In this document: piece by piece, positions 1 through 64,000 of the stretch
Layout of the letters: each line of letters starts with the position of its first letter
Position numbering within the stretch: position 1 is the first letter of the stretch
Source: Candidatus Aenigmatarchaeota archaeon
GTDB lineage: Archaea > Aenigmatarchaeota > Aenigmatarchaeia > GW2011-AR5
Direction of reading: 5' to 3'
NCBI GenBank assembly: GCA_016198685.1
Contig: JACQID010000006.1
Span: 62,001 to 126,000 of the forward strand
DNA length: 64,000 nucleotides
The notes under the pieces: model-generated
What the model was told of the DNA's origin: nothing
Database searches by the model: none
The model's input: the letters and a program-made list of their open reading frames with translations, nothing else
Position numbers and translations under genes: made by a program

Positions 1-488
1 ACGGCGCCGGCGCCGAAGATTGTAGATAATATGAACATGAGCAGCATGACCTGCGTGTTGTTGGCCATGAGCAAAAGCATCGTTCCCATGTCAGTGACCC
101 TGCCTGTTGCGAAGGACTGCAGAGTTGACGTTTGCAGTGTGAACACGCCGTCATACTGCGGGAAGAAATAGTAGCTTACTGTTATTGCGAGAGTAGTTCC
201 GATGAAGAACAATGAAAACGCCTTTATCGTGGCTTCGTGCCTTAGGAAAACGTTGTCCTTCAGCTTCTTGAGCGAAAGAATCTCCGAAACTTCGTCCTGC
301 TCGAAAAGCTTCTGAAAGAAGGGTATGAATATTATCGTTATCAGCGCCACCGCAAGCATGGATGACTGGGCGGGAAACAGGTGATGCGAAAATGATATGG
401 CTACAATGGAATATACGAAAGACAGAACAAGTATCTTGAGGGGCCGGTTTTTCACATTCTTAGGCACAAGAACAGCTTCGAGAACCAT
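1..488 (-). CDS. SpoIIM-family (stage II sporulation protein M-like) membrane protein, partial
   Basis: The reading frame is open from an ATG at 488 to the window edge (about 162 residues; the C-terminus lies outside). The protein begins MVLEAVLVPKN and has hydrophobic stretches at roughly residues 20-35, 45-60 and 95-115, then another at the cut end. The N-terminal pattern and the conserved F-Q-K-L-F-E-Q-D segment recall archaeal SpoIIM/DUF95 integral membrane proteins, whose function in archaea is unknown. A TATA-like element at 511-519 lies about 27 nt before the ATG, so the mRNA is probably leaderless. It is divergent from the HMG-CoA synthase gene. Family assignment is by pattern recognition only. 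Confidence 0.6.
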   Translation of the reverse strand, partial: MVLEAVLVPKNVKNRPLKILVLSFVYSIVAISFSHHLFPAQSSMLAVALITIIFIPFFQKLFEQDEVSEILSLKKLKDNVFLRHEATIKAFSLFFIGTTLAITVSYYFFPQYDGVFTLQTSTLQSFATGRVTDMGTMLLLMANNTQVMLLMFILSTIFGAGA

Positions 489-550
489 TCTAATTATTTG
501 ACGTGAAGGGTAAATAAGGTTTCATTATAATATGCCTCCGTGCGATACCG

Positions 551-583
551 TTAAAAACCTTTACGCGCCTTAGGTTATTGGTA
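551..583 (+). promoter_or_regulatory. TATA-type promoter of the HMG-CoA synthase operon
   Basis: The sequence TTAAAAACC at 551-559 is centred about 28 nt before the ATG at 583, and there is no Shine-Dalgarno match between them. This is the geometry of an archaeal leaderless transcript. Confidence 0.5.
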
Positions 584-1620
584 TGATTGGCATTACCGGA
601 TACGGGGCATACATCCCGCGCTTTCGCATCAAAGCCGAGGAGATAGCCCGCGTCTGGAACCAGGACGGCGAGGCTTTCAAGCGGGGCTTGAAGATAAGTG
701 AAAAAGCCGTTCCTGCAGCAGACGAAGACACAGTGACTATAAGCGTCGCGGCTGGAAAAAACGCAATAGCGCGGGCTGGCATAGATCCGCAGCAAATAGG
801 CGCTTTGTTTATAGGAAGCGAAAGTCATCCTTACGCCGTGAAGCCCTCAGGAACGATGGCTGTCGATGCCCTTGGAATAGGGCCGGAAGTCATGGTTGCT
901 GATTTTGAATTTGCATGCAAGGCCGGAACTGCAGCGATGCAATGCTGCATGGGTCTTGTGCAATCTGGCATGATAAAATACGGGATGGCAATAGGCGCAG
1001 ACACAGCACAAGGTCAGCCAGGCGATGCCCTTGAATATTCCGCTGCTGCAGGCGGAGCGGCTTTTGTCATAGGCAGGGACAATATCATTGCAAAGATAAT
1101 CGATACGTTCTCATTCACATCGGACACGCCTGACTTCTGGAGGCGCGAGGGCGAGAAATATCCGCGCCACGCAGCCAGGTTCACCGGCGAACCGGCATAT
1201 TTTAAACACGTAATTGAAGCAACTAAAGGCATTCTGAAGAAGACGGGCACAACTGTCAATGATTATGATAAGGTCGTATTCCACATGCCTAACGGCAAAT
1301 TCCCGCGCGAAGCGGCGAAGAAGCTTGGAGTTCCTGAAGAGAAGATAAAGGATAGCCTTGTCGTAGAAAATGTCGGCAACAGCTATTCCGGCTCGTCTAT
1401 TGTAGGACTTACAAATGTTTTGGACAAGTCAATACCAGGAGAGAAAATATTGATGACATCTTTCGGTTCTGGTGCAGGAAGCGATTCTTTTGCTTTTGAA
1501 GTTACAGAAAGAATAACCAAAGCACGCGACCTTGCACGGAAGACTGAATATTACATAAACAGGAAGACTTATGTTGACTACGGAACTTATGCACGACTTA
1601 GAAAGAAATTGAAGGTCTAA
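583..1620 (+). CDS. Hydroxymethylglutaryl-CoA synthase (archaeal type)
   Basis: Condenses acetyl-CoA with acetoacetyl-CoA to HMG-CoA, a step of the mevalonate pathway to archaeal isoprenoid lipids. The 345-residue length matches archaeal HMGCS. Thiolase-fold catalytic residues are visible: E80 in the G-S-E-S segment (general base), C112 in F-A-C-K-A-G-T (acyl-enzyme nucleophile) and H234 in V-V-F-H-M-P-N. The stop codon overlaps the start of the downstream thiolase, and a DUF35 protein follows, which is the gene order of the archaeal thiolase/DUF35/HMGCS complex that channels acetoacetyl-CoA. The start is set by the ATG about 28 nt after a TATA element. Confidence 0.95.
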   Translation: MIGITGYGAYIPRFRIKAEEIARVWNQDGEAFKRGLKISEKAVPAADEDTVTISVAAGKNAIARAGIDPQQIGALFIGSESHPYAVKPSGTMAVDALGIGPEVMVADFEFACKAGTAAMQCCMGLVQSGMIKYGMAIGADTAQGQPGDALEYSAAAGGAAFVIGRDNIIAKIIDTFSFTSDTPDFWRREGEKYPRHAARFTGEPAYFKHVIEATKGILKKTGTTVNDYDKVVFHMPNGKFPREAAKKLGVPEEKIKDSLVVENVGNSYSGSSIVGLTNVLDKSIPGEKILMTSFGSGAGSDSFAFEVTERITKARDLARKTEYYINRKTYVDYGTYARLRKKLKV

Positions 1621-2786
1621 TGATGAAAAATGTTGCTGTAATCGGCTTTGGACAAACAAAGTTCGGAGAACTTTGGGATAAGTCTCTTCGAGATCTTGCT
1701 AGTGAAGCCGGTATGTTGGCATTAAAAGACTCCGGTTTAGAGCCGGAAAAAATAGAGGCTCTTTACATAGGGAGTATGGCAGCCGGACGATTCGTAGGCC
1801 AGGAACATATATCCGCTTTAGCGGCTGATCATCTTGGCTTGAACCCTATTCCGGCGACCCGCACGGAAGCAGCCTGCGCTTCAGGTGCCACTGCTTTCCG
1901 CCAGGCTGTACTTGCAGTTGCCTCAGGAAAACATGATATTGTCATGGCATCGGGCGTTGAAAAAATGACTGACTTAAAGACATCTGAAGTAACCACGGCG
2001 CTGATGGGCGCTGCTGACCAGGAATGGGAGGCAGGAATCGGTCTGACATTCCCAGGACTTTATGCTCTCATGGCACGGGCTCACATGGCCAAATACGGCA
2101 CTACTTTAGAGCAGATTTCTTCTGTTTCTGTAATTAACCATAAACACGGAGCCAAGAACAAGAAAGCCCAGTATCCGTATGAAATCACGCTTGAACAGGC
2201 CATGAATTCCCAGCTTGTGGCAGATCCTCTACGCCTTATGGACTGTTCTCCAATAACAGACGGTGCGGCCTCGGTCATAGTGGCTTCTGAAGAAATTGCC
2301 AAAAAACTCGACCCTGTATGGGTTCTTTCAGTCCAGCAGGCCTCAGATACCATAGCCTTGCATGACCGAAAATCGCTTACCGAGCTTGCAGCAGCCAAGA
2401 TAGCGGCAAAAAAGGCGTATGAGGAAGCGGGCATTACAGCCAATAAAATGGATGTTACTGAAGTTCATGACTGCTTTTCCATAAATGAGATTCTGTCCGT
2501 GGAAGCGCTTGCTTATTGTCCTGAAGGTAGAGGTGGAAAATTCGTGCAAGACGGCAAGGTTGCTGTAGGCGGCGAAAGGCCCGTCAATACAACAGGAGGC
2601 CTCAAAGCAGGCGGCCACCCGGTAGGGGCCACAGGCATCAGGCAGATAGGAGATATATATCTGCAGCTCAAAGGCAAAAGCTGCAACCAGGTAAAGGGTG
2701 CTTCTGCCGGTCTCGCATTGAATGTCGGCGGTTCAGGCGCTACTGCTAATTTGGCTATCTTAGGAAGGGAGTTAAGGAGGAAATAA
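1620..2786 (+). CDS. Acetyl-CoA acetyltransferase (archaeal thiolase)
   Basis: Condenses two acetyl-CoA to acetoacetyl-CoA and supplies HMG-CoA synthase. The protein is 388 residues. The nucleophile C86 sits in E-A-A-C-A-S-G-A, and the C-terminal half carries the G-G-H-P-V-G-A-T-G histidine motif and N-V-G-G-S-G-A near the end. The ATG at 1620 overlaps the upstream TAA by one base (TAATG), with a second ATG at 1623, so translation is probably coupled to HMGCS. The C-terminal N-V-G-G-S-G form without the bacterial catalytic cysteine is typical of SCP2/archaeal-like thiolases. The downstream DUF35 gene starts 2 nt after the stop. Confidence 0.93.
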   Translation: MMKNVAVIGFGQTKFGELWDKSLRDLASEAGMLALKDSGLEPEKIEALYIGSMAAGRFVGQEHISALAADHLGLNPIPATRTEAACASGATAFRQAVLAVASGKHDIVMASGVEKMTDLKTSEVTTALMGAADQEWEAGIGLTFPGLYALMARAHMAKYGTTLEQISSVSVINHKHGAKNKKAQYPYEITLEQAMNSQLVADPLRLMDCSPITDGAASVIVASEEIAKKLDPVWVLSVQQASDTIALHDRKSLTELAAAKIAAKKAYEEAGITANKMDVTEVHDCFSINEILSVEALAYCPEGRGGKFVQDGKVAVGGERPVNTTGGLKAGGHPVGATGIRQIGDIYLQLKGKSCNQVKGASAGLALNVGGSGATANLAILGRELRRK

Positions 2787-2788
2787 AC

Positions 2789-3184
2789 ATGCCGCATAGA
2801 ACAGCAGTTGCACCGGAATGGAGGCTCAAAGAAGGCCGATATAATCTTGTGGGAAGCAGTTGTGCCTGTGGCGAACTTCATTTCCCGGCAAGGCGATACT
2901 GCCCTTCTTGTAAAAAGGAAACTGTACCTCATAAGTTCTTAGGTAAGGGTGAAATCGTCACTTATACTGTCATAAGAAGCGCTCCGGCAGGATTTGAGGA
3001 ATACGCTCCTTACGCTGTTGCCATAATAAAGCTTCAGGAAGGCCCTATGATTTCCGGCCAACTAATAAACCATCCGGAAGAGGTCAAGATCGGGAAGCGG
3101 GTAAGTCCTGTTTTCAGGAAGCTTACTGAAGACGGTGCAGGCGGAATCATCCACTACGGCATTAAGTTCGAGCTTGAAGAATGA
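2789..3184 (+). CDS. DUF35 zinc-ribbon/OB-fold scaffold protein of the thiolase-HMGCS complex
   Basis: 131 residues. A rubredoxin-like zinc ribbon lies near residues 26-45 (C-A-C-G ... C-P-S-C) and is followed by an OB-fold with the G-x-G-E-I-V-T-Y-T-V segment. In archaea this family bridges thiolase and HMG-CoA synthase and helps form a shared CoA-binding site; the conserved gene order here supports the same role. A strong GGAGGA Shine-Dalgarno precedes the ATG, consistent with an internal operon gene. It is the last gene before the putative replication origin. Confidence 0.9.
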   Translation: MPHRTAVAPEWRLKEGRYNLVGSSCACGELHFPARRYCPSCKKETVPHKFLGKGEIVTYTVIRSAPAGFEEYAPYAVAIIKLQEGPMISGQLINHPEEVKIGKRVSPVFRKLTEDGAGGIIHYGIKFELEE

Positions 3185-3270
3185 TATTTTGCCATAATTT
3201 TTATTCGAATATTTTGTTACGTTTTCTATAACAATGGCGCCATAACGCTGTTATTTCTAGTTTCTATTAA

Positions 3271-3292
3271 CCTTTACAGGAAATAAGGGGGT
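3271..3292 (+). repeat. ORB-like box 1
   Basis: Reads CCTTTACAGGAAATAAGGGG and continues GT. It matches the ORB pattern of a short dyad (TTTACAGGAAA) followed by a G-string on the same strand. Confidence 0.6.
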
Positions 3293-3301
3293 TATCGAAC
3301 C

Positions 3302-3326
3302 CACTCACCCCTATATTTCTTGTGGA
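3302..3326 (-). repeat. ORB-like box 2, inverted
   Basis: On the minus strand it reads CTCCACAAGAAATATAGGGG followed by TGAG. The dyad is weaker than in box 3, but the G-string and spacing agree. It faces box 3 across the AT-rich stretch. Confidence 0.55.
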
Positions 3327-3402
3327 GATTATTAGAAAAGCTAGAAAACTATTAACCTATACTTCATATAACAATGTTATTAAAAATAAATTAATTATAT
3401 AT
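3327..3402. other. AT-rich stretch, candidate DNA unwinding element
   Basis: About 76 nt composed almost wholly of A and T, including runs such as AAAAATAAATTAATTATATA, placed between the oppositely oriented ORB-like boxes 2 and 3. No coding potential is seen. Confidence 0.55.
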
Positions 3403-3403
3403 G

Positions 3404-3430
3404 CCTTTCCATAGGAAATGAAGGGGTGTT
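3404..3430 (+). repeat. ORB-like box 3 (best match)
   Basis: Reads CCTTTCCATAGGAAATGAAG then GGGTGTT. It combines the dyad TTTCCATAGGAAA with GAAGGGG and is the closest of the four to the published archaeal ORB consensus as I recall it. Confidence 0.65.
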
Positions 3431-3481
3431 AGATATTACAAGGAATATATTTTGCTGAATTAACCTTTCAAGTAGCAATAA

Positions 3482-3490
3482 CTATATAAG
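3482..3490 (+). promoter_or_regulatory. TATA box of cdc6
   Basis: CTATATAAG at 3482-3490 predicts a start of transcription near 3510, inside ORB-like box 4. The cdc6 mRNA would then carry a leader of about 85 nt holding two hairpins. Confidence 0.55.
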
Positions 3491-3510
3491 GCGGCCAGAA
3501 GATTATAGTA

Positions 3511-3532
3511 TCTTCATAAGAAACGGGGGTTC
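3511..3532 (+). repeat. ORB-like box 4, overlapping the cdc6 transcription start
   Basis: Reads TCTTCATAAGAAACGGGGGT then TC. It has the dyad-plus-G-string form of the other boxes. Its position at the predicted cdc6 transcription start would let Orc1/Cdc6 repress its own gene. Confidence 0.5.
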
Positions 3533-3579
3533 CTTCATTTCTTATGAAGCTTTCTATTTTGGGGAATAGAAAGTTTTTT
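3512..3579 (+). promoter_or_regulatory. Two consecutive perfect hairpins in the cdc6 leader
   Basis: Hairpin A pairs CTTCATAAGAAA (3512-3523) with TTTCTTATGAAG (3538-3549), 12 bp perfect. Hairpin B pairs CTTTCTATT (3550-3558) with AATAGAAAG (3565-3573), 9 bp perfect, and is followed at once by TTTTTT (3574-3579). Hairpin B plus the T-run looks like a terminator or attenuator, yet it lies between the promoter and the cdc6 start. Confidence 0.6.
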
Positions 3580-3595
3580 AATGGGGGTGTGGTAC

Positions 3596-4849
3596 ATGGA
3601 AGCAGATCAGGAGTTAGTTTTAAGCAATTCAGCAACAAGCGGCAATATATTCTCGCAGTATATTGAAAGCCCGAGTATTTTCACAGATAAGCGCGTTTTA
3701 ACCTCTTCTTTTGTTCCTGGTAGCATACCGCACAGGGAAGAAGAAATAAAGCACATAAGCTCCGTTCTTGCCCCTATGCTCAGGGGTTATCATGCCAATA
3801 ACGTCTTTGTTTATGGGACATGCGGCACAGGAAAAACTATCTGCTGCAGATTCGTTGTTTCCCAATTACAAGAAGCGGTCAAAGCCGCAGCAACACAAAT
3901 TAAGGTCATATACATAAATTGCAAGATGGAGCGGGTTTCCGATACCGAGTACAGGCTTTTTGCCCAAATGCTCAAGCAACTTGGTGAGGAAGTGCCGTAC
4001 ACAGGATTACCAACTGACGTAATCTATAGGAAGTTCTTTGCTAAGGTTGCTGAAAAGAAGCAGAGTGTCATCATCATATTAGATGAGATAGACGCGCTTT
4101 ACAAGAAAGTTGGTGATGATTTCCTTTACAACATAACCCGTGCCAACAATGAATTAGGAGAGGCAAACTTGAGCATAATAGGCATAACCAACGACATATC
4201 TTTCAGGGACAATCTTGACGTGAGAGTGAAATCATCATTAAGCGAAGAAGAAGTGATGTTCAGGCCTTACAATGCCGTGCAGTTAAGGGACATATTGTCA
4301 TCCCGTGCCAAGGACGGTTTTGTCAAAGGGGCCGTGAGCGAGAGCGTCATAAATAAGTGTGCGGCTCTGGCAGCTCAGGAGCACGGCGATGCGCGCAGGG
4401 CTTTGGATTTGTTGAGGGTTGCCGGGGAAGTTGCTGAAAGAATGGGGGAAACAGTCGTCAAGGAAAGGCATGTTGACGTAGCCGAAGAAAAAATAGATCT
4501 TGACAGGATAACCGAGACCGTTAAATCCCAGCCGGCACAATCCCAGCTTGTGCTTTACACGATAATAAAGATGAATGAGGAAGCCAAGCAGAAGGAAAAA
4601 TGGGCCGACAGAAGGCTGCTCACAGGAGACATATTCTCTAAATATGAGGAACTTTGCAGGGCCAATGGCGCAAAGGTTCTTACGCAGCGCAGGATAAGCG
4701 ATCTCATAGGTGAACTGGATATGTTCGGCATAATAAATGCCAAGGTCATATCTAAGGGAAGGCACGGCAGGACCCGAGAGATATCCTTAGCCATGAACGA
4801 AACCGCATTAGGCAAAGTAAGAAACTACCTTATGAACAGGTTTGGATGA
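3596..4849 (+). CDS. cdc6: Orc1/Cdc6 replication initiator (AAA+ ATPase with winged helix)
   Basis: Origin-binding and helicase-loading ATPase. The protein is 417 residues, normal for the family. Walker A G-T-C-G-T-G-K-T lies at residues 74-81, Walker B I-L-D-E-I-D around 161-166, and a sensor-1-like I-T-N-D follows near residue 200. The C-terminal third is a winged-helix domain for ORB binding. The ATG at 3596 is preferred over an in-frame ATG at 3581 because GGGGGTG just upstream gives a Shine-Dalgarno match. The gene overlaps the PolD small subunit gene by 4 nt and lies beside the ORB-like boxes it would bind. Confidence 0.95.
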   Translation: MEADQELVLSNSATSGNIFSQYIESPSIFTDKRVLTSSFVPGSIPHREEEIKHISSVLAPMLRGYHANNVFVYGTCGTGKTICCRFVVSQLQEAVKAAATQIKVIYINCKMERVSDTEYRLFAQMLKQLGEEVPYTGLPTDVIYRKFFAKVAEKKQSVIIILDEIDALYKKVGDDFLYNITRANNELGEANLSIIGITNDISFRDNLDVRVKSSLSEEEVMFRPYNAVQLRDILSSRAKDGFVKGAVSESVINKCAALAAQEHGDARRALDLLRVAGEVAERMGETVVKERHVDVAEEKIDLDRITETVKSQPAQSQLVLYTIIKMNEEAKQKEKWADRRLLTGDIFSKYEELCRANGAKVLTQRRISDLIGELDMFGIINAKVISKGRHGRTREISLAMNETALGKVRNYLMNRFG

Positions 4850-5913
4850 TGGACAAAGCTGATATCGTACGGCATTATTTTGACCGGCAGCAGCTTCTGA
4901 CTCCGGCGGCGCTTGATAAGCTATCTGCTGCAGGCAGGCTGCCGGAAACAGATTCCGGGCTTTTTGTCATTGATAAAAGCGATCTTGAGCAGGACAACAT
5001 ACGGATTCTTAAGTGTCTCCAGAGCAGGCCGAAGGAGGTAGACACGGATATGTTCCTGAAATTTTATACGTCCAAATACAACAAAATGCGCGATATATTT
5101 ACTGCGCGTTTCAACAAGAATTTTATCTCCTTGAATAAGGTAGACGCTTCGCGTTCTGAAATAGCGGTATTCGGCATAGTCAAGGATGTGAAAGACAAGA
5201 CAATAGAGCTTGAGGATATGACATCCTCGGTCTCTGTAGTTTTTGAAACTCCGTTGGAAAAAGTGGAGCGCGATGACGCCATTGCAGTCGAGGGTGTAAG
5301 CGGCGGCAAAGTAATCTACGGCAAAAAAATAATGTTTGCAGATGTTCCATTGAGGCAGCCGGCGACGGGCACAGGCAAGGCGTGTTTTATTTCCGATTTG
5401 AGGCTTAGCGAAGCTCCGCGCAAGGAAGCTGAGAAATTCTTTTCGTGGTTCCAGAACCAGGACATCAGGAACCTTTTCATTTGCGGAGACACAGGGGATC
5501 TTGCCGCGCTTGAGGCTATAGTACGCAGATATTGTAGCGGAAAGAATATCTTTGTCGCCCCGGGCGAAGCGGATGACAAAGAGTATCCGCGCTTGCCGCT
5601 TAAGACGCCTAGTGTCACAGCACTTTCGGATCCCGCTATCGTTGAAATCAACGGCATAAAGATACTTGTTATTCATAACTTTGAGATAGGGATGCTGCGC
5701 AAGCGTTACTTGGGCAGGAGCAAGTCTATCTTGCCAGATGACTACTTGGTCTTGGAAGATGTTCCTGATATAGTGCATTGCGGCCATACAGGAAAACCGT
5801 TTGTCCAGAATTACAAGGCCATAACCATAGTCAACAGCGGGTCAATACTGGAGGAATTCAAGCCCGTTGTCATAGATTTTGCCACACGCGAGGTAAGGCA
5901 GGCTGCTTTGTGA
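4846..5913 (+). CDS. DNA polymerase D small subunit (DP1), nuclease site degenerate
   Basis: 355 residues, shorter than the 450-600 of most DP1 proteins. An N-terminal helical part (1-95) is followed by an OB-fold (about 104-168) and a calcineurin-like phosphoesterase fold (about 178-335). The family nuclease motifs are recognisable but altered: S-D-L-R at 183-186 (usually S-D-I-H), G-D-T-G-D at 214-218, P-G-E-A-D at 239-243 (usually P-G-N-H-D), I-H-N at 276-278 and G-H-T-G at 313-316 (usually G-H-x-H). At least three metal or acid residues are therefore lost, and 3'-5' exonuclease activity is unlikely. ATGA overlap with cdc6 indicates co-translation. The catalytic subunit DP2 is not in the window. 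Confidence 0.88.
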   Translation: MMDKADIVRHYFDRQQLLTPAALDKLSAAGRLPETDSGLFVIDKSDLEQDNIRILKCLQSRPKEVDTDMFLKFYTSKYNKMRDIFTARFNKNFISLNKVDASRSEIAVFGIVKDVKDKTIELEDMTSSVSVVFETPLEKVERDDAIAVEGVSGGKVIYGKKIMFADVPLRQPATGTGKACFISDLRLSEAPRKEAEKFFSWFQNQDIRNLFICGDTGDLAALEAIVRRYCSGKNIFVAPGEADDKEYPRLPLKTPSVTALSDPAIVEINGIKILVIHNFEIGMLRKRYLGRSKSILPDDYLVLEDVPDIVHCGHTGKPFVQNYKAITIVNSGSILEEFKPVVIDFATREVRQAAL

Positions 5914-5955
5914 GACAAACCCGGAAGGCTTTAAGGAGGAGAACGCCCCTCCAAA

Positions 5956-5964
5956 ATTTAAATA
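5956..5964 (+). promoter_or_regulatory. TATA box of polB
   Basis: ATTTAAATA at 5956-5964 is centred 26 nt before the ATG at 5986, with no Shine-Dalgarno match. A leaderless polB transcript is likely, separate from the cdc6-DP1 operon. Confidence 0.55.
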
Positions 5965-5985
5965 AGCTCGCGGCAAGCTAATTGA

Positions 5986-8658
5986 ATGGCACTTGTTTTT
6001 CAGATACTTGATGTGGATTATTTTCTCAATGGCGATAAGCCTGTAGTCCGCCTCTTTGGAAGAAGTGACGCCGGCAATGCCGTATGCGTATTATGCAGGG
6101 ATTTTCTTCCTTATTTTTACATAAGGCCGAAGAATGAAGAGGCTTTGGATGACGTAAAGGAGATCCTTTCCATAGAAGAAGCGGAAAAATTATTGGCAAT
6201 AGGATATTCAACCAAGAAAACAAGGCTTTTGAAAATCACCATATCGAAGCCGCAGGATGTTCCCATGATTAAGGAACAGCTCCTCAGCCAAGGCATAGCA
6301 GAAGAAGTCTTTGAAGCCGATATATTATTCAAGAACAGGTTTCTGGTTGACCATGACCTGCACGGCATGCAGTGGGCAGAAGCAGACGTTGTCAAGACCA
6401 GTACCAGCACGGTAAAGGTTCCTGCCTTTGAGATGAAATCCATAAAGCCGATGGACAGGAAAGACAACGCCAAACTTTCAATACTATCATTTGATATAGA
6501 GTGCGTGCCATCCGATCCCAACAGGCCACTGGATTCCAAGAAAGACCCTGTAGTCATCATATCACTCTCATTCAACGTTCCTTACAGGGGAACCACGAGC
6601 ATAGTGCAGGTCGCCAAGCCTGTCAACGGAAAAGGGCTGCAGGGATTTCCCAATGAAAAAGACATGCTGGAAGGGTTTCTGCGCGTTATTGACGAATATA
6701 ATCCGGACATAATCACAGGCTACAACATAAACACATTCGACATACCCTACATACTGGAGCGAATGCGGGTGCACGGAATACCGCCCATGCTTGGCAGATG
6801 CAAGGACAAGCCGGCTTATAATAAAAGCACAGGAGTCACGCAGGAATCCATAATTCCGGGCAGGGTGGTTGCGGATCCTTACCAGATATTGAAGAGGGAC
6901 CCAAGAATCAAGTTCAGCCGTTATGACTTAAACACAATATGCAAAGTCCTGCTTGGCGACACCAAAATGGACGTTGAGTACAGGGAGATGCCCAAGCTTT
7001 GGAACGGGCCTCTCGAAGGCGTCTTGCGTTTTGCAGAATATGCACGCAAGGACGCAGAGCTTAATCTGCGTCTTGTGGTTGAAAAGGACATGCTATCCAA
7101 TTTCATAGAAATAGCCAAAGTTTCAGGTACTGTGATGCAGGACACATTCGGCGGCCAGACTTTGCGAATAGACAATATGCTCCTCTATGAGTTCAGGAAG
7201 CGCGGTTATGTTTTACCGGCCAAACCTGATGCCAATTTAATGAATAAACGTACCAATGAAAGGGAAAAAGCAGGGCTCAAAGGCGCAACAGTTCTTGAGC
7301 CGAAGAAAGGATTGCATGCCGAAGGCTGCATACTGGTCATGGACTTCAAGAGCCTATATCCAAGCATAATGAGAACGTTCAATACGTCTCCCGATTCGCT
7401 TCTTGTCGATGATTCGGTCGGCGAGTTTTATACGTCGCCGACCGGCGCGAAGTTCGTGCCTGCATCTGTACACGAAGGAGTGTTTCCGTACATCGTCGGA
7501 AAGCTGCTTGACAGCAGATCAGAAGTCAAGGGGCAGATGAAGGATGCTGACGGCGAAATGAAAAAAATATTGAATGCAAGGCAATATGCGTTAAAAGACC
7601 TTGCCAATTCGTTCTACGGATACACAGGCTATCTGCGGGCGCGCGTTTATGACATACGGGTTGCGAGCACGATAACGGCCATAGGAAGGGAGAACATAGA
7701 GAAGACAAAGGACTTGATTGAAAACAACTTCGACATTGAGGTCGTATATGGCGATACTGACTCGGTTTTCATCAAGACCAAGACCACGAACCTTGAGGAT
7801 GCAAAAAAAATCGGCGAGGATATATCCAAGTTCGTGAGTGAAAGATTGCCAGGTTTTCTTACCCTGGACTTTGAAAAGATATACAGAACGTTCCTTATTC
7901 TTACAAAGAAAAGATATGCCGGATGGAAGTTCGAATTCGGGAAGAATGGATGGGAAGATTCTATAGAGATGAAAGGGATAGAGACGGTGAGACGCGATTG
8001 GTGCAAGCTCGTTTCTGAAACGATGAGAACCGTGCTTGACATAATACTGAAGGAAGGAGACCTGCAGAAGGCGGTCAATGAAACAAAGAGGGTCATAATA
8101 CAGCTCCGCAACAATGAAATAGATTTCGACAAGCTGACCGTTGTAAAAGGAATAACAAAATCTCTTGGAAGTTATGACGGCATGTTGCCGCACATAGAGC
8201 TGGCAAGGAAACTTGCGCAGAGAAACCCCCACGACCCGCCGAAGATCGGCGACCGCCTCGGGTTTGTCATAATCAAGGGCAATCAGATGCTGTCGAAACG
8301 GGCGGAAGATACGAAATATGCAAAGGACAACAAGCTTCAGATAGATTCTGACTACTATATTAATTCCCAAGTCTTCCCCCCTGTAGAGAGGATACTTTCT
8401 TCGGTCGGGGTCGAAAAGAGCGAAGTGTTCGGCTCTGGCCGTCAGTCAACGATAGCAGACATCATGTTCGGAACAAAGCGCAAAATGAAGCATGAAATAG
8501 CCATCAATTACGGCACAGTAGCCGGCTGGGAGGGTCTGGTTTGCCAGAAATGCGCGAAGTCGCATCCGAGAATGCCTTTAAGCGGCAGATGCGAATGCGG
8601 CGGCCCGCTTCTTTTTTCATATCAGGGAAGCGCCGCGCAGAAAGTAGTGACCGAATAG
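5986..8658 (+). CDS. Family B DNA polymerase (PolB) with 3'-5' exonuclease
   Basis: 890 residues. Exonuclease motifs: ExoI F-D-I-E at 169-172, ExoII Y-N-I-N-T-F-D at 246-252, ExoIII Y-A-R-K-D at 352-356. Polymerase motifs: A D-F-K-S-L-Y-P-S at 453-460, B R-Q-Y-A-L-K ... N-S-F-Y-G at 532-545, C Y-G-D-T-D-S at 588-593. All catalytic acids are present. The C-terminus has a four-cysteine cluster (C-Q-K-C ... C-E-C) that could bind zinc or an Fe-S cluster. It is an intact proofreading polymerase next to a PolD small subunit that seems to lack its own nuclease. Confidence 0.97.
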   Translation: MALVFQILDVDYFLNGDKPVVRLFGRSDAGNAVCVLCRDFLPYFYIRPKNEEALDDVKEILSIEEAEKLLAIGYSTKKTRLLKITISKPQDVPMIKEQLLSQGIAEEVFEADILFKNRFLVDHDLHGMQWAEADVVKTSTSTVKVPAFEMKSIKPMDRKDNAKLSILSFDIECVPSDPNRPLDSKKDPVVIISLSFNVPYRGTTSIVQVAKPVNGKGLQGFPNEKDMLEGFLRVIDEYNPDIITGYNINTFDIPYILERMRVHGIPPMLGRCKDKPAYNKSTGVTQESIIPGRVVADPYQILKRDPRIKFSRYDLNTICKVLLGDTKMDVEYREMPKLWNGPLEGVLRFAEYARKDAELNLRLVVEKDMLSNFIEIAKVSGTVMQDTFGGQTLRIDNMLLYEFRKRGYVLPAKPDANLMNKRTNEREKAGLKGATVLEPKKGLHAEGCILVMDFKSLYPSIMRTFNTSPDSLLVDDSVGEFYTSPTGAKFVPASVHEGVFPYIVGKLLDSRSEVKGQMKDADGEMKKILNARQYALKDLANSFYGYTGYLRARVYDIRVASTITAIGRENIEKTKDLIENNFDIEVVYGDTDSVFIKTKTTNLEDAKKIGEDISKFVSERLPGFLTLDFEKIYRTFLILTKKRYAGWKFEFGKNGWEDSIEMKGIETVRRDWCKLVSETMRTVLDIILKEGDLQKAVNETKRVIIQLRNNEIDFDKLTVVKGITKSLGSYDGMLPHIELARKLAQRNPHDPPKIGDRLGFVIIKGNQMLSKRAEDTKYAKDNKLQIDSDYYINSQVFPPVERILSSVGVEKSEVFGSGRQSTIADIMFGTKRKMKHEIAINYGTVAGWEGLVCQKCAKSHPRMPLSGRCECGGPLLFSYQGSAAQKVVTE

Positions 8659-8665
8659 CGGAAAT

Positions 8666-8674
8666 TTTTATATA
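8666..8674 (+). promoter_or_regulatory. TATA box of the small YIGP protein gene
   Basis: TTTTTATAT at 8666-8674 lies about 27 nt before the ATG at 8698. This favours 8698 over the in-frame ATG at 8692 as a leaderless start. Confidence 0.5.
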
Positions 8675-8697
8675 ATGGCCAAGACTAAGTAATGGTT

Positions 8698-8895
8698 ATG
8701 TCCAACAAGCACGTCAAGACGATAAACGGCAAGAAATATTACTACGAGTCCGTTCGTAAAGGCAGGAAAGTCACATCGCGCTACATCGGCCCGGCAGAAG
8801 AAACAAAAGAGCAGATCAGTGAAAGTGTAGTTGCAGATAAAAAGCCTATCAAGGAAGAAGACCTCATTACGCCGGATGATCATTATATCGGCTGA
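8698..8895 (+). CDS. Small conserved-looking hypothetical protein
   Basis: 65 residues, basic N-terminal half and acidic C-terminal half. The segment K-Y-Y-Y-E-S-V-R-K-G-R-K-V then R-Y-I-G-P is a beta-hairpin-like pattern seen in many small archaeal proteins of unknown function and in the N-terminal part of some transposase-like proteins; no transposase domain follows here. It has its own TATA element. I do not assign a function. Confidence 0.6.
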   Translation: MSNKHVKTINGKKYYYESVRKGRKVTSRYIGPAEETKEQISESVVADKKPIKEEDLITPDDHYIG

Positions 8896-9048
8896 CTCTG
8901 CCTGTGGCAACCCATGAGGGATTAGCCAGCGAGATAAATTAAAGCGTTTTCCGATAATTTACGATCAAGAGAAAATAAAGAAAATAAAAATTGAAGAACT
9001 TATAGTAAATAACATTTATTTTGCAACATTTTATAATGCAATTTACTA
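8896..9048. other. Intergenic, AT-rich
   Basis: About 150 nt between two convergent small genes. The second half is very AT-rich, including an A-rich run near 8972-8990 that could end transcription. I see no RNA gene or open frame. Confidence 0.4.
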
Positions 9049-9225
9049 TTAGATGTGTCTTGCCTTCAAAGTGCCTTCTTTCCTGTACTTGGCTCTTTCA
9101 ACCGCCTTGTCTATCAGGTGCATGACTTCCTTGTTCAGGATTTCAAGGGCATCCGATCCCATTCGCAGCTTCTTCTTCGCCGCGTATTCTTTCACTTTAC
9201 TTCTTACGACAAGCATTTCTGCCAT
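9049..9225 (-). CDS. Small histone-fold protein (58 residues)
   Basis: An ATG at 9225 opens a 58-residue frame ending in TAA at 9049-9051. The protein begins MAEMLVVRSKVKEYAAKK and continues with a histone-fold-like central helix (S-D-A-L-E-I-L-N-K-E-V) and a basic tail (E-R-A-K-Y-R-K-E-G-T). It resembles the DUF1931/short-histone group, in which T-L-K-x-R is the last DNA-facing loop. Evidence for the gene: a good AAGGTGAT Shine-Dalgarno before the ATG and a TATA element at 9261-9267. It is probably a chromatin or nucleoid protein. It is shorter than canonical archaeal histones (about 67). Confidence 0.8.
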   Translation of the reverse strand: MAEMLVVRSKVKEYAAKKKLRMGSDALEILNKEVMHLIDKAVERAKYRKEGTLKARHI

Positions 9226-9260
9226 TTCTAAATCACCTTTTCCTAATTTCCGTTGGAAGT

Positions 9261-9267
9261 TTATATA
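9261..9267 (-). promoter_or_regulatory. TATA box of the histone-fold gene
   Basis: TATATAA on the minus strand. It predicts transcription starting near 9238 and a short leader that includes the GGTGAT ribosome-binding site. Confidence 0.5.
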
Positions 9268-9306
9268 ACTTATGCCAAGGCCCGTTTTAAGCGGTTTTAG
9301 CGCATT

Positions 9307-10470
9307 TTATGCCGCATAGAACAAAATGACAGGCACCATGAGGGAGCCCATCAGTAACCCGCGTCTAACGCCAGCTTTGGCGGCAAAAAATCCCAGTGCA
9401 GTGCACGTGAATAACACGAGGATTCCATATGCCCCCGAGGTTCCAGTAACCGCGAGAAGAATGAAAGCAATAATGCTTATTCTTAGTTTCTGCTGATTTT
9501 GAAATATCTCCAGAAATTTTTTAGCAATACGAAGAGTGATAACGGAAGCAATAGATGCAGCAATCAATGAGGCAAAGACCATTGCCATAAATTCGTGCAC
9601 GGTGATTTCGGCAAAATTGCCTATCGCCACAGCAATGCCACTGCGGCCCCTCTCAATTAGCCATAATGCGAGTATAGAAACCATTATGTTCGTTGTTGTT
9701 ATAGCGCCCATCATTGCAAGAAATTTATGGTCATCCTGCGATGAAGAAAGCAGAGCAGCTATCTGGCTTGCGCCAACGCCGGGCAAAAAGCCCGATGCTA
9801 TGCCTCCTGCGATGCCGGATATTATGCCACTCCGTGCGCTTGCCATTGACACAGACGCTTCATTTTTCTGCACAGGTAGGGAAGCGTTACCTGCGATCAG
9901 TAAACCTCCAATGCCGAAAAACCCCGACATCATGGGGAAAAGAATTATTGTTGTGTCTACAGGAAGCTTCAGTGAAAGAACGCCGGTGATTCCGGCGGCA
10001 AGGAAAACGAAAAATCCTATTGCGCGGCTTTTTTCAGCAAGTATCATGTATGCGGCTATTGCGCCCACAAGTATATGCGTGTATGCCTGAACTGCGTGAA
10101 AAAGTGGCGGTATGAAATAAAAAAGCATCGGGACCAGAGGCAATAAAAGCACGGCCGAAGCGAGACTGCCAACCACAGTAAGTTTCACGGCATCGTATCC
10201 GCATCCTGCAAGAAGCATTTTATGGCCAGGCATTGCGTTCAATGCGTTATCACCGTCAGGTGCACCAAGAAAGATTGATGGTATTGCATCAACTATGCTG
10301 TTGCTTACCCCCATGGCAACAATTAAAACTATCAGATTAAGCGGCATGATCCCGAGCGAAGAAATAATAGGCACGAATAAAATCACCATATTCGGGTGAA
10401 GCCCCGGAACAATGCCCGCAAGAACGCCAAGCCCGATGCCTATTGCAAGAAAGAGTAATACGTCTAGCAT
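9307..10470 (-). CDS. TctA-like (DUF112) membrane transporter, archaeal type
   Basis: 387 residues with about ten hydrophobic segments. The N-terminal G-V-L-A-G-I-V-P-G-L-H-P-N and the internal G-F-L-P-G-V-G-A-S-Q-I are the two glycine/proline signature repeats of the tripartite tricarboxylate transporter large subunit. No TctB or TctC gene is adjacent, so the protein may act alone; the substrate is unknown. The start at 10470 is chosen over an upstream in-frame codon because it lies 26 nt from the shared TATA element and avoids overlap with the divergent gene. Confidence 0.8.
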   Translation of the reverse strand: MLDVLLFLAIGIGLGVLAGIVPGLHPNMVILFVPIISSLGIMPLNLIVLIVAMGVSNSIVDAIPSIFLGAPDGDNALNAMPGHKMLLAGCGYDAVKLTVVGSLASAVLLLPLVPMLFYFIPPLFHAVQAYTHILVGAIAAYMILAEKSRAIGFFVFLAAGITGVLSLKLPVDTTIILFPMMSGFFGIGGLLIAGNASLPVQKNEASVSMASARSGIISGIAGGIASGFLPGVGASQIAALLSSSQDDHKFLAMMGAITTTNIMVSILALWLIERGRSGIAVAIGNFAEITVHEFMAMVFASLIAASIASVITLRIAKKFLEIFQNQQKLRISIIAFILLAVTGTSGAYGILVLFTCTALGFFAAKAGVRRGLLMGSLMVPVILFYAA

Positions 10471-10491
10471 AAAAAGCGGTGCATCATGCGC

Positions 10492-10500
10492 CTTAAATAT
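10492..10500. promoter_or_regulatory. Shared bidirectional TATA element
   Basis: CTTAAATAT at 10492-10500 is centred 26 nt from the minus-strand ATG at 10470 and 24 nt from the plus-strand ATG at 10520. One near-symmetric element seems to serve two divergent, mostly leaderless genes. Confidence 0.55.
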
Positions 10501-10519
10501 GTGAGGTAAAAAACTGATT

Positions 10520-11197
10520 ATGCCTGTTTTTGAACTCAAAAGCTGCGGGAAGTGCGGAGGCGACACCTACATAGAAGAGGATCGTAACAGCATTTATAGG
10601 ACATGCCTGCATTGTGGTACTCTGGATGATATCATAGTCAAGTCAGAATCAGGGTATCGTGCAAGATTTCCTACATCGAGCGTGGATGACGACGAAACTG
10701 AGAAATACGTTTCTCCCAAAGACTCGTTGCATGGGCTGAAAAAATACATGGACGTTCTAAGCATGCTTGAAAAAGGCAAGGCATGCAGGGACGATATTCT
10801 TGCAGTTCTAGGCGGGGAGGGCAGTGACAAAGGAAAAGGCACATTTTGGGCCATGATGAAGCAAGGCTATGTGGCTCAAGAAAAGCACGGCAGGCGGGGA
10901 ACGAACTACACAATCACAAAGCAAGGCTTGCATGCCGTTCAGTTTTATAGGGAATGGAAGGACAAAGGCGCTGATATGAATATTCTGCTTTCCGCACTCT
11001 GCGTTATGAGTCTTGTGAGTGAAGAAGGCTATTCGTCTCTGAATGAAAGGGGACGGCTAATCGCATATAAGATGGAAACAAGGAAAATGATAGCCAGAGG
11101 AACGCTGGTTGATCAAGCGCAGAAAGAACTTGAGAAGTACCGTCCGCTTGTGCCGATAGCGATGCATGAATACGGACCCATATATCGTTTGCGATGA
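10520..11197 (+). CDS. Zinc-ribbon plus winged-helix protein, putative transcription regulator
   Basis: 225 residues. An N-terminal zinc ribbon has C-G-K-C-G-G at residues 9-14 and C-L-H-C-G at 29-33, as in TFIIB/TFIIS-type ribbons. The middle (about 75-145) reads as a winged helix, with a K-G-K-G-T-F-W-A-M-M helix and the wing segment H-G-R-R-G-T-N-Y-T-I-T-K. The C-terminal helical part is unassigned. It is not TFB, as it lacks the cyclin repeats. It precedes the NAC gene, which has its own TATA element. The ligand or target is unknown. Confidence 0.65.
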   Translation: MPVFELKSCGKCGGDTYIEEDRNSIYRTCLHCGTLDDIIVKSESGYRARFPTSSVDDDETEKYVSPKDSLHGLKKYMDVLSMLEKGKACRDDILAVLGGEGSDKGKGTFWAMMKQGYVAQEKHGRRGTNYTITKQGLHAVQFYREWKDKGADMNILLSALCVMSLVSEEGYSSLNERGRLIAYKMETRKMIARGTLVDQAQKELEKYRPLVPIAMHEYGPIYRLR

Positions 11198-11207
11198 TTT
11201 TAATATC
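11198..11207 (+). promoter_or_regulatory. TATA box of the NAC gene
   Basis: TTTTAATATC at 11198-11207, overlapping the 3' end of the preceding gene's stop region, is centred 24 nt before the ATG at 11227. This supports a leaderless start there rather than at the in-frame ATG at 11194. Confidence 0.5.
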
Positions 11208-11226
11208 TTTCAGAAGAGATATACTT

Positions 11227-11565
11227 ATGTTTCCAGGAATGGGCAATGTCGATCCGAAGAAGATGCAGCAGCTTATGAAAAAGCTGAACATGAACGTCAA
11301 GGACATAGATGCTGAAGAAGTCATAATCAGATGCAAAGACAAGGACATACGCATAACAAGCCCTGAAGTCATGGTTACCAACATGATGGGACGAGATGTC
11401 TATCAGATAAGCGGCCAGGTTTCGGAGTCATCGAAAGGCGCGAACGAAGAGGACATAAAAATGGTCATGGAGCAAACCGGCAAGGATAGAGAAACCGTTG
11501 CCAGAAAACTTGAGGACCTCAATAATGACCTTGCGCGCGCGATAATGGAACTGAAGGAGAAGTAA
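11227..11565 (+). CDS. nac: Nascent polypeptide-associated complex protein (archaeal NAC)
   Basis: 112 residues, the usual length. It starts MFPGMGNVDPKKMQQLMKK, the conserved archaeal NAC N-terminus, followed by the NAC beta-barrel (I-R-C-K-D-K-D-I-R-I ... Y-Q-I-S-G) and a C-terminal UBA helix bundle (E-D-I-K-M-V-M-E-Q-T-G). It forms a homodimer that binds nascent chains at the ribosome. A T7 run at 11567-11573 just after the stop is a plausible archaeal terminator. Confidence 0.95.
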   Translation: MFPGMGNVDPKKMQQLMKKLNMNVKDIDAEEVIIRCKDKDIRITSPEVMVTNMMGRDVYQISGQVSESSKGANEEDIKMVMEQTGKDRETVARKLEDLNNDLARAIMELKEK

Positions 11566-11815
11566 ATTTTTTTAAAACAACTGCCGGCACATATTCGACC
11601 TCTACATCTTTTCCCAGGATATATGAGCCCCCTCTTTCAAAATGTTTTATCGGAGAATAAGCGCACCGAAGGCGGATCTCGGTAGACTCATATCCGTCTT
11701 GGATGTATTTTCTTTTGGCGGATATGTAGAAAATATCGAATTCACTATAGCGTATAAAAGCTCCTTCAGGAAACGTTCCTAAGGGCGCCCTTTTTCGATG
11801 ACTAACGGTAGTCAA
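11519..11815 (-). CDS. Hypothetical protein, TTG start (uncertain)
   Basis: A 98-residue frame opens with TTG at 11815 preceded by GGTG, and a TATA-like TTTTATACC on the minus strand lies near 11846-11854. The product is rich in aromatic and beta-branched residues (F-D-I-F-Y-I-S, V-E-V-E-Y-V-P), as in a small beta protein. Its last 46 nt overlap the end of NAC on the other strand. A GACTA..TAGTC dyad covers the start (11799-11812). I do not recognise it; it may be spurious. Confidence 0.35.
   Translation of the reverse strand: MTTVSHRKRAPLGTFPEGAFIRYSEFDIFYISAKRKYIQDGYESTEIRLRCAYSPIKHFERGGSYILGKDVEVEYVPAVVLKKFTSPSVPLSRAQGHY
11567..11573 (+). terminator. Oligo-T terminator after NAC
   Basis: Seven T residues begin one base after the NAC stop codon. 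A U-tract at this position is the usual archaeal intrinsic termination signal. Confidence 0.45.
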
Positions 11816-11856
11816 ATATACACCAAATCTATATGAAAGGACTGGTATAAAAGCCT

Positions 11857-13437
11857 TCAGTCCTTGATGATTTTCTCGATCATGGCGCCGAAAGCAGGTC
11901 GTGTTATCAATATCCCTATCAGTACGCCAAGTATGGTTGTTATGGCAAACCCGCGCAGCGATGCCATGCCAAGGAGCGGAAGCATGGACGCTATGAGTAC
12001 GCCGCCCGCCCCGAATATAATGAAGAAGGCTTTCTTCAGTTTCTCCTTAAGCGTCTCCTCTTTTCGTTTTGCAGACTGGTCGAGTATTATTATCTGGCTG
12101 TCAACGCCTGTTCCGATGGCCGCAACTATTCCTGCAAGCGCAGGAAGGTCAAGAGTTGCCCCAAGCGGCACAGAAATCCCTAAGATTATAAGGACCTCTG
12201 AAAGAGAAACGGCGAGCATGGGGAGTATTATCTTCGGCTTTCTGTAGCGGGCAAGAACTATCAATGCTACGCCCACTGCGCCTGCGGCGCCCGCTGCAAG
12301 CACGCTACCTATAAAGGCGCTTCCGAGAGTCGGCGAAACCTGCTGGATCTGCAGGATTTCAATGGACGTGGGAAGCGAGCCGGATCTTAGGATGCTTGTG
12401 ATCTCCCGTCTTTCCTGTATGGCCTGGTCGCGGGTTTCTGCACCACCGGATATCTGTATAGTCGTTTCAGCGCGGCCCTTCAATGTTGATGATATGTCAA
12501 ACGAGTTCATGAGCGTGTCATCGAGGAACAGGCTTATCTGGCTCTCAAGGTATGCCGTGCCGGCGCGTAGAGGTATATTCTTCGTCACATGAGCGAATTT
12601 CTGCGCCGCTTCCTGCGAGAGTTCAAGTGAAAAGTCCCATAGATAGCCGTTGTCTGCCCTTCTTATTGATGCGCGCTGGGAATCAAGATAAACCGCCTTT
12701 ATGTCCGTGCCCCTGTATACCGTAGCCACGATTTCTGCGCCCTGTGCGCTTACGTTGCCGACTTGGAAAGGTATGCCATCCAGCGTGAATGACTCTCCGG
12801 TCACGTATGATTTGCCGTCAATTGCGACTGCATCGCTTATGGTAAGTGAATAGCTGTTTTGCAATTCTATAGTGCGGTTGCCCTTTGCAAGGAACATAGG
12901 AATTTTAGCTTCGAACTTTCCTTCATGCGAAAGCAAACGGGTAATCTCTTCTTTGGTGCCGCCGGCTATGGAAACTTCCACATATTCAATGCCTTCGAAT
13001 ACAATAGGCCTGAAACTGGCTTCCTTCAATCCGTAAAAGTTTATTCTTTCTTGGAGGACAGGTATCAGTTCTCCTGAAAGCCCTTGCTCCTTAGGTTCCA
13101 CTATCGCGGAAATCCCGCCCTTTACATCAAGGCCGAAATGCAGATTAGTTGAATCTGCTCTCTGCGCAGAGAACGGCAGCGAGCCGTTAGCTTCAATATA
13201 GACCTTGCCTTTTGAAAGCTGCACTTCGGTAAGGCCGCTATAGTTTCTAGCCAAAATATCCTCATTTACGGGAAAGCCGGCAACTGCAATTATCGTATCG
13301 CCAGACGATATTTCAGGCGTAGCCGAGGCAAGAACTTCAAAGCCTGCGCCCGCCCCGAGGAAAATGGCCAAGACCGATAACAATACAGCCGCGAGCCATA
13401 GTGTTATTTTCCAATTTTTCAGAATTTTACTAAGCAT
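11857..13437 (-). CDS. secD: Protein-export membrane protein SecD
   Basis: Partner of SecF in Sec-dependent export; archaea lack SecA, and SecDF assists translocation using the ion gradient. 526 residues: TM1 near residues 10-30, a large extracytoplasmic region with the conserved F-G-L-D-V-K-G-G-I motif, and five TM segments in the last 170 residues, including the G-T-G-V-D-S-Q-I-I-I-L aspartate motif of TM4. The ATG at 13437 is chosen because it follows the SecF stop directly, with GGTAAC upstream; a TTG at 13467 would overlap SecF. It is the second gene of the secF-secD operon. Confidence 0.93.
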   Translation of the reverse strand: MLSKILKNWKITLWLAAVLLSVLAIFLGAGAGFEVLASATPEISSGDTIIAVAGFPVNEDILARNYSGLTEVQLSKGKVYIEANGSLPFSAQRADSTNLHFGLDVKGGISAIVEPKEQGLSGELIPVLQERINFYGLKEASFRPIVFEGIEYVEVSIAGGTKEEITRLLSHEGKFEAKIPMFLAKGNRTIELQNSYSLTISDAVAIDGKSYVTGESFTLDGIPFQVGNVSAQGAEIVATVYRGTDIKAVYLDSQRASIRRADNGYLWDFSLELSQEAAQKFAHVTKNIPLRAGTAYLESQISLFLDDTLMNSFDISSTLKGRAETTIQISGGAETRDQAIQERREITSILRSGSLPTSIEILQIQQVSPTLGSAFIGSVLAAGAAGAVGVALIVLARYRKPKIILPMLAVSLSEVLIILGISVPLGATLDLPALAGIVAAIGTGVDSQIIILDQSAKRKEETLKEKLKKAFFIIFGAGGVLIASMLPLLGMASLRGFAITTILGVLIGILITRPAFGAMIEKIIKD

Positions 13438-13438
13438 A

Positions 13439-14266
13439 TCAGTTACCTTTTTTTGACTTTCTTTCAAGCCATATCCTTAAAAGCCCCGCATTGGTGAACC
13501 ATGTTACAGGAATGTCTACGAGAATGCCTACCATGAGAACCAGCGCCATCGTCTGAAGCAAGGCCGAGCCGCTTATGAAATACAATGCCAGGAGTGCTGC
13601 AAAAGTGGCAGAAGTCATCGTGAGTCCGGTTTTCATGGCTTCCCATGCCGTGCCGCCGGCTAGTTTAAGCATTGAGGATGTCAGGAGTATATCTGTGTCC
13701 ACCGAGTAGGCCACTATCATTATCATGGCTGCCAGAACAGGCAGTGAAAGCGGGATGCCCAAAAGACTGAGTATAGCCATGGTACCTGTCATGTCGGTTA
13801 TTGCAGATATCAGGACAATGAGAGACGGAACAAAGGACCTGAACAGAAGGAATACTACTATTGACATGAATATGAATGACATAATCATGGTTGTTTGCGC
13901 CTGCTGCCAGAACACCTCACCGATGGCAGGACCTATGGTCTGGCTTGTCGGCTCCCCTCTAATTGGAAAATTATTCTTGATAGCCTCAATCACGGAATTT
14001 TCATCCGCCTCATATGGCATGGTTATAACGAGGCTGTTATCGGTTCCCTTGTACAGGCGAACTTCATAATCAGGAAATAACTCCTCGACCTTGCTTAGGT
14101 CTATAGCGTCGGTAATAAACGAAACTCGTTTGCCTCCTGTCAATTCAATATCCCTTTCCATAGGGAAGCCCGTAGATGCCACGTTTCCAGCCAGAATCAC
14201 AAGAGAAATGACTAATATAAACAGGGATGCCAGAGTCATGGACTTCCAATAACGGTCAAAAATCAT
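13439..14266 (-). CDS. secF: Protein-export membrane protein SecF
   Basis: 275 residues with six TM segments. Signatures visible are E-L-T-G-G-K-R in the first extracytoplasmic region, I-G-P-A-I-G-E just before TM2, and Y-S-V-D-T-D-I-L-L-T in TM4, where the aspartates are implicated in proton or ion coupling. The gene precedes secD by one base. The ATG at 14266 is about 21 nt from a TATA-like element shared with the divergent flavoprotein gene. Confidence 0.93.
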   Translation of the reverse strand: MIFDRYWKSMTLASLFILVISLVILAGNVASTGFPMERDIELTGGKRVSFITDAIDLSKVEELFPDYEVRLYKGTDNSLVITMPYEADENSVIEAIKNNFPIRGEPTSQTIGPAIGEVFWQQAQTTMIMSFIFMSIVVFLLFRSFVPSLIVLISAITDMTGTMAILSLLGIPLSLPVLAAMIMIVAYSVDTDILLTSSMLKLAGGTAWEAMKTGLTMTSATFAALLALYFISGSALLQTMALVLMVGILVDIPVTWFTNAGLLRIWLERKSKKGN

Positions 14267-14280
14267 GCTTGTTATAACGC

Positions 14281-14293
14281 TTTAAATTTTTAA
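14281..14293. promoter_or_regulatory. Shared TATA element between secF and the flavoprotein gene
   Basis: TTTAAATTTTTAA at 14281-14293 is about 21-25 nt from both the secF ATG (14266) and the plus-strand ATG at 14309. A GGGG..CCCC hairpin (14315-14332) lies just downstream on the plus strand. Confidence 0.5.
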
Positions 14294-14347
14294 TGCTTTT
14301 GATTTGTCATGGTGGGGGTAGTTTTTGTCCCCAAGGAAGGCTTTTGC

Positions 14348-15436
14348 ATGCATGATGTCATCATAGTTGGAAGCGGCCCTGCAGGAGGAACTCTTGCTTC
14401 CTTACTTGAAGGATTGGATGTTCTTGTGCTTGAGAAGGAAAAAAATGCCGTGCTCAAGGATTCAGGACTTGTTTCATCGCACTTTACCAAATTCGTTGAA
14501 GATGAAAGCCTCATAGAGGCCGAAGTAACAAGGATGGAAGCAGTGTCGCCATCGGGCAAGACGTTCTGGCTGCAATCAAACGAGCCTTTTGCGTATATCC
14601 TCAAAAGAAAACGATTTTCATATTACCTCAGAATTGAAGCCAAGAAAAACGCCGATATGAAATACGAGAGAGCGCGCGGCTTTGCGCGGACAAGCGGCGG
14701 CGTTGCAGTGGAAACGTCAAAAGGGATGCACGAGGCCAAGATGGTTATAGGATGTGATGGCACGCTTTCAGATATACGCAAGAGCATGGGAATAGAAAAA
14801 CCTCCTATGGTCCCCGGAATATTTTCCAGAACCAAGAATAGGCTTCAGGCAGATGAGATAAAAGTGTTCCTTAACAAATTCTATTCCCCGGATTTCTTTT
14901 CATGGATTATACCCCAGGTAAACGAATACGGTCTCATGACATCAGTAAGACCGAGAGAGAATTTCGAGTATTTCAAGAAAAGCATTGGCGCGCCTGACGG
15001 CGAACTGCACTCATATATGATACCGATGGGCACGACTAAATCGTATTCTGAAAGGGCGCTGCTTGTAGGCGAAGCCTGCGGACAGACCAAGCCTCTTACA
15101 GGAGGCGGAATTATATTCGGGATGAGAGCGGCCCATATGGCCGCTTCAGTCGTGAAGCAGGCGATCGAGAAAAATGATTTTTCTTCCGGGTTTCTTTCTA
15201 GATATGAAAAGTCATGGAAAAGCGAGGTTTCTTGGGAAATAAAGAAGCAGCTCTTTCTGAGGAAAGCCTACAGGAAGATGTCTAACCGGGATATAGACGG
15301 TCTTTTCAGGTCTTTCGGGAGCGACATAGAATCCGTGAACACATTCGACTACGACAAGATTACGCGTTCATGGAAAAATTTGCCGAAGCTGAAGGCTGTG
15401 AATTTCATCCTGAAGAATGCCCATCTGTTTATTTGA
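14348..15436 (+). CDS. Geranylgeranyl reductase family flavoprotein
   Basis: Family members hydrogenate the isoprenoid chains of archaeal membrane lipids or dolichol using FAD. 362 residues. The FAD motif V-G-S-G-P-A-G-G lies at residues 7-14, I-G-C-D-G-T near 135, and G-E-A-C-G-Q-T-K-P-L-T-G-G-G in the second half, the family hallmark. The ATG at 14348 follows GGAAGG by 7 nt and gives the usual MHDVIIVG start; an in-frame ATG at 14309 fits leaderless geometry, so the start is uncertain. Next to N-glycosylation genes, dolichol reduction is an alternative to lipid reduction. Confidence 0.85.
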   Translation: MHDVIIVGSGPAGGTLASLLEGLDVLVLEKEKNAVLKDSGLVSSHFTKFVEDESLIEAEVTRMEAVSPSGKTFWLQSNEPFAYILKRKRFSYYLRIEAKKNADMKYERARGFARTSGGVAVETSKGMHEAKMVIGCDGTLSDIRKSMGIEKPPMVPGIFSRTKNRLQADEIKVFLNKFYSPDFFSWIIPQVNEYGLMTSVRPRENFEYFKKSIGAPDGELHSYMIPMGTTKSYSERALLVGEACGQTKPLTGGGIIFGMRAAHMAASVVKQAIEKNDFSSGFLSRYEKSWKSEVSWEIKKQLFLRKAYRKMSNRDIDGLFRSFGSDIESVNTFDYDKITRSWKNLPKLKAVNFILKNAHLFI

Positions 15437-16376
15437 TAAGACGCTCTGCTTGCATATCGTATTTTCTGCTTATGTAAATGAAGGATAACGCACCCAGCAA
15501 GCTTCCGAACCAAAATGTGGCCGCGCGGAAAATTAATATTGCGGCAACGGCTGTAACGCTGTTAACGCCCAGAGACGCAAGGAGCAGTGAGGCGACAGCT
15601 TCCATCGATCCTATCCCTCCGGGAAGAGAGCTTGCAACTCCTATGATTGTGGAAATTGATATGACGCCGGCGAGAGCAATGAGGGGAAGTTCTTGGCCGA
15701 GCGAGAGAAGCACAAGATAGAGAACAATAGCGTCAAGAACCCAAGGAACTATCGTTGCAAGGAAACTTTTGATAAGCACAGATTTTGAAAATGAAGTTCC
15801 GTAGAATGTTTCAAGAAAACCTGAAGAAATGCCTCTGAGCGGCGGCAGCGTTCTAAGCATCCCGAAAAATTTCTCTCCGAACTTCCTGCGTGTCAAGACA
15901 AGGAGCAAAGTTAGAAAGGCTGCGGCGAATATGCCTATGCCGGCGTAAGAGAAACGCAATAAGTCAGCGCTAAGCGACGCGCTTTGCATGAATGCTGCTG
16001 ACAAGAGTAGCAGGACAAGTATATCCATGATTCTTTCCCACATGATTGTAGGAAGGCTTTTTGCAATCGGAATTCCTGTCACGGTTTTCAAGGCCAGAGA
16101 CTTTGCCGGCTCGCCGGCTTTCCCTGGTGTGAAGTTGCTTATCGTCATGCCGAAGAGCTGCACCGGAAAGAGCGTGAAGTAATCCACCCCTACAAGAATT
16201 TTCCATTTCAGGACGCGGAAGCATACTGAAAGTGCGGAAGCGGCAAGCGCCGCGCCTATATAGACCTTGTTCGCCTCCGATACCGTGCGCAAAAGCGCCG
16301 CCGGATCGGAAAGCCATATGACAGCAGCCAGAAGGCCTATGCTGGCAGCGCTTGCAATAATTTTGAGTTTATTCAT
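15429..16376 (-). CDS. AglD/UPF0104-type membrane protein (lysylphosphatidylglycerol synthetase TM family)
   Basis: 315 residues with about eight TM segments. The P-G-G-I-G-S-M-E-A motif near residue 250 is the family signature, and R-x-L-K-W-K-I-L-V near residue 55 is also typical. Members include AglD-like proteins of archaeal glycosylation and transmembrane parts of lipid-modifying enzymes. Its 3' end overlaps the flavoprotein gene by 8 nt. A TATA-like GATTTAAGG on the minus strand about 24 nt before the ATG suggests a leaderless mRNA. The precise role is not shown by the sequence. Confidence 0.8.
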   Translation of the reverse strand: MNKLKIIASAASIGLLAAVIWLSDPAALLRTVSEANKVYIGAALAASALSVCFRVLKWKILVGVDYFTLFPVQLFGMTISNFTPGKAGEPAKSLALKTVTGIPIAKSLPTIMWERIMDILVLLLLSAAFMQSASLSADLLRFSYAGIGIFAAAFLTLLLVLTRRKFGEKFFGMLRTLPPLRGISSGFLETFYGTSFSKSVLIKSFLATIVPWVLDAIVLYLVLLSLGQELPLIALAGVISISTIIGVASSLPGGIGSMEAVASLLLASLGVNSVTAVAAILIFRAATFWFGSLLGALSFIYISRKYDMQAERLIK

Positions 16377-16465
16377 GCTTGGAATCCCGCATAATCCTTA
16401 AATCTATTCCTTATAATTGTGATTTCATATAATTAATAACTGGTGATGCCGGAGGGGCGGTTTTT

Positions 16466-17161
16466 GTGCTGGCAGTGATGATACCTACCTATAACGAGAA
16501 GGATAACATACGGCCGCTAGTGGATGAGATATTCCGCGCAGCCGGGCCGAAAACGATGGTAATCATTATAGACGATAGTTCTCCTGACGGAACCGGGGAA
16601 GTCGCCGACGAGATTGCAAGAAAGCGAAAGGGCGTGGTCGTCATACATCGCACAGAGCGTGGCCGCGGCAGTGCAGGCATACGTGGCTTCCAGGAGGCCC
16701 TGAAGTACAGTCCTGAATGCGTCATTGAGATGGACGCGGATTTTTCTCATGACCCTTCGTATATACCCGCTTTTCTTCGCGAGATAAAATATTCTGACGT
16801 TGTCATAGGCTCCAGAATGGTCGGAGGCGGAATGACAGTTCAGCGAGGTTTTGTAAGAAATGCTATCACATCCTTTGCAGGGTTCGTCACAAGAATTATA
16901 CTTGGCATGAGGGTCATGGATATTCAGAGCGGGTACAAGTGCTATAGGGCAAATGTCCTCAAAAGCATGGATTTTTCACGTTTCATTTCCAAAGGTTATT
17001 CGATAGGTGCGGAGACGCTTTATAGGGCGCACAGGAAAGGATTCTACATGAAAGAGATCCCGATAATATTCAGGAACAGGAAAAAAGGGAAGTCAAAACT
17101 CAGCGTTCAGGAGCTGTTTTCGTTCTTCTTTAATGTTGTCAGAATAAGGATAGGTGTTTAA
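16466..17161 (+). CDS. Dolichol-phosphate mannosyltransferase-like GT2
   Basis: 231 residues, GT-A fold. I-P-T-Y-N-E-K-D-N-I at the start, I-D-D-S-S-P-D-G-T-G near residue 33, and M-D-A-D-F-S-H-D-P (the D-x-D metal motif) near residue 91 match DPM1-type synthases that charge dolichol phosphate with a hexose. The GTG start at 16466 is set by GGAGGGG 9 nt upstream. There is no C-terminal TM domain. It is the first gene of the N-glycosylation operon that includes the membrane glycosyltransferase and STT3. Confidence 0.9.
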   Translation: MLAVMIPTYNEKDNIRPLVDEIFRAAGPKTMVIIIDDSSPDGTGEVADEIARKRKGVVVIHRTERGRGSAGIRGFQEALKYSPECVIEMDADFSHDPSYIPAFLREIKYSDVVIGSRMVGGGMTVQRGFVRNAITSFAGFVTRIILGMRVMDIQSGYKCYRANVLKSMDFSRFISKGYSIGAETLYRAHRKGFYMKEIPIIFRNRKKGKSKLSVQELFSFFFNVVRIRIGV

Positions 17162-17162
17162 G

Positions 17163-18320
17163 ATGCTTGGCGCCGCGCGCGAATTATGGAAGGACGCGAG
17201 TTTCAGAAAGGTTCTGAAGGTCTTTGTTGCCGTCAAAATAATACTGATTATTGTGGCTGCAGGAGCGCAATTCATACCGCAGGAATACACGAACCGGCAG
17301 GATCGGGCAAACTTTATTATTAACGGATGGGCGCAATATGATGCAGCCGCTTACGTTGACATAGCGATGAATGGATATAATCAGGCGTTTGCTGAAGGCC
17401 GCGGCAACTACGGTTGGTTCCCGCTCTACCCATTGCTCATACTCATATTCGGCTTCCTCGGCCCCTATGAGGCAGGGTTTCTGATATCGAATGTGCTCTC
17501 GATTATAGCGATAGGGCTCATATATATGATTGTAAAAGAAGAATTCGGACCTAGCATAGCATATGATACTGTACTGCTGATGTCTTTCTTTCCGACTGCA
17601 TATTTCCTCAATGCGGTGTACACCGAGTCTCTTTTCCTTCTTGAAACCGCTGCATTCTTCTGGTTCATGGGCAAGGGCCGTTATCTTGAAGGAAGTCTCG
17701 CAGGGTTCTTTGCGGCACTGACAAGAACGCAAGGCGCGCTGCTTCTGCTGCCTGCTATCATTATATACTATATGCAGCGGATGAAAAAAGACGGCAAGCT
17801 TGGTTTCGATGCGCTATGGCTGCTGCTGATACCGGCAGGCACGGCAGTTTTCATGGGATATCAGTTCCTTGTAACTGGAAATGCCCTTGCGCAGTTCCAG
17901 ACGCATTCGGAATTCCAGCGCCATCTTTCGCTGCCGACAGACGCGATAATGAACGGCATCAGCGGCCTCATGCAAGGCATTGCAGCATCTGACATTTCAG
18001 GCACGTTCTACCATTCATTCAATCTGTTCATCCTTGTGTTTTTTGCGGGCCTGTTATGGATATGTTATAAAAAATTGAAGCCCGAATACACGGTTTATTT
18101 TGCAGTTTCGCTGATATTGCCGCTTCTCTCGGCGCGTCTTGAGGCCATAAGCAGGTTTTATCTGATGATATTCCCGGCTTTCATAGCGTTATCGCTGGTT
18201 TCAAAGGAAAGGCGGCCATATCTCATGATGCTTTACGGAGTCTTTGCCGTGTTGTTGATACTTTTCACCATAAGGCATGCCAATGAAGACATATTTCTTT
18301 CGGCTATAGCGCCTTTTTAA
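17163..18320 (+). CDS. PIG-V-like membrane glycosyltransferase (GT-C fold)
   Basis: 385 residues with about ten TM segments. Near residue 60 the extracytoplasmic loop has W-A-Q-Y-D-A-A-A-Y-V-D-I-A and then W-F-P-L-Y-P-L-L, the catalytic-loop pattern of PIG-V / GPI-mannosyltransferase II relatives, which use Dol-P-Man. The ATG at 17163 is preferred over a GTG at 17154 because AGGTG lies 7 nt upstream, and it follows the GT2 stop directly. The GT2 product may supply its donor (inference). Confidence 0.8.
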   Translation: MLGAARELWKDASFRKVLKVFVAVKIILIIVAAGAQFIPQEYTNRQDRANFIINGWAQYDAAAYVDIAMNGYNQAFAEGRGNYGWFPLYPLLILIFGFLGPYEAGFLISNVLSIIAIGLIYMIVKEEFGPSIAYDTVLLMSFFPTAYFLNAVYTESLFLLETAAFFWFMGKGRYLEGSLAGFFAALTRTQGALLLLPAIIIYYMQRMKKDGKLGFDALWLLLIPAGTAVFMGYQFLVTGNALAQFQTHSEFQRHLSLPTDAIMNGISGLMQGIAASDISGTFYHSFNLFILVFFAGLLWICYKKLKPEYTVYFAVSLILPLLSARLEAISRFYLMIFPAFIALSLVSKERRPYLMMLYGVFAVLLILFTIRHANEDIFLSAIAPF

Positions 18321-18349
18321 GTTTTGAGGAAAAGGGACTTATAGGTATT

Positions 18350-19741
18350 ATGGAATTCAATGATAAATGGCCTGTTTTTCTGGCCAGTTTAATAATATTT
18401 GCGGATTTTCTGCTTTACTACGAAGGACAACTGCTTGTTCTGGCAGGGTTAACCGCAATTGCATCTTTAGCATTGCTTTATCGCATTGACGACACAAAAA
18501 AATCTTTTGCAAAGTACTGGCCGATTGCCGCGCTTGTTTTTATCTTCCTTTTTGGAATACATGCAAGAATAGACGGTTATGACTTCCAGTATCTGAGAAA
18601 CATAGACTCATACGCTTTCATGCGCGAGATGCAGATGATAGTGGACAACGGAATACTCCAAACGACCGATCCGCTCTTCTTCCGTTCGCCTTATGAAGAA
18701 ACGCTCACCGCGCCTTTGGATTTCAATCCGCTCTGGGTATTGAGAGCTCCGTACCAGTATCTGGGCGCATATTCATTCATGCTTGTCCGGTCTTTCATGC
18801 CGATGCTTGAATTATGGCAATACCTGATAGTCTTCCCGCCGGTTTTGGCAAGCCTCGCAGCTATACCAATGTATTTCATAGGCAGGGAAATGTACGACAG
18901 AAGAGCAGGCATAATGGCAGCACTGTTGTACATATTTGACATATCCAACTTCCAGCGTTCTTTGGGCGGCGACCCCGATACTGATGCGATAGTAATACTG
19001 ATGCCGGCCCTTGTGATGGCATTCTATCTTTTGATGTACAAGCGGATTGATGCCGGCGGCTTTGACAAGTTCGCCGTCTTGTTTGCAGCGCTGGGCGGAG
19101 TTTGTCTTGCGCTCTTCCATAATGTTTGGGCGGGATACTGGTATACCGTATGGATAATAGCAGGATTCCTTGTCATAAAATTCATAGTAAGCGCAGTGCG
19201 CCTTGGCAGCTTCCAAAAGATGCTTCAGAGCGCAAAGCCGCAACTGCTGGGTTTTGGATTGTTCTTCATGGCCTACTTGATAGTCAACCTGCAGTTCTTC
19301 GGAGCAGATGCCATAATCTCAACTGTTTACGGGCCATTTGAGTATAGCGGATTGAAAAATGAAGAGGGTCGCGCCTTCCCGAATGTTTATGTCTCTGTCG
19401 CTGAACTTCAGCAGGCCGGTGACGTAGTTTCCATAATAAAAAGAGTCACTGGCGTTGATGGTATAGCGTTATGGTTCTCGCCTTTCATGCTTACGCTTTA
19501 TGCGCTCTTTGGGCTCGTTATGCTCGCAGCTTCCGGCCACAAGAGACATCTGGACGGGCTGATAATACTTTTCCTGTGGTTTATTGGCCCCATGCTCGCA
19601 ACACTTGTTGCCATAAGATTCACAATACTTTTCTCGGCTCCGATGTCCATAGGCACGGCAATATTATTTTCCATTGCATACGGCTATGTACTGGGAGAAT
19701 TTGCCAAGCCCGAGCCTGCCAAAACGGAGGGAACTGCATGA
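18350..19741 (+). CDS. Oligosaccharyltransferase STT3/AglB, N-terminal membrane half
   Basis: 463 residues, almost all transmembrane. It carries the catalytic-base motifs of STT3: D86 in N-I-D-S-Y (first external loop), G-G-D-P-D-T-D at 206-212 (second D-x-D-type motif), and S-V-A-E at 349-352, matching the SVSE/TIxE motif. It stops after a TM helix and a short charged tail, before the soluble domain that normally completes STT3. Its TGA overlaps the ATG of the next gene (ATGA) and GGAGG lies 7 nt before that ATG, so the two halves are co-translated. Confidence 0.9.
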   Translation: MEFNDKWPVFLASLIIFADFLLYYEGQLLVLAGLTAIASLALLYRIDDTKKSFAKYWPIAALVFIFLFGIHARIDGYDFQYLRNIDSYAFMREMQMIVDNGILQTTDPLFFRSPYEETLTAPLDFNPLWVLRAPYQYLGAYSFMLVRSFMPMLELWQYLIVFPPVLASLAAIPMYFIGREMYDRRAGIMAALLYIFDISNFQRSLGGDPDTDAIVILMPALVMAFYLLMYKRIDAGGFDKFAVLFAALGGVCLALFHNVWAGYWYTVWIIAGFLVIKFIVSAVRLGSFQKMLQSAKPQLLGFGLFFMAYLIVNLQFFGADAIISTVYGPFEYSGLKNEEGRAFPNVYVSVAELQQAGDVVSIIKRVTGVDGIALWFSPFMLTLYALFGLVMLAASGHKRHLDGLIILFLWFIGPMLATLVAIRFTILFSAPMSIGTAILFSIAYGYVLGEFAKPEPAKTEGTA

Positions 19742-20895
19742 AGGAAGATCACAAAAAAGCTGCTCAAGTTATCGTGAAAGCAACTGCGCCTTTTGCCATA
19801 TGCTTGATAATTGTAGTCGTGATGCGGTATTTCAATCTTGACATGTTTCAGTGGCTATTGCTCGGGATTGCCATAGCCGGCGTCAGCGCGGGCCTCATGT
19901 CCCTAAAGCTGATGGACAGGAAAGTTGCGGGAGCAACAGGGGTATTTTTCATTTCAGTATCGCTCATATTCTTGTTTTACATCTACCCTTCCGGCTACAT
20001 CGCGCAGAGTGGAACTGTTCTTAATGATAATTGGTTTGAGGCGCTGAAGTGGATAAACGAGAACACACCTGAATGCTCGACAGTGGCTACTTATTGGGAT
20101 CCGGGCCATTTCATACGAGCGATAGGCAACAGGACAGTCGTCTTTGACGGCGGCTCGCAAAATCATCTATTCCAGATAAATGAAAGTGGCCCGGACGGAT
20201 TGACAATAGAGAATTATGATAATGGCATCACGCATCTTGTGCAGCACAAAAACGGCATAAGGACCACGGCAAGAATACAGGATATATCGACTACTCTAAT
20301 GACAAGTAATGAATCGCTTGCCGTAGATATACTGAAGGATTACAGGAAATCCGGCTGCGACGAAATCTATTATATAGCCTCTGCCGATCTCATGAGCAAA
20401 TCGGCGTGGTGGACGTATTTCGCGACATGGGCTCCAAACAAGAACGGCAACTGCAGGGTAGGAGGCATTACAGAGCCTAAAGGAGATTGTTACAGTTACA
20501 GTCTTCTTTCGCTTTCCGGAGCCACGCCTAACGGCGAATCCATAATCTATACTTATAGCGCCGGCCAGAATCAGGCGTTCCTGCTGAACTATGATCCGCA
20601 ACAAGACAGATTGCAGGCATATCTTTCCGAAAACAACAATTTATTCAGAATAAAACAAACCTTCTACTTTACCAAAGACGGCAGCGGAGTCCTCTATACA
20701 GTGCCGGATGCAGAGGTTCCGGGAACCGTGTGGGCTGATACCACGAGAAACATTATTATCTACATGCCCCCGCAAATCGAGAACGCGGTATATACAAAAC
20801 TCATGCTTTACAACGGAGTGGGACTTGAGAAGTTTGAATTCGTCAAGGATTGGGGAAGCGAAATCAAGCTTTACAAGGTAAAAATAGAAGAATAG
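19738..20895 (+). CDS. Oligosaccharyltransferase STT3/AglB, C-terminal half with acceptor-sequon domain
   Basis: 385 residues: about three TM segments (17-85), then a soluble domain. Y-W-D-P-G-H at 119-124 corresponds to the W-W-D-Y-G motif that reads the sequon, with Y and P replacing W and Y. D-L-M-S-K-S-A-W-W at 217-225 is in the place of the DK-type motif. The protein has no GT catalytic acids, which are in the preceding gene. A strong Shine-Dalgarno (GGAGG, 19727-19731) fixes the ATG at 19738. An open frame runs further upstream in this phase but lies inside the N-half gene. Confidence 0.9.
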   Translation: MKEDHKKAAQVIVKATAPFAICLIIVVVMRYFNLDMFQWLLLGIAIAGVSAGLMSLKLMDRKVAGATGVFFISVSLIFLFYIYPSGYIAQSGTVLNDNWFEALKWINENTPECSTVATYWDPGHFIRAIGNRTVVFDGGSQNHLFQINESGPDGLTIENYDNGITHLVQHKNGIRTTARIQDISTTLMTSNESLAVDILKDYRKSGCDEIYYIASADLMSKSAWWTYFATWAPNKNGNCRVGGITEPKGDCYSYSLLSLSGATPNGESIIYTYSAGQNQAFLLNYDPQQDRLQAYLSENNNLFRIKQTFYFTKDGSGVLYTVPDAEVPGTVWADTTRNIIIYMPPQIENAVYTKLMLYNGVGLEKFEFVKDWGSEIKLYKVKIEE

Positions 20896-21957
20896 TCAGT
20901 GTTTGATCTCCTTGTATATTTTTTCTATCTGTCTTGCAATCTGCGAGGGGTCATATTTCTTCGCAACCTTTCTTGCGTTTGAAGAAATTCGGCGTATTGC
21001 AGTCGGGGTCAGCGATGCTATGGCATCGCACATGGCTTCTGCATCGTCTGCAAGTATCCCCGTTTTGTTATCTTCTATGAGTTCTGGTATGGCGCCCTTT
21101 TTCGTGGCAATCACAACGCAGCCATTGGCCTGGCCTTCTGCGACTACCCGTCCGAATCCTTCTTCCCATTGGGACGGAACGATAAGGAGCGGCGCTTTTG
21201 CATAGTACTTGCCTGTATTTTCAGTAAAACCTTCCAAAGATATGTTGGCGACCTTCTCAAGAAGCGGGCGTTCCGGACCTTCGCCCAAAACGACAAGTGT
21301 TTTTCTGCCTATGCAGGCAGCAATTGCAGGTAGCAGGCGGGTACCTTTCTGTTCGGTTAAAGAACCCACAAAAAGCACTATATCACTGTCTTTTTTCGCG
21401 ATCTTTGCCGGCTCTATAGGATTGTAAACCGTATATATCTTTTCGTCAAAAACAGGAATATATTTTTTCTTTAGAAAATCGCTTATTGCTATGTAGTGCA
21501 TTCCACTAATGCGCTTCCTTAAGAGCCTTGTATCCCTGAGATGCGCTATTTTATGGGCGCTGATTTTTGCTCCGGACAACGCCAATGCCGATTCGTAATT
21601 ATTCGCGTGAACTATATCAACGTTTTCCTTTTTGCAGAATTTTTCCAGTTCTGCCGCCATTTCGTGGATGAATATCTTTACAGCTCCGCCTAATAAAAAT
21701 GAAAATATGCGCCTGTTGGCGGCGTAAACTGCACGCGAGAGGTTTTTGCCCCGGAAGAACAAGCGTCTGATGCTTGAAAATTCGTGTATGTGAACTTTTC
21801 CGTCCATCCGTTCGGCATTTCCTGAATTCTGATAATTGGGCGTGAGCACATGAACTTCATGGCGTTTTGACAGTTCACGGGCAAGAATAGGAAGACTGAT
21901 TTCAGCGCCGCCCTGAATCACCGGAGGATAATATTCGGCAAGGAACAGTATTCGCAT
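20896..21957 (-). CDS. GT4 glycosyltransferase
   Basis: 353 residues, GT-B fold. The N-terminus has Y-Y-P-P-V-I-Q-G-G-A-E, the C-terminal domain has F-V-G-S-L-T-E-Q-K-G-T near residue 195 and P-S-Q-W-E-E-G-F-G-R-V-V-A-E-G near residue 260, the nucleotide-sugar E-x7-E pattern. It ends directly against the STT3 C-half gene with no gap. CGTTTTAAG on the minus strand about 25 nt before the ATG suggests a leaderless mRNA. Donor and acceptor are unknown. Confidence 0.88.
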   Translation of the reverse strand: MRILFLAEYYPPVIQGGAEISLPILARELSKRHEVHVLTPNYQNSGNAERMDGKVHIHEFSSIRRLFFRGKNLSRAVYAANRRIFSFLLGGAVKIFIHEMAAELEKFCKKENVDIVHANNYESALALSGAKISAHKIAHLRDTRLLRKRISGMHYIAISDFLKKKYIPVFDEKIYTVYNPIEPAKIAKKDSDIVLFVGSLTEQKGTRLLPAIAACIGRKTLVVLGEGPERPLLEKVANISLEGFTENTGKYYAKAPLLIVPSQWEEGFGRVVAEGQANGCVVIATKKGAIPELIEDNKTGILADDAEAMCDAIASLTPTAIRRISSNARKVAKKYDPSQIARQIEKIYKEIKH

Positions 21958-22076
21958 GCTTACAAATACCGGATTACGCTTAAAACGTCAACCCATAACG
22001 ATACCCCACAACCCGACGCGCAAAATGCTTGCCTTCAAGCAGTGGATTTTTAAAGCATTAGGCGTCAACTTGTTCC

Positions 22077-23009
22077 ATGAAACCGCTCATAAGCGTCATA
22101 GTGCCTGCCTACAACTGCCGTGCCACGATAGAAAGGTGCATGGGCGCAATGAAACGCCTGAATTACGGGAATTGCGAGATCATTATTGTTGATGACGGTT
22201 CTACCGACGGTACGCATGACATGATCAAGAAGGCATGTTCCGGACGAATAAGATGGATAAGGCAGGATAACGCCGGGCCTGCGGCAGCAAGAAATGCGGG
22301 AGCAGAGGCTGCGAAAGGAGACATACTTGCTTTCACCGATTCTGACTGCGTTCCTTACAGCGATTGGCTCGATCATGTACCGCAACATTTCATAAACAAG
22401 AACATCGTAGGCGTAGAAGGGGAAATAGAAACTGACAGGCTTGGAGTCTTCACGCAATCGGTCAGGAGCGAAGGCGGCAGATACCTTACCGCCAATATAT
22501 TTTACAAGAGAAAGGAATTTCTTGCTGAAGGCGGATTTGATGAAAGATTCAGGCGTGCGTTCAGGGAAGATACGGACATGGCAATACGCATGATGGCTCG
22601 CGGGCGCATTGTTTACGAATCCGCATCCAAAGTGTACCATATACCCCGCAACGTAAGTTTGTTTTCCCTTATCAAGCGCCAGGAGCTATATTTCTACGAG
22701 CCCTTATTTTTCAAGAAGCACGGCTCGCATGCCGTTCGTTATTCAACGCATGGCATAACAAGCAGCCCATTCGTAAGATCCGCAATAGCAGGAGTTGCGC
22801 TTCTTTCCCTCGTACTTGGCTCAATAGAGAGTATGTTCTTTGCGGTTCCGGCTGCATTATGGGCAGCTTCAACTCTGTATTTTTTTGGCGTGATGGTGAA
22901 GGAGAACAAATGGAACGGTCCTAATATCGCTGCATTGCCGTTTTCTTTCCTTCTGCCTCTGGCAACGCTTTATTGGCTGCTGCGAGGAGCTATTTTTTGG
23001 AGGGGATAG
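22077..23009 (+). CDS. GT2 glycosyltransferase with C-terminal membrane segments
   Basis: 310 residues. GT-A features: V-I-V-P-A-Y-N-C-R near residue 8, I-V-D-D-G-S-T-D-G-T at 37-46, D-S-D at about 88-90, and R-E-D-T-D-M near residue 163. The last 80 residues contain two or three hydrophobic helices. It resembles rhamnosyl/mycofactocin-type GT2 proteins. A TATA-like TTTTTAAAG lies about 22 nt before the ATG. The 3' end overlaps the flippase start. Confidence 0.88.
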   Translation: MKPLISVIVPAYNCRATIERCMGAMKRLNYGNCEIIIVDDGSTDGTHDMIKKACSGRIRWIRQDNAGPAAARNAGAEAAKGDILAFTDSDCVPYSDWLDHVPQHFINKNIVGVEGEIETDRLGVFTQSVRSEGGRYLTANIFYKRKEFLAEGGFDERFRRAFREDTDMAIRMMARGRIVYESASKVYHIPRNVSLFSLIKRQELYFYEPLFFKKHGSHAVRYSTHGITSSPFVRSAIAGVALLSLVLGSIESMFFAVPAALWAASTLYFFGVMVKENKWNGPNIAALPFSFLLPLATLYWLLRGAIFWRG

Positions 23010-24535
23010 ACACGGGCAAATACGCAGAAGCTGTAGGCAGGGGCACGTTCCTCATATTCATATTTTCCATGGCCGCCGCCGCGATAGGATACGGCTTCCG
23101 GATATTCCTTTCACGATCGCTCACGGTGGACGAGTTTGGTCTTTTTTACAGCGTTGTTGCATTCATTGCGACGATTGGAGTTTTCCGCGAACTTGGCCTT
23201 GCAACTTCGCTTGTAAAATACATATCTGAACTGAAATCAAAACAGGATTTTGCAAGAATAAAATCTTCGATAATCATGGTATTCCTTGCGCAGACTATAC
23301 TTAGCGTGATCATATTTACGCCGTTGATATTCCTCTCGGACATTCTGGCCTCGCAATATTTTGGCATGCCGCAAGCCTCTGCAGTCCTGTTCTTCCTTCT
23401 GATAGAGGCCATCGTGAACATGGGCATATATTCTGCCGTTTTCCAAGGCATGCAAAAATTCAGGATATTCGGCCTTATAGAAATATTCAGGGTATCTATA
23501 TTATTTGCATTCGCGATTCCTCTGGTTTCCAACGGGGCAGCGGGCATAGCCCTTGCGCAGCTTCTGACGACAGTCGCCATGAACATCATTTTTGTCGGCA
23601 TCGCCCTCAAGGAAATGCCGTTCCTTGGACCGGCGAAATTCGTCCTTGACACGACGCTTCTGAAGAATATATTCAAATTCGGACTGACCCTTTGGCTTGG
23701 AAATATAATTGTCATGCTTGTGAGCAGGCTTGACGTGATATTCATCACCTATTTCCGCGTCTTGAAAGAAGTTGCATGGTACAATGTTTCGCTTCCTACT
23801 GCTATGCTGCTCACGACGTTTTCCGCGGCAGTAAATAACACTCTTTATCCTACCGTTGCAGAACTCTGGTCCAAGGGAAGGAAGGAAGACGTGGCAAAGG
23901 GAATGGAATCTGTCATCAAATTCTTTTTTGTCCTCATGCTCCCGCCGGCTCTTCTATTTCTTGCCTATCCGGATATCATAATACGCATACTCTTCGGTGA
24001 ATCATATCTTCCGGCGGCATTGTCACTTCAAGTGTTGTCAATCGGCATGTTATTCTCTTCCATATCCTCAATATTTCTCGGAGTAATCAACGGAATAGGC
24101 AGTCCCGGCATGAATGCCAAAGTCGTTTCCGTAGTCGCTGGGGCAAACTTTGTGTTGAACCTGCTGCTCGTGCCTTTATACGGTCTTGACGGAGCCGCAG
24201 TGGCAACTGCAATTTCATTTGGCATAATGTTCCTCATGACGTTCATATTTTTGAGAAACAGAATCAAGATGAGCATACGTTTCACGGACGTAGGAAGGAT
24301 ATTCCTTGGCGGGCTGCTCGCGTTGCTGGCAGTTGCGGCAGCAAAGCATGCGCTTGTAATCGAGGATGCGGTCATAGAGTCAGCGGTAACATTCATAATT
24401 GCCATGGCTTTCTATGTCGTTTATCTTGTCATGGCAAGGGTAATCGTAAAGAGCGATATTCAGCTTCTTGAAACGTCCGGCTTCCGCCTGCCTGCCGCAG
24501 CAAAGAAATTACTGCTTCGCATATTGAAAGATTAG
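22997..24535 (+). CDS. Wzx-type polysaccharide flippase (MOP/MATE superfamily)
   Basis: About 512 residues with 12-14 TM segments. The N-terminal F-L-S-R-S-L-T-V-D-E-F-G-L-F segment and R-E-L-G-L-A-T-S-L-V-K-Y are typical of Wzx/RfbX O-unit flippases, which move lipid-linked glycans across the membrane. There is no ATG near the N-terminus. TTG at 22997 is preferred because GAGGAG sits 7 nt upstream; another in-frame TTG lies at 22973. It overlaps the preceding GT2 gene by 13 nt. Co-location with GTs and STT3 supports lipid-linked oligosaccharide export. Confidence 0.88.
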   Translation: MEGIDTGKYAEAVGRGTFLIFIFSMAAAAIGYGFRIFLSRSLTVDEFGLFYSVVAFIATIGVFRELGLATSLVKYISELKSKQDFARIKSSIIMVFLAQTILSVIIFTPLIFLSDILASQYFGMPQASAVLFFLLIEAIVNMGIYSAVFQGMQKFRIFGLIEIFRVSILFAFAIPLVSNGAAGIALAQLLTTVAMNIIFVGIALKEMPFLGPAKFVLDTTLLKNIFKFGLTLWLGNIIVMLVSRLDVIFITYFRVLKEVAWYNVSLPTAMLLTTFSAAVNNTLYPTVAELWSKGRKEDVAKGMESVIKFFFVLMLPPALLFLAYPDIIIRILFGESYLPAALSLQVLSIGMLFSSISSIFLGVINGIGSPGMNAKVVSVVAGANFVLNLLLVPLYGLDGAAVATAISFGIMFLMTFIFLRNRIKMSIRFTDVGRIFLGGLLALLAVAAAKHALVIEDAVIESAVTFIIAMAFYVVYLVMARVIVKSDIQLLETSGFRLPAAAKKLLLRILKD

Positions 24536-25506
24536 TGCATCTTTTTTACGATGACATCAAATTTTTCCATTACCTGCTCCGGCGTTATGGTCTTTATGCA
24601 TCTCATGTCGCCGTAATGGCAGTAATTGTCATTGCATCTTGTGTTGCAGAATTGCCTTCCGCCCATGCAGGTTGCTTTGGAGTTGTGAGGATTCCATTCC
24701 GGCAATGAAGGGCCATTGAGGGCGATTTGCGGCTTGGCCAAAGCCGCTGCCACATGCATGGGCCCGCCGTTTATGGAAATAAACACATCACACTGATTTA
24801 TCGCGCATGTGAGGCCATCCATGCCGGTTTTGCCGACAAGATTGACTACGTCGCCCGCTTCCCGTTCGATGTATTGTGCCCTGAGAGCGTTATCCTTGCC
24901 GCCTAAAAGAAGAATAGTTGATGGATATTTTTTCTTGATCATTTTTATCAAAGAAACCCAGCCTTCGTCGTTCCATGCCCTGCAAAGATTGTCATCCTTG
25001 CCTGCGTTTATTCCGACTACTATGCCTCGGGTTTTAATTTTCTCGCACTTCTCGGGAACGGGCATTTCCATTTTCCCATCGCTTTTTATGCCAAGCTTTT
25101 CTAATACCCGAGCTTCGAGTTCAACTGCATCTCCGCCCGTCTCAACAGCTACGTTATAGAGAGACGATGCTGCGTTTCTTGGGTTCCTGTAGCTGGCAGT
25201 TAAAGACGCTCCGAGGAGTAGTGATAAAACAGAAGACATGAAAGTATTGGGAAATCCATCTATAACAATGTCGAGTTTCTGGGACCGAATCTTAGCAAGA
25301 TTCCGCAAGCCGGAGGCGCTGAAGTTTATTATGACGTCCTCGTCTATGTAAGGCGAGGATTTGAGAAGTTGTACGCCGCTGCCACTGTAATTATGCACAA
25401 GATATATCTTGCTGTCCGGCCATTTTTTCTTGAGACTGCGCAGCATGGGAATTCCGGTAAGAATATCGCCCATGCTTGAGCCTTTGATCACGGCTATCTT
25501 TTTCAT
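24532..25506 (-). CDS. GT9 (heptosyltransferase-like) glycosyltransferase with C-terminal Cys cluster
   Basis: 324 residues, GT-B fold. K-G-S-S-M-G-D-I-L at the N-terminus and I-S-I-N-G-G-P-M-H-V-A-A-A at about 245-257 are the ADP-heptose:LPS heptosyltransferase signatures. The C-terminus has four cysteines (C-N-T-R-C ... C-H-Y-G-D-M-R-C), which may be structural. Archaea lack LPS, so the acceptor is likely a surface glycan. It overlaps the upstream GT9 gene by 4 nt in a two-gene operon and overlaps the flippase 3' end by 4 nt. Confidence 0.85.
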   Translation of the reverse strand: MKKIAVIKGSSMGDILTGIPMLRSLKKKWPDSKIYLVHNYSGSGVQLLKSSPYIDEDVIINFSASGLRNLAKIRSQKLDIVIDGFPNTFMSSVLSLLLGASLTASYRNPRNAASSLYNVAVETGGDAVELEARVLEKLGIKSDGKMEMPVPEKCEKIKTRGIVVGINAGKDDNLCRAWNDEGWVSLIKMIKKKYPSTILLLGGKDNALRAQYIEREAGDVVNLVGKTGMDGLTCAINQCDVFISINGGPMHVAAALAKPQIALNGPSLPEWNPHNSKATCMGGRQFCNTRCNDNYCHYGDMRCIKTITPEQVMEKFDVIVKKMH

Positions 25507-26504
25507 AGGATCGCTTCAAGCTTATTCATAACTTCTTCAGGGATTATCTCTGATGTGAGAGGATGATTAGAGCAGTATTTTCCGTAAAGTTCGCATTTAG
25601 TGCAATCACTGCCTCTCCACAGCCATGCCGATTTGCCGTTTAGCGGAGCCTTTCTTCTTGGATCGGTAGGCCCGAATATTGATACAACCGGTATGCCCAC
25701 GGCACTCGCGATATGCATCAAGCCTGAATCGCCCGTTACAATCGCATCACACACGCTCAAGATTGCTGCAGCCTCTTTTATTGTCGTCTCGCCTGCAAGG
25801 TTCTGGACATTCCTGCCGGCAATGTTGCCCGCCTTGCCAAGGCATACAATCTTCCAGTCCTTGGAGCTTGCCATCTCCGCCAGTCTCGCAAAGTTTTCAA
25901 ATGGCCAGTTTCTTGGAGATGCATCCTGGCCGGGATTGCCTCCACCGAGTGCAAATGCAAGAAGTTTTCCGGTTCCGGCTCTTCTTCTTACCTGTCCTGC
26001 CAGTTTTTTGTCTTCTTGTGAAATAGCAATTCTCATATCTGTGCTGCAGTTTTCTTTTGTGAAATAGGCTAGAAGGTCAATATAATATTGGATTTCATGT
26101 TTTACCCTTTCGTATATCACAGTCTTTGTAAGGAATATGCCTTCCCAGCCTCTCGCGAATCCGATTCTTTCCGGTATACCGCAAGCACGGGCAAAGAAAC
26201 CTGCAATCCAGGATTTGTCCATGACAAAGCACATATCAAATTCTTCTTCTATTATGCGGGCGCGAAGTTTTTTGAAAAGGGAGATTTTTTTGAGAAATGA
26301 GCCTCGAAACAACGCATCCTGGTCGAATGCTATTATGCGATCAACATCCGGATTATCCTCCAGTATTCCGGCACTCCATTTGCCCGTGATATAGCAGATT
26401 TCAGCTCCCGGAAAGGTCCTTCTCAGGCACGCAAGAAAAGGCGTAGTCATAAGCACATCGCCTATAGCGCCTGATTTTATGACCGCTATTTTATTGTAAG
26501 CCAT
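25503..26504 (-). CDS. GT9 (heptosyltransferase-like) glycosyltransferase
   Basis: 333 residues from the ATG at 26504, giving the MAYNKIAVIKSGAIGDVL start of GT9; longer in-frame starts would run into the divergent RHH gene. V-T-G-D-S-G-L-M-H-I-A-S-A and F-G-P-T-D-P-R-R-K-A-P in the C-terminal domain are the donor-site signature. A C-T-K-C-E-L-Y-G-K-Y-C cluster follows. First gene of a GT9 pair, divergent from the RHH-nucleotidyltransferase gene, whose palindromic promoter region may control both. Confidence 0.87.
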   Translation of the reverse strand: MAYNKIAVIKSGAIGDVLMTTPFLACLRRTFPGAEICYITGKWSAGILEDNPDVDRIIAFDQDALFRGSFLKKISLFKKLRARIIEEEFDMCFVMDKSWIAGFFARACGIPERIGFARGWEGIFLTKTVIYERVKHEIQYYIDLLAYFTKENCSTDMRIAISQEDKKLAGQVRRRAGTGKLLAFALGGGNPGQDASPRNWPFENFARLAEMASSKDWKIVCLGKAGNIAGRNVQNLAGETTIKEAAAILSVCDAIVTGDSGLMHIASAVGIPVVSIFGPTDPRRKAPLNGKSAWLWRGSDCTKCELYGKYCSNHPLTSEIIPEEVMNKLEAIL

Positions 26505-26532
26505 TATCACACGAACATAATCAATACGAAAA

Positions 26533-26566
26533 CAATTTAAGTATGAAATATGCATACTTCGTATGC
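26533..26566 (+). promoter_or_regulatory. TATA element with overlapping palindromes, putative RHH operator
   Basis: The TATA-like CAATTTAAGT at 26533-26542 lies about 25 nt before the ATG at 26563. GTATG (26541-26545) pairs with CATAC (26553-26557), and GCATAC (26552-26557) pairs with GTATGC (26561-26566) around TTC. The three half-sites run from the TATA element through the start codon of a gene encoding an RHH DNA-binding protein. Binding there would block transcription. Confidence 0.6.
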
Positions 26567-27330
26567 GCAAGCAAAAAATAGCCATTTCTTTGAGCAAAGA
26601 GCTCTTGGAGAATATAGACCGCAGTGTTGATGGAAAAAGTGTTCGAAGCAGGAGCCAGTATATAGAAACCATGATCAGAAAAGGTATGGAATCGCAGAGT
26701 GCGCAAATGGCCGTAATAATGCTAAGGAAAGAGCATCACTCTGTTGCCCTATCACGATTCAAGAATGGTACTCTGCTTTCTTCACAGGCCGATTTTCTAT
26801 CCAGACACGGCGTATCGGAAATACTCATAGTCACCCAGAAAGGGCCTCAGCTGGCAGAGCTTGAAGCCTATGCGCAGCGTATGGAACACCCGGCAAAAAC
26901 AATAGTCACGGATAAACCCGGAAACGCGGATGCGCTGAAATTAGTAAGGGATCGCATGGATTCAAATTTTGTTGTTCTTTCCGGTGATGTATATAACGAC
27001 TTCGATCTGAAGAAAATGATGGAGAAGCATGCCCAGAAAGGCGTAATGATGACGATGGCGCTCATGAGCAGGGCATCGCCTTCGAAATACGGAAACGTGA
27101 TACTTGATGGCGATATGGTTGTCAGCTTTCAGGAGAAACCGTCATCGGCGGTTTCGCATCTTGTTAACGCAGGCCTTTACGTTTTCAGCCCGGCTGTGTT
27201 CAGTGCCATGGAAGGATGCCATTTCTTGGAGAAGGAACTTTTCCCCAAGCTGGCTTCCATGAGGCAGCTTACAGGCTACTTCACTATGGGCGACTATTAC
27301 CACGCCCAAGAAGCTTCGCCGCGGCCCTGA
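26563..27330 (+). CDS. Ribbon-helix-helix domain fused to a degenerate sugar-nucleotidyltransferase domain
   Basis: 255 residues. Residues 3-45 form an RHH (CopG/Arc type) DNA-binding domain: strand K-I-A-I-S-L-S, helix K-E-L-L-E-N-I, turn, helix S-R-S-Q-Y-I-E-T-M-I. From about 48 the chain follows the nucleotidyltransferase Rossmann fold: H-G-V-S-E-I-L-I-V-T, V-V-L-S-G-D-V-Y-N-D-F-D, F-Q-E-K-P, N-A-G-L-Y-V-F-S-P. The catalytic G-G-x-G-T-R-L-R-P-L-T loop is absent (R-K-E-H-H-S-V-A-L-S instead), so catalysis is unlikely and ligand sensing is more plausible (inference). It is convergent with, and overlaps by 47 nt, the next GT9 gene. Confidence 0.8.
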   Translation: MRKQKIAISLSKELLENIDRSVDGKSVRSRSQYIETMIRKGMESQSAQMAVIMLRKEHHSVALSRFKNGTLLSSQADFLSRHGVSEILIVTQKGPQLAELEAYAQRMEHPAKTIVTDKPGNADALKLVRDRMDSNFVVLSGDVYNDFDLKKMMEKHAQKGVMMTMALMSRASPSKYGNVILDGDMVVSFQEKPSSAVSHLVNAGLYVFSPAVFSAMEGCHFLEKELFPKLASMRQLTGYFTMGDYYHAQEASPRP

Positions 27331-28456
27331 CAACTTCCTGAACGGTTATTTTGTTCACGTCATATTCGGGCTTATATTTTTCGGGGAATCGCGCTTCGAA
27401 CGGTTTTATATATGGTTCTTCAGGACCTTTGTAAAGGCCAATGCAGTCTCGTCCATATGGCCCGTAAAGTTCAGGTTTATTGGGGCCAAACAATCCTATT
27501 GTAGGCACTTTCATGGCAGATGCAAGATGCATCGGGCCGGAATCGTTTGCCACAAAGAGCGACATTTTTTCCATGCATGCGGCAAGAGTTTCAAGGTCGA
27601 TTTTGCCAGCAAGATTAATGGGATTGCTCTTCATAAGCTTTTCGACTTTTGATGCGGCTTGGGTGTCCAGTCTTCCCCCTATTATGGCAATTGTGGCGTT
27701 GTGCTTTGATGCGAGCGTATCGGCGAGCTTTGCAAAATTATTTTCATTCCATCTGCGTATCTTAGACGAAGAAGAAGATCCTGCATGGATGCCGATAATT
27801 CTGCCTTTAGGAAGAATATTATTTGCACTGGATTTGGCTTTAGCCGAAACTTTAAGCTTGACGAGCGCCGTCGGGTCATGCGCACGCACAAGGAACCGTG
27901 CAAGATTCATGAAATTATGAACAGCATGCATTTTTTGAGGTCTTGCACTTTCTGTGTAAAGAATCTTCCTGCTGGAAAAGCCTATGCGTTTTGAGGCTCT
28001 GGTAAGGGCTGAAAACGAGGCGCTCATGTAAGCGAAAGGCTCGAAATCAACGCAGACTGAGAATCCTTTTGCAAGAGTGACCATAGTCTTTATGATGTTT
28101 ATAGGATTTCCATAATCAAGTACGATAATCCGGTCAGCGATACCGGAAAGCTCGAATACTGCAGCGTTGTTTTTGGTACACAGAACCGTTATCTCATGGT
28201 CATGCATGCCTTTGCGAATTGCTGCGAGCGCCGGCAGCATATCCAAAGTGTCGCCAAGTGCCCAGAATTTTATTGCAAGTATGCGCTTTTTGCGGCTCTT
28301 TGGAAGTAACGTAAATATCCATGACACGCCATAAAATAGCCGTCCAATCGTACCGTCCAGAAGCCGGAGGAAACCGCCCTGCATAGGAATATCCTTGCGC
28401 CGCCAGAGCTTTAAATCCCTGCCGAGGGGGTTTATCGCAGGACGATATTTGTACAT
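27284..28456 (-). CDS. GT9 (heptosyltransferase-like) glycosyltransferase with N-terminal extension
   Basis: 390 residues, about 50 more than its GT9 neighbours. The extension includes a hydrophobic patch (F-Y-G-V-S-W-I-F-T-L-L) that may contact the membrane. Signature motifs: K-F-W-A-L-G-D-T-L-D near residue 65, A-G-S-S-S-S-S-K-I-R-R-W near 225, and V-A-N-D-S-G-P-M-H-L-A-S-A near 305. An internal ATG at 28384 is a possible alternative start. It overlaps the RHH-nucleotidyltransferase gene at the 3' end. Confidence 0.85.
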   Translation of the reverse strand: MYKYRPAINPLGRDLKLWRRKDIPMQGGFLRLLDGTIGRLFYGVSWIFTLLPKSRKKRILAIKFWALGDTLDMLPALAAIRKGMHDHEITVLCTKNNAAVFELSGIADRIIVLDYGNPINIIKTMVTLAKGFSVCVDFEPFAYMSASFSALTRASKRIGFSSRKILYTESARPQKMHAVHNFMNLARFLVRAHDPTALVKLKVSAKAKSSANNILPKGRIIGIHAGSSSSSKIRRWNENNFAKLADTLASKHNATIAIIGGRLDTQAASKVEKLMKSNPINLAGKIDLETLAACMEKMSLFVANDSGPMHLASAMKVPTIGLFGPNKPELYGPYGRDCIGLYKGPEEPYIKPFEARFPEKYKPEYDVNKITVQEVVRAAAKLLGRGNSRP

Positions 28457-28475
28457 CCTATGGAAATAATTCAGT

Positions 28476-28488
28476 CTTCGGTCCGAAG
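28476..28488. promoter_or_regulatory. Perfect dyad CTTCGG-T-CCGAAG between divergent genes
   Basis: A 13-nt perfect palindrome with a single central base, just before an AT-rich TATA-like stretch (28490-28500). It is placed to control the plus-strand epimerase gene, the divergent GT9 gene, or both. No regulator is assigned. Confidence 0.4.
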
Positions 28489-28540
28489 TATTTATATTTT
28501 GCAGGAAGAAGTGTATGAGTTACTTACGAGGAATCGATAA

Positions 28541-29497
28541 ATGACTGTCATGGTTACCGGAGGATGCGGTTTCATAGGTAGCCATGTCATTGATATGCTA
28601 ATTTCAAAGGGATACAATGTCGAAGTTATAGGGCTCAAGTGCGATTTGCAGAATCTTCAAGGTGATGCGAGCAAGGTCAAATTTCACCGTACAGACATTC
28701 AGGACAGAAAAGCTGTAATGAGTGCCATAGGAAAGGATACAGAAGCAATACTTCATCTTGCCGCCTTGATAAACGTTGATGAATCGATAGATACCCCCGA
28801 ACCTTTCTGGAACGTGAATGTCCTTGGCACGTTCAACATGCTTGAAGCGGCAAGGCAAAGAAACATTCCGAAGCTCGTATTCATGGGTACCTGCGAAGTT
28901 TACGGAAACATACCCAAGGGTAGGGCAGATGAGAATCATCCTACCAATCCGTTATCTCCTTATGCCGCCAGCAAGTTTGCAGCTGAACGTTATCTTCTAT
29001 CTTATGCGACAACTTACGGCGATCAGCCAAATATTGCCATGATACGCGGTTTCAATCAGTACGGTCCGAGGCAGAACTCCGGAGCGAGAGGCGCTGTCAT
29101 AGCCAAATTCATGAACTGGATGCTTGACGGAAAAAAGCTTCAGATAAACGGCGACGGGGCACAGACCCGTGATTATGTATACGTGAAGGACACTGTTCGT
29201 GCAGTGGTTGCGGCTATGGAAAAGAAGGTTCCAAGCGGCGAGATATTCAACGCGGCGAGCGAACGTGATATAAGCATCCGCGAGATTGCAGAAAAAATAT
29301 GCGAGATAACAGGCAGAGACTTTGACAAAAGCGTGCAATTCAATCTAGGAAGACCCGGGGAACTCATGAGAAGCATAGGGTCTTCCGACAAGGCAAGAAA
29401 GATGCTTGGCTGGTCTCCGTCGGTAAGCATTGATGAAGGTCTTCGCATGACGTATGACTGGTACAAGCAGAACCGCGGCAAGTATGCGACTCGATAA
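28541..29497 (+). CDS. NAD-dependent sugar-nucleotide epimerase/dehydratase (extended SDR)
   Basis: 318 residues. T-G-G-C-G-F-I-G-S-H binds NAD; G-T-C-E-V-Y-G supplies the S/T position and Y-A-A-S-K the catalytic Tyr-Lys. Substrate segment F-N-Q-Y-G-P-R-Q-N-S-G follows. It reads as an epimerase or dehydratase of the UDP-glucose 4-epimerase/dTDP-glucose 4,6-dehydratase superfamily. C in place of D before E-V-Y-G argues against a typical RmlB. GAGG about 8 nt upstream supports the ATG at 28541. It ends head-on at the NUDIX-like gene. Confidence 0.85.
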   Translation: MTVMVTGGCGFIGSHVIDMLISKGYNVEVIGLKCDLQNLQGDASKVKFHRTDIQDRKAVMSAIGKDTEAILHLAALINVDESIDTPEPFWNVNVLGTFNMLEAARQRNIPKLVFMGTCEVYGNIPKGRADENHPTNPLSPYAASKFAAERYLLSYATTYGDQPNIAMIRGFNQYGPRQNSGARGAVIAKFMNWMLDGKKLQINGDGAQTRDYVYVKDTVRAVVAAMEKKVPSGEIFNAASERDISIREIAEKICEITGRDFDKSVQFNLGRPGELMRSIGSSDKARKMLGWSPSVSIDEGLRMTYDWYKQNRGKYATR

Positions 29498-30157
29498 TTA
29501 CTTCTTGGATTCAAGAACGCTGTGCATTATAAGGGGCGTCCTGCCGATATCAAGCAGTTGATAATTCCTACCTTCATGGTATACGTGTCTTTCATTGATT
29601 ATTTTAGGGATATACTCAGGCTTTATGAAAACTATCGCAGTGTGTTCCCACGCATCTGTGTTCGGATAGCCGGCAGTGCGTATTGCCCGGCGCGCCTCGG
29701 CTTCAGGTGCGCCTTTGAGTTTTTCTCTTTGGTAAACATCGAATGCTTCCCTATGCAACTCCTGTACCTGCGCAGAGCTTCTGCCGGCGTTGGCGTGGAA
29801 AACAAAATTCACGCCTTTTGTTAATTCAGGATCTGTCTGCCAGCCGTAGAGCAAAACATTGTCCAATTCATCGCTTCTGATACCCAGTTCTTCGATCATT
29901 TCCTGCCACAAGCCATCGTAAAGAGGACTATCGGTATAGGGGATCGCTCCTGCCGGAGCTATGCAAGCGGCATCTCGCATGACATTTCCGCCGCGAATGC
30001 CAAAGACATATTCCGCATCTGCTGTCAGCGTAAGGCATGAAATGGAAGCAGGGATTCCATTGGCGTTTCCTCTGCGTATGGCCTGCATACGATAACTTGT
30101 TGCAGGCTCAAGCAGTATGGCTCCCGGGGTTATTTCAGAAGCGGGAACGCTTGACAT
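29498..30157 (-). CDS. NUDIX-like hydrolase, 3' part of a frameshifted gene
   Basis: 219 residues from an internal ATG. A NUDIX-box-like segment near residues 70-94 reads G-A-I-P-Y-T ... W-Q-E-M-I-E-E-L-G-I, with Q in place of the usual R of R-E-U-x-E-E-x-G-U. The fold beyond is unassigned. The same phase is open upstream of this ATG back to an A8 run at 30247-30254, where deleting one base joins it to a start at 30344 with a good TATA element. The functional gene was or is probably 29498-30344. Confidence 0.65.
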   Translation of the reverse strand: MSSVPASEITPGAILLEPATSYRMQAIRRGNANGIPASISCLTLTADAEYVFGIRGGNVMRDAACIAPAGAIPYTDSPLYDGLWQEMIEELGIRSDELDNVLLYGWQTDPELTKGVNFVFHANAGRSSAQVQELHREAFDVYQREKLKGAPEAEARRAIRTAGYPNTDAWEHTAIVFIKPEYIPKIINERHVYHEGRNYQLLDIGRTPLIMHSVLESKK

Positions 30158-30239
30158 GGCAACAACCTCTTTCCAATCCGGAAGGTAGATAGAATCAGAA
30201 TATTTTTCGTACTCTTCGAGAAGAAGCGAATGCGGGCTT

Positions 30240-30344
30240 TCAAGAGTTTTTTTTAATCGCCCTGACGTGCCCCTCGTTTAACGGCTCGTCGAGAAGACAT
30301 ATTTCCTGCTCCTTTCCGGAAAGGGTCGTTTGGGTCATGCGCAT
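30240..30344 (-). pseudogene. 5' fragment of the NUDIX-like gene, before an A8 frameshift
   Basis: ATG at 30344 opens a 34-codon frame ending in TGA at 30240-30242. It breaks at eight A (minus strand, 30247-30254). With seven A the frame continues into the NUDIX-like protein as A-I-K-K-T-L-E-S-P-H-S-L-L. A TATA element at 30364-30374 is 25 nt upstream of the ATG, marking this as the true 5' end. Causes could be a sequencing or assembly error, a recent mutation, or transcriptional slippage. Confidence 0.65.
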
Positions 30345-30363
30345 TTGATTGCATTGAAGTTTT

Positions 30364-30374
30364 GTATATTTAAA
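30364..30374 (-). promoter_or_regulatory. TATA box of the NUDIX-like gene
   Basis: On the minus strand CTTTAAATATA, centred 25 nt before the ATG at 30344. It supports a leaderless start at 30344. Confidence 0.5.
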
Positions 30375-30409
30375 GCTTCATGTTTTTGTTACCTATAAAT
30401 AGCGACATT

Positions 30410-31468
30410 TTACTTCTTGAGAAGCTCATTATAGAGGTCTTCGTACCTCTTTGCAAGCACGCGCCAATCGAAGCGTTTCATTGCATATTTCCTGCATTCT
30501 GCAGACATTCTTTTCACTATCGTGCGGTTTTTCTCGAGCTTAGCTATGATTTTGGCGGCGGTTTTAGGATTCCTGTCGGTGAAGAAGCCGACTTTTTCGT
30601 TTATCACATCGATTATGCCGCCTACTTTTGTTGCTATAAGCGGAAGGCCGCAGCTTAACGCCTCAAGCAATGTCCCCGGCATGCCTTCGGACTTAGATGT
30701 TGTTATGAATACGTCAGCAGCAGAATAGTAATTTTTCGCTTCCTCGTTCGGCAGCCTGCCCAGCTTAATGACGTTCTTGGCTTCCATGCTGCATAGAGGC
30801 TCTATTTCGCTTATGCCTATGAGAATGAAAATTACGGTTTTCGGAGACGCTGCAATGACATCACGGAGCATTTGCGGGTCTTTTATTGCGTCAGGCCTTG
30901 ACATGGCAAGCACTGCAAGCTTATTGCCTATGCCAAGTTTTTTTCGCAGGTCGCGCCTGACAGATTCCTTCCTCTGGAAAATTTCAGTATCGACACCATT
31001 GGGAATGATATCGATATCCTCTACGCCCAAATGACTATAGATGCCGTGAGATACAGAGGCAAGTGCCACGCTTTTGTCGGCCAGTGCTCCTGTTCTCCAC
31101 TCCTTGTCAAGGACGCCGCCGAAGGTATACACGCTTTTGGCGCCCCTGGTTTTCGCTGCGAGAAACGGCAGGAAAGAGTCCACGTAAAAGAAGCCATGAA
31201 CTATGTCATATTTGCGGGTAACTATTCGGGCGGCCGCGAACATGGAAAAGGTTAACATCATCGAGAGATATTTCAAATGGCGTATGGGCATAGGGATGTA
31301 AGGCAGCCTGATCACATTCACGCTGTCCTTGAAGCGGATGTTGCCCTCATTCGTATATATGTCGATTACATGGCCGGCCTCGGCAAGTTTATATGCAAGG
31401 CTCTTCGCGAGGGTCTCAGAGCCGCCTTCCCTTACGCCGGCCAAAAAATGTATCATTGCTATTCTCAT
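30410..31468 (-). CDS. GT4 glycosyltransferase
   Basis: 352 residues, GT-B fold. G-G-S-E-T-L-A near residue 15, I-P-N-G-V-D-T near 160, M-S-R-P-D-A-I-K-D-P near 190 and S-K-S-E-G-M-P-G-T-L-L-E-A near 260 are GT4 landmarks. The ATG at 31468 has GGTGA 5 nt upstream; GTG at 31477 and ATG at 31471 are alternatives. The start region overlaps the deacetylase stop, so the two form an operon. Confidence 0.88.
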   Translation of the reverse strand: MRIAMIHFLAGVREGGSETLAKSLAYKLAEAGHVIDIYTNEGNIRFKDSVNVIRLPYIPMPIRHLKYLSMMLTFSMFAAARIVTRKYDIVHGFFYVDSFLPFLAAKTRGAKSVYTFGGVLDKEWRTGALADKSVALASVSHGIYSHLGVEDIDIIPNGVDTEIFQRKESVRRDLRKKLGIGNKLAVLAMSRPDAIKDPQMLRDVIAASPKTVIFILIGISEIEPLCSMEAKNVIKLGRLPNEEAKNYYSAADVFITTSKSEGMPGTLLEALSCGLPLIATKVGGIIDVINEKVGFFTDRNPKTAAKIIAKLEKNRTIVKRMSAECRKYAMKRFDWRVLAKRYEDLYNELLKK

Positions 31469-31473
31469 CATGT

Positions 31474-32331
31474 TCACCAGTTGACTGGACGGAGTTTTTT
31501 CATGGCTTCAGTTGCGGTCATGCTGACGAATTCATGTTCGCTCATGTACCTGACAAATTTTCTCCACCATGTCAGCATCTTGGGATTTATGTCGAATTCC
31601 CAGTGATGATTCGTCATTATGAAAAGGCTTGATTTATCGAACTTCTCGCAGGCATAACGGAAGCTCTCTTCGAGATCCCAGAAAGGGGAGAATAAATACG
31701 GCTCCATGCAGCCGAGCTCCTTTGCGGATCTGTATTTCACAAGGCCGTTATAACCGTAGAAAAATTCCTTCCTCGCATGCCTTAATCCGTATTGCGATAC
31801 CGGCACTGTATAGACGATGTCCTTGAGAGGTCTTATGATATTTCTGAATAGCTGCATTCCGTTGTCATTGACAACCTGCCATCCGGCTTTAGAAAGCCTT
31901 TCATGCGGCGGAACAAACGTATTGATTCTTTTGCCTATCGCACTTTCCACTGTTTTTCTGCCCTCATGAAGAAGGGATCTTATGCGGGCCTTGTCTGCAG
32001 ACGCAAAATCGGAAAGAGAATGCGAATAACCGTGCAGGCATGTTTCGACGCTTTTAGTTGAAGATAACCACTTCGCCACTGCGGCGTTTTTTCCAAAAGA
32101 ATGGAAACCGGTGTTCACTCTATCTTTGGGTATGAACGGTTCGTGAATATAGCCTCTTCGGACGAACGGATTGTTAGTGCCTTTTATCTGTACGGACGTG
32201 TCCATGTTCGGTATGACTGAGAGAGAAAGTTTAAAGCCCGCGTCGAAAAACCTGGTATTGTAGACTTTCTTCAGCGTTTCAAGAGGCGTGAAGGCATGGA
32301 CATCATCGTCCCTTATTATGATAGTTTTCAT
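31474..32331 (-). CDS. Polysaccharide deacetylase-like protein (CE4/DUF2334 type)
   Basis: 285 residues. R-D-D-D-V-H-A-F near the N-terminus supplies metal/catalytic aspartates, and L-H-G-Y-S-H-S near residue 100 is the H-x3-H metal motif. F-V-P-P-H-E-R near residue 140 occupies the place of the R-x-P-x-x family motif. It probably removes acetyl groups from sugars of the glycan, or acts on a related intermediate. No signal peptide is seen, so action may be cytoplasmic. The ATG at 32331 follows AGGT; longer starts lack support. Confidence 0.72.
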   Translation of the reverse strand: MKTIIIRDDDVHAFTPLETLKKVYNTRFFDAGFKLSLSVIPNMDTSVQIKGTNNPFVRRGYIHEPFIPKDRVNTGFHSFGKNAAVAKWLSSTKSVETCLHGYSHSLSDFASADKARIRSLLHEGRKTVESAIGKRINTFVPPHERLSKAGWQVVNDNGMQLFRNIIRPLKDIVYTVPVSQYGLRHARKEFFYGYNGLVKYRSAKELGCMEPYLFSPFWDLEESFRYACEKFDKSSLFIMTNHHWEFDINPKMLTWWRKFVRYMSEHEFVSMTATEAMKKLRPVNW

Positions 32332-32383
32332 CAATAACCTTTTCCCGGCTAGTTTTAAAGCGTTCAAGAAGGAGCGCCAACGC

Positions 32384-32391
32384 TTTTAAGG
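32384..32391 (+). promoter_or_regulatory. TATA box of the epimerase gene at 32412
   Basis: TTTTAAGG at 32384-32391, about 25 nt before the ATG, with no Shine-Dalgarno match. Leaderless start likely. Confidence 0.45.
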
Positions 32392-32411
32392 CATGCGGTT
32401 ATTTACATAAG

Positions 32412-33326
32412 ATGAACATTTTGATAACAGGCGGCAACGGGTTCATCGGAAGTCATTTAGCCGAAAAACTCATGGAAGAAGGGGACGATGTGGTCCTTTT
32501 TGATAATGTATTCAACGACAATAGCAAAGGAATCAAGTGCAGGAAGATAAAGGCCGACATACGTGACTATGACGCGGTCAAGAGCGCAGTCAATGGGATG
32601 GATGCCGTTATACATTTTGCAGCTGTATCGCGCGTGGCATGGGGCCAGGAACGGCCCCGGGAATGCATAGAGACAAATTCCGTGGGCACGGCAAATATTT
32701 TGGAAGCGGTGCGCGAAACCGGAAACACGGCTTATACTTTTCTTGGGTCAAGCAGGGAAGTTTACGGCGAGCCGGAGTCCTTGCCTGTCAATGAAACGCA
32801 ACCCAAGAGTCCTATTTCGATATACGGAATTTCAAAGCTCAGTGGCGAGAAACTCGCGCTTTCCTACAGGAAATACTTTAACACAAAAATAATCATTTTC
32901 AGGTTTTCCAATGTTTATGGTTCGCACCGTGATCTGCCGGAAAGAGTCGTGCCTAATTTTGTGATAAATGCCATCAAAGATAATCCCCTGAAAATAAACG
33001 GAGGTTCTCAGGTGCTAGACTTCACGTTTCTTGGAGATACTATTGACGGCATAATTAAGGCCCTTAGGGCGAAGGAAAGAATAGAAGGCAGCGATTTTCA
33101 TTTTGTGACGGGCCGGGGCACGAGCGTGAAAGAGCTTGCCGATATTGTTCTTGAAATTTCGGGTTCTTCCTCGACGCTTGAGATAAAATCCGACAAGTCG
33201 TTTGACGTTCGCAAGTTTGTAGGAGATTATTCGAAAGCGAAATCAATTCTTGGATGGTCCCCTAAAACATCTCTGGAGGAAGGAATAAAGAAGACTATTG
33301 AGGCTTATAGCAGACTTGGACAATAG
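32412..33326 (+). CDS. NAD-dependent sugar-nucleotide epimerase (extended SDR)
   Basis: 304 residues. T-G-G-N-G-F-I-G-S-H at the N-terminus, G-S-S-R-E-V-Y-G near residue 115 and Y-G-I-S-K near 141 are the SDR NAD and catalytic motifs. F-R-F-S-N-V-Y-G follows. The usual residue before E-V-Y-G is R here, so a 4-epimerase or reductase-epimerase role is likelier than 4,6-dehydration. Single gene with its own promoter, convergent with the FdtB-like aminotransferase. Confidence 0.85.
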   Translation: MNILITGGNGFIGSHLAEKLMEEGDDVVLFDNVFNDNSKGIKCRKIKADIRDYDAVKSAVNGMDAVIHFAAVSRVAWGQERPRECIETNSVGTANILEAVRETGNTAYTFLGSSREVYGEPESLPVNETQPKSPISIYGISKLSGEKLALSYRKYFNTKIIIFRFSNVYGSHRDLPERVVPNFVINAIKDNPLKINGGSQVLDFTFLGDTIDGIIKALRAKERIEGSDFHFVTGRGTSVKELADIVLEISGSSSTLEIKSDKSFDVRKFVGDYSKAKSILGWSPKTSLEEGIKKTIEAYSRLGQ

Positions 33327-33362
33327 CAGAACGTTTCAACTCGACCGCCTGTACCGCACATC

Positions 33363-33377
33363 CGGCATAAAATGCCG
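33363..33377. terminator. Hairpin between convergent genes
   Basis: CGGCAT-AAA-ATGCCG, a 6-bp perfect stem with a three-base loop, between two convergent stop codons (33326 and 33386). It could separate the two transcription units in either direction. Confidence 0.4.
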
Positions 33378-33385
33378 CATGCCAA

Positions 33386-34468
33386 TTATATCTTATTATT
33401 CAAAAAATACATGACATCCTCGGCAACTTTTCGCACTTCCTCTTCTCTCAGTTCAGGAAACATAGGCAACGACAGGATATCTTTCGCATTTCTTTCTGCC
33501 TTGGGATAATTTCCCGGCAGTGAAAATGCCTTCTGCATATGTATAGGCACAGGGTAGTGTATTCCGGTGCCTATGCCCCTTTCCTTAAGATATGCCATGA
33601 GTGCGTCTCGTTGCTTTATGCGAATTACATAAAGATGATAGGCGTGTTTTCTCCCCGTTTTTTCTTCAGGAATAATCACGCCTGATAGAAGTTCATTGTA
33701 TAACTTTGCGATATGCCGTCTAGCCTTTATCCATGATTCAAGGCGCTTGAGTTTGACGCGCAATATCGCCGCCTGAATTTCATCCAGCCGGCTGTTGTAT
33801 CCGAAGAACAAGCTGTCATAAGTCTTCTTTTGACCGTAAAAGCGGAGCATTCTTAGTTTTTCTGCAAGCTCGTCGTCATCCGTGACAATTGCGCCTCCGT
33901 CCCCATATGCGCCGAGATTCTTAGTCGGATAAAATGAAAAGCATCCTATGCCGGAAAATCCCACTTTTTTGCCGGAATATTCTGCTCCGTGGGCCTGAGC
34001 GCAATCTTCTATTATTTTCAGGCTGTGTTTGTTTGCTATGCTGCGTATCTCTTTCATGTCGCACGGTTGGCCGTAAAGATGGACTGGTATTATGGCCTTT
34101 GTCTTGCGTGTTATCTTTTGCTCAATGAGAGCGGTATCTATATTGTAATGACTATCGCAGTCAGCAAGTATTGGGGTAGCCCCGACACTCATTATTGCCA
34201 TGACCGTAGGAGATGCAGTGTTCGCAACAGTAATCACTTCGTCTCCCGGGCCTATGTCGAGAGCCCGGAGCGATAGGATAAGCGCGTCTGTACCCGATGC
34301 AACGCCAATGCAATGCTTGTTGCCGTTGTAGGCGGCGAATTCTTTCTCGAAAGCAACGACATTCTCTCCCAGGACGAAAACGCCGTTCTCAAGCACGGAG
34401 AATACAGCGCTATCTATTTCATTTTTGATGGTAGCGTACTGCCTTTTCAGGTCAAACACAGGTATCAT
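33386..34468 (-). CDS. Sugar aminotransferase, DegT/DnrJ/EryC1 family (FdtB/QdtB-like)
   Basis: 360 residues. PLP lysine K183 in [15 protein letters not shown]155/Q158 in E-D-C-A-Q-A-H, and R near the C-terminal G-Y-N-S-R-L. It probably transaminates a 3-keto or 4-keto deoxysugar nucleotide. It directly follows an FdtA-like ketoisomerase (1-nt overlap), which is the FdtA-FdtB pair for dTDP-3-amino-3,6-dideoxyhexose. Last gene of the six-gene operon headed by an RHH-nucleotidyltransferase. Confidence 0.88.
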
Positions 34469-34860
34469 TATTTTCCGCCTCTGAACGAATCATAATCCTT
34501 AAGATAATCATCGGCATTATAATGCTCTGAGCACAGAACCATTATCACAGCGCCTTGCGAAATGTTTTGCATCTCGACCCAGATGCGTTGTGGAACGTAA
34601 AGCCCCTTCGCCGGACCATTAAAACTATGCACTGCCTTAACACTGCCATCATCGGTGATTATATCGGCGTTGCCCTGCAGGACTATAAACATCTGCTCGC
34701 ACTTCTTGTGGGCATGGCCTCCCCTTTTCGCCCCGCGAGGAACTCCGTATATGTAGAATATTCTTTTCACATCAAAAGGTATATCTTTTCCAGCTTCTAC
34801 AAATCCAAGACTCCCGCGAGCATCAGTTACTTCAGGGAGTTGTATAATTTTTACGCTCAC
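34468..34860 (-). CDS. dTDP-4-keto-6-deoxyhexose 3,4-ketoisomerase (FdtA/QdtA-like cupin)
   Basis: 130 residues, a single cupin. [11 protein letters not shown] near residue 46 holds the catalytic histidine pair, D-A-R-G-S-L near residue 13 and G-L-Y-V-P-Q-R-I-W near 87 and [10 protein letters not shown] near 113 are family signatures. It converts a 4-keto to a 3-keto sugar before transamination. ATGA-type overlaps on both sides indicate coupled translation with the epimerase and the aminotransferase. Confidence 0.88.
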
Positions 34861-35834
34861 TCAAACCACCATCTGTTTTGTCTGCACCACGCAATCATTT
34901 CCCTAATGCCTTCCTCAAGAGAAGTCGTTGCTTCCCAGCCGAGCATGGCCTTCGCCTTGCCTGCGTCAGGCACACGCCTGGGAATGTCTTCATAGATGCT
35001 TCCATAAAGCTTTCTCGTATCAACATACTCTACGCCAAGATCTTCCCGGCCCGCGGCCTTGAGCATCAGTTGAGCCGTCTCATTGAGAGTTCGCTCTTTC
35101 ATGCTGCCGATATTGAACGCATGTCCTTCTGCTTTCTTGGATTCCGCTGCGAGCAAAGTTCCTTCAATGGCGTCCTTTACATATGTGAAACAGCGTGTCG
35201 GAGTTCCTCCGTCATATATGAGAGGTCTTTCATTTCGCAATATCCTGCGCAGACATGCGGGTATCATGAATATCGGCGCCTGCCTTGGGCCGTAGACGTT
35301 AAAATAGCGGACTATTGTCACAGGCAATCCATGCATGCGGTTCAATGCAAATAGCATATGCTCACTCATGCTCTTGCTGGTGCTGTATGTCCACCTGTCA
35401 ACTTTGGTGCTGCCTACCACACGGTCATCGTCCTCTTTCCACGGCACTTTTGGATTCTTTCCAAACACTTCACTCGTACTCGTGTATATGACCTTCGTTC
35501 CATGCTTCATTGCAGCTTCAGCCACGTTTTTTGTGCCCAATATATTGACGCTTACAGTGCCTAAAGGATCCTCACAGTAATTTTTCACCCCGACTACAGC
35601 GGCAAGATGGTAGACGACATCAATATCCTCTGTTATAACATCCTTCATGCCATTGCCTGTTATGTCTCCTTTGACAAAATGGAATCTTTCGTTTGTCTTC
35701 AGATGCTGTATATTCCGCAATTTTTCCAGTTCTGCGTTGTCAAAAACCGTTACCTCATGGCCTCTTTGCAGAAGCTCTTCAGTCAAATGACTGCCTATGA
35801 AACCGCCCCCTCCGGTGATTACAAGATTAGCCAT
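34857..35834 (-). CDS. NAD-dependent sugar-nucleotide epimerase/dehydratase (extended SDR)
   Basis: 325 residues. T-G-G-G-G-F-I-G-S-H, S-T-S-E-V-F-G and Y-S-T-S-K are the SDR motifs. T-S-E in place of the T-D-E of RmlB resembles epimerases, UDP-glucuronate decarboxylases and GDP-mannose dehydratases. In an operon with a nucleotide-sugar dehydrogenase and the FdtA/FdtB pair it could provide the 4-keto intermediate or decarboxylate a uronic acid; the sequence does not decide. It overlaps both neighbours by 4-8 nt. Confidence 0.85.
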   Translation of the reverse strand: MANLVITGGGGFIGSHLTEELLQRGHEVTVFDNAELEKLRNIQHLKTNERFHFVKGDITGNGMKDVITEDIDVVYHLAAVVGVKNYCEDPLGTVSVNILGTKNVAEAAMKHGTKVIYTSTSEVFGKNPKVPWKEDDDRVVGSTKVDRWTYSTSKSMSEHMLFALNRMHGLPVTIVRYFNVYGPRQAPIFMIPACLRRILRNERPLIYDGGTPTRCFTYVKDAIEGTLLAAESKKAEGHAFNIGSMKERTLNETAQLMLKAAGREDLGVEYVDTRKLYGSIYEDIPRRVPDAGKAKAMLGWEATTSLEEGIREMIAWCRQNRWWFE

Positions 35835-37218
35835 GTATCCTGCCTCCTTGAGGTTTGCCTATTCCTGCATATCCGAACCCATTCTCCGCCGCCTTGACCG
35901 GGCCAAATATAATTCTCCCCTCCACAATCGAACAGCCTTCAGCTGCAATGCCGTGCAGTTTTTTGAGATCGAGCGACTTGAATTGAGGATGATCGGCGCC
36001 TATCAATATACAGTCCGCATTTTCTATTGCGCTTTCGGGGGTTTTTGCGACATTCCCTGCAATCATCCGGGCATCGTTTTCAGTAACCCAAGGGTCATAT
36101 GCAGTCACGATACAATTTTCAGCCTCCAGCAGTTTCACTATTTCTTTCATCGGCGTATTGCGCACGTCTCCAGTCCCGCCCTTGAAAGCGAGACCGAGAA
36201 CTGCGATTCTGCTGCCTTTGATTTTTTTGTTCGCATATGCAAGGCAGCTTTTGACAAGATCTACGGTATGGGCAGGCATGGCTTCATTTACTTCCCGTGA
36301 CGTCTTCGGAGTCTTGAGATTCAGCCCTGCCTTTTTGCCAAGATGATACACAAACCATGGGTCTTTAGTAAGGCAGCTGCCGCCAACGCCGCATCCCGGA
36401 TATAATATATTGACCATGCTCCTGCCTTTGGGCAGGCTATTTGCCGCGTCTATTACTTCTGAGGCATCCAGCCCCATCCTTTCGCATAGCATTGCAAGCT
36501 CATTGGCCAGTGCGATATTCGCGTCTATCCAGAGGTTATCGGCAAGCTTGGCCATCTCTGCGGCTTTTGCCGAAGAGACTTTTGTTGTGACAAACCCGTT
36601 TGACCGCCAGAATGATTCGGCTTTCTTGCCGCTTTCTGCGTCTATGCCGCCTATAATTATAGGAAGCTTTTTCAGGTCTTGGATTGCAGACCCTTCAGCC
36701 AGGCGCTCCGGGCAAAACGCAAGTCCGAAGTCCTTTCCTGCCTTGAGATTGGATTTCTTTTCTAACATTATCTTGACAAGCTCTTCGGTCGTGCCGGGAG
36801 TAACAGTGCTTTTGAGTATGATCATAGCGCCTTTTCCGACCAACGAACCTAATTTTTCAGAAACTTCATTTATGTATTCAAGGTTAGGCTCGTAATTTTT
36901 GCCTAGCGGAGTGCCGACAGTCACAAGAATTACATCGGCATCGGCGACTTCCGATATTTGTGCCGTAGCCCGTATGTTTCCTTTCTTAAGGGCATCCGAG
37001 ATGAGTCCTTCGACTTCAGGCTCGTTTATCGGCGACTTTCCGTTATTTACAGCGTTTATTATTGCAGGATTGACATCAATTGCAATCACCTTGTTATTTC
37101 TGGCAAGTAGAGAGCCGATGCTGGCGCCCACATAGCCAAAGCCTATGACAGCAACTACCGTCTTCCCCGTTTTTGTCTGTTCCATTATCTGTTCTTCATC
37201 GAGAGAAAATATTTTCAT
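35827..37218 (-). CDS. Nucleotide-sugar dehydrogenase (UDP-glucose/UDP-ManNAc 6-dehydrogenase family)
   Basis: 463 residues. NAD motif G-F-G-Y-V-G at about 26-31, catalytic cysteine in G-G-S-C-L-T-K-D-P near residue 277, and the C-terminal sugar-binding domain with L-A-F-K-G-G-T-G-D-V-R. A-F-C-P-E-R-L-A-E-G is closest to the WecC/TviB (UDP-ManNAc or GlcNAc) branch. It oxidises C6 to a uronic acid in two NAD-dependent steps. GGTGATAT upstream of the ATG is a good ribosome-binding site. Confidence 0.92.
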   Translation of the reverse strand: MKIFSLDEEQIMEQTKTGKTVVAVIGFGYVGASIGSLLARNNKVIAIDVNPAIINAVNNGKSPINEPEVEGLISDALKKGNIRATAQISEVADADVILVTVGTPLGKNYEPNLEYINEVSEKLGSLVGKGAMIILKSTVTPGTTEELVKIMLEKKSNLKAGKDFGLAFCPERLAEGSAIQDLKKLPIIIGGIDAESGKKAESFWRSNGFVTTKVSSAKAAEMAKLADNLWIDANIALANELAMLCERMGLDASEVIDAANSLPKGRSMVNILYPGCGVGGSCLTKDPWFVYHLGKKAGLNLKTPKTSREVNEAMPAHTVDLVKSCLAYANKKIKGSRIAVLGLAFKGGTGDVRNTPMKEIVKLLEAENCIVTAYDPWVTENDARMIAGNVAKTPESAIENADCILIGADHPQFKSLDLKKLHGIAAEGCSIVEGRIIFGPVKAAENGFGYAGIGKPQGGRIHG

Positions 37219-37226
37219 TATATCAC

Positions 37227-38288
37227 CTAAACGCTTATGTCAGAATCTTCCCCTATCATGAGCCTCATCGTATCCCCGTTCCTTATTTTCGAATTCTTCC
37301 CCAAAAGGCTGCCTGATATTTTTTTAGCTCCTATGTCAATGAAGCAACCTGACATGAGTATGGAAGATTCCACAGTTCCGCTGATTATTTCGGATAAATC
37401 ACCGATTGATGTGTAAGGTCCGATGGAAGCGTTTGCTATAGTGCAATTGTCTCCTATTTTGACAGGCCCTATTATCTTCGCCCCCTTCCTCACTACTGTT
37501 CCTTTCCCGATTTCAACCGCGCCGTGAATAGACGCGCCTTCTTCGACGGTTCCTGCATTATATGGTTTAAGCGCCGAAAGTATCATTTCATTGGCATGAA
37601 GGACATCTTCGCCTGTTCCTGCGTCATCCCACCATCCGCTTATCGTATGGTGCAGTACTTTTCTGCCGGACGATAGCAAGCCCTGTATGGCGTGCGTTAT
37701 TTCAAGCTCATTTCTCGCCGAAGGCGACAAGACATCTATTTGCCTCATAATAGATGGCCGGAATATGTACACGCCTACAATCACCGTATCGCTTTTGGGT
37801 TTGACAGGTTTCTCTTCTACGCTTACTATGTTATTATCCTTTATCTCGGCAACCCCGAATCTTTCCGGCGTCCTAGACTTTGCAAGGAGAAGGCTCGCAT
37901 CGGCGTCTGACGCAAAAAACTCCTTCACGAATTTCCCTATGCCGCCGCTAATGATATTATCTCCAAGATACATTACAAAAGAGTCCTGTCCGAGGAAATC
38001 GCGTGCCGTCCATACCGCGTGAGCGAGGCCTCTCGGCGCATCCTGCTCTATATAAGTTATTTTTGCGTTCCATTTACTTCCGTCTCCGCACGCGTCTTTG
38101 ATAGCGTTTATTCTCTCGGCGGAATAGCCAACTATTATGCCTATTTCTATTACTCCGGAAGCTACAAGATCCTCTATCGCATAATGAATGACAGGCTTGT
38201 TGGCTATAGGGATTAACTGCTTTGGGCCTGCATGGGTCAGAGGGCGGAGGCGTTTGCCCAACCCGCCGGCCAGAATGATGCCCTTCAT
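37227..38288 (-). CDS. rmlA: Glucose-1-phosphate thymidylyltransferase, long form
   Basis: 353 residues. The catalytic loop is intact: G-G-L-G-K-R-L-R-P-L at residues 8-17 and P-K-Q-L-I-P-I-A-N-K-P. G-L-A-H-A-V-W and Y-L-G-D-N-I complete the RmlA pattern. A C-terminal left-handed beta-helix (about 240-345) distinguishes the long, archaeal/actinobacterial form. It supplies dTDP-glucose (or a related sugar nucleotide) to the downstream operon. The 4-nt overlap with the RHH-nucleotidyltransferase gene makes it the second gene of the operon. Confidence 0.9.
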   Translation of the reverse strand: MKGIILAGGLGKRLRPLTHAGPKQLIPIANKPVIHYAIEDLVASGVIEIGIIVGYSAERINAIKDACGDGSKWNAKITYIEQDAPRGLAHAVWTARDFLGQDSFVMYLGDNIISGGIGKFVKEFFASDADASLLLAKSRTPERFGVAEIKDNNIVSVEEKPVKPKSDTVIVGVYIFRPSIMRQIDVLSPSARNELEITHAIQGLLSSGRKVLHHTISGWWDDAGTGEDVLHANEMILSALKPYNAGTVEEGASIHGAVEIGKGTVVRKGAKIIGPVKIGDNCTIANASIGPYTSIGDLSEIISGTVESSILMSGCFIDIGAKKISGSLLGKNSKIRNGDTMRLMIGEDSDISV

Positions 38289-39097
38289 TTCACCAGCCTC
38301 CTTGCGGCTTCTGCATCCTGCTTTGTATGGATGTTGACGAATTTTCCGGATAGTATTGCGCCGCCCAAAACGCCCTTTTTGCTGAGTTCAGGAAACAAAT
38401 CCTTGTGAAGCGAGAATTTCCTGTCGGGTATCATTGTAAATATTTCAGGCTCCGCAAAAGCTATCATCGTGGAAACAAGGGTAGTCTTCTCAACAGAGGG
38501 CGTATCCCAGTAATTTATAATGTCGTTCCCGTCCAATTCGACCACAGAACTGCGGTTGCCGTCATGCCTTATGCCTCCATAAATGGCAAGCGTGGCAGGA
38601 TAGCCGCTGCGCCTGTGGACATTTTCCAGTTTTCTTAAATCAAAATCAAAATAGTGGTCGCATGGAACGAAAAGGAATGTACCCCTCACTTTCGCGCTCG
38701 CGAGTTTCAAAGTATTCGCGCTATCGCCCCTTGCCTTTTCCTCGATATATGCAACAGAACATCCCAGCGACTCGCCGTTCGCCAGTATCCCGAAGCATCT
38801 TGTCACAACTTCTTTGGTGCCTATTATAATTATGTTTCTGTAGCTCTGGCCCACGACTTTTTCCACGATGCGCTGAATCAAGGTTCTGCCTCCTATGTCC
38901 ATGAAGGGCCTGTATTCGCCGTCCGTAATCAGATAATCGCCCCCGCCTGCAAGAATAACACAGTACCTGCCCGCATCCATGTATTCCTGAAGAATTGATT
39001 CTATGGCGCCTGATCGTGTGTCAGAGAGCGCTTCCGCGTATGCGTCCACGCTTTTTATCATCTTGTCCGGAAGGGAGAGCGAGATTCTTTTGCGCAT
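38285..39097 (-). CDS. Ribbon-helix-helix domain fused to a variant sugar-nucleotidyltransferase domain
   Basis: 270 residues. Residues 2-42 are an RHH domain (strand R-I-S-L-S-L-P, helix K-M-I-K-S-V-D-A-Y, helix S-G-A-I-E-S-I-L). From 45 a nucleotidyltransferase fold begins: C-V-I-L-A-G-G-G-D-Y-L, E-Y-R-P-F-M-D-I-G-G-R-T-L-I, then V-P-C-D-H-Y-F-D-F-D. The R-L-R-P-L-T part of the loop and the PKP lysine are changed, so activity is doubtful. The ATG at 39097 aligns with its paralogue (both MRK...); a GTG at 39106 is an alternative. It heads the rmlA operon and sits just below three phased promoter repeats. Confidence 0.82.
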   Translation of the reverse strand: MRKRISLSLPDKMIKSVDAYAEALSDTRSGAIESILQEYMDAGRYCVILAGGGDYLITDGEYRPFMDIGGRTLIQRIVEKVVGQSYRNIIIIGTKEVVTRCFGILANGESLGCSVAYIEEKARGDSANTLKLASAKVRGTFLFVPCDHYFDFDLRKLENVHRRSGYPATLAIYGGIRHDGNRSSVVELDGNDIINYWDTPSVEKTTLVSTMIAFAEPEIFTMIPDRKFSLHKDLFPELSKKGVLGGAILSGKFVNIHTKQDAEAARRLVK

Positions 39098-39105
39098 AGT
39101 AATCA

Positions 39106-39132
39106 CGTAATAAAACGTAATACTATCGTAAT
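39106..39132 (-). promoter_or_regulatory. Three helically phased repeats over the RHH-nucleotidyltransferase promoter
   Basis: CGTAAT occurs at 39106-39111, 39116-39121 and 39127-39132 (ATTACG on the transcribed strand), with spacings of 10 and 11 nt, about one helical turn. They lie between a TATA element (39131-39139) and the ATG at 39097. Tandem half-sites one turn apart are typical RHH operators, and the gene encodes an RHH protein. Confidence 0.65.
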
Positions 39133-39142
39133 ATATTTAAGC

Positions 39143-39826
39143 CTAATTAAAGGTTCTTTTAAGAACGACGACATAGCTAAGAGCCACGCGCCGCAGAAGC
39201 CTTCCAGGCATGATTTTTTCGACCATTTCAAAGAAATGAAGGGCAAATCTTGGAAGCTTGGAAACAAGTACAATGGGCTGGAATGTTTCGCATTCGAAGA
39301 AGGGCTGGGCAGCTTCCTCAAGTTCGGGGAAAGGCACTTTATTCTCTTTTCCCGGTATCTTCAACCCGATTGCGGCCATGATATCAATTAGCCATATCAT
39401 ACCGGGGTTAGGATATGTAATAAATAGTCTGCCACCGGGTTTGAGTATTCGGGAAATTTCAGAAAGATTGTTCTTGTAGCCGTCCATGTGTTCTATGACA
39501 TCAAGCATAGTGACAAGATCGAAGGATGCATCTTTGAAAGGGAGTTCTATGCTTCCTGTGAGCACCATATTTCTCAGGTTCTTTGCTCTCGCCGTTTCCA
39601 GCAAAGTCCTCGATATGTCAGAACCGCAGACATTGCTAAATCCATGCTGGTGCAAAAACTCAACATTTATGCCTGTACCGCATCCTACATCAAGTATGTT
39701 GGCTTCTTTTGATGTGTTCTCAAGGATCTTTTTCAGTTCGCGTACGCGGCGCTCAAAGTAGTATTTGTCCCTTCTGTCATCATAATCCTTCTTTGCGTCG
39801 AATAACTTCCTTACAGACTCATTCAT
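39143..39826 (-). CDS. Class I SAM-dependent methyltransferase
   Basis: 227 residues. Motif I L-D-V-G-C-G-T-G-I-N near residue 41, acidic motif II S-D-I-S, and T-M-L-D-V-I-E-H-M near residue 106 mark a UbiE/Methyltransf_11-type enzyme. It probably methylates a sugar hydroxyl or lipid-linked intermediate. It overlaps the GT39-like gene by 8 nt, so the two are co-transcribed. C-terminal hydrophobic residues are few, so it is likely soluble. Confidence 0.82.
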   Translation of the reverse strand: MNESVRKLFDAKKDYDDRRDKYYFERRVRELKKILENTSKEANILDVGCGTGINVEFLHQHGFSNVCGSDISRTLLETARAKNLRNMVLTGSIELPFKDASFDLVTMLDVIEHMDGYKNNLSEISRILKPGGRLFITYPNPGMIWLIDIMAAIGLKIPGKENKVPFPELEEAAQPFFECETFQPIVLVSKLPRFALHFFEMVEKIMPGRLLRRVALSYVVVLKRTFN

Positions 39827-41495
39827 GCGATTTCACCCTGTAAACGGTTCTCATATGGCCCTCGAACACTTTTTCTCCGCTAAAACTTTCAGGCAGAGAG
39901 ACAGGAATCCTTAGGATACTGTCGTTGTGGAGCACTATGTATTCCACGCCGTATTTTTCCATGTAGCTGTAAAAGTCTGCCTCATTCGTGTAATACGGGA
40001 ATTGTAGCACATTCATGGAAGCTTGAGAATAATACTCATAGAAATACGGAAATGAGTCCACCATGAGCGTCGCGTTTTTGAGGCCGGTAGGAATTATAAA
40101 ATCCTGGAAAAGCCTGTATGTGTTCAGGGAACTCTCGCCTTTTGCGTCAAGATCCGCATATGCAAACGATATAAAAAGCAAGTCAACTGCTATTATGAAA
40201 AGCATTGCAAGGATCATGAGATTCTTTCTTATTTTTTCTGTCAATACAGGAAGGTTCGATAAATTGATTATGCCTATTGCTGAAAAGAGGGCAAATATCG
40301 GTATTAGATGAAAGAGATACCTTGCAACAGGAAGCGTGATAGAGAGCGTGATATAAGTCATCGCGACATAGGCGAATAGTGCGGCTGCGTATTTCTTGCG
40401 AAGCCCGGATTTCCATGCCCCTAAAATCGCCAAGAGAAACAACAGTGGATTCCCAAAAACCAAAACCGGCGTCTGGTATATATAGCCGGCCATGGTATTG
40501 GCGTATTCTTTTATGACCATGGCGGGATCGCGGAGTGCCACATCGACGAAGGTTTCAGGTACTGTATCAAGTGAATATACATAATGGCTGAAATCGCGCC
40601 CTCCATATGCTCCTACTATAAGATATCCAAGATCGCTGGCAAATGGCCCTCCTGCAACCTCCATATTGCGCATAAGCCAGGGTGAAACGATGATGACAAA
40701 TATGGCAATTATTGCCGCGGTTCTTATCATGGCAGTTTTAAGCGAGCCGGTTTCGGACCAGAGATAAGCGGTTATCGCCAAGGGGAAGGCGTATATGGCC
40801 TGATAACGTACAAGATAAGAAACCGCAAGCATCATGCCGGCGAATATATAATCAATAGGACTCTCTTTCAGCCGGAAAACGGCAAGGAGGAAAAGCGTGC
40901 CGGCAAGCATGAATGCAAGTTCTGTATGGACAACACGGGAGTTGGCAAAGACAGTCCAATCGAAAGAAAGTAATACTGCGCCAAGGATGGACGCCTTATC
41001 TCCAGAGACTTTCCTGAAAAAAAGATATCCGGCCACCGGAACAAGAGAACTTAATATGACAGATAAAAACTTCTCGACAAAAAACGAAACTCCAAGAAGC
41101 TTGTAAAATAACGCTATGGCGTACGGCATGAGCGGAGCCCGGGATGTCTCTGGGAAAGGGATTGAATCTTTTCTAAGCATGACATCCCATAAAGAGCTAG
41201 AAATGAAACCTTCGCCGCGATAAATATGCATTGCTATTGAAGAATAGTGGGCGCCATCATGATAATAGAAGCTCTCTGGAACATAGAACGAGAGAGCAAG
41301 CTTCATTGCAAAATTAGCCAAGAATATGATGCATATTATGACAATAGGGTTTGCTTTTTCTGCGGCTGTAAGAATTTTTGAAACCTCAACTCGCAGTGAT
41401 TGAAATATATCGGGAAATGATATTGCCGCAGCTGCCGCGAAAGAGAATAGCGATATCAAGGCGCTTAGTGCTCTTCCCATCTCAGGCGTAAGCAA
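39819..41495 (-). CDS. GT39/GT83-like membrane glycosyltransferase (GT-C)
   Basis: 558 residues with about twelve TM segments. The first external loop holds Y-V-P-E-S-F-Y-Y-H-D-G-A-H-Y, and R-A-P-L-M-P-Y near residue 120 matches the PMT/ArnT family, which use polyprenyl-phosphate sugars. The listed start is TTG at 41495 (ATG at 41480 also possible). The same frame stays open upstream to 41588 and encodes a further hydrophobic helix behind GAGGTG, so the true start may be a rarer codon near 41577. It follows the GT2 gene in the same operon. Confidence 0.8.
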   Translation of the reverse strand: MLTPEMGRALSALISLFSFAAAAAISFPDIFQSLRVEVSKILTAAEKANPIVIICIIFLANFAMKLALSFYVPESFYYHDGAHYSSIAMHIYRGEGFISSSLWDVMLRKDSIPFPETSRAPLMPYAIALFYKLLGVSFFVEKFLSVILSSLVPVAGYLFFRKVSGDKASILGAVLLSFDWTVFANSRVVHTELAFMLAGTLFLLAVFRLKESPIDYIFAGMMLAVSYLVRYQAIYAFPLAITAYLWSETGSLKTAMIRTAAIIAIFVIIVSPWLMRNMEVAGGPFASDLGYLIVGAYGGRDFSHYVYSLDTVPETFVDVALRDPAMVIKEYANTMAGYIYQTPVLVFGNPLLFLLAILGAWKSGLRKKYAAALFAYVAMTYITLSITLPVARYLFHLIPIFALFSAIGIINLSNLPVLTEKIRKNLMILAMLFIIAVDLLFISFAYADLDAKGESSLNTYRLFQDFIIPTGLKNATLMVDSFPYFYEYYSQASMNVLQFPYYTNEADFYSYMEKYGVEYIVLHNDSILRIPVSLPESFSGEKVFEGHMRTVYRVKSHE

Positions 41496-41588
41496 ATCCG
41501 TAGTAACGATCCGGTTGGGCAGGTCGTTAAGAGCTAAAAATGCCAGTCCGGCTATGATGAAAAGAATGACTGCATTTATTTTCGTGGT

Positions 41589-42371
41589 TCACACCTCTGT
41601 TGCGAATTTACGGCTCTTGACAAGCCCGCGGCTGCTCAGGGTATACTCAAGCAATGTTTTCAGGATGGAAAGGGAATATTTCACGCTTTCCGTGAAAGGT
41701 ATCCCGTATCCGCTGTCAGGTCCGTAGTATGTGGGTATAGGTATCTCCTTTATAACAAACTTTTTCTGCACTATCTGAATGAGTATTTCTGTATCGAAAA
41801 AATACCTGTCTGTCAGTTTCTCAAAATTGATCTGCTTAAGGTGGGCGCAACTGTATGCGCGAAAGCCGGAATGGAACTCAGTTAGCTTGGTGCCGAGGAC
41901 AAGATTCTCTATTGCCGTCAATACTTTGCTCCCTATGAGCTTATAGAAAGGCATACCGCCCTTGCGCGGGTTTCCCAGCATACGCGATCCATATACCAGA
42001 GCGCATGTACCGTCCATAAGCGACAGGGCTTCTATTATTTTTTCGTTGCCCGGGTGCTGCTTGTCGCCATGCACCATAAAAACTATTGCATAGCCGTTGT
42101 CTATCGCGTACCTGTAAGCGACTTTCTGCGTGCCGCCGTATCCGAGATTATGGGGATTTTTCTTAAGAATCAAGTTGCTCATGGTGTGCTGCTTTTTGTA
42201 TTGTAAAACGGCATCGGATGTGTTATCAGCACTGCCGTCGTCTATGACAAGTATGGTTGCGTTCTTTCTAATGCCTGAGGGAATATCATCTATGACCCTG
42301 GCAACAGTCCTTTCGCAGTTATATGCGGGTATGAAGATGCAAACTTTGGCTGTAGCTTTCATTTTCGCCAC
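41589..42371 (-). CDS. GT2 glycosyltransferase (polyprenyl-phosphate hexose synthase-like)
   Basis: 260 residues. I-P-A-Y-N-C-E-R-T near residue 13, I-D-D-G-S-A-D-N-T near 44, V-H-G-D-K-Q-H-P in place of D-x-D near 99, and G-S-R-M-L-G. Second-half G-F-R-A-Y-S segment is typical of DPM/GtrB-like GT2. It lies just upstream of the GT39-like membrane GT, and a GT2 that charges polyprenyl phosphate for a following GT-C enzyme is a common arrangement (inference). Confidence 0.85.
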   Translation of the reverse strand: MAKMKATAKVCIFIPAYNCERTVARVIDDIPSGIRKNATILVIDDGSADNTSDAVLQYKKQHTMSNLILKKNPHNLGYGGTQKVAYRYAIDNGYAIVFMVHGDKQHPGNEKIIEALSLMDGTCALVYGSRMLGNPRKGGMPFYKLIGSKVLTAIENLVLGTKLTEFHSGFRAYSCAHLKQINFEKLTDRYFFDTEILIQIVQKKFVIKEIPIPTYYGPDSGYGIPFTESVKYSLSILKTLLEYTLSSRGLVKSRKFATEV

Positions 42372-42372
42372 T

Positions 42373-43113
42373 TCATTCGGAAATATGTAATTTTCCCCAA
42401 CGATTGCTGTCGAGGGTCATGTCCTGCGTGAGTTTCACTCCACCCTTTTTTAGATAATCGGCATAAGAAATCGGCTTCACATCAGGCGTTGTAATTTTAG
42501 CAAGTTCATACATGCTCATTTTTCTGTCACCGGCTATGTGAAGTATGCCTGTCCTGTTTTCGTCCAGCGCTTTCTTTATTCCTTTAGCCAGATCGTCGGC
42601 AAAGAGATAAGTGCCCCACCTGTCCGTGAACGCGCCTTCATATGGCCATTTTTCCCGGGGGACGAAGTTGCCGCGAACTATAAGTGTCTTAAGAGATGCT
42701 GCCTGAACTGCAGCTTCGGCCATGGCCTTAGTGGCGCCGTAAAAATTATCGGGGTCAGGCGTATCGTCCTCCGTGTACATTCCTTTATCGCCCCTGAAAA
42801 CGCATGGCGTTGACATGAGCATGAAATAGCATGCAGGATTTGCAGACTGGCATGCTCCCAGCATGTTTATTGTGCCCTTTACATTGACGGTCCATGCCTT
42901 GCTCTTGTCGCGTTCGCACTCAGGCACGCTGGTCATGGCGGCAAGATGTATAACGATATCCGGCATAGCCTTGGCAATATATTTGCGTACAGAATCTTCC
43001 CGGTTTACGTCAAGATCTCGGCTCGAAGGCTTCAGCGCCCCGGGAAATAAAATCGACAACTCCCGGCCCAGCCGTCCGCCAGAGCCAGTGATGAGCATCA
43101 TTTTGGCAGCCAT
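42373..43113 (-). CDS. RmlD-like NAD(P)-dependent sugar reductase (SDR)
   Basis: 246 residues, close to the short RmlD/WbjC form. T-G-S-G-G-R-L-G-R-E binds the cofactor, and the catalytic tyrosine and lysine are in F-Y-G-A-T-K. L-A-A-M-T-S-V-P-E-C-E is the RmlD-like segment. It follows a CapE/PseB-like dehydratase (16-nt overlap), so it may reduce the 4-keto sugar that the enzyme makes, as in the UDP-FucNAc or UDP-QuiNAc pathways. Confidence 0.82.
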   Translation of the reverse strand: MAAKMMLITGSGGRLGRELSILFPGALKPSSRDLDVNREDSVRKYIAKAMPDIVIHLAAMTSVPECERDKSKAWTVNVKGTINMLGACQSANPACYFMLMSTPCVFRGDKGMYTEDDTPDPDNFYGATKAMAEAAVQAASLKTLIVRGNFVPREKWPYEGAFTDRWGTYLFADDLAKGIKKALDENRTGILHIAGDRKMSMYELAKITTPDVKPISYADYLKKGGVKLTQDMTLDSNRWGKLHISE

Positions 43114-44084
43114 CCTGTTTTTTGCAGCAACGCTTTTATTCCCGTCCCATCCAGAAGCCTGGTGTTGGCTGACGTATATTCCAATACCTGGCCAGTCTTT
43201 CCGGGATCCATCTTCCTATAAGGAGCGATATCATAATAGTCTTCTGATTCAACTATCCGGTTCATCTCGTCTTCGGATACAAGAACCTCATGGGTCTTTT
43301 CGCCCGGTCGCATGCCGGTGTAAACTATCTTTCCTTTTCCGCCAAGTTCCTTTATCATGGCATTGGCAAGATCGACTATCTTGCAGGAAGGCGCTTTTTT
43401 GACAAGTATATGCCCATCGTCGGCGTCAGTGGCTTTTAGCACAAGGTCTATTGCATCATCGAGCGTCAAAAGGAATCTTGTCATCTCAGGATGCGTGACA
43501 GGCACGTTTTTGCCCTGTAATATGCGCTCCTTAAAGAAGGGGATAACACTGCCCCGGCTTCCTATGACGTTGCCGTAGCGGACGCACACAAATTTAGTGC
43601 CGCCCTTGCCTGAACTGTCTGAAACCATTATCCGCTCCTGTATAGCCTTGGTCATGCCCATGACATTAACAGGCTTGACCGCCTTATCAGTGCTTATGGC
43701 TATGACACGCTCTACGTTGTTTGCTATGGCTGCCGTCTTGACGTTGGAAGCGCCCAAGATATTGGTTTTGACGGCTTCCATGGGATGATATTCGCATCTG
43801 GGAACCTGCTTTATTGCAGCGGCATGATAGATTACCTGTATCCCACGGGAAGCATCAAGGATACGATCATAATCCCTCACGTCGCCAAGGACGAATTTGA
43901 TCAGGCTTAGATATTCTTCAAATTCCTCTTCCATCTGCCTCTGCTTTTCTTCGTCACGGGAAAAGACGGTTATCGAAGCAGTGCCCATAGTAAGCAGGCG
44001 CTTTACAATATGGCGTCCGAAGCTTCCGGTCCCGCCAGTGATGAGGACGTTTTTGCCCTTGATGTTAGGTGTTTGGGTTACCAT
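43098..44084 (-). CDS. UDP-N-acetylglucosamine 4,6-dehydratase, CapE/PseB family
   Basis: 328 residues. T-G-G-T-G-S-F-G-R-H near residue 16 binds NAD(P); I-S-T-D-K-A-V-K-P near residue 130 and M-G-M-T-K-A give the M-x-x-x-K form that replaces Y-x-x-x-K in this family. R-Y-G-N-V-I-G-S-R-G-S-V-I-P-F-F and G-M-R-P-G-E-K are further hallmarks. It converts UDP-GlcNAc to a 4-keto-6-deoxy sugar, in some members with C5 epimerisation. A TATA-like stretch near 44105-44115 lies 26 nt before the ATG. Confidence 0.9.
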   Translation of the reverse strand: MVTQTPNIKGKNVLITGGTGSFGRHIVKRLLTMGTASITVFSRDEEKQRQMEEEFEEYLSLIKFVLGDVRDYDRILDASRGIQVIYHAAAIKQVPRCEYHPMEAVKTNILGASNVKTAAIANNVERVIAISTDKAVKPVNVMGMTKAIQERIMVSDSSGKGGTKFVCVRYGNVIGSRGSVIPFFKERILQGKNVPVTHPEMTRFLLTLDDAIDLVLKATDADDGHILVKKAPSCKIVDLANAMIKELGGKGKIVYTGMRPGEKTHEVLVSEDEMNRIVESEDYYDIAPYRKMDPGKTGQVLEYTSANTRLLDGTGIKALLQKTGWLPK

Positions 44085-44160
44085 TCGGTATAATTGACGG
44101 AAAATGTTTTTAAATCAAGGAAAAGTGCAGGAATTTAACGTTTTGCCGGAAGTTATTCAA

Positions 44161-44802
44161 ATGGATTCCAAGAACAGGCACTGGGGCAGCAAACCGGTGC
44201 ATACAAACTCTTCTGACAAAAGGCGCGACATAATCATATCCATGATACCGTCGTCGGGAAGGATACTCGATGTAGCTTGTGGGGACGGGGCAACGCTTTC
44301 GCGGATTACCGCAGAAGAAAAGCATGGCGTGGATATAAACTCTGAGAACGTGCGAGAAGCCAAAAAACACGGCATAAAAGCTATTCAGCGTGACGTGGAT
44401 GAAGGGCTTCCATATCAGGATGGGTATTTCGATACCGTAATTACAGAAGGCCTTATACAACATTTATATTCCCCAGAAAATCTGATAGAGGAAATAGCAA
44501 GGGTTCTAAGACCAGGAGGGCTGTATATAGGCAGCATGACTAACAATTATCATTTATGGCACAGGGTAATGTATTTATTGGCAAGGCCCGAAGATTCGTT
44601 CCTTTTCCGGAATAGAGCATGGCAGATATCCTCCAGTTTCTTTACATTAAACGGGTTCAAAAAACTGCTTTCTAAACATTTTGAGATAATCAGCTGTACC
44701 GCAAAACCCGGAAGATTTTCATCAGTATTTCCATCCGTTTTCGGCTGGGATATTGTATGGAAAGTCAGGAAATGTGCAGAGAGAAGAAAAACGCACTTAT
44801 AA
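44161..44802 (+). CDS. Class I SAM-dependent methyltransferase
   Basis: 213 residues from the ATG at 44161. L-D-V-A-C-G-D-G-A-T near residue 37 is SAM motif I, V-D-I-N is motif II, and I-T-E-G-L-I-Q-H-L replaces the usual D-x-x-E-H. A longer start at 44104 is in frame, but its codon falls in the promoter of the divergent gene. It is placed before a GT9 gene that has its own TATA element. The substrate is unknown, probably a sugar. Confidence 0.8.
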   Translation: MDSKNRHWGSKPVHTNSSDKRRDIIISMIPSSGRILDVACGDGATLSRITAEEKHGVDINSENVREAKKHGIKAIQRDVDEGLPYQDGYFDTVITEGLIQHLYSPENLIEEIARVLRPGGLYIGSMTNNYHLWHRVMYLLARPEDSFLFRNRAWQISSSFFTLNGFKKLLSKHFEIISCTAKPGRFSSVFPSVFGWDIVWKVRKCAERRKTHL

Positions 44803-44809
44803 TAACCAG

Positions 44810-44817
44810 TTTTTAAG
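44810..44817 (+). promoter_or_regulatory. TATA box of the GT9 gene at 44839
   Basis: TTTTTAAG at 44810-44817 lies 25 nt before the ATG at 44839 and supports that start over the in-frame TTG at 44821. Confidence 0.45.
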
Positions 44818-44838
44818 TTTTTGCCACATCAATACAGT

Positions 44839-45903
44839 ATGGGTTATAGCAGTGGCAAGGTTGCCGTAGATTGCATATTTTTCCGGGGAGACGTGCCGTG
44901 CAAACCGCATAAAGAAAAAGGCGCAAAATGCAAGTGCGAATTCTATATAAAACGCGGCAAAAGGATACTCATAATAAAGCTGGGCGCCATGGGCGATGTT
45001 TTGCGTTCAACACCAATCACTGAAAGGCTTAGAAAGCTCTATCCCGGGTGTGAAGTCACGTGGATAAGCAATTATCCCGATCTTGCTAGGAAAGCCGCGG
45101 ATATAGTCATGGGATTCAATGAAAGGACTGTCGTGACCCTGATGGCAGACGAATTCGACATATTATACAATTTTGACAAGGACAAGGAAGCATGTGCATT
45201 AGCTTCGCTCGTAAAAGCGAAAATGAAAAAAGGCTTTGTGCTCCAAGACGGTAAATGTGCTCCTGCAGATAAGGATGCCGAACACAAGTTTGTGACAGGC
45301 GTTTTCGACGATGAGAGCAAGAAGAATACCAAGACATATCAGGAGGAAATGTTTGAAATCGCGGGTCTTGATTACGAAGGCGAAAAATATGCCATGGAGT
45401 CCGAGGAATTCAATGGAAATATCCCTCAGGGGAAGCTCATAGGCCTGAATACCGGCGGGGCAGAAAGATGGACTGCGCGTCTTTGGCCGGAATCCCAATG
45501 GCAGCAGCTAGCTCTTTTGCTAAAGAAGAAGGGATATATTCCTCTGCTTCTAGGTGGAGAAGCCGAAGATCAGAAGAATAAAAGAATCGCCGCCACGACC
45601 GGGGCGGTTTATTTGGGCTATTTTTCTTTCAGCCAGTTTGCAGGCCTTGTCAAGAAATGCGAAGCAGTCGTAACCTGCGTAACTCTTGGTTTCCACGTTG
45701 CGGTCGGTATGGAAAGAAAAATAATACTTCTCAATAATATATTCAACAAGCACGAATTTGACCTCTACGGAAAGGGCGTGATAATAGAGCCGCCCAAGGC
45801 ATGCGCGTGCTTCTATAAGAGCGAGTGCGTCTATGGAAGAAGCTGCATGAATGATATAACGGCCGAAACTGTTGCCGCTGCCGTGGAAAAATTAGGGGCG
45901 TGA
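44839..45903 (+). CDS. GT9 glycosyltransferase with N- and C-terminal Cys clusters
   Basis: 354 residues. K-L-G-A-M-G-D-V-L-R-S-T-P near residue 48 and N-T-G-G-A-E-R-W-T-A-R-L-W-P near 215 are GT9 motifs. The usual D-S-G-P-M-H motif is replaced by T-C-V-T-L-G-F-H-V-A. An N-terminal group of cysteines (C-I-F-F-R-G-D-V-P-C ... C-K-C) and a C-terminal set (C-A-C-F ... C-V-Y-G-R-S-C) suggest a metal or disulfide-stabilised site. It overlaps the next gene by 4 nt at the GTGA, in an operon with the DegT-like and GMD genes. Confidence 0.8.
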   Translation: MGYSSGKVAVDCIFFRGDVPCKPHKEKGAKCKCEFYIKRGKRILIIKLGAMGDVLRSTPITERLRKLYPGCEVTWISNYPDLARKAADIVMGFNERTVVTLMADEFDILYNFDKDKEACALASLVKAKMKKGFVLQDGKCAPADKDAEHKFVTGVFDDESKKNTKTYQEEMFEIAGLDYEGEKYAMESEEFNGNIPQGKLIGLNTGGAERWTARLWPESQWQQLALLLKKKGYIPLLLGGEAEDQKNKRIAATTGAVYLGYFSFSQFAGLVKKCEAVVTCVTLGFHVAVGMERKIILLNNIFNKHEFDLYGKGVIIEPPKACACFYKSECVYGRSCMNDITAETVAAAVEKLGA

Positions 45904-45905
45904 AC

Positions 45906-47117
45906 ATGGAAAAAATAGATCACCAGATAGGAATAGGATGCCTGGAAATTACCGATAAGGAAAAAGAGTATGTTATGGATACGCTGGACAAAAAGAGACT
46001 CAGCCATGGCCCTTATCTGACAAAGCTTGAAAATACTATTGCTTCATTGCATGGGTGCAAATACGGAATTTCGATGAACAGCGGAACGAGCGCGCTGCGT
46101 ACAGCAGTCGCATGCCTGAAAGAAACAGAAGGCTGGAAGGACGGGGACGAGATACTCGTGCCTGCAGTGACGTTCATAGCGACCTCGAACGTCATAATAA
46201 GCAACGGCTTGAAGCCTGTTTTCGTGGATGTGGAGCCTGACTATTACAATATTGACCCGGTAAAGATAGAAGAGAAAATAACTGAAAGGACAAAAGGCAT
46301 GATAATAGTCCATCAATTCGGCCTTGCTTGCGACATGGATCCTATCATGGAACTTGTAAGGAAGCATAAGCTGAAACTGATAGAAGATACATGCGAGACT
46401 ATGTTCGTAGGTTATGGCGGAAAGCCTGTAGGGTCTTTTGCCGACATATCCTGCTTCTCCACGTATGTTGCGCATCTTATAACGACAGGGGTCGGCGGCA
46501 TAGCAACTACCAATAATCCTGAATATGCCGTCATACTCAAGAGCCTTGCAAACCATGGACGCGATTCGATATACATAAACATAGACGATGACAGGACCAG
46601 TGACGAGAAGAAGCTCTTTGATATTGTTGAGAGGCGATTCAAATTCGTGCGATTGGGTTATAGCTATCGGATAACTGAAATGGAAGGGGCTATAGGTGTA
46701 GCACAACTTGAGAGAAAAGATGAAATACTTCGCAAGCGACAGAACAATGCCGCTTACCTGACAGAACATTTGAAACAATACGGCGATTTTATCCAGCTTC
46801 CGGCCACGCGGCCCAAATGCGAGCATGCATTCATGATGTATCCCATAGTGGTAAAAGCGGGAAGCTTTACTAAGAGGGATATTGTAAATTTCCTTGAGAA
46901 GAATAATATTGAAACGCGTGACATGAATCCGCTGATAAACCAGCCCGTCTACATCAGATTATTCGGCAATATAGAAGACCAGTATCCTGTATCCAAATGG
47001 ATAAACGAGAACGGATTCTACATAGGATGCCACCAGGAAATCACGCAAAAAGAACTGGAATATATAATTATCAAGTTCGGGGAATTCTTTGCTCAGCTTA
47101 AAAATACTGGAGTATAG
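45906..47117 (+). CDS. DegT-family PLP enzyme with His in place of the Schiff-base Lys (ColD/RfbH-like 3-dehydratase candidate)
   Basis: 403 residues of the aspartate-aminotransferase fold: N-S-G-T-S-A-L-R near residue 58 (phosphate binding), E-D-T-C-E-T near 160. Where aminotransferases have F-x-x-T-K-x-I-T-T-G-E-G-G, this protein reads F-S-T-Y-V-A-H-L-I-T-T-G-V-G-G, so the PLP lysine is histidine (H190). The same change defines ColD and RfbH/DdhC, which use PMP to remove the C3 hydroxyl of a 4-keto-6-deoxysugar; N-H-G-R-D-S also resembles RfbH. The adjacent GDP-mannose 4,6-dehydratase would supply a ColD substrate. The ATG at 45906 is used; a GTG at 45900 is an alternative. Confidence 0.75.
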   Translation: MEKIDHQIGIGCLEITDKEKEYVMDTLDKKRLSHGPYLTKLENTIASLHGCKYGISMNSGTSALRTAVACLKETEGWKDGDEILVPAVTFIATSNVIISNGLKPVFVDVEPDYYNIDPVKIEEKITERTKGMIIVHQFGLACDMDPIMELVRKHKLKLIEDTCETMFVGYGGKPVGSFADISCFSTYVAHLITTGVGGIATTNNPEYAVILKSLANHGRDSIYINIDDDRTSDEKKLFDIVERRFKFVRLGYSYRITEMEGAIGVAQLERKDEILRKRQNNAAYLTEHLKQYGDFIQLPATRPKCEHAFMMYPIVVKAGSFTKRDIVNFLEKNNIETRDMNPLINQPVYIRLFGNIEDQYPVSKWINENGFYIGCHQEITQKELEYIIIKFGEFFAQLKNTGV

Positions 47118-47125
47118 TGGTATTG

Positions 47126-48085
47126 ATGCGTGCACTTATAACCGGAGTAACAGGTTTTGTAGGCAGCCACATGGCGGAATTTCTCTTAAATAAGGGCGTA
47201 GAAGTTCATGGCGCCAAAAGATGGCGAAGCCCCATGGACAATATAAAACACATCCGGAATGAGATAACGCTTGAAGAATGCGAGCTCCGTGATTTTGCAT
47301 CAATAAACAGGGTTATTTCCAAAGTCCGGCCGGACGTTATTTATCATCTTGCAGCCCAGTCATACGTGCCGGCAAGCTTCATATTGCCGGGCGACACGTT
47401 GGCCGTGAACGTCATAGGCACGGCCAATCTTCTTGAAGCCATACGACTGAATAAAATTGATCCTATAGTGCATATATGCAGCTCCTCTGAAGTATACGGG
47501 CAAGTGCGCCCCGAGGAAGTGCCGATAAAAGAAACCAATCCGCTAAGGCCCGTTTCTCCATATGCTGTAAGCAAAGTAGGGGAAGACATGCTCGGTTATC
47601 AGTATTTTGTTTCATACGGCATAAGGACCATAAGAACACGGATGTTCACGCACACGGGAGCTCGCCGAGGAGAATTTTTCGTTGAATCCTCTTTCGCAAA
47701 ACAGATTGCGGAAATAGAAAAGGGCGTGAAGAAAGAGCCATTCGTAAACGTCGGCAATCTTGAGTCTATAAGGACTTTTGCTGACGTAAGGGATGCCGTG
47801 CGTGCATACTGGTTGCTGACCGAAAAATGCAGGCCGGGTGAAGTCTATAACATCGGCGGCAATGCTACGATGAAAGTGGGCGAGATGTTGCAGAAGCTCA
47901 TAGCGATGTCAGAGATGAAGGATATTATAAAGCCGCGTATTGATCCTTCCCTGCTCAGGCCAAGCGACGTGACGCTCCAGATACCTGACACTACTAAATT
48001 CTCCAAGGAAACGGGATGGAAACCTGAAATTCCGTTTGAAAAGACCATGAAAGATATACTTGACTATTGGCGGGCAAGGGTGTAA
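47126..48085 (+). CDS. gmd: GDP-mannose 4,6-dehydratase
   Basis: 319 residues. T-G-V-T-G-F-V-G-S-H, S-S-S-E-V-Y-G and Y-A-V-S-K are the SDR motifs; F-T-H-T-G-A-R-R-G-E-F-F-V-E-S near residue 170 is characteristic of GMD. It makes GDP-4-keto-6-deoxymannose from GDP-mannose. It starts within a few bases of the stop of the ColD-like gene (GTG at 47117 is an alternative start). The pairing suggests a GDP-3,6-dideoxy sugar such as a colitose relative. Confidence 0.88.
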   Translation: MRALITGVTGFVGSHMAEFLLNKGVEVHGAKRWRSPMDNIKHIRNEITLEECELRDFASINRVISKVRPDVIYHLAAQSYVPASFILPGDTLAVNVIGTANLLEAIRLNKIDPIVHICSSSEVYGQVRPEEVPIKETNPLRPVSPYAVSKVGEDMLGYQYFVSYGIRTIRTRMFTHTGARRGEFFVESSFAKQIAEIEKGVKKEPFVNVGNLESIRTFADVRDAVRAYWLLTEKCRPGEVYNIGGNATMKVGEMLQKLIAMSEMKDIIKPRIDPSLLRPSDVTLQIPDTTKFSKETGWKPEIPFEKTMKDILDYWRARV

Positions 48086-48087
48086 TT

Positions 48088-48792
48088 GTGGATGTTTCTG
48101 TAGTTCTTCCTACCCTCAATGAAGCGCAGAACATAGAGAGCCTTGTAGATAGCCTGGAAGCGGTCTTGAAGAAGGCTAAACTAACAAGCGAACTCATAAT
48201 CGTGGATGATGAAAGTGAAGACGGAACTGCCGCGATAGCACGTAAGCTGAATACAAGATACGGAAATATCAAGACACTCGTCAGGACTGTTCGCGATGGA
48301 GCGGGAGCCGCGCATCTTCACGGCTACAAAAATGCGCGCGGTAAAATCGTGATTTCTATGGAATCTGACAATTCATGTGATGTCAACGATTTGCCAACAA
48401 TAGTGCAAAAAATAAACGCAGGCTATGATTTAGTCGTTGCCTCGCGATACGCCAAGGCCGGAAGCACCAACAAATCTGCAGCTAACATGATCATAAGCAG
48501 ATTAGGCAATATTTTCATTTCTACAATATCGGGAATAAGAATAAGCGACTTTACCATCGCATATCGCGGATTTCGCCGTGAAATAATCGAGAGAGTCGAA
48601 TGCAGGGAAAAGGACGGTAATCCCTTCCTCATGGAATTCATATTGAAAGCGAATAGAGCCGGATACAAAAAAATAACGGAGATACCTACGGTATACAGGG
48701 AAAGAGAATTCGGCGTGAGCAAGAACAAACTCATAAAAGCAATACCCCGTACGTTCTTCGCTGCAGTAAGGATAACGCTTACAGGCGCATGA
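48088..48792 (+). CDS. GT2 glycosyltransferase (Dol-P-sugar synthase-like)
   Basis: 234 residues. L-P-T-L-N-E-A-Q-N-I near residue 7, I-V-D-D-E-S-E-D-G-T near 37, E-S-D-N-S for the metal motif near 91, and a second R-E-F-G-V-S-K-N-K near the end match DPM1-like GT2. The GTG at 48088 is chosen because AAGGGTG lies 5-7 nt upstream; a TTG at 48067 is in frame and would overlap the gmd gene. No TM segment is evident. Confidence 0.85.
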   Translation: MDVSVVLPTLNEAQNIESLVDSLEAVLKKAKLTSELIIVDDESEDGTAAIARKLNTRYGNIKTLVRTVRDGAGAAHLHGYKNARGKIVISMESDNSCDVNDLPTIVQKINAGYDLVVASRYAKAGSTNKSAANMIISRLGNIFISTISGIRISDFTIAYRGFRREIIERVECREKDGNPFLMEFILKANRAGYKKITEIPTVYREREFGVSKNKLIKAIPRTFFAAVRITLTGA

Positions 48793-48793
48793 A

Positions 48794-49639
48794 ATGGGAC
48801 AAATTCTTATCACGGGCTGCGGAGGTTATATAGGCTCCCGGCTCGCTGCGTTTCTTCTGAAAAAGGGCCATAAAATTGTCGGCATTTCGCGTCACGGTAT
48901 GAATGCATCGTTTCCTTTCTATGAAGGGGATATCCGCGACAAAAAGCTTCTGGGAACCATAATGAGCAAAGAGTATATTTCCGTCGTGTTTCATCTTGCA
49001 GCTCTGCTGAAAAGCGATGATGAAAAAGAGACTTGGGACATAAACGTCAACGGCACAAAAAGCGTAGCGATGGCCTTTTCGGAAAGCAGCGCGAAAAAAA
49101 TCATATTCGCCAGCTCGGCGAAGGCATACGGAAAAATGGATGCAGTCCCGGTTAGAGAAGAAGACAAACTGAACCCGCGTTCGCCCTACGGTAAATCGAA
49201 AGCCGAGGCGGAGAACGTGCTTCGCGGCATTGCCGGCAAACAGGTTATCGTATTCAGGCAAACTTACCTTTATGGCAAGGGGATGCCTGCCGGATTTCTC
49301 ATTCCGGATATTATACGGCAGATGGATTCCGGAGCAGTCACTTTGCGGAATGCGGATGTTAAAAGGGATTTCATACACATAGACGATCTTATCGGGGTCT
49401 ATTTCAAAGCCCTTGAAACGCCGGTGGAAGGCACATTCAACATAAGCTGCGGAAAATCCATCACGCTTCGCGATGCGGCGCATCTTCTTGCTGCGGCCGC
49501 AGGGAAGAAAATCACGGTAAAGAGCCTAGACCTGCCTGAGGATAATCAGGAAGAGCTTCTTGACATTGAGAAAATCAAGCGCGTTCTTGGCTGGGATCCT
49601 TCAGTAGGGTATAAAGAAGGATTCAGGCGCTGCGTCTGA
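48794..49639 (+). CDS. NAD-dependent sugar-nucleotide epimerase/reductase (SDR)
   Basis: 281 residues. T-G-C-G-G-Y-I-G-S-R, A-S-S-A-K-A-Y-G and Y-G-K-S-K are the SDR motifs. It has the short form without the C-terminal dehydratase extension. In an operon after the ColD-like and GMD genes it could be the reductase/epimerase step that finishes a GDP-3,6-dideoxy sugar, as ColC does; the sequence does not prove that. Its 3' end abuts the convergent phosphodiesterase gene by one base. Confidence 0.8.
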   Translation: MGQILITGCGGYIGSRLAAFLLKKGHKIVGISRHGMNASFPFYEGDIRDKKLLGTIMSKEYISVVFHLAALLKSDDEKETWDINVNGTKSVAMAFSESSAKKIIFASSAKAYGKMDAVPVREEDKLNPRSPYGKSKAEAENVLRGIAGKQVIVFRQTYLYGKGMPAGFLIPDIIRQMDSGAVTLRNADVKRDFIHIDDLIGVYFKALETPVEGTFNISCGKSITLRDAAHLLAAAAGKKITVKSLDLPEDNQEELLDIEKIKRVLGWDPSVGYKEGFRRCV

Positions 49640-49640
49640 A

Positions 49641-51131
49641 TCACATATACCCTAAATCGCGCAATTTTTTCTTTACAAGCTCTTCTTCGCCTTTTTCCAT
49701 GTCAGTGCTTCCTTCGGGTTTCAAAGAGTCAAAATAACGCGTTTGCTTGTTTTCTTTAAGCATATCGTACAGCACTTTGCCGTCGCAATCGCGGGGGACT
49801 GGAACTTCCATGTTGTGGAGAATCGTCGGAGCAATGTCCATGATTGACGCATCCAGGTGCATTGATTCCTTTATGTCCGGGCCAAAGCAGAGCATAATTC
49901 CTTCCGGTGCAAATGTGTGGTAGCCTTTCCAGACTGCCGTGCCTGCCGGAGAAATAATGGACGTTGAGAAATTCGTATTTATCGCGTAATTCTCGTTCAT
50001 GAGAAATACTATCTCAGGCATATTATCAGCCAATGCGCCGGTGTAGGCTTCCGTTTTTATATTCACTTCCCTGAATACGGGGATTCCCTGATCCAGAACA
50101 AGCTTCAGCTTGTCTCTAATCTCAATGATATGTTCCTTGTTCCTTACAAATAAGCTGAAATTATTGAAACCGAGAAAATCCGGCTTCTCCTGAATATTCT
50201 TTATTATATTTTCCTGATGAGGCACAAAGCGCTTCATCCATGCGGGCACTTCGCCTTCCTTGGCGAGCCATCCAAGGAGTTTCTTGCCCAGGGGGTAGAG
50301 CAGTATCTTTATTCTTTCAAAAAGCCCGACTTTTATGTATCCGTTTTCCATGAGCCATGTGTTTATGTGGAAGTATTTTTTTGGCGCCGCATGGAAGCCG
50401 TGATCGGAGATTATGAAGAAGTTGGCTGAAGGGAACTCGTCGTATATTTTCTGCAATGACGCGTCAAGCACCGAATAATAATCGCCTAAAGCTTCAGGAT
50501 CATCCCAGAAAAAATGCTGGAAGCGATCGTTCTCATCAAGAAGTATAAAACCGAATTCCGGCGAATATTTCCTCATCATTTCGATGAAGAAATCCGTCTT
50601 CTTCACGGTCATTGCGGCTATTTTCTCTCGTGTGGCATCCCTGCCGTTTTCTTTCATATATTCAATCGTATTCATGTCTTCCAGCATATCCCTTGCGCGT
50701 GCCGCGTCTTCCTCGGGCAAAATCATGTTTTCATTGATGGACGGCCTGCCTATGCCGGAGACATAAAATCCATTGACATGTTTAGGAGGGAAGGATATAG
50801 GCGGGCACATTACCCCGACCCTCAGACCATTAGAAGAAATAATATCCCATATTTCCATTTCCCTGATATCGCCTGTGCCGGCTATTTTTTCAGAGAATGG
50901 CTTTATTTCCCATGAGATTATGCCGTGTTTTCCTGGATTTTTGCCTGTAGCAAAAGACGTCCATGCCGCTGCCGAGCCCGTAGGCATCACGCTTCTGAGA
51001 ACACCGCGGCATCCCTTCGCCTTCATTGACGAAAGAAACGGCATCTTTTCGCTGAACTGGTCAAAAGAGCTCCAAGTGCCGCCGTCTATGCCTATAACCA
51101 TGTGCATAGGCAGAATATGAACGGAATGCAT
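49641..51131 (-). CDS. Type I phosphodiesterase/nucleotide pyrophosphatase-like protein (alkaline phosphatase superfamily)
   Basis: 496 residues. I-D-G-G-T-W near residue 14 and S-D-H-G-F-H-A near 245 are metal-binding motifs, with the nucleophile in P-T-G-S-A-A-A-W-T-S-F near 50 (T51 or S53). The C-terminus ends K-K-K-L-R-D-L-G-Y-M, a tail common in this superfamily. It probably cleaves or transfers phosphoester groups on glycans or nucleotides; no signal peptide is seen. ATG at 51131 lies about 35 nt after a TATA-like stretch, but ATG codons at 51107 and 51101 are also possible. Confidence 0.78.
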   Translation of the reverse strand: MHSVHILPMHMVIGIDGGTWSSFDQFSEKMPFLSSMKAKGCRGVLRSVMPTGSAAAWTSFATGKNPGKHGIISWEIKPFSEKIAGTGDIREMEIWDIISSNGLRVGVMCPPISFPPKHVNGFYVSGIGRPSINENMILPEEDAARARDMLEDMNTIEYMKENGRDATREKIAAMTVKKTDFFIEMMRKYSPEFGFILLDENDRFQHFFWDDPEALGDYYSVLDASLQKIYDEFPSANFFIISDHGFHAAPKKYFHINTWLMENGYIKVGLFERIKILLYPLGKKLLGWLAKEGEVPAWMKRFVPHQENIIKNIQEKPDFLGFNNFSLFVRNKEHIIEIRDKLKLVLDQGIPVFREVNIKTEAYTGALADNMPEIVFLMNENYAINTNFSTSIISPAGTAVWKGYHTFAPEGIMLCFGPDIKESMHLDASIMDIAPTILHNMEVPVPRDCDGKVLYDMLKENKQTRYFDSLKPEGSTDMEKGEEELVKKKLRDLGYM

Positions 51132-51179
51132 TTAATAGTAAATGGCATATTTTGGGACATATATTTATTCATTTTCTCT

Positions 51180-52262
51180 CTATAATCCGTACCGCTTCTT
51201 CAATTCAGCCATAAGAAACTTTTCCGCCTCGCCGAACGGTTTTTCCGAAGGCATTGTCTCGTCCGGGTCATTTTTCAAGTCATAGAACTCCCATTTATCG
51301 GGCGTTTTGTAGTAAACTGCCTTCGCCTGCGGCAAGCGCGCGCAAAAAACATTATGGTTCTTATGCGATGGCCACGGCCCGCCAAGCCCGCCGGTTTCGG
51401 AAAAGACAAGGCGATGCTCATCCAAGGAAAGAAGCGGCTCGCCGTCAGGCTTTTCAAAATTGCTTTCAAGCTTGATGCCCAAAAGCTTCAATATTGTCGG
51501 CATTATATCCACGCTGCTCGCCTGATAATGATTCTCGGCAGGGGTTTGCCCCGGCATACTGATTACACAAAAAGTTTTGAGCGTGTAGTCAAAAACAAAA
51601 CAGCCGTACATCCGCTCGCCGTTCTTTTCCCCGAGGCTCACGCCATGGTCGGACAAAATAATAATGATCGAATTACTGTCATATCCGAGCTGCGATATCT
51701 TGCCTAATATCCTCTCAAGATAGGCATTGCAGCCGGCCATATAACCCTCGTAGCGTTGCTTATTTTCTTTCGACATTGCAAAGAACTCCGGTCCCATGTC
51801 AGTATAGCGCTTCTGAACATCCTTTATCAATCCTGTGTGAATGTTGCTGTAATGCAGATAAAGGAAGAACTTGCCGTTCATGGATTCAAGGAGAGTTTCG
51901 TGGCGCTCGGCAAGGTCATCCTTGTTCTCATCGTGAATACCGAAAGCGTCAAAGCCGTCGCGCGGGAGTATGCTGTCATTGATTACATCGGCAGTGCAAT
52001 TGTAACCCGCATCCTTGAGATACTGCGTCAGCGTCTTGAATTTGTTTTTCTTGAACCGGAACATGTTATAATAGGAATCAACCCCGTTCCTTGACGGGTA
52101 GGTTCCGGAAAAAACCGCATGCATTGATGCAATAGTATATGGCGCGGCCGTTATGATGCCGGAGTAGAACTTTGATCTGGCTATGAATGAATTAAGAGAT
52201 TTTATCTTGCTTACATGGTCGCGCCTTAGCCCGTCCATGGTTATCATGATGACATTCATCAT
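51180..52262 (-). CDS. Sulfatase-fold protein (alkaline phosphatase superfamily)
   Basis: 360 residues. M-I-T-M-D-G-L-R-R-D near the N-terminus is the metal loop, A-P-Y-T-I-A-S-M-H-A at 39-48 the nucleophile region, and L-S-D-H-G-V-S-L-G near 200 the second metal site. The formylglycine C-x-P-x-R motif is absent (P-Y-T-I-A-S instead), so it may be a phosphotransferase or phosphohydrolase rather than a true sulfatase. No TM or signal peptide is seen. It overlaps the methyltransferase gene by 4 nt. Confidence 0.78.
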   Translation of the reverse strand: MMNVIMITMDGLRRDHVSKIKSLNSFIARSKFYSGIITAAPYTIASMHAVFSGTYPSRNGVDSYYNMFRFKKNKFKTLTQYLKDAGYNCTADVINDSILPRDGFDAFGIHDENKDDLAERHETLLESMNGKFFLYLHYSNIHTGLIKDVQKRYTDMGPEFFAMSKENKQRYEGYMAGCNAYLERILGKISQLGYDSNSIIIILSDHGVSLGEKNGERMYGCFVFDYTLKTFCVISMPGQTPAENHYQASSVDIMPTILKLLGIKLESNFEKPDGEPLLSLDEHRLVFSETGGLGGPWPSHKNHNVFCARLPQAKAVYYKTPDKWEFYDLKNDPDETMPSEKPFGEAEKFLMAELKKRYGL

Positions 52263-53011
52263 TTTTCCCCTATCGCGAATGCGGCGTTGGTGTCTATGAG
52301 GATTCGGCCCCCTGCAGTCCTTACATTATAGTGCTTCTTGAATTCTTCGCTCCCATTGACATGAAGATATACTATGCGTTTTTTCACTTCCTCGCTCAGA
52401 GTTCCGTCATTGTCAAGCCAGTTTATCAGATCAAAATCAGGATCCTTGACTATTTCTACAGAGGCTTTCGCAAACCCGGCATCGCGCAGAAGTTTTTTCA
52501 TTTCCTCCGGGACAAACGTGACGCGCGTTTCTTTGAGTGCAAATATCCTTTCAAAATCGCTCTTAAGGCTAGGGTGCGGCGGCACGCCTTCCTGGAGTAT
52601 AAATTTACCGCCTTTCTTGAGCACGCGCAGGCATTCCTTTGCGGCTTTGAGCCTGTCTTCTGCAGAAAGTATATTGTGGAAGACATTCCTTGCAGTGACC
52701 CTGTCGTAATATCCATCGGCAATATTCATGCTTCGTATATCCCCTTCCTTATAGAAAACATTCTTGCAGCCGTTGAATGCCAGAGAAAGCATTTCCGGCG
52801 ATATATCTATTCCATGGACTTCCTTTACATGAGGGGCTATGGTAACGGCAATTGCGCCTGTTCCCGTGCCCGCATCAAGCACTATCTGATTCGGAGCAAA
52901 ATCGCCGTGTTTCAGAATAGCCTTTTTTAAATTGTCGTTGTTGACCCACTTTAGATTATTATAAGTCTTAGCTCTCGCTTTCCATACTTTTTTCTGATCA
53001 GTTTCCAGCAT
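52259..53011 (-). CDS. Class I SAM-dependent methyltransferase
   Basis: 250 residues. L-D-A-G-T-G-T-G-A-I near residue 46 is motif I, G-I-D-I-S is motif II, and R-N-V-F-H-N-I-L follows. The C-terminal half is unassigned. It begins right after the RHH gene stop (TAAATG) with GGTGAG as ribosome-binding site. The operon order is RHH regulator, methyltransferase, sulfatase-fold protein. Confidence 0.8.
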   Translation of the reverse strand: MLETDQKKVWKARAKTYNNLKWVNNDNLKKAILKHGDFAPNQIVLDAGTGTGAIAVTIAPHVKEVHGIDISPEMLSLAFNGCKNVFYKEGDIRSMNIADGYYDRVTARNVFHNILSAEDRLKAAKECLRVLKKGGKFILQEGVPPHPSLKSDFERIFALKETRVTFVPEEMKKLLRDAGFAKASVEIVKDPDFDLINWLDNDGTLSEEVKKRIVYLHVNGSEEFKKHYNVRTAGGRILIDTNAAFAIGEK

Positions 53012-53239
53012 TTACTCACCCAAATAACCGAGGGACTTTAGCCTCGATTTTATTTTTCTTTCCATAGTCTTATCCATAGTCTTTTCGTTTTCGGAAAGTA
53101 TCATCCTCATTACAAATACCACGAATTGCGAAACGTTGGGAAATCCGGTTTCTGCAATGAGGGCTTCGAGCTTTTCGTAAAGATTCTTAGGGATGGAAAC
53201 GGTCTTGTAGCCTATCTTTCTCGTGCTCTTTACTTTCAT
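53012..53239 (-). CDS. Stand-alone ribbon-helix-helix regulator
   Basis: 75 residues. Residues 6-50 form an RHH (CopG-like) domain: strand Y-K-T-V-S-I-P, helix K-N-L-Y-E-K-L-E-A-L-I, turn F-P-N-V, helix S-Q-F-V-V-F-V-M-R. The C-terminal tail ends S-R-L-K-S-L-G-Y-L-G-E, close to the L-R-D-L-G-Y-M end of the phosphodiesterase at 49641. First gene of an operon with a methyltransferase and a sulfatase-fold protein; perfect tandem 10-nt repeats lie over its own start, suggesting autoregulation. Confidence 0.85.
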   Translation of the reverse strand: MKVKSTRKIGYKTVSIPKNLYEKLEALIAETGFPNVSQFVVFVMRMILSENEKTMDKTMERKIKSRLKSLGYLGE

Positions 53240-53258
53240 AATAGATAATAATAGATAA
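53239..53258 (-). promoter_or_regulatory. Tandem perfect 10-nt repeats at the RHH gene start, putative operator
   Basis: TAATAGATAA occurs twice in direct tandem at 53239-53248 and 53249-53258, so the repeat spacing is one helical turn. The first copy touches the ATG and the second lies over the predicted transcription start, given a TATA-like ATATAAA near 53268-53274. This is the expected layout of an RHH operator. Confidence 0.65.
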
Positions 53259-53331
53259 CGTCAAAAATATAAAGGCGCTCGATGGCGAAAAAACTCAATA
53301 AACTTTAATACGTTAAAGCGAACTGTTTCCT

Positions 53332-54465
53332 ATGGGTATGAAATACGTTCATTCTGTCTGTTCCGAGATACCGCGCGGAGGGGTGGGCGGAATCGCATAT
53401 CATGCCATGGATCAGATGAACAGGCGTGGATTTTTGAAAAAAGGCTTCATCATGAACCAGAACAAAGGCGGAAATATAGGGCCTCTCACTAAATTTTTCT
53501 TCCCGCCCAAACCGCCTTATTTCCCCATAGACAGCTATTATTCCATAAGAAACACGATTTTTGATAATTTCGTTGCGCAAATGATGCCTAAAGATGCCGA
53601 CATATTTCACGGTTGGATAGGCCACGGAATGAAATCCTTCGAAAGGGCGAAGGCCATGGGAATAAGGACCGTGACGCACGGCGCATCCCTCCATCCGGTA
53701 GACCAGAACAAGATACTCGTGGAAGAGTTCGCTAAATACAAAGTAAACGATGCGCCCTTGTCCGCGAAGACCGTAGACAAATACGTAAAGGAACTCAGGA
53801 ATGTGGAATACATAGCTGCGTCGTGCGACGTCTCAAAGGACAGCTTCATACAAAACGGTTATCCTGAAGAAAATGTTTTTGAAACGCCTTTTGGCGTAGA
53901 CACTGAAAAGTATACTCCGGGAGAAAAGACAGATGACATTTTCAGGGCAATATTCATAGGCACGGTCGGCTTGAGAAAAGGCCCGCAATATCTGCTTGAT
54001 GCATGGACCAAATGGAAGGCGAATAACAAGGAACTTGTTATTCTCGGTCCCATCGAAAGCACTATAGCGCCAATAATGGCGCCTTTCCGCAATTCCAAAG
54101 ACGTCAGATGGGTCAAATGGAGCGATGATCTGAAGAAGATGTGCAATGACTCATCCGTATTCATATTGCCTGCGCTCGAGGAAGGAGGGACTACGCTTGC
54201 GCAGATGACTGCCATGGCATGCGGCCTTCCGTGCATAGTGACGCATGCGACTTACTTTCCCGTAAGGGACGGAAAAGAAGGATTGATAATAGACGAAAGA
54301 GACTTGACGCAGATTAAAGAAGCACTGAAATATTTCAAGGACAATCCTTCCGAAGTCAAGCGCATGGGCAAGAATGCAAGAAAACGCGCAGAAAAATACA
54401 CATGGGATTATTACGGGCAGACGCTCGAAAAAATGTTCAAGGAGATTATGGAGAGAGGTTCATGA
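53332..54465 (+). CDS. GT4 glycosyltransferase
   Basis: 377 residues, GT-B fold. G-G-V-G-G-I-A-Y-H near residue 18 (donor side), F-I-G-T-V-G-L-R-K-G-P near 205, P-A-L-E-E-G-G-T-T-L-A-Q near 280. A TATA-like AACTTTAATA at 53301-53310 lies about 25 nt before the ATG at 53332, inside a CTTTAA-TACG-TTAAAG dyad (53303-53318); an ATG at 53338 is also in frame. It is divergent from the RHH operon and overlaps the carbamoyltransferase gene by 4 nt. Confidence 0.87.
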   Translation: MGMKYVHSVCSEIPRGGVGGIAYHAMDQMNRRGFLKKGFIMNQNKGGNIGPLTKFFFPPKPPYFPIDSYYSIRNTIFDNFVAQMMPKDADIFHGWIGHGMKSFERAKAMGIRTVTHGASLHPVDQNKILVEEFAKYKVNDAPLSAKTVDKYVKELRNVEYIAASCDVSKDSFIQNGYPEENVFETPFGVDTEKYTPGEKTDDIFRAIFIGTVGLRKGPQYLLDAWTKWKANNKELVILGPIESTIAPIMAPFRNSKDVRWVKWSDDLKKMCNDSSVFILPALEEGGTTLAQMTAMACGLPCIVTHATYFPVRDGKEGLIIDERDLTQIKEALKYFKDNPSEVKRMGKNARKRAEKYTWDYYGQTLEKMFKEIMERGS

Positions 54466-55964
54466 TAACTTTAGGAATAAGCATGCATCATGACAGCAGT
54501 GCTGCTCTTGTGGACGACGGGCAGGTTCTTGATGCGGCGGCCGAGGAAAGGTTTACGCGCGTAAAGCACGATGGGAATGTTCCTGTAAAGGCCATTGAAT
54601 GGCTCTTGCAAAAGCATGCACTCAAGGCGGAAGATCTTGTTGTCACGCTTTCCGAAAACAGGCCTAACCCGTTGTATAATATGGGAAATCATTATGGCAA
54701 TTTGCTTCATATGCCGTTTTACGTCAAGGAGACCGTGCTGAAGACGAATGTGCCGGCTTATCTCAAAAAATTCAAGAAAACAGTTTTCGTTCCGCATGAA
54801 CTCGGGCACGCAAGAAGCGCGTTTGGGAGCTCTTCTTTCAATAAAGCCGCGATAATAGTCATGGATGGCGCCGGAACCGACCATGCAAAAGCCGTTTCAG
54901 GGGGCATATTCCATGGCAACGGCAAGGAGATAGAGCCCATTGAATACATGGACATCAAGAGAAGCTTAGGATTTTTCTATGGCGGGCTGACCGTTGCCCT
55001 TGACTTCCAGTTCAACGACGGCGAATGGAAAACAATGGGTCTTGCGCCTTATGGAGGGAATTACATCCAGGAACTGGAAGATTTATGGAGGAAAGAGAAG
55101 TGGGACACTTATTACAGGAACATGCCAAAGATGAAAGCAATCGTGGCCAAGCACAGAAAGGAGGACATAGCTTTCACGGCCCAGAAAATACTTGAGGATG
55201 AAGTTGTCAGGCTTTGCGACAGGGCAGTTGAGTTAACGGGGACAAAAAACATCTGCATTGCCGGCGGAGTGGGCCTCAATGTCAAGGCGAATATGCTGCT
55301 TGTAGAAAAAGGATACGATGTCTTTGTCTATCCGAATCCCGGAGACAGCGGACTTGCCGTCGGCACGGCGCTGGAGTTCCAACAGGAGAAAAGAGAGATA
55401 GATGCAATTTATTACGGCCCTGATTATGACTTCATTGCGGGCGAAAAAATCGATCCTTCCCAGACGGCGGCAGACCTTCTTGAGAAGGGCAAAGTCATAG
55501 GCTGGTTTCAGGGAAAGATGGAATGGGGCCCAAGGGCATTGGGAAACAGAAGCATTCTTGCAGATCCCAGCAAAGCTGACATGAAGGACGTAGTGAACAG
55601 AAAAGTCAAGTATAGGGAAGCATGGAGGCCTTTTGCGCCTTCTATGCTGGAAGAAAAGGCAGGCATGTACGTCGAGAATGCAAAAAAATCCCCCTATATG
55701 ATCATAGGATTCAGGGCCAAAAACGCAGAAGAGATACCTGCAGTCGTCCACGTTGATGGAACAACAAGGCCTCAAACTGTGAACAGGAGCCAGAACAGAA
55801 GATACTATGATCTTATCAAGGCATTCAAGATTCCGGTGGTCATGAATACGTCTTTCAACCTTGCAGGAGAGCCGATAGTATGCACTCCGCAGGATGCTGT
55901 AAATACTTTCAGAAAATCGGGCTTGGACGCATTGATTGTGAACGACCGGCTTCTTGAGAAATAA
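54462..55964 (+). CDS. Carbamoyltransferase, NodU/TobZ family
   Basis: 500 residues. The N-terminal Kae1-like domain has M-H-H-D-S-S-A-A-L at 7-15 and H-E-L-G-H-A near 108 (metal histidines), with M-D-G-A-G-T near 130; the C-terminal YrdC-like domain has K-V-I-G-W-F-Q-G-K-M-E-W-G-P-R-A-L-G and N-T-S-F-N. The enzyme forms carbamoyl-adenylate and carbamoylates sugar hydroxyls. The ATG at 54462 is set by the ATGA overlap with the GT4 gene and the GAGAGG just upstream. Surface-glycan decoration is the likely role. Confidence 0.9.
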   Translation: MITLGISMHHDSSAALVDDGQVLDAAAEERFTRVKHDGNVPVKAIEWLLQKHALKAEDLVVTLSENRPNPLYNMGNHYGNLLHMPFYVKETVLKTNVPAYLKKFKKTVFVPHELGHARSAFGSSSFNKAAIIVMDGAGTDHAKAVSGGIFHGNGKEIEPIEYMDIKRSLGFFYGGLTVALDFQFNDGEWKTMGLAPYGGNYIQELEDLWRKEKWDTYYRNMPKMKAIVAKHRKEDIAFTAQKILEDEVVRLCDRAVELTGTKNICIAGGVGLNVKANMLLVEKGYDVFVYPNPGDSGLAVGTALEFQQEKREIDAIYYGPDYDFIAGEKIDPSQTAADLLEKGKVIGWFQGKMEWGPRALGNRSILADPSKADMKDVVNRKVKYREAWRPFAPSMLEEKAGMYVENAKKSPYMIIGFRAKNAEEIPAVVHVDGTTRPQTVNRSQNRRYYDLIKAFKIPVVMNTSFNLAGEPIVCTPQDAVNTFRKSGLDALIVNDRLLEK

Positions 55965-55966
55965 GG

Positions 55967-56956
55967 CTATTCAAGATCCTTAAGCATCTGTTTGATTCTG
56001 TGAACATACGTATGCTTTTGGATGGCTTTCTTCCTTGCTCTTTGCGCCATAGTTTTTCTTTCTTTTTCATTACGCAAGTAATAGTCTATAAGATTTAACA
56101 TTTCTTTCTTTGTCCTGTATGATGCCATCTCGTTCTTCGCGTAGAATAGCCGAAGGTCCGGCCTGTCGTCAACAAGCATGAAGCCCCCGCAGGCCGGCGC
56201 CTCAAATGCGCGCATGGTGAGGCTTCCCATTGACTGCTCCTGATGAGTTCCTATCGCTATCTTAGAAGCGGTGAACACACGGGACATGTTCTGGCCGTTA
56301 GCGGGGCGCATGGTGGCGGATTTTTTCAGGGATTCACTTTCGCAGTTCTGCCACTCGTTGCCCCATATCTTAAGTCCGAATCTTTCCAGCCCAGAAAGAA
56401 GCGCTTCCCTTTCCGGGTAATATGTGCCTACAAAGCATAGGTTGCTCCCGAATGCTTCGTGTTCGGCTCCTGAAAGCTCAGCGGGCTTGTGAATTTCAGG
56501 GTCGCATGCAAACGGTAGGAAACGCGCATTGTCAAAACCTAATGCCATCAGGCGCTTTTCCATATCTTTTACCGGAGTGAAGAATGAATCATACAGTCGT
56601 ATGCTTCTGGCGACTTTCGGCGACGAATAAAGCGGATGGAAGGGTGAATCCATGCACCAGTTGGCTGTCTTTATGCCGCGTTTTTTGAGTGATTCTATGG
56701 TAAAAGGCTCGAGTACTTCACCCTTGAGGACAAGCACAAGATCAGGCTTCTCTTTTTTTGCAAGAGAAAGAAGTCGTCTGTTAGGAAGAGCGTCGCCCAG
56801 CACGAGCTTGGAAACAGCATGGCCGGGCAGTCCGTATTTGTGGGCTGATGCCAGATAATCATGCGGAATTATTTCATGGCCGAGCTTGGCCAATGCCCTC
56901 ATGCAATAATCCCCAAGCGACCAAGGGGCCTTGGAGTGAGATACAATTATGCGCAT
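55967..56956 (-). CDS. CgeB-like glycosyltransferase (GT-B)
   Basis: 329 residues. N-W-C-M-D-S-P near residue 95, F-T-P-V-K-D near 125, C-F-V-G-T-Y-Y-P-E-R near 170 and M-R-A-F-E-A-P-A-C-G-G-F near 245 are typical of the spore-maturation CgeB/DUF3880 family, which are GT-B glycosyltransferases without a defined donor. ATG at 56956 lies about 27 nt from a TATA element shared with the divergent membrane protein gene. It abuts the carbamoyltransferase gene 3' end. Confidence 0.75.
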   Translation of the reverse strand: MRIIVSHSKAPWSLGDYCMRALAKLGHEIIPHDYLASAHKYGLPGHAVSKLVLGDALPNRRLLSLAKKEKPDLVLVLKGEVLEPFTIESLKKRGIKTANWCMDSPFHPLYSSPKVARSIRLYDSFFTPVKDMEKRLMALGFDNARFLPFACDPEIHKPAELSGAEHEAFGSNLCFVGTYYPEREALLSGLERFGLKIWGNEWQNCESESLKKSATMRPANGQNMSRVFTASKIAIGTHQEQSMGSLTMRAFEAPACGGFMLVDDRPDLRLFYAKNEMASYRTKKEMLNLIDYYLRNEKERKTMAQRARKKAIQKHTYVHRIKQMLKDLE

Positions 56957-56978
56957 TATTAATCGGATGTTGGCATCC

Positions 56979-56987
56979 TTTTAAACT
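56979..56987. promoter_or_regulatory. Shared bidirectional TATA element
   Basis: CTTTTAAAC at 56979-56987 is centred 27 nt from the minus-strand ATG at 56956 and 24 nt from the plus-strand ATG at 57007. No Shine-Dalgarno precedes either start. Confidence 0.5.
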
Positions 56988-57006
56988 TTACACCATAACC
57001 AGAAAA

Positions 57007-58461
57007 ATGGAGGACCGGAAATACATCATAATGGCGCTGCTTTACGCTCTTTTGCTCTTTCCGGCGTATTATGGGTACAAATCCTTCGGATTACCGGAAA
57101 CTTCGGTTCTTGCTGTAGATAATGATGCAACATACCTTGGGACGGTGAAATCCGCTTTATGGGGATTTGCGACGCCATGGCCTTCGCCGGATGTGAGCAT
57201 TTTTACCGATGTAACCCTTGGCTCGGCATTCGCGTTCCTTCCTGTAACAGCGGCTTGGCTTGTCACGGGAATTGATCCGTGGCCTATAATCATATTCCTT
57301 AATACGGCGTTCACCTTTGGCTATCTCGTTGTCATACTGAAAATCATGCAGCGTCTGCTTCCCGCGGGCGAGTGGAAATATGCATTTCCTATCCTGCTCT
57401 TTGCCAATGGGATAGGCGGACTGCTTTATTTTCCTTTGCGGGAGTTTGGCGGCTTCACGGAAGCAGGACTGGGCAATCTTTTCTGGGGCTGGATGACGAG
57501 CTCGGCGTTTTATCAAATCTTCACGCTTTTCACCGGTTTTGCCGCCTTGCTTCTTTTTATGGAAGGCCGGAACTATGCAACTACAGCGTTGCTTTTCCTC
57601 ACGTTTCTTATATATCCTATAGCAGGCGCGCTTTTTTCCTGCCTTATAATCGCTTATTCGTTTTTTGATAATCGTTTCCCGGCTTCCTTAAAGCTGGTTG
57701 CACCCTCGCTTCTTGCGACTGTTCCCTGGGGATATTTTATTTTATTGAATAGCGCGCCTTACGAAAAATTGTCTGCTTTTTACTCTACCGCTATATCATT
57801 CCCGCAGAGTTTCATGATGACAGTTGCGATTAATTCAGGAATTGCGATACTTCTTGCCATCTATGCCGTTTCACAGAAAGGTTTCTTTGACGACAAAAAC
57901 AGGAAATTCCTGTGCGCATGGGCCGTCACACTGCTTATTGGCATATTGCTTCAAACGGCAATCAAGAAAATTGATGTTGCGAAACTGCTTGTAATGTATT
58001 GGGTGCCTGTCTCGATTCTGGCCGGCATAGGTTTGCCAGGACTTGCGGCCCGACTAAGGCTCAAGGCTGAGATTATATTTATTGCAATAATGATACTTTC
58101 ATTGCCATCGCTCATCCTCTTTTACGCTAATAATGGCGTGGTGGTTGCATCGGAAATGGACCGGGACGTTTATGCTTCGCTAATATTTCTGCGTTCGCAG
58201 CCTCAAGGCATAGTGCTGACCGATCCTCGCACCGGAAGATATGTGCCTTATCTTGCGGAAAAGCGGTCTTTGACAGGCGCGCCTCTGCCTGACAATGATG
58301 CAGAAACTGCATATGAGAACTTTCTTGAGGGTGACATGCGCATATTAGAAACAAGGAATATCACTTACATAATGACAGACAGCATGCTTGCCGGCAATGG
58401 CATCGAGAAAATATATTCATCTGGAAATCGGTCTGTTTACGTTTTCAAGAAAGTTGTATAG
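57007..58461 (+). CDS. Multispanning membrane protein, GT-C-like, unassigned
   Basis: 484 residues with about eleven TM segments and a soluble C-terminal part (last about 110 residues). The first loop has V-D-N-D-A-T-Y-L-G and P-S-P-D-V-S-I-F-T-D, acidic residues that might act in a GT-C catalytic loop, but no family motif is clear. C-terminal segment L-T-D-P-R-T-G-R-Y-V-P-Y resembles the globular ends of membrane glycosyltransferases. The ATG at 57007 lies 24 nt from a TATA element. It overlaps the convergent GT4 gene by 45 nt. Confidence 0.65.
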   Translation: MEDRKYIIMALLYALLLFPAYYGYKSFGLPETSVLAVDNDATYLGTVKSALWGFATPWPSPDVSIFTDVTLGSAFAFLPVTAAWLVTGIDPWPIIIFLNTAFTFGYLVVILKIMQRLLPAGEWKYAFPILLFANGIGGLLYFPLREFGGFTEAGLGNLFWGWMTSSAFYQIFTLFTGFAALLLFMEGRNYATTALLFLTFLIYPIAGALFSCLIIAYSFFDNRFPASLKLVAPSLLATVPWGYFILLNSAPYEKLSAFYSTAISFPQSFMMTVAINSGIAILLAIYAVSQKGFFDDKNRKFLCAWAVTLLIGILLQTAIKKIDVAKLLVMYWVPVSILAGIGLPGLAARLRLKAEIIFIAIMILSLPSLILFYANNGVVVASEMDRDVYASLIFLRSQPQGIVLTDPRTGRYVPYLAEKRSLTGAPLPDNDAETAYENFLEGDMRILETRNITYIMTDSMLAGNGIEKIYSSGNRSVYVFKKVV

Positions 58462-59469
58462 TTTTTTCCTGAGAATCTTGAAATCATAAACTTTCTCTGC
58501 TCTTTCCCTCGCTTTGCGCCCCATCTCTCGTCTTATGGCGGGTTTTTTTTGAAGCGATCTTATTTTCATGACAAACCCATGAGAATCTTCGGCTAGCATG
58601 CCGCATTTTCCGTTATCAAGATCGGTTATATTCTCGCCGATTCTTGTCGCAACAATAGCCTTGCCCATGGACATGAACTCCTTCATTTTGACCGAGCTTC
58701 TTGTTTCTGACGTAAAGAACCTGCCAAAAGGAACGAGGCAGATGTCCATCAGGTCTATGTATTTCGGTATCTCTTCGTGTTTGACATAATCTACGAATCG
58801 GAATCTGGATTCCAAGCCGTGCGTTCTCACATGTGTCTTGAAATCCCGTACACCCTTCCCGTAGCCGACAACAAGGAATTGAGCATCCTTTATTTCCTGC
58901 GCTATCTCGGTCATTTCCTGATAAGCAAACTTTTTGCCTATTTTGCCCACATATCCTGTTATGCCTATGACCAAGCGGCCATTACTTGCATTTTTGTGAC
59001 TTTTGAATTTTTCCGTATCGACGCCGTTAGGTATGTAAATTACGTTGTCTCTGCCTTTAATCGAGACAGCTATTTCTTCAAGCTTCTTGCTAACAACGAC
59101 AACCTTATCGGCCATTTCCAGGCACTTGAGTTCCCAATAATGTGGGCTCAAAAGTGAAGGCGCATTCAAACGGAAGTCCGTGAATGCGTCATCCCAATCC
59201 GCAACAAGAATGCTGCCCTTCAGCTTCTTGACTATGATAGCGGGAATCGCAGAAGCTGCAAGCGGCGCTGAAGCATAGATTATTTCATCACCGCGTATTT
59301 TCATAAAAGAGACAACAGCCTGCCTGAGAATCATGATGAGTTTCAGAGGGAAAAACGAAGGCCACCAAGGCTGGCTGATCTTCTTTGCGCCTTGCGGAAA
59401 GAGACCGGAAAGCCTTATCGAGGTCGCGTACTTTTCAGGGAGCGCGTATATGACCGCAACATTCGTCAT
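58417..59469 (-). CDS. GT4 glycosyltransferase
   Basis: 350 residues, GT-B fold. D-W-D-D-A-F near residue 94, I-P-N-G-V-D-T near 145, I-T-G-Y-V-G-K-I-G near 170 and K-M-K-E-F-M-S-M-G-K near 265 mark a GT4. The first 60 residues hold a hydrophobic segment (L-K-L-I-M-I-L-R-Q-A-V-V-S-F) that may attach the protein to the membrane. It is 2 nt from the SDR gene upstream and overlaps the membrane protein gene on the other strand. Confidence 0.85.
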   Translation of the reverse strand: MTNVAVIYALPEKYATSIRLSGLFPQGAKKISQPWWPSFFPLKLIMILRQAVVSFMKIRGDEIIYASAPLAASAIPAIIVKKLKGSILVADWDDAFTDFRLNAPSLLSPHYWELKCLEMADKVVVVSKKLEEIAVSIKGRDNVIYIPNGVDTEKFKSHKNASNGRLVIGITGYVGKIGKKFAYQEMTEIAQEIKDAQFLVVGYGKGVRDFKTHVRTHGLESRFRFVDYVKHEEIPKYIDLMDICLVPFGRFFTSETRSSVKMKEFMSMGKAIVATRIGENITDLDNGKCGMLAEDSHGFVMKIRSLQKKPAIRREMGRKARERAEKVYDFKILRKKLYNFLENVNRPISR

Positions 59470-59471
59470 AG

Positions 59472-60425
59472 TTATGCCCCCTCAAAGCATATAGATTTCC
59501 TGTTCTTCTCCCATTGCTCCTTGTACCAGGTTGCTGTTTCGCGCAATCCGTCTTCTATTGAATATCGGGATTTCCAGTTCAGGAGTTTCAATGCTTTATT
59601 GCTGTCCGAATGCATCTGCCATATTTCGTTCTCCCTATACGGAAGCGAAGCTTCGGCCTGGATAGGATGGCCCATTATATCAAGTATTTTTTCTACCACA
59701 TCCTTTATGGGGATGCCCTTTCCGCATCCTACGTTTATTATCTCGCCTTTTGCTTTTCCGGTCTTTGCCGCTGCAATGAGTGCATCGACTATGTCTTTGA
59801 CGTAATTGAATTCTCGTGTCTGCTCGCCTTTAGTCATGCGGAATGTCTGTTTCTTCAGGCACGAGACTATGAGTTCCGGTATTATCCTGTTTGGCGTCTG
59901 CCACGAACCATAGATATTGAATAATCTCAGAACGGTTGCTGGAAACCCGTAAGTATCATGATAGAGCATGGAATAATGCTCCCCTGCCAGCTTGCCTGCC
60001 GAATACGGGGAAGTGGGCCTCGGGACCATATCCTCCCTGAAAGGGGCCTTGTTTACCGAGCCGTATATTTCGGAGCTTGACGCATATATGAAGCTCTTCA
60101 CGTTTGTGTTTTCCAGTGCTTCAAGAAGCGAAACAGTGCCAAAGATATTGGATTCCATACTCGTGCGAAGGAAGCTTTTTTCCCGAAACGGCAGCGTGAA
60201 CGCTCCAAGATGAAATATAGTATCCGGCTCAAACTGATTTATTGCGTCCTTAAGCTGGGGGTCGGTAAGGCTCATTCTTATGATTTGCAGGCTCTTCTTT
60301 ACGTCTTCTACCCTTTCCTCCGATTTTCCTTCATCGACTATAAGTATCTCATAGTTGCCTGCAAGTTCGCGTGCAAGGTGACTGCCCAGAAACCCAAGAC
60401 CGCCTGTTATAAGAGCTCTATTCAT
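59472..60425 (-). CDS. NAD-dependent sugar-nucleotide epimerase/dehydratase (extended SDR)
   Basis: 317 residues. T-G-G-L-G-F-L-G-S-H, A-S-S-S-E-I-Y-G and Y-S-A-G-K are the SDR motifs; L-F-N-I-Y-G-S-W-Q-T-P follows. S-S-E resembles epimerases or GDP/CDP-sugar enzymes rather than RmlB. After RfbF and RfbG it could epimerise or further modify the CDP-4-keto-6-deoxysugar. The ATG at 60425 has GGTG 7 nt upstream and overlaps the RfbG stop by 8 nt. Confidence 0.83.
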   Translation of the reverse strand: MNRALITGGLGFLGSHLARELAGNYEILIVDEGKSEERVEDVKKSLQIIRMSLTDPQLKDAINQFEPDTIFHLGAFTLPFREKSFLRTSMESNIFGTVSLLEALENTNVKSFIYASSSEIYGSVNKAPFREDMVPRPTSPYSAGKLAGEHYSMLYHDTYGFPATVLRLFNIYGSWQTPNRIIPELIVSCLKKQTFRMTKGEQTREFNYVKDIVDALIAAAKTGKAKGEIINVGCGKGIPIKDVVEKILDIMGHPIQAEASLPYRENEIWQMHSDSNKALKLLNWKSRYSIEDGLRETATWYKEQWEKNRKSICFEGA

Positions 60426-61365
60426 TTCCAACACCGGTATATTTCCTGTACCATGCGATTGTTTTCTTCAGAGAATCTTCCATGGCAAAAGCTGGTTTCC
60501 ATCCAAGCATTTTCAGTGCTTTGTCGCTGGAAAGATATTGGGAATGGATTTCGCCTTTAATTGACTCCCCCCTGATTATTGGCTCGCCCTTCATGTTTGC
60601 GGCATTCATCATCGCCTTTACAATATCATAAACAGTCATAGGCTTTGAGGATCCGAAATTGAACGCCTCGCCGGCGACATCGTCAATTTTTTCTATGATT
60701 TTCATATATGCCCGTACTGCGTCTTCCACGTATATGTATTGTCTTACGGGTGTTCCGTCGGTCCTTATTACAGGCGCTTCGTTTCGTGCTATAGACACGG
60801 CTGCCGAAGGCACTATGCGGCTCATGTTCATGTCGCCGCCTCCAAAGATATTGGCAAGCCTCGTTATGACGACAGTCACCCCGTATGTATTATGATATGC
60901 CTGCGCTATGAGATCTGCGCAAGACTTGGAAGCGTCATAAGGATGAAGACCCCTGAGAGGCGTCTCTTCTGTATACGGTAGTTCCTTCTGATAGCCGTAT
61001 GCCTTGTCGCTGGATGCCACTACTACTTTGATTCCAAGAAGCCTCGCGCATTCGAGAACATTATAAGTTCCGCGAATATTGGTTTCCAGAGTTACCACGG
61101 GATTTTTATTCGCCTCAGAAACTATCGTTTGTGCCGCAAGATGCACGCAGATATTGATATTATTTTTTTCGATGGTTTTTTTCACGAACGTCATATCCCG
61201 GATATCGCCCTTTATTGCTGTTGAAAGGCGGGAATCAAAAACCGATCCGGGGTTATCTTTATCAAACAGGGCAAAGACGGTGGCCCCCTTATTGGCCAAT
61301 TCATTGGACAACCAGGACCCAAGGAATCCATTGCCGCCAGTCACGAGAATATTCAAGCCTTCCAT
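60418..61365 (-). CDS. rfbG: CDP-glucose 4,6-dehydratase (RfbG-like)
   Basis: 315 residues. T-G-G-N-G-F-L-G-S-W at the N-terminus, A-S-S-D-K-A-Y-G near residue 115, Y-D-A-S-K-S-C-A-D near 142, then R-L-A-N-I-F-G-G-G-D-M-N, which is diagnostic of CDP-glucose 4,6-dehydratases. It converts CDP-glucose to CDP-4-keto-6-deoxyglucose, and the RfbF gene directly upstream makes CDP-glucose. ATG at 61365 has GGAG 8 nt upstream; GTG at 61374 is an alternative. It overlaps rfbF by 13 nt. Confidence 0.88.
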   Translation of the reverse strand: MEGLNILVTGGNGFLGSWLSNELANKGATVFALFDKDNPGSVFDSRLSTAIKGDIRDMTFVKKTIEKNNINICVHLAAQTIVSEANKNPVVTLETNIRGTYNVLECARLLGIKVVVASSDKAYGYQKELPYTEETPLRGLHPYDASKSCADLIAQAYHNTYGVTVVITRLANIFGGGDMNMSRIVPSAAVSIARNEAPVIRTDGTPVRQYIYVEDAVRAYMKIIEKIDDVAGEAFNFGSSKPMTVYDIVKAMMNAANMKGEPIIRGESIKGEIHSQYLSSDKALKMLGWKPAFAMEDSLKKTIAWYRKYTGVGNE

Positions 61366-62051
61366 ATTTTCCACTCCGCCTTACCTTTGCTCCAAAGATC
61401 GTTAAGCATTATATTGTCCTGGTGAGTATTCATGCTTGCCCAGAAGCCATCATGCCTGAAGGCATAGAGCCTTCCCATGGCAGCTATTCTCGGAAGAACA
61501 TCTTTTTCGAGATCATCCCCATCCTTCATCATGTTGAGGACCGATTTGTCCATGACAAAAAATCCGCCATTGATATAATGATCAAGCACGGGCTTTTCCT
61601 TGAAATCAATTATTTTTCCACGAGAGTCCATTTTTATTATGCCGTAGGGGGATACGAGCCTTACAGCCGTCACGGTCACCAGCGCATTGTTTTTCTTGTG
61701 GAATGCGTAGAGATCTTCTAGGTTTACTGTAGAAAGATCGTCTCCATAACTCAAAAAGAAGCTATCGCCTTTTATCAATTCAGCGATTTTTTTCAGTCTC
61801 TCCGACTTTGAGGTTTCCTCGCCTGTATCCACGAGTTTTATATCCCATTCGCTGTTATTGAAATAGCTTTCAATTGCTTCTTTCCTGTACCCTAGACAGG
61901 CAATGAATTTAGTATGGCCGAAATATAAGAAATATTTCATCAGATGCTCCATGATAGGCATGTCACCGACGCTCATCATGGGCTTGGGAATATTTTCAGT
62001 ATGCGGTCTCATGCGCATCCCTTTACCGCCGCACAGCATGACGACTTCCAT
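61353..62051 (-). CDS. rfbF: Glucose-1-phosphate cytidylyltransferase (RfbF-like)
   Basis: 232 residues, slightly shorter than the usual 257. C-G-G-K-G-M-R-M-R-P at residues 7-16 and P-K-P-M-M-S-V-G form the catalytic loop; G-Y-R-K-E-A-I-E-S-Y-F near residue 60 and S-Y-G-D-D-L-S near 100 are characteristic of RfbF, which makes CDP-glucose. Intact, unlike the RHH-fused nucleotidyltransferase domains. First gene of the CDP-sugar operon with rfbG and an epimerase. Confidence 0.9.
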   Translation of the reverse strand: MEVVMLCGGKGMRMRPHTENIPKPMMSVGDMPIMEHLMKYFLYFGHTKFIACLGYRKEAIESYFNNSEWDIKLVDTGEETSKSERLKKIAELIKGDSFFLSYGDDLSTVNLEDLYAFHKKNNALVTVTAVRLVSPYGIIKMDSRGKIIDFKEKPVLDHYINGGFFVMDKSVLNMMKDGDDLEKDVLPRIAAMGRLYAFRHDGFWASMNTHQDNIMLNDLWSKGKAEWKIWKA

Positions 62052-62074
62052 ATCTAAAGCTAATAATAAGCCTT

Positions 62075-63154
62075 TTAATGCCTAACGCGAAGAACGGAAT
62101 CGTACAGCTTTTCAAGTTTACCGGCCTGAACTTTCTCGTTGAATTCCCTTTTGATTTTGCGGTTTGCCGCCCTGCCGAAAGCTATCCTTTTTTTGGCATC
62201 AAGAGCAAGCTCTTTCATGCGATCTGCTAATTTTTCTATATCCTTCTCAGGGACCAGAAAGCCCGTTTTTCCGTCATCTATTATTTCTGGAATATCGCTG
62301 TGAAGCGTGGATATGCAAGGAAGGGAAAGAGACGAGGCTTCCATCAGGGTCACAGGCGTTCCTTCCATATCGCCATTCGATGCTCTGATACTCGGAAGGA
62401 CAAAAACGTCTGCTGAAAGCATCTCGTTTCTTACAATTGTTCTTGGCTCTAGAGACGAAAAATTATCAATGAATTTAATGTCCGGATAGCCAGCTGCGAT
62501 CGTTTTGAGCCTTTTTTCCAAGGGTCCATTTCCGACAATCCTTAATTCACAATGTATATTTTTCCTGACTTCAAGAAACGCTTTTATAACATATTCAAGG
62601 CCTTTCTTTTCCACAAATCTTGCAACAGACAGGAAAAATATCCTGGATTTCTTTTTTCGTTGAATATATTTTTCGTTTTTAACGCCGAGATGATGAATTT
62701 TTATTTTATCTGGAGGGCAACCGAGGGAAATAAGGCGATCTTTCATGTGGTTGCCAAGAGCTAAAAAAAGCTCACCTTGCTTAAACAACTCGTTGTATCC
62801 ATTGGGGCTTTTTTCCGGAAACCCATAGCAATCATAGCCATAGAATGACGTAATCATGGGTATTGCCGCCTTCTTTTTTATGGCTACAATAGCGCGGCCT
62901 GCCATACCAAAATGCGAATGTATGATTTTTATCCCTTCATGCTCTATTGCGCTTTGGAAGGTTTTTGAAAGGCCAAAGACCTTGAGTCCAATTCTCTCGG
63001 CCGTTGAAAGTGAATATATTTTTGCCTCAGGGAAGTGTTTAGTGGATTGGGCGGCAAGAATGATCGGGCTGTAACGTTTTGCGTTCTTCACTTGCGAATA
63101 GATGAAAGTCTCGGATGGGTTCAGCCATTTGTGAACAAAATGTGCGACTTTCAA
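62075..63154 (-). CDS. GT4 glycosyltransferase
   Basis: 359 residues, GT-B fold, close to the WcaL/AmsK colanic-acid group: N-P-S-E-T-F-I-Y near residue 12, H-S-H-F-G near 78, S-V-A-R-F-V-E-K-K-G-L-E near 188, and D-M-E-G-T-P-V-T-L-M-E-A near 268. It overlaps the upstream nucleotidyltransferase gene by 4 nt, so both are in one operon and are probably functionally linked. Confidence 0.87.
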   Translation of the reverse strand: MKVAHFVHKWLNPSETFIYSQVKNAKRYSPIILAAQSTKHFPEAKIYSLSTAERIGLKVFGLSKTFQSAIEHEGIKIIHSHFGMAGRAIVAIKKKAAIPMITSFYGYDCYGFPEKSPNGYNELFKQGELFLALGNHMKDRLISLGCPPDKIKIHHLGVKNEKYIQRKKKSRIFFLSVARFVEKKGLEYVIKAFLEVRKNIHCELRIVGNGPLEKRLKTIAAGYPDIKFIDNFSSLEPRTIVRNEMLSADVFVLPSIRASNGDMEGTPVTLMEASSLSLPCISTLHSDIPEIIDDGKTGFLVPEKDIEKLADRMKELALDAKKRIAFGRAANRKIKREFNEKVQAGKLEKLYDSVLRVRH

Positions 63155-63972
63155 CTTTTACCACCCTTATCAGTCATAGGCGGTGGTATTATCGTTCCTT
63201 GCAGTGCCGTCTTTTCAGCCTTCAGGTATGATTCCATATCCCCTATGTCTATCCAGAACGGAAGCTTGGTAACGAAAGCCGCAAGCTTCTTAGTTTTTAC
63301 CAAAGCCGGAAATACTGATCTTTCCACTTTCTCCTTGCCGCGTGGCAGAATATCATAAACATCGGAGAGTTCCAAGACATAATAACCCGCATTTGCAAGT
63401 TTCGATGCGGAGGATGTGGGTTTTTCAACAAAGCTTTTCACAAGGTCGCATCCGGCCGCCTTTTCGATCTCAGCAATGCCGAATCTTGATATGTCTTCTT
63501 TAGGAACATCGAAAAGCGCAACAGTAGCCGATATCCCTAACTTCTTCCTGCAAGCATCGTGATATTTCAGCATGCCTGCAATGTCGATGTCTGTTATATT
63601 ATCTCCATATGCAACAATTATCTTCTGGCCTTGCAAATGGGTTTTTTCTATTATATGTTTAAGATCGCCGCCTGTCTCTCTTTGCGGGGTCTTGATAGTT
63701 TTTATTAATCCCGCAAATTCCTTTATGTGCTTCACATAATTTTCTATGCTTTTTGCATGGCTCTCGGCCACGTTTTTTTCATCGATGTCCTCTTCCTCGG
63801 ATCCATCCGCTATGCCAAGCAAGATTTCATCGATACCAGGGCATTTTGAGATGTTAGTCACGACCCAGTTCAGCACAGGAACCCCGTGCACAGGTATAAG
63901 AGGCTTGGGTATGCCGTAAGTGAGAGGTCTTAGTCTCGTGCCTTTTCCTGCGGCGAGTATGATTGCCTTCAT
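63151..63972 (-). CDS. Sugar nucleotidyltransferase (NDP-sugar pyrophosphorylase)
   Basis: 273 residues. G-K-G-T-R-L-R-P-L-T at residues 9-18 and P-K-P-L-I-P-V are intact, as are Y-G-D-N-I near 125 and F-V-E-K-P near 188. It activates a hexose-1-phosphate; the nucleotide is not clear from sequence, and the long, charged insert near residues 55-80 is not typical of RmlA. GGTGA 4-5 nt before the ATG is the ribosome-binding site and overlaps the stop of a further upstream gene. Confidence 0.85.
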   Translation of the reverse strand: MKAIILAAGKGTRLRPLTYGIPKPLIPVHGVPVLNWVVTNISKCPGIDEILLGIADGSEEEDIDEKNVAESHAKSIENYVKHIKEFAGLIKTIKTPQRETGGDLKHIIEKTHLQGQKIIVAYGDNITDIDIAGMLKYHDACRKKLGISATVALFDVPKEDISRFGIAEIEKAAGCDLVKSFVEKPTSSASKLANAGYYVLELSDVYDILPRGKEKVERSVFPALVKTKKLAAFVTKLPFWIDIGDMESYLKAEKTALQGTIIPPPMTDKGGKS

Positions 63973-63976
63973 GGAA

Positions 63977-64000
63977 TCACCAGCAGATGCCCTCGAAGTC
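63977..64000 (-). CDS. 3' end of an upstream gene (partial, uncertain)
   Basis: On the minus strand the last 24 nt read an open frame ending D-F-E-G-I-C-W and TGA, with the stop overlapping the ribosome-binding site of the nucleotidyltransferase gene. Too short to identify; shown because tight spacing suggests the operon continues beyond the window. Confidence 0.3.
   Translation of the reverse strand, partial: DFEGICW

Follow-up and report, generated by a model that had tools for sequence, protein, structure and literature searches.

The gene at positions 4846 to 5913 of the window (the whole 64,000-nucleotide stretch of DNA analysed) raises the question of what DP1, the small subunit of archaeal DNA polymerase D (PolD), does in an organism in which residues of its nuclease site have been replaced. 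The window belongs to a 935-kb Aenigmatarchaeota genome in 8 contigs, estimated to be 93.7% complete. The following features of the DP1 locus are used below:

3581..4849, + strand: orc1/cdc6 replication initiator gene, the stop codon of which overlaps the DP1 start (NCBIfam ORC1-type DNA replication protein TIGR02928, 414.6 bits)
4846..5913, + strand: DP1 homologue (PolD small subunit, B-subunit-like), 355 aa, with a phosphoesterase domain predicted to be catalytically dead
5053..5370, + strand: OB domain of DP1, approximately residues 70-175, the best conserved part, with a PF18018-like stretch (70-154) below the cut-off
5392..5403, + strand: motif I, SDLR, residues 183-186 (ISDLRL); SDxH in the active form, with Arg in place of the metal-ligand His
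5485..5490, + strand: motif II, GD, residues 214-215, kept
5560..5574, + strand: motif III, PGEAD, residues 239-243; PGNHD in the active form, with substitutions of both the metal-ligand Asn and the essential His
5674..5676, + strand: motif IV, His277 (IHN), kept
5782..5793, + strand: motif V, GHTG, residues 313-316; active form GHxH, second metal-ligand His replaced

The protein matches the NCBIfam model for the DNA-directed DNA polymerase II small subunit with E 2.5e-31 (109 bits), although the strict equivalog cut-off of 445 is not reached, and it matches the DP1 chains in PDB with E 6e-8 as a single sequence and 8.5e-47 with a family profile. Both the OB and the phosphoesterase domains, with sequence homology to DP1, are present. 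A predicted single-chain structure, derived from an alignment of two rows, had a mean pLDDT of 35.

For P. abyssi DP1, the parts of PMC10721889 cited here name D360, H362, D404, N450, H497, H560 and H562 as metal ligands and H451 as essential, and mutation of H451 to Ala was used for making exonuclease-dead PolD. Four of these eight residues (D, D, H and H) are kept in the window DP1, and the others are replaced (H362 > R, N450 > E, H451 > A and H562 > G); thus, the intact two-metal nuclease site of eight residues is not present. The Pfam Metallophos_2 model nevertheless scores above its cut-off (39.1 versus 27). The closest named locus comes from an organism labelled "Candidatus Aenigmatarchaeota archaeon" (89%). 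The DP1 of a separately published Aenigmatarchaeota MAG (L052), 89% identical, carries the same four replacements. The whole-gene estimates are dN 0.058 and dS 1.37, the latter near saturation, with dN/dS of approximately 0.04, which is indicative of purifying selection; dN is 0.023 in residues 91-175, the OB part and the most constrained one, versus 0.060 in residues 176-355, the phosphoesterase part, which is still constrained. Because the same four changes recur in an independent MAG and the gene is under purifying selection, the substitutions are not a sequencing slip. The first-pass annotation had suggested that the nuclease site is degenerate, and this is borne out by SDLR, PGEAD and GHTG as read in the open reading frame. 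The DP1 gene is alive, and its nuclease, as judged from the sequence, is very probably dead.

The same annotation had concluded that PolD would be unable to use DP1 for proofreading in this organism, which presupposes a PolD. A search with DP2 profiles did not find a DP2 gene in this genome (93.7% complete), and the sole match is to a four-cysteine finger near the C-terminus of the neighbouring B-family polymerase (NF003103 profile positions 1043-1084). Since no DP2 was found, PolD seems to be absent from this organism, and that conclusion has to be dropped. A DP2 body turned up in 10 of the 145 class genomes, every one of them a member of a single family (f11), and not in the other 135; among the 39 class genomes that are at least 90% complete, DP2 is present in one. 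An assembly gap as the mere cause of the missing DP2 is rejected by this class-wide absence. Another intact DP1 gene, which the first-pass annotation had named as one of two findings that would overturn its claim, was not found in the genome either: the protein search returned one match, and the profile search (23 rows, E up to 10) returned two. The second profile match was rejected as DP1, being a 213-aa stand-alone calcineurin-like phosphoesterase without the DP1 OB domain.

The gene that follows DP1 encodes a B-family polymerase (PolB), with the following features:

5986..8658, + strand: B-family DNA polymerase, 890 aa, 72 nt after DP1 (PF00136 1.9e-108, PF03104 1.1e-35), exonuclease and polymerase residues intact
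8440..8472, + strand: PCNA-box-like stretch RQSTIADIMFG before the finger, which lines up with the Gln region at the C-terminus of PolB chains in the PDB
8542..8598, + strand: four-cysteine finger C853-C856-C869-C871, resembling the third zinc module in DP2, the one by which DP2 docks on DP1

In the PDB, this PolB is matched best by a Pol delta catalytic subunit (presumably the human one), with E 4.3e-108; however, an archaeal PolB, which we take to be from Thermococcales, is nearly equal (1.8e-105), so the best match alone is no proof of eukaryotic kinship. All six exonuclease residues (D170, E172, N247, D252, Y352 and D356) are intact, in agreement with what had been claimed for this neighbour, and they are intact in 41 of 41 PolB reading frames of the class that are readable there (out of 47; six without a readable exonuclease domain were excluded). 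We assigned RQSTIADIMFG as PCNA-box-like, and all 27 aligned PolB C-termini share its Gln. The last 45 residues match the C-terminal region of DP2 (profile A2 versus DP2 6knb_B, E 4.3e-8), and an hhalign comparison of the PolB finger with the DP2 of f11 gave 97.1% and E 7e-11 over 45 columns, the pattern CxxC...RRxPLxGxC...C being common to many members of both sets. Because the PolB profile also picked up DP2 rows through the shared finger, L104-L107 were removed before the PolB counts. The four cysteines are present in all 45 PolB frames with a readable C-terminus, out of 47 (two L079 PolB fragments cut by a contig end were excluded). In PolD, the KxRRxP loop of the DP2 zinc module fits into an acidic groove that lies between the two domains of DP1, OB and phosphoesterase, and the Zn-III peptide of DP2 binds DP1 with an affinity in the nanomolar range, as described in the part of PMC6355029 used here. 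RRxP is present in 26 of the 45 fingers and, by the pattern used, absent from 19; the window finger reads HPRMP, having lost the first Arg.

The B-family polymerase model has exactly two matches in the window genome, namely the 890-aa protein (5986-8658) and a 764-aa protein elsewhere, in which exonuclease and polymerase motifs are visible but the finger is missing. In each of the 11 f11 genomes searched, there is a PolB match with approximately 28-33% identity to the window PolB, and none higher (one long match of at least 2.2 kb in 7 of the 11 genomes, and pieces in the others). Thus, f11 looks like the usual archaeon with PolD and one PolB, versus two PolBs and a dead DP1 in the window genome. 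It should be noted that the PolBs of G005, G007, G016 and G041 (L080, L082, L099 and L062, respectively) are long (1317-1400 codons) and carry insertions at KDMSNS|VHA or YGDS|VT; both long PolBs that were tested (L082 and L062) have Pfam intein-splicing and LAGLIDADG matches. Farther downstream in the window, the product of a 123-aa reading frame (11194-11565) resembles an archaeal nascent-polypeptide-associated complex protein.

The orc1-DP1-PolB order is widespread in the class. In 40 of 53 DP2-less loci, PolB comes directly after DP1 on the same strand; of the remaining 13, six have another arrangement and seven have no PolB in the fetched region. The orc1 gene is directly upstream of DP1 in 78 of 94 DP2-less loci, each with at least 450 nt of upstream sequence, versus none of the eight loci of the PolD-bearing f11. 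In Pyrococcus, the gene order is orc1-DP1-DP2; if this is right, PolB sits at the place of DP2. Two loci are arranged differently. In G001, a genome of the same genus, an ATPase gene (AAA_14/DUF4143; L079:2157-3617) lies between DP1 and PolB, and the PolB is split over two frames near a contig end, which may be an assembly error. In G141 (family f19, a single contig), there are two DP1 genes (L161 and L162), each with orc1 upstream, possibly a duplicated replication locus.

Across the class, DP1 was found in 139 of 156 genomes, and in 38 of the 39 with at least 90% completeness and no more than 5% contamination. The alignment with the DP1 of related genomes, which the first-pass annotation had proposed as a check, comprised 116 DP1 loci. 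In f11, all eight residues are present at all eight loci, so the changes in the window are not chance drift of an active family. Conversely, the 108 DP2-less loci, which come from 106 genomes (G018 and G141 have two loci each), include no intact site, and they range from seven of eight residues to none. The window's order (f1-f6, 29 loci) has between 0 and 7 of the eight residues, f22 (12 loci) between 0 and 6, and the other 67 loci, outside the window's order, f22 and f11, 0-2 in every case; these counts of 0-2 are not exact, because the alignment around the motifs is gappy in the strongly decayed families. With four residues left, the window DP1 is less decayed than most of its class. The Asn and the His of motif III occur together in none of the 108 DP2-less loci. 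Five rows of the window's order keep one of them: Asn in G008, G019 and G029, and His in G020 and G021, the alignment of G021 being doubtful. In the 28 rows of this order, the conservation of the eight active-site columns falls between the 16th and the 86th percentile, and for seven of the eight it does not exceed the 64th. Residues conserved over the 107 DP2-less rows and f11 include the non-catalytic E123, D124, T126, P165, R287, P307, D308, N322, Y323 and K324 (window numbering); D124 is present in 107 of 107 DP2-less rows, and position 165 is Ala in the window DP1, the Pro being conserved elsewhere. D166 is also among the conserved residues. The G018b locus, identical to the G015 DP1, is in the count of 116 but was excluded from the conservation and tree analyses, and the DP1 fragment L111|5170-5544 was excluded from the alignments.

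The DP1 reading frames of f11 are 488-512 aa long, except for the cut G035 and for G048 (L068:1184-3757), whose intact DP1 contains a 376-aa intein with a LAGLIDADG-like domain right after the Asp-Leu of motif II. The DP2 of G048 is in pieces: a 1466-codon frame (L107) matches DP2 from position 109 onwards and has an extra stretch near position 875, and the first 215 positions are on contig C69; an intein or an assembly break is likely.

In a DP1 tree of 48 rows, f11, the window's order and f22 each form one clade. This tree has several open forks; by unordered parsimony, it requires a minimum of three changes for the motif III Asn and three for the motif III His, against 6-12 for any one of the remaining six residues. 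A phylum-wide search (57 genomes) returned genomes from this class only and supplied no outgroup. The class can be arranged as a graded series, from the intact site of f11 (8/8, with DP2) through the half-decayed sites of the window's order and f22 to sites that are no longer recognisable. On the tree, it looks as if the His and the Asn of motif III were lost once, early, when PolB took over from DP2, and the other ligands were then worn away repeatedly; we put the odds of this scenario at about even. It is the simplest reading of the tree changes, with parallel losses also possible; because a losses-only model needs many parallel losses of Asn and His, a single early loss is not proven.

With no DP2 in the genome and a DP2-like finger only on the adjacent PolB, DP1 is most likely a structural B-subunit of this PolB. 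We suggest, with a probability of about 0.82, that DP1 is a former proofreading nuclease turned structural B-subunit of the finger-bearing PolB that replaced DP2. Under this model, DP2 would have been lost in most of the class, and a PolB with a C-terminal zinc finger, derived from DP2 or similar to it, would have taken over its place in both synthesis and proofreading. DP1 would dock on the finger of PolB as it does on DP2, and would hold the holoenzyme or the replisome together. Proofreading would be performed by the DnaQ-type exonuclease domain of PolB itself; because PolB would proofread itself, the active site of DP1 would no longer be needed and would decay, with the docking and folding residues retained. 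DP1 may have stayed because the finger is the same handle that DP2 gave. Several observations count against this explanation: the fingers without RRxP (19/45, the HPRMP of the window included), the 13 of 53 loci in which PolB is not beside DP1, and the four active-site residues that are left. In addition, the second, finger-less 764-aa PolB could be the main replicase.

Some of these observations fit other explanations. DP1 might have left the polymerases and work with other parts of the replisome (Orc1, GINS and RPA), the PolB finger binding DNA or some other target. This would agree with the adjacency of orc1, at least as conserved as that of PolB (78/94 and 40/53, respectively), with the DP1-GINS contact named in the title of PMC6741145, and with the missing RRxP; however, DP1 is found together with the DP2-type finger in those DP2-less loci that were read, and the finger looks like the same module of DP2 that makes the contact with DP1, so we consider this explanation unlikely. 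A shade less probable is a DP1 that has retained metal binding and, with a modified site in which Glu would serve as a ligand instead of Asn, nuclease or some other phosphoesterase activity. The equivalent of H451, the residue changed to Ala in the exonuclease-dead PolD mutants, is already Ala in the window DP1, the site residues across the order are mostly no better conserved than an ordinary column, and all 67 loci outside the order, f22 and f11 are down to 0-2 residues; these facts outweigh the four residues left here, the six or seven left in several relatives, among them members of f2 and f3, and the Metallophos_2 score.

It is very improbable that the organism has an ordinary PolD, with DP1 as its degenerate subunit and the DP2 gene missing from the assembly. 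One gene could indeed be absent from an assembly that is 93.7% complete in eight contigs, but the restriction of DP2 bodies to f11 (10 of 145 genomes), the recurrent orc1-DP1-PolB order and the presence of the finger on PolB in all 45 readable frames point the other way. A pseudogene or a sequencing error, suggested by nothing but the substitutions themselves, is refuted in practice by the independent MAG with the same changes, the open frame and the dN/dS value. The structural B-subunit is the preferred reading.

This reading has a precedent. According to the parts of Kazlauskas et al. 2020 (PMC7544198) cited here, DP2 is missing from most of the Aenigmarchaeota sequenced, the DP1 of the Aenigma group is inactive, and the B6-aenigma1 PolB, with a DP2-like C-terminal motif, was suggested as a DP2 replacement in Aenigmarchaeota; it was also proposed that the eukaryotic B-subunits possibly arose from ancestors of the Aenigma DP1 group. 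The window locus resembles that system ("Aenigma_GB_GCA_002789635-like" DP1 and B6-aenigma1 PolB) in the phylum, in the absence of DP2, in an apparently inactive DP1 and in a PolB that has an exonuclease of its own and one C4 motif at the C-terminus, most like that of DP2. We see no basic difference between them in these features. The first-pass annotation had also proposed that a degenerate archaeal DP1 would be an intermediate case; the idea is right and the comparison with eukaryotic B-subunits apt, although PMC7544198 had put it forward in 2020. A replacement of DP2 by a PolB with the finger, accompanied by an inactive DP1, has thus been described before, and what is added here is its breadth and its grading. 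Sections 19 and 20 of PMC7544198 do not contain the graded series or the orc1 gene order, although we do not claim that these are unpublished, and we found no later work on the Aenigmarchaeal PolB/inactive DP1 system in the open-access literature from 2020 on. In the Heimdallarchaeal LC3/B3 system, as given in the same parts of PMC7544198, DP1 is likewise found alongside a PolB that has a metal motif at its C-terminus; however, that PolB (B10) belongs to a different group, and its motif did not cluster with that of DP2.

The window DP1 shares with that of Pyrococcus the OB and phosphoesterase domains, the sequence homology and, if the Pyrococcus gene order given above is right, the adjacent orc1; it differs in that DP2 is absent, the nuclease site is broken and PolB is located where DP2 would be. 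It is also shorter (355 aa) than the DP1 of f11. Like the B-subunits of eukaryotic Pol alpha, delta and epsilon, it appears to combine a dead phosphoesterase domain with an OB domain, and its probable partner is likewise a B-family polymerase with a C-terminal metal-binding domain. Unlike the eukaryotic partners, the window PolB has one four-cysteine motif, not two (CysA and CysB), and, unlike the eukaryotic B-subunits, the window DP1 has some active-site residues left. No direct sequence kinship with these B-subunits was seen. The Pfam DNA_pol_E_B model gives 13.2 bits for the window DP1, under the cut-off of 29.1, and is matched at E up to 0.01 by 9 of 23 class members.

For the window gene itself, the result corrects any annotation as a working PolD subunit. 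Eukaryotic replicative polymerases pair a B-family catalytic subunit with a dead relative of archaeal DP1. The Aenigmatarchaeota would be an example of the same exchange among present-day archaea, and stages between the intact and the erased site survive in the window's order. The order of the steps, that is, whether the change of the partner polymerase, the loss of the essential His or the loss of metal binding came first, is testable by biochemistry. If the scenario of an early loss of the motif III pair is true, the graded series would be a natural record of a proofreading subunit becoming a eukaryote-like B-subunit.

Follow-up and report, generated by a model that had tools for sequence, protein, structure and literature searches.

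To our knowledge, the catalytic subunit of oligosaccharyltransferase, which transfers glycans to asparagine residues, is regarded as one chain across all three domains. The locus described here raises the question whether this subunit can also be made of two proteins: in a stretch of 64,000 nucleotides from a Candidatus Aenigmatarchaeota archaeon, hereafter the window, the STT3/AglB gene is present as two overlapping genes.

The gene pair and its two products

The first gene, A (18350..19741, forward strand; 463 amino acids, stop codon TGA), covers the transmembrane and catalytic half of STT3/AglB, and the second, B (19738..20895, forward strand; 385 amino acids, stop codon TAG), the C-terminal half. 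These assignments are based on open reading frame calls, alignments and AF2 models, together with a Pfam match for A and an NCBIfam match for B. Stop codon of A and start codon of B overlap in an ATGA (19738..19741, forward strand), and 7 nt before this ATG, within gene A, lies a GGAGG that is the probable ribosome-binding site of B (19726..19730, forward strand). The ATGA is identical, and the GGAGG is kept, in a genome of the same genus (G001). This arrangement had been described in an earlier note on this DNA, and its coordinates were confirmed on the sequence. The same note had proposed translational coupling, which is likely here and wherever else the two genes overlap, but coupling is not essential to the system, since some relatives have the two halves apart or unlinked (see below). 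Part of what the note had named as speaking against its reading was another full-length STT3 elsewhere together with a pair that is not conserved; searches with Pfam STT3 and a profile of A found no second STT3 in the window genome, which is 93.7% complete, and the pair is conserved.

The pair is surrounded by genes for sugar transfer. A probable operon starts with a family-2 glycosyltransferase (16466..17161, forward strand), related by profile matches to AglJ and dolichyl-phosphate hexose transferases. This gene is overlapped by that of a multi-pass protein with a weak Pfam match to PMT_2 (GT-C), located 29 nt upstream of A (17154..18320, forward strand). The convergent neighbour of B is a family-4 glycosyltransferase by Pfam (20896..21957, reverse strand), and more glycosyltransferases and a polysaccharide flippase-like gene follow downstream. 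As far as it can be read from the sequence, this context agrees with an oligosaccharyltransferase role of the pair. In two genera the STT3 pair has an LPG-synthase-TM/flippase-like gene (PF03706) in its vicinity (window 15429-16376, reverse strand; L071:1170-2099, reverse strand), a candidate partner in the handling of lipid-linked sugars.

Protein A matches the N-terminal STT3 family PF02516 with an E value of 6e-22 and 79.1 bits (cut-off 24.5), over positions 27-365 of the 405 in the profile. The NCBIfam profile archaeo_STT3 is shared between the two proteins, A matching its positions 73-239 and B its positions 463-605. The AF2 model of A has a mean pLDDT of 78.6, with low confidence in the external loop EL5 and at both ends. 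Its residues 50-453 superpose on residues 5-453 (TM1-TM12) of AglB from A. fulgidus (AfAglB) with Z scores of 24-27, and 28.5 for 3WAJ, while the best structural score was obtained with residues 9-431 of yeast STT3 (Z 31.5-31.7). ArnT, PMT and PIG-U of the GPI transamidase are also among the structural matches. Protein A is thus predicted to comprise the canonical TM1-TM12 including EL5, and two low-confidence extra helices ahead of TM1.

The residues expected of a catalytic half are present in A, whose profile aligns with AfAglB as far as residue 448. The codon of D86 (18605..18607, forward strand), nearly invariant in 22 A sequences, marks the first DXD motif and corresponds to the metal-binding D47 of AfAglB (PMC8342417). 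The second DXD motif, D210-T-D212 (18977..18985, forward strand), aligns with AfAglB D161/H163 and is invariant in all 22. SVAE, at A 349-352 (19394..19405, forward strand), corresponds to the TIXE/SVSE motif of EL5 (PMC8342417), and its S349 and E352 are again invariant in the 22 sequences. At the outer end of TM12 lies R423 (19616..19618, forward strand), likewise invariant in this set. It aligns with an arginine of AfAglB and STT3A and corresponds to the pyrophosphate-binding R375 of PglB and R404 of yeast STT3; in solved enzymes this arginine on TM12 contacts the pyrophosphate of the donor (PMC7226087).

Protein B gave no match in a Pfam search. Its AF2 model has a mean pLDDT of 88.5, and the PDB matches of this model are almost exclusively oligosaccharyltransferases, PglB with an E value of 9.5e-13. 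Residues 92-385 superpose on AfAglB 496-780 (Z 15.3), and residues 98-383 on PglB 436-713 (Z 18.5-19.4). The model predicts three N-terminal helices followed by an external globular alpha/beta domain. The last helix, B 61-90 (19918..20007, forward strand), corresponds to TM13 by model and superposition, and the two ahead of it, B 2-31 and 36-55 (19741..19902, forward strand), are extra in the model and missing in relatives with a single-helix B. Since A covers TM1-TM12 of AglB and B the residues from 496 onwards, the models place the cut at the cytosolic TM12-TM13 loop. By a rough hydropathy count, the globular domain of B is preceded by 1, 3, 5 or 7 helices among relatives; the number is odd in about 22 of 24, as it has to be if the C-terminal domain is to stay outside. 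According to the models, the 13 core transmembrane helices would be distributed over A and B with the C-terminal domain outside, and the extra helices come on top of these.

Two motifs of the acceptor side are located in B. YWDPG, B 119-123 (20092..20106, forward strand), aligns with the WWDYG of human STT3A and P. furiosus AglB, is the form that this motif takes in the lineage, and is invariant in 24 of 24 B sequences. DLMSK, B 217-221 (20386..20400, forward strand), is the probable DK motif, with D217 and K221 invariant in the same number of sequences. Judged from the sequence, this identity is plausible, not proved, because its D-xxx-K spacing is one residue longer than the published DxxK; the alignment to the solved chains ends before this part. 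The distribution of motifs given in the earlier note, with the acids in A and both YWDPG and DLMSK in B, is therefore correct, apart from this departure from an exact DxxK.

Distribution and history of the split

Separate A and B genes were found in 41 genomes of Ca. Aenigmatarchaeota, which puts the two-gene arrangement beyond chance: 27 belong to the order of the window genome (families f1-f6), 5 to family f9 and 9 to family f11. Archaeon GW2011_AR5 is among the named relatives in the phylum. In the remaining families of the phylum STT3 is mostly encoded in one frame of about 600-870 amino acids, and outside the phylum the STT3 frames were nearly all long among the matches listed in a scan with the A side of 323 genomes, about two thirds of them from outside the phylum. 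A and B co-occur throughout, barring losses at contig edges. The earlier note had regarded the split as fixed, and not as a frameshift or an assembly error, and these 41 genomes, together with the same ATGA and GGAGG junction in G001, support this.

The junction itself varies. Apart from ATGA, relatives have eight-base overlaps, a TAA directly followed by ATG, or short gaps, and the f9 loci (L099-L103), where the cut is in the same loop, have junctions that overlap (ATGAGTAG and similar). In two genomes, G014 and G009, the halves flank a methyltransferase gene (PF08241, E 1.7e-21). This SAM-dependent methyltransferase occupies L069:2120-2779 in G014 and the same gap in G009 (L023), overlapping A at its end and B at its start. 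Four genomes of genus g29 (G151, G152, G042 and G048) have non-adjacent halves, most clearly G151, in which A is located within a contig of 66.7 kb and B within one of 38.4 kb. Short fragments of A or B are also present in genomes with unlinked halves (G151:C22:60980-61132, L135; G152:C24:127-282, L134; G152:C13:8257-8547), and are possibly remnants of duplicated copies from the halves moving apart. In close pairs of genomes dN is far below dS in both halves (for G150-G153 0.05 versus 0.49 in A and 0.04 versus 0.46 in B), so that both genes appear to be under purifying selection, with the qualification that, of the three pairs for which both halves were compared, two have a dS close to saturation.

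A gene tree of 47 sequences was calculated with IQ-TREE, with an assumed root. In this tree f1-f6 and f11 form one group (support 100), the order of the window genome as a clade having a support of only 62, and f9 stands apart, among the single-chain families. This position of f9 implies, on the sequence tree, at least two independent fissions, both in the TM12-TM13 loop. Within the split order is nested (95/80) a genome with a single frame of 862 amino acids, G030 (NC_groundwater_477_Ag_S-0.1um_46_11; L046/L077), which retains three helices before the globular domain, as is typical of many split relatives. Because of this nesting and the retained helices, its single-chain STT3 is a probable re-fusion, which would make at least one in the phylum. 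Another single frame, in G035, is sister to split members of f11 (support 76), where a second re-fusion and a separate fission within f11 are indistinguishable by sequence. Some other STT3 matches were also noted. A 303-amino-acid open frame matches STT3 in a genome of one contig, from a family that is otherwise single-chain (G122:C1:615570-616193). Several genomes of the phylum have weak second STT3-like proteins of about 470-660 amino acids, sometimes near the main STT3 (G010:C8:88626-89408, G043:C5:25644-26120, G085:C1:68529-69044 and others).

A two-chain active site and alternative explanations

Known enzymes hold the acceptor in a clamp formed by EL5 and the pocket of the C-terminal domain, and twisting of the amide is attributed to the acids of the transmembrane part (PMC8342417). 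With EL5 and the acids on one chain and the pocket on the other, the active site must form at the interface. Isolated C-terminal domains of AglB and PglB have been reported to be inactive or impaired (PMC4287180), and together with a site at the interface this makes an obligate heterodimer the best explanation. Based on the sequences and models, we therefore propose with high confidence that A and B form an oligosaccharyltransferase in which both subunits are obligate and the active site lies between them. Protein A would supply TM1-TM12, the metal- and amide-binding acids and EL5, and would hold the lipid-linked sugar, whereas B would supply TM13 together with the external domain, which reads the +2 Ser/Thr of the sequon. 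With EL5 of A on one side and the pocket of B on the other, the acceptor would be held in a clamp between the two chains, and neither protein would be expected to work alone. In the window genome both would be made from one message in roughly equal amounts by means of the ATGA stop-start overlap. Binding between A and B, activity of their complex and the targets of its glycosylation are inferred from these data. A two-subunit version of a single-chain enzyme was also the interpretation of the earlier note, and the 41 genomes and the folds and motifs on both halves make it the best reading.

A different part of that interpretation, a changed acceptor choice through the altered motif, found no support. 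Compared to WWDYG, YWDPG is changed in two of five positions and retains the second W, the D and the G, and homologues in the phylum carry WWDPG, WWDFG and WWDQG. The motif varies independently of the split: WWDPG, with Pro in the fourth position, is widespread among single-chain relatives in the phylum, WWDFG is likewise found among single-chain relatives, two fused relatives have YWDPG, and the independently split family f9 has WWDQG. There is no independent sign of the acceptor either, since N-X-S/T is not enriched in the one S-layer-type protein of the window genome that was considered (11 seen versus 9.7 expected). This likely S-layer protein is a frame of 903 amino acids with matches to S_layer_C (PF05124), located at G000:C6:23901-26465 (L138).

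The junction could be a defect in a normal single-chain gene, caused by a sequencing or assembly error or by a recent pseudogenising frameshift. Frameshifts do occur in metagenome assemblies, and in two relatives the frame is broken inside gene A, by sequencing error or decay (G018, L035/L064; G020, L039/L070). However, the window junction recurs in an independent genome of the same genus, the halves are separate in 41 genomes, six of which have an intervening gene or unlinked halves, and both halves are under apparent purifying selection. We consider the chance of such an artefact negligible, and for the lineage as a whole this explanation is refuted by the conservation, the inserted gene and the unlinked halves. 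It is also very improbable that programmed -1 frameshifting joins the two frames and yields some full-length STT3 from one message. The frame of B is indeed open for 93 codons upstream of its ATG in the window genome, but a canonical slippery heptamer was not seen at the junction by eye, and B has its own GGAGG and ATG. In relatives, moreover, the pairs are separated by a same-frame TAA-ATG, by gaps, by the methyltransferase gene or by being on different contigs, and the insertion in G014 and G009 and the non-adjacent halves in G151, G152, G042 and G048 exclude fusion by frameshifting as a general mechanism. The two proteins might also have parted functionally, with A a transferase of its own and B a regulatory or binding remnant. 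Such a parting would fit the unlinked halves in genus g29 and the existence of GT-C proteins that lack this C-terminal domain (ArnT, PMT and PIG-U), but the residues of the sequon pocket and of EL5 are still invariant on both chains, and A and B are found together apart from contig-edge losses. The probable re-fusion in G030 argues against it as well, because it is sensible only if the halves still act together. On balance we regard a functional parting as improbable, though less so than frameshifting.

How the split arose is a separate matter, and here the two-subunit enzyme is compatible with a split that arose by ordinary drift, as genomes of DPANN were reduced, and that adds no function to those of the single-chain enzyme. 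Split genes are known from DPANN genomes (PMC6349945, PMC3655853), independent fissions within one phylum fit this general tendency, and a pair that works like the one-chain enzyme fits all data. Nothing contradicts this origin, but the extra helices of B and the unlinking leave room for more, without showing more, and we consider drift somewhat better than an even bet. A bolder possibility, which we regard as rather unlikely, is that the break between TM12 and TM13 has made the acceptor-reading part an independently evolving and independently regulated subunit, with its own helices (3, 5 or 7), its own locus in g29 and possibly acceptor modules that can be exchanged while the catalytic A stays the same. 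Prokaryotes would then have an oligosaccharyltransferase in two parts, of a previously unknown kind, that evolved at least twice.

Significance and comparison with known systems

The Ca. Aenigmatarchaeota with the split thus probably build the active site of oligosaccharyltransferase from two chains. This would be a natural and stable two-chain form, in which the donor and acid site and the sequon pocket are on separate proteins, and it offers an experimental handle, as donor side and acceptor side are open to swapping, titration and separate study. The TM12-TM13 loop is marked as a spot where a cut in the STT3 fold is tolerated, useful knowledge for the engineering of glycosylation enzymes, and a case of repeated fission and re-fusion is added to DPANN evolution. 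We found no earlier description of a split AglB/STT3 in the open literature, in which the work on AglB evolution was covered in part and an earlier mention is possible.

Compared to archaeal AglB (A. fulgidus; PDB 3WAJ, 5GMY and 7E9S), the pair has the folds of both parts, the two DXD motifs, a TIXE/SVSE-type motif, the arginine on TM12 and the WD-G core of WWDYG. AglB, however, is one chain with 13 transmembrane helices, whereas here the protein is broken at the TM12-TM13 loop, B has extra helices and YWDPG replaces WWDYG. We therefore regard the pair as homologous to the one-chain AglB class but not as a member of it, because it consists of two genes that are separated or unlinked in some relatives. 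Eukaryotic oligosaccharyltransferase (OST) of yeast and human shares the SVxE-type motif of EL5, and by structural score A is closest to yeast STT3, but OST is multi-subunit through accessory proteins and its catalytic STT3 is one chain. The C-terminal part of bacterial PglB superposes well with B, but PglB is a single chain, has an MI instead of a DK motif and uses an extended sequon.

A gene split with later re-fusions is also known from another step of N-glycan assembly, Alg13/Alg14, and from EpsE/EpsF, which are MurG-like glycosyltransferases (PMC4973528, PMC8993221). The enzyme is a different one there, and the split runs between a membrane-anchor domain and a catalytic domain in the cytosol. 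Nanoarchaeota and other DPANN likewise have fissioned versions of normally single genes in their reduced archaeal genomes (PMC3655853, PMC6349945), but these are mainly informational or soluble enzymes, such as DNA polymerase, reverse gyrase, alanyl-tRNA synthetase and Dph1/2, and we met no oligosaccharyltransferase among the examples described. The split pair is a variant of a familiar enzyme and, in its mechanism, stands close to it.

Follow-up and report, generated by a model that had tools for sequence, protein, structure and literature searches.

A probable one-component repressor combining an RHH domain with a degenerate sugar-nucleotidyltransferase domain in Aenigmatarchaeota

Knowledge of how uncultivated DPANN archaea such as these regulate their genes is, to our knowledge, very scarce. 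Enzyme-derived sensors as such are a known kind: in ROK-family repressors and in NadR a ligand sensor of enzymatic origin is fused to a DNA-binding domain, as is proposed here for P0001, an RHH-nucleotidyltransferase (NTase) fusion. In those proteins the DNA-binding domain is an HTH, not a ribbon-helix-helix (RHH), and the sensors have sugar-kinase or NMN-adenylyltransferase folds, not that of a sugar-1-phosphate nucleotidyltransferase. NikR has an N-terminal RHH of the same type as P0001, followed by an oligomeric, metal-binding ACT-like sensor domain, and its operator in E. coli is GTATGA-N16-TCATAC (PMC7055735). In PutA, an autogenous repressor, an RHH is fused before a metabolic enzyme (PMC5293562). 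GMPPA is a dead NTase that binds the product sugar nucleotide GDP-mannose (PMC11228364). The minimal nucleotidyltransferases (PMC6393860) are a group distinct from the RHH-NTase fusions.

The window, which is the whole stretch of 64,000 nucleotides that was analysed, is part of a 935-kb Aenigmatarchaeota genome (G000). P0001 and its domains were placed in it as follows.

26563..27330, plus strand: P0001, predicted RHH-NTase fusion regulator, 255 aa, coordinates including the stop (ORF, profile and AF2 model)
26563..26700, plus strand: RHH domain, residues 1-46 (NikR model, family profile, helices in the AF2 model)
26701..27327, plus strand: degenerate sugar-nucleotidyltransferase domain, residues 47-255 (PF00483, fold comparison, purifying selection)

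The single P0001 sequence matched Pfam RHH_1 weakly (E=0.09), and its residues 4-49 matched the NCBIfam NikR model (E=9.6e-5). A family RHH profile was built from the first 45 residues of 15 members; its best solved match was E. coli NikR (1q5v, E=1.6e-6), followed by P. horikoshii NikR, antitoxin Rv0298 and CopG (1.7e-3 for CopG). RHH_1 itself was matched in 10 of 22 fusion family members. In the AF2 model of P0001, helices 12-22 and 27-45 precede a full NTase fold, and the RHH strand, which forms between subunits, is of low confidence in this monomer model. P0001 has the strand-helix-helix of about 45 residues, with RHH profile, that defines the MetJ/Arc/CopG/NikR type, and its DNA-facing strand residues were assigned as K5, A7 and S9 by alignment with NikR. 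A toxin-antitoxin reading with P0001 as a HicB-type antitoxin was rejected: residues 2-36 matched the RHH end of the HicB model at E=0.03 only, the HicB core domain is absent, and P0001 is adjoined by GT9 genes and by no toxin.

The remainder of the protein scored 76.4 bits against PF00483 (cut-off 21.2). The AlphaFold2 model, calculated from an alignment of window proteins and viral-contig NTases, had a mean pLDDT of 88.9 and a pTM of 0.81. GDP-mannose pyrophosphorylases were its nearest solved folds, with VTC1 at Z 26.4 (rmsd 2.0 Å over 204 residues), a chain of the human GMPPB complex at Z 25.3 and HddC at Z 23.0, and the domain belongs to the PF00483 family by both profile and fold. The preliminary description had claimed an N-terminal RHH domain joined to an NTase fold and had proposed structure prediction as a check; both domains were recovered, and the ORF, its coordinates and its motifs agreed with that account. 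It had also noted the lost G-G-x-G-T-R-L-R-P-L-T loop beside retained landmarks, and the loss proved to go further. A deletion has removed the GGxGTRxRP loop of P0001 (VIMLRKEHHSV...ALSRF), there is no PK lysine, and the position of the second metal-binding aspartate is taken by His247; D142 (the first metal aspartate), E191-K192-P193 and N202-A203-G204 are retained. PF00483 enzymes such as RmlA, HddC and archaeal GlmU-like proteins share the fold and the D142, EKP and NAG landmarks, but have the loop, the lysine and the second aspartate and lack the RHH. D142 is the sole remnant in P0001 of the set that marks an active enzyme (loop, PK lysine, two metal aspartates), and, judged by these motifs, its NTase domain is catalytically dead and no longer catalyses. 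Between P0001 and a 96%-identical orthologue, dN was 0.019 and dS 0.44 overall (dN/dS ~0.04); for the NTase part alone the values were 0.019 and 0.48. The low ratio points to purifying selection on the degenerate domain and rules out a decaying pseudogene. Loss of the triphosphate-handling loop with the sugar/metal side kept is what a product or sugar-phosphate sensor would be expected to show.

P0001 would work in the manner of NikR (RHH plus sensor), PutA (RHH plus enzyme) and GMPPA (product-binding dead NTase), but it was filed under none of them, because a defining feature of each fails. Residues 47-255 have an NTase fold instead of the ACT-like sensor of NikR. Behind the RHH stands a PF00483-type domain only, and not the proline dehydrogenase and P5C dehydrogenase of PutA, which are unrelated and catalytically active, whereas P0001 and most other fusions have lost the active site. 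GMPPA and the NTase-like gamma and epsilon subunits of eIF2B share with P0001 a dead NTase fold put to regulatory use, and match it in sequence and fold; unlike P0001, they act by protein contacts, carry a beta-helix domain and have no DNA-binding domain. P0001 ends at residue 255, directly after the NTase domain, without the C-terminal beta-helix of GMPPA.

Fusions of this architecture were found in about 65 of 156 Aenigmatarchaeota genomes, and P0001, for which the preliminary description had proposed an architecture search, is no singleton. Sixty-two fusion proteins were extracted, 61 of which entered the tree and the active-site tally. The full active-site set (loop residues, PK lysine, both metal aspartates, EKP lysine) was present in 19 of the 61, and intact relatives are encoded in L099 and L100, for example; 40 were without it and 2 were intermediate, while the first metal aspartate (D1) was invariant in 62/62. 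The family is phylum-wide and spans members that look like intact enzymes as well as dead ones; with partly degraded members between them, this single architecture would show the conversion of an enzyme to a sensor in stages. P0001 clades with members from G001, G006 and G007 (support 100/100), the deeper placement of this clade being uncertain because the loop columns are lost. Nucleotide-sugar dehydrogenase was the commonest neighbour type (17 family loci), its gene often lying divergent from or beside the fusion. Viral contigs scanned with the fusion profile yielded no relative, and an exact-peptide-word scan of genome contigs returned the near-identical orthologue as sole match.

In one lineage (L092, L095, L096, L122, L123) the gene divergent from the fusion is archaeal pilin-like (MTNNELKGISPVIATILMVMITVGLVAFSYSWFMG...) and takes the place of a sugar-nucleotide gene; a clear operator was not seen near the fusion. 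In one genus (L079, L080, L082, L083, L088) the fusion is intact and its divergent neighbours are NrdR-like and ribonucleotide-reductase-like genes, the intervening DNA containing GTAGTATAACGTACTAC / GTAGCATATTATGCTAC palindromes.

The surroundings of P0001, and those of P0002, a second fusion in the window that is distantly related to it, contained the following features.

24532..25506, minus strand: second GT9 gene, overlapping the first GT9 gene by its start (PF01075, E=3.4e-21)
25503..26504, minus strand: divergent GT9 (heptosyltransferase-family) glycosyltransferase (PF01075, E=4.2e-32)
26539..26559, no strand: putative operator AAGTATG-N7-CATACTT, by a TTTAAG TATA-like element, within the 58 bp that separate the divergent genes (26505-26562)
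27284..28456, minus strand: convergent GT9 gene, with a 47-bp overlap with the end of P0001 (PF01075, E=2.1e-31)
35827..37218, minus strand: nucleotide-sugar dehydrogenase of the P0002 operon (homologues in 17 family loci)
37227..38288, minus strand: intact RmlA-like nucleotidyltransferase with hexapeptide repeats, downstream of P0002 (PF00483, E=7.3e-51; Hexapep)
38285..39097, minus strand: P0002, second degenerate RHH-NTase fusion, first gene of a sugar-nucleotide operon
39106..39133, no strand: putative operator, three tandem TATTACG repeats upstream of P0002

The divergent GT9 gene likely starts at 26504, as read from the sequence, and is then shorter than its listed ORF. A GT9 gene likewise lies downstream of the P0001 orthologues in L067 and L068. 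The operon headed by P0002 continues with RmlA, dehydrogenase, FdtA-like and DegT-like genes.

Each of four genomes had a single AGTATG-N7-CATACT, which in every case lay immediately upstream of the P0001 gene or its orthologue; the reversed control pattern gave zero matches in the same four genomes. The P0001 palindrome alone arises in 4.8% of shuffles and is by itself unremarkable; that four genomes conserve it is remarkable, and chance was rejected as its origin. Its placement beside a TATA-like element, between divergent starts, suggests repression. When the genome was scanned loosely for the 21-bp operator (≤3 mismatches), 66 matches were obtained against 43 for the control, so a wider regulon is unreadable from it and the exact site alone counts.

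All 6-mers upstream of the 61 family genes were compared with those in 637 other upstream regions of the same loci, and half-sites were compared with strand residues. GTATGA/TCATAC was the top word of this unbiased test (29/61 against 27/637, p=2.4e-19), and a CATAC half-site accompanied a middle strand residue T or A in 24 of 27 cases against 8 of 34 for S (p=4e-7), both p-values overstating independence because the regions and rows are related by descent. CATAC direct repeats with 10-bp spacing occurred in 16 of the 61 family regions and in 4 of the 637 others. TATTAC/GTAATA went with R-S strand residues (13/19, against 7/42 in the others) and TACTAC with K-S (7/15 against 5/46). The corresponding strand residues of P0002 are R-S-S. 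The half-site class tracks the middle DNA-facing residue of the RHH strand, and this link, which includes identity with the NikR half-site, offers a direct test of RHH recognition rules. The half-sites of NikR are 16 bp apart, whereas those of the fusion family are adjacent, either inverted with a 7-bp spacer or as direct repeats every 10 bp; the site at P0001's own gene is inverted, that at the heptose operon a direct repeat. Among the upstream regions of fusions, those of clade f11 and some other clades had no clear operator.

The heptose operon is cut by the end of the window.

63151..63972, minus strand: NTase, last gene of the heptose operon, which starts past the window (G000:C1:129279)
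C1:129321-129337 (G000), just past the window: tandem site TCATACCTTTTCATACC at the ADP-heptose operon promoter

The tandem site was present at the heptose operon in G000, G001 and G007. In sister genomes a fusion gene lies at exactly this position, with heptose activation genes (HddA-like kinase, GmhA, GmhB-NTase) on its divergent side and, after it, the same gene types as in G000 (~200 aa, ~275 aa and a hydrolase resembling the metallo-beta-lactamase fold). In G000, G001 and G007, then, the regulator adjoins glycosyltransferase genes and the heptose-operon site has stayed. In the GTDB family of the window, the tandem site CATACNTNTTCATAC was found in 15 of 16 fusion-bearing genomes and in 0 of 3 without a fusion; phylum-wide, 20 of 65 genomes with a fusion had it against 2 of 91 without, a co-occurrence that arises partly because many sites stand at the fusion's own gene.

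The best-known cases of heptose activation come from Gram-negative bacteria. Locus L142 (G000:C1:125151-129279) holds a complete-looking ADP-heptose activation set in an archaeon, with a heptose-7-P kinase fused to GmhA and an adenylyltransferase, and at least four GT9 genes beside it.

The reading that we favour, as probable though well short of certain, is that P0001 is a one-component RHH repressor that regulates its own gene and, through its NTase-derived domain, senses an activated sugar, probably of the heptose pathway. In favour of this reading, the RHH is closest to that of NikR and the NikR half-site is the top upstream word. Against it weigh the frequency of such a palindrome in shuffles, the unlike geometry of the P0001 and heptose-operon sites, the many counted tandem sites that stand at the fusion gene, the relatedness of the upstream regions and the clades that lack a clear operator. 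The proposal is supported, at the level of sequence and comparison, by architecture and fold, loss of catalytic motifs, selection, conserved operators, operator-regulator co-occurrence and pathway linkage; DNA binding, the sign of regulation, ligand identity and allostery are what we infer. RHH dimers, tethered by oligomers of the NTase-derived domain, would bind paired GTATGA/TCATAC half-sites; the conserved repeats are present, and a dimer on them is predicted. P0001 would thereby occupy the TATA elements that serve its own gene and the divergent GT9 gene, as well as the tandem site before the operon for ADP-heptose activation, and in each case act as a repressor. The dead pocket, with its sugar/metal side kept, most likely would bind an activated heptose or its sugar-1-phosphate, and ligand supply would tune the affinity of P0001 for DNA. 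The preliminary description had suggested a regulator that senses through a dead-enzyme domain and switches glycan genes. That idea is supported by the operators, strand co-variation, co-occurrence, sugar-nucleotide linkage and purifying selection; for P0001, heptose activation is the likely pathway, and not that of the dTDP- or CDP-sugars it had named.

That the NTase domain serves solely as an oligomerisation scaffold, and that P0001 represses its own gene by its RHH without sensing anything through the dead domain, is rather unlikely. This reading would explain why the catalytic loop and second metal site are gone while the RHH and operators are conserved, but not why D142, EKP and NAG are kept in P0001, why D1 is invariant in 62/62, or why the domain is under purifying selection with sugar-nucleotide genes as neighbours. 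We consider it improbable that P0001 mainly tunes an active NTase paralogue by protein contact, as GMPPA does with GMPPB, with DNA binding secondary. The GMPPA/GMPPB family is the closest fold, intact NTases are encoded nearby, and GMPPA is a non-catalytic inhibitor that binds GDP-mannose (PMC11228364); against this stand the strict conservation of RHH and operators and the missing left-handed beta-helix domain of GMPPA.

The tandem CATAC sites might belong to another RHH protein, P0001 regulating solely itself and the GT9 gene. The geometry of the half-sites does differ at the P0001 promoter, and the genome encodes further small RHH proteins; such proteins also occur in genomes without the tandem site, though, no NikR-like protein was seen among the RHH_1 matches of G000, P0002 has TATTAC-type sites, and the fusion gene of the sister genomes lies exactly at the heptose-operon site, all of which makes this reading very improbable. 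Least credible of all is an enzyme that doubles as autogenous repressor in the manner of PutA or NadR, with P0001 still active by an unusual mechanism: PutA is a precedent for an RHH with an active enzyme (PMC5293562), and 19 of 61 members have the full active-site set, but P0001 has neither the loop nor the PK lysine nor the second metal aspartate.

Tandem CATAC sites also stand before genes named here by sequence reading: PEP synthase and phosphomevalonate kinase-like genes in G000 and G001 (in G000, L164, C3:58928), FBP aldolase/phosphatase in G005, phosphoglycerate kinase in G012 and RpiB in G006. The loci with such sites at gluconeogenic or pentose-phosphate-like genes are L164, L165, L152, L159 and L160, hinting at a wider regulon. 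We put forward only tentatively, and with some doubt, that across Aenigmatarchaeota an RHH-fused sugar NTase lost catalysis in separate lineages and became a metabolite sensor, and that in some lineages it also controls central carbon genes, which would make it a regulator of carbon-to-glycan supply with a readable RHH-operator code.

The earlier statement that no described regulator of this architecture was known to its author agreed with our literature search, in which no description of an RHH-sugar NTase fusion was found among the open-access papers searched; one may exist elsewhere. Within what was checked, novelty lies in the sensor type, in its combination with an RHH and in the series from intact to dead members. 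Operators, a regulon and a class of ligand are all predicted for the P0001 family, which makes it concrete as a regulator family.

Elsewhere in the window, at 18287-20895, the oligosaccharyltransferase AglB/STT3 is apparently split into two overlapping ORFs. The membrane part is 18287-19741; the soluble part lies within 19471-20895, starts near MKEDHKK and has a YWDPG motif. A similar second AglB/STT3 ORF is present in a near-identical relative (L066).

Follow-up and report, generated by a model that had tools for sequence, protein, structure and literature searches.

Why does an operon with a true RmlA gene begin with a second, RHH-bearing relative of this enzyme? The question is raised by six closely packed genes (spacings of -4, +8, -8, -4 and -1 nt) on the minus strand of the window, that is, of the whole 64-kb stretch of DNA that was analyzed. 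The first gene encodes a fusion of an RHH domain of the CopG/NikR type with a sugar nucleotidyltransferase-like (NTase) domain. The explanation that we favor, with a probability of about 80%, is that this protein acts like PutA as an autoregulating repressor, with an enzyme domain that has been turned into a nucleotide-sugar sensor; both repression and ligand are inferred.

The fusion gene and its operon

The focal reading frame is uninterrupted over 38285-39106 (minus strand). Its probable start is the ATG at 39097, because relatives begin MKxRISL at this point of the family alignment, and not the GTG at 39106, which would add three residues and falls inside the third promoter repeat described below. 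With the ATG start, the gene (38285..39097, minus strand) codes for a protein of 270 amino acids, in which the RHH domain occupies residues about 1-42 and the NTase-like domain residues about 45-270. Profile searches matched residues 7-42 to RHH_1 (PF01402) at 20.4 bits versus a Pfam cutoff of 20.5, and residues 50-226 to NTP_transferase (PF00483) at 43 bits. Among relatives, E values for RHH_1 were as low as 3.7e-8, and at E < 0.001 NTP_transferase was detected in 45 of 45 family members and RHH_1 in 19 of 45. When compared with PDB sequences, the RHH part matched NikR (E 3.5e-5 with a clade profile) and the NTase part RmlA/GalU. The AlphaFold2 monomer model (mean pLDDT 88.8) contained two post-strand helices in the RHH part (11-23 and 28-42), whereas the intermolecular RHH strand is not expected in such a model; profile match and helices together satisfied the test for an RHH domain. 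The nearest solved folds found by Foldseek were GMPPA/GMPPB and RmlA-type enzymes (E 6.5e-17), with the GMPPA/GMPPB complex as the top match, and the test for a sugar nucleotidyltransferase of the NTP_transferase fold was passed by both profile and fold. Thus, the first-pass annotation, which had placed an RHH-nucleotidyltransferase fusion at the operon head, held for the frame and for both domains.

The same is true for its proposal of a six-gene sugar-nucleotide operon with a true RmlA in second place, which agreed with the gene spacings and with the profile score of that protein (TIGR01208, 402.6 bits vs a cutoff of 320.25). This second gene (37227..38288, minus strand), which shares 4 nt with the fusion gene, encodes the long form of RmlA, a glucose-1-phosphate thymidylyltransferase with a left-handed beta-helix. 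The other four genes, all on the minus strand, encode a nucleotide-sugar dehydrogenase of the UDP-glucose/UDP-ManNAc dehydrogenase family (35827..37218; TIGR03026, 400.5 bits, cutoff 189.8), an RmlB/LegB-like 4,6-dehydratase of the SDR type (34857..35834; below equivalog cutoffs), an FdtA-like dTDP-4-oxo-sugar ketoisomerase of the WxcM-like C-terminal family (34468..34860; PF05523, E 1.3e-47) and a DegT/DnrJ/EryC1 sugar aminotransferase (33386..34468; PF01041, E 2.2e-122). The combination of RmlA, RmlB-like dehydratase, FdtA and DegT suggests a dTDP-amino-deoxysugar product, with the nucleotide-sugar dehydrogenase alongside. No Rfam match was found anywhere in the 64-kb window, and therefore no known riboswitch family.

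We compared the NTase domains at the catalytic positions of RmlA (R15, K25, D110, K162 and D225). The focal domain keeps one of the five, D110; K25 is replaced by R, K162 by T and D225 by N, and R15 is absent, so that the protein failed the residue test for an active RmlA-type nucleotidyltransferase. The same N is present in 18 of 18 members of the focal-clade alignment. The C-terminal domain is descended from an RmlA-type nucleotidyltransferase, with loss of catalytic residues in the focal clade. In contrast, ten fusions (L059, L060, L062, L066-L070, L077 and L090) keep all five residues, and judging from these residues the family likely spans active enzyme-repressors and dead sensors. For the clades of these ten relatives, a bifunctional trigger enzyme is plausible, in which the NTase is still active and the fusion combines catalysis with regulation, as in PutA. 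For the focal protein this is quite improbable, considering its single remaining catalytic residue, the invariant N and the true RmlA encoded next door.

A paralogue of the same architecture had also been predicted in the window and was found at 26563..27330 (plus strand). It consists of an RHH domain with a K-A-S strand and a strongly degenerate NTase domain, more so than the focal one. Its operator-like repeats, AAGTATGAAATATGCATACTTCGTATG (26539..26565, plus strand), are kept in two other loci (L089 and L092) as AGTATGA...TCATACT. The region 26539-27330 lies among GT9-like (heptosyltransferase-type) genes.

Phased repeats upstream of fusion genes

The region from a TATA-like box to the start codon of the focal fusion is taken up by three ATTACG units at distances of 11 and 10 nt. 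The box, TTAAATATAT (39131..39140, minus strand), is of the archaeal promoter type and was read from the sequence, not mapped. The predicted operator half-sites, all on the minus strand, are ATATTAC (39128..39134), which overlaps the TATA-like box, GTATTAC (39117..39123), 11 nt from the first, and TTATTAC (39107..39113), 10 nt from the second. A possible weak fourth half-site, TTACTAT (39096..39102, minus strand; 4/6 positions), is located 11 nt from the third and would extend the array in the 11-10-11 phase of relatives' four-site arrays. CGTAAT repeats had previously been noted at 39106, 39116 and 39127; these positions were correct, but what is conserved is GTANTAC, not CGTAAT. Coverage of the transcription start by the repeats was inferred from the TATA-like box; the start itself was not mapped. 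When up to 3 mismatches were allowed, CGTAAT-N4-CGTAAT-N5-CGTAAT matched only the focal promoter within the 64 kb (0.05 matches expected), which was also the only place in the window with TATTAC pairs no more than 25 nt apart.

Further targets were searched for in the organism's own genome (934,889 bases, 8 contigs) with the pattern TATTACN{2,7}TATTAC, which detected, besides the focal promoter, sites at C3:18718 and C8:16435. A reversed-pattern control likewise gave 4 matches, and therefore no further target is claimed in this genome. The C8 site is where a gatE-type gene meets a 125-aa ORF that has no annotation. The C3 site (L096, 1500-1530), GTAATAGTAGTAGTAATAGTAGTAGTAAG, is immediately before a gene for a small CxxC protein and resembles a GTA trinucleotide run; a second target at this site is not excluded.

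We compared the DNA around 59 fusion loci, taking 120 nt upstream of each fusion and, as controls, the promoters of 734 further genes from these loci. A k-mer test to which no motif was supplied found enrichment before fusions of TCATACT (19/59 vs 6/734, p 2e-18) and GTATTAC (17/59 vs 13/734, p 4e-13), with TTCATAC also among the top 7-mers. It should be noted that related genomes were counted, so these p values overstate independence. The conserved half-site is GTA-N-TAC, a 7-nt pseudo-palindrome, and the arrays of relatives have 2 to 4 half-sites at 10- or 11-nt steps, with 11-10-11 arrays in six loci (L036, L099, L101, L105, L107 and L108). In ten aligned promoters, TA..TA steps were invariant at successive sites.

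A scan for arrays with strict 10/11 gaps yielded 27 in 846 kb with the window read twice, which corresponds to 26 distinct arrays in ~780 kb of related loci. Sixteen of these 26 are directly upstream of RHH-NTase genes, and four precede a UDP-sugar dehydrogenase or RmlB-like gene adjoining a fusion (L038, L039, L040 and L041). In L040 and L041, no strong array was detected before the fusion, whereas one was present before the dehydrogenase; therefore, the sites mark target operons besides the regulator's own promoter. In an independent set from a genome scan (other DPANN lineages), TATTAC occurred upstream in 11/11, and strong phased arrays were found in 8/11 of these independently fetched relatives vs 6/734 control promoters. 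Thus, conservation of the repeats in relatives, which the first-pass annotation had named as a check, was observed, with phased arrays before orthologues in several DPANN phyla and near absence from other promoters. No recognizable array was found upstream of the fusion in five loci of the wider clade (L046-L049 and L055), which counts against the favored explanation. Separately, a three-site array (GTAGTAT/GTAATAC/GTAGTAT) was seen in L050 (G027), 52 nt upstream of an unannotated gene, a possible target.

Strand residues and half-site types

RHH proteins contact bases through alternating residues of the beta-strand. Fusions with an R-T-T strand had TCATAC in 15/18 cases, with direct TCATAC pairs exactly 10 nt apart in 16/17, and those with an R-S-x strand had TATTAC in 19/24; K-S-x fusions showed neither motif, but GTAGTA/TACTAC. 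Once dereplicated at 55% identity, this covariation rests on few lineages, with p 0.01 for the TCATAC contrast and a weak p 0.13 for TATTAC. The R-T-T domain aligns with QRVTITL of E. coli NikR, whose operator is GTATGA-N16-TCATAC (PMC7055735), and the k-mer test recovered the TCATAC half-site without that prior knowledge. NikR is the best PDB sequence relative of the RHH domain, and the R-T-T clade shares with it the RVTIT strand and the TCATAC/GTATGA half-site. However, its nickel-sensing domain is unrelated to the focal NTase domain, its operator is an inverted pair of half-sites with 16 nt between them in place of the 10/11-nt steps of the fusion arrays, and the focal clade has an R-S-S strand with TATTAC. 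In the absence of binding data, it remains a prediction that the RHH domain recognizes the array, but one that these comparisons strongly support.

Alternatively, the repeats could serve a different DNA-binding factor or belong to the core promoter of the lineage, with RHH-NTase acting elsewhere. Their position over the TATA-like box and the presumed start, where a basal factor would act, speaks for this reading. It is nevertheless very improbable, since the arrays accompany the gene across phyla and the R-T-T motif agrees with the NikR half-site. The near absence of arrays from the 734 other promoters and the dependence of motif type on the strand residues also speak against it, and the core-promoter version was set aside. 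RHH antitoxins commonly autoregulate from arrays of this kind, and an antitoxin-like gene was also considered, in which the NTase domain would be the toxin or a partner. This reading was set aside and is given almost no weight: that domain is a member of the sugar family PF00483 and not of the minimal nucleotidyltransferases of toxin-antitoxin pairs, there is no constant partner gene, and the neighbors are sugar enzymes.

A regulatory model and the spread of the family

As a PutA-like autoregulating repressor, the fusion would act as follows. Its RHH dimers would bind GTA-N-TAC half-sites one helical turn apart and thereby line up along one face of the helix, over the TATA-like box and the presumed start site. 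Occupancy from the TATA box to the start codon would block transcription of the protein's own operon. The NTase-derived domain would most likely sense the nucleotide sugar of the pathway, or a precursor, resulting in end-product feedback, and a nucleotide sugar in the dead active site would probably tune repression. Repression rather than activation is inferred from the position of the sites; the region from the TATA box to the start codon is a typical position for repression in archaea. That the ligand is the pathway's nucleotide sugar and that it affects repression is inferred from the descent of the domain, its neighbors and the precedent of GMPPA, and the base specificity of its pocket could not be read from the sequence. 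The sign of the ligand effect is also inferred, with the end product as co-repressor being our first choice.

The same DNA binding could serve another logic, with dTTP or glucose-1-phosphate as an inducer, or with activation of a divergent promoter. Ligand and sign are unknown, and an array in a divergent locus is flanked by a promoter on each side, which leave room for this possibility. We nevertheless consider it unlikely, because the location of the sites is typical of archaeal repression and end-product feedback fits the GMPPA precedent. Human GMPPA, a paralogue of sugar nucleotidyltransferases that is itself non-catalytic, binds GDP-mannose and acts as a regulator of GMPPB (PMC11228364). 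It resembles the focal fusion in fold and as a degenerate nucleotidyltransferase that serves as a nucleotide-sugar sensor (a role inferred for the fusion), but it works by protein contact, not DNA binding, and has no RHH domain. Similarly, RmlA shares its fold with the focal C-terminal domain, which differs in lacking four of the five catalytic residues and in being joined to an RHH domain.

Trifunctional PutA, in which RHH is fused to proline dehydrogenase and P5C dehydrogenase (PRODH/P5CDH), is the autogenous repressor of put (PMC5293562). The focal protein likewise carries RHH at its N terminus, joined to an enzyme fold from the pathway, and its gene is inside the operon that it presumably controls. 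However, its enzyme part is an NTP_transferase, degenerate in the focal clade, the fusion is archaeal, and its predicted operator is a helically phased array. It therefore passed the PutA-type tests of architecture and operon and failed that of PRODH/P5CDH homology, and is PutA-like in its working but not a PutA. The parts are known; the novelty would be a new sensor domain in an RHH repressor that responds to a metabolite, for which ligand and repression are inferred. The literature searched, which did not cover most subscription papers and preprints, contained no description of an RHH-NTase fusion. The model has no binding, expression or ligand data behind it.

Matches to the family were detected in 75 of 115 genomes searched, and more than 50 of the matches include the RHH part. 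A pattern scan for the focal clade in one genome per species (84,980 bacterial and archaeal species) confirmed 20 loci, all from records titled DPANN-type or unnamed archaea; its pattern was strict, so it bounds the focal clade only. Few regulators have been characterized in DPANN archaea, whose genomes are very small. It is reasonably probable that these genes represent a large, undescribed, DPANN-wide family of RHH + sugar nucleotidyltransferase factors, with living species that represent the stages between an enzyme-repressor that is still intact and a dead-enzyme sensor, a readable strand-to-operator code (R-S-x, R-T-T, K-S-x and K-A-S) and several target pathways. Such a family shows intermediates between metabolic enzyme and metabolite sensor, provides, with NikR as its anchor, a natural set of variants for the RHH specificity code, and offers predicted operators, targets and a ligand class that are testable in vitro without host culture.

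In the NTase-domain tree, the focal protein grouped with Micrarchaeota and Burarchaeum members (6 rows, 100/93), Woesearchaeota members joined next (8 rows, 98/85), and it was apart from other fusions of its own family. This grouping suggests lateral transfer of the regulator or of the whole operon (33386-39097). Most focal-clade relatives in Micrarchaeota and Woesearchaeota adjoin rml genes (rmlA, rmlB, rmlC, rmlD); for example, in L109, RmlB, RmlC and RmlD were above NCBIfam cutoffs and a fourth gene matched best with RmlA, below cutoff. In the wider clade elsewhere, a UDP-sugar dehydrogenase is often the neighbor. Thus, of the gene order expected in relatives, the rml link is conserved across phyla, but a fusion directly before rmlA was found only within the genus (G001), which counts against the favored explanation; outside the genus, the fusion gene in most cases points away from the rml or UDP-sugar dehydrogenase genes or is interspersed among them. 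Overall, the comparative checks proposed in the first-pass annotation, on repeats and on gene order, did not refute its feedback-loop reading and lent it support. The location of one subclade, f11, in a non-sugar neighborhood also counts against it. In this subclade (L046-L049, L052-L054, L056 and L057), the fusion is kept in a conserved setting, and four divergent genes match Fe/Mn superoxide dismutase.

Finally, R-T-T fusions from the organism's own family (L065, L073, L080, L082-L084 and L086-L088) are divergent from a neighboring gene, with TCATAC repeats in between. In a tally of divergent genes, GHMP kinase (9/38) and SIS (3) stood out, and these neighbors possibly represent a heptose-nucleotide pathway.
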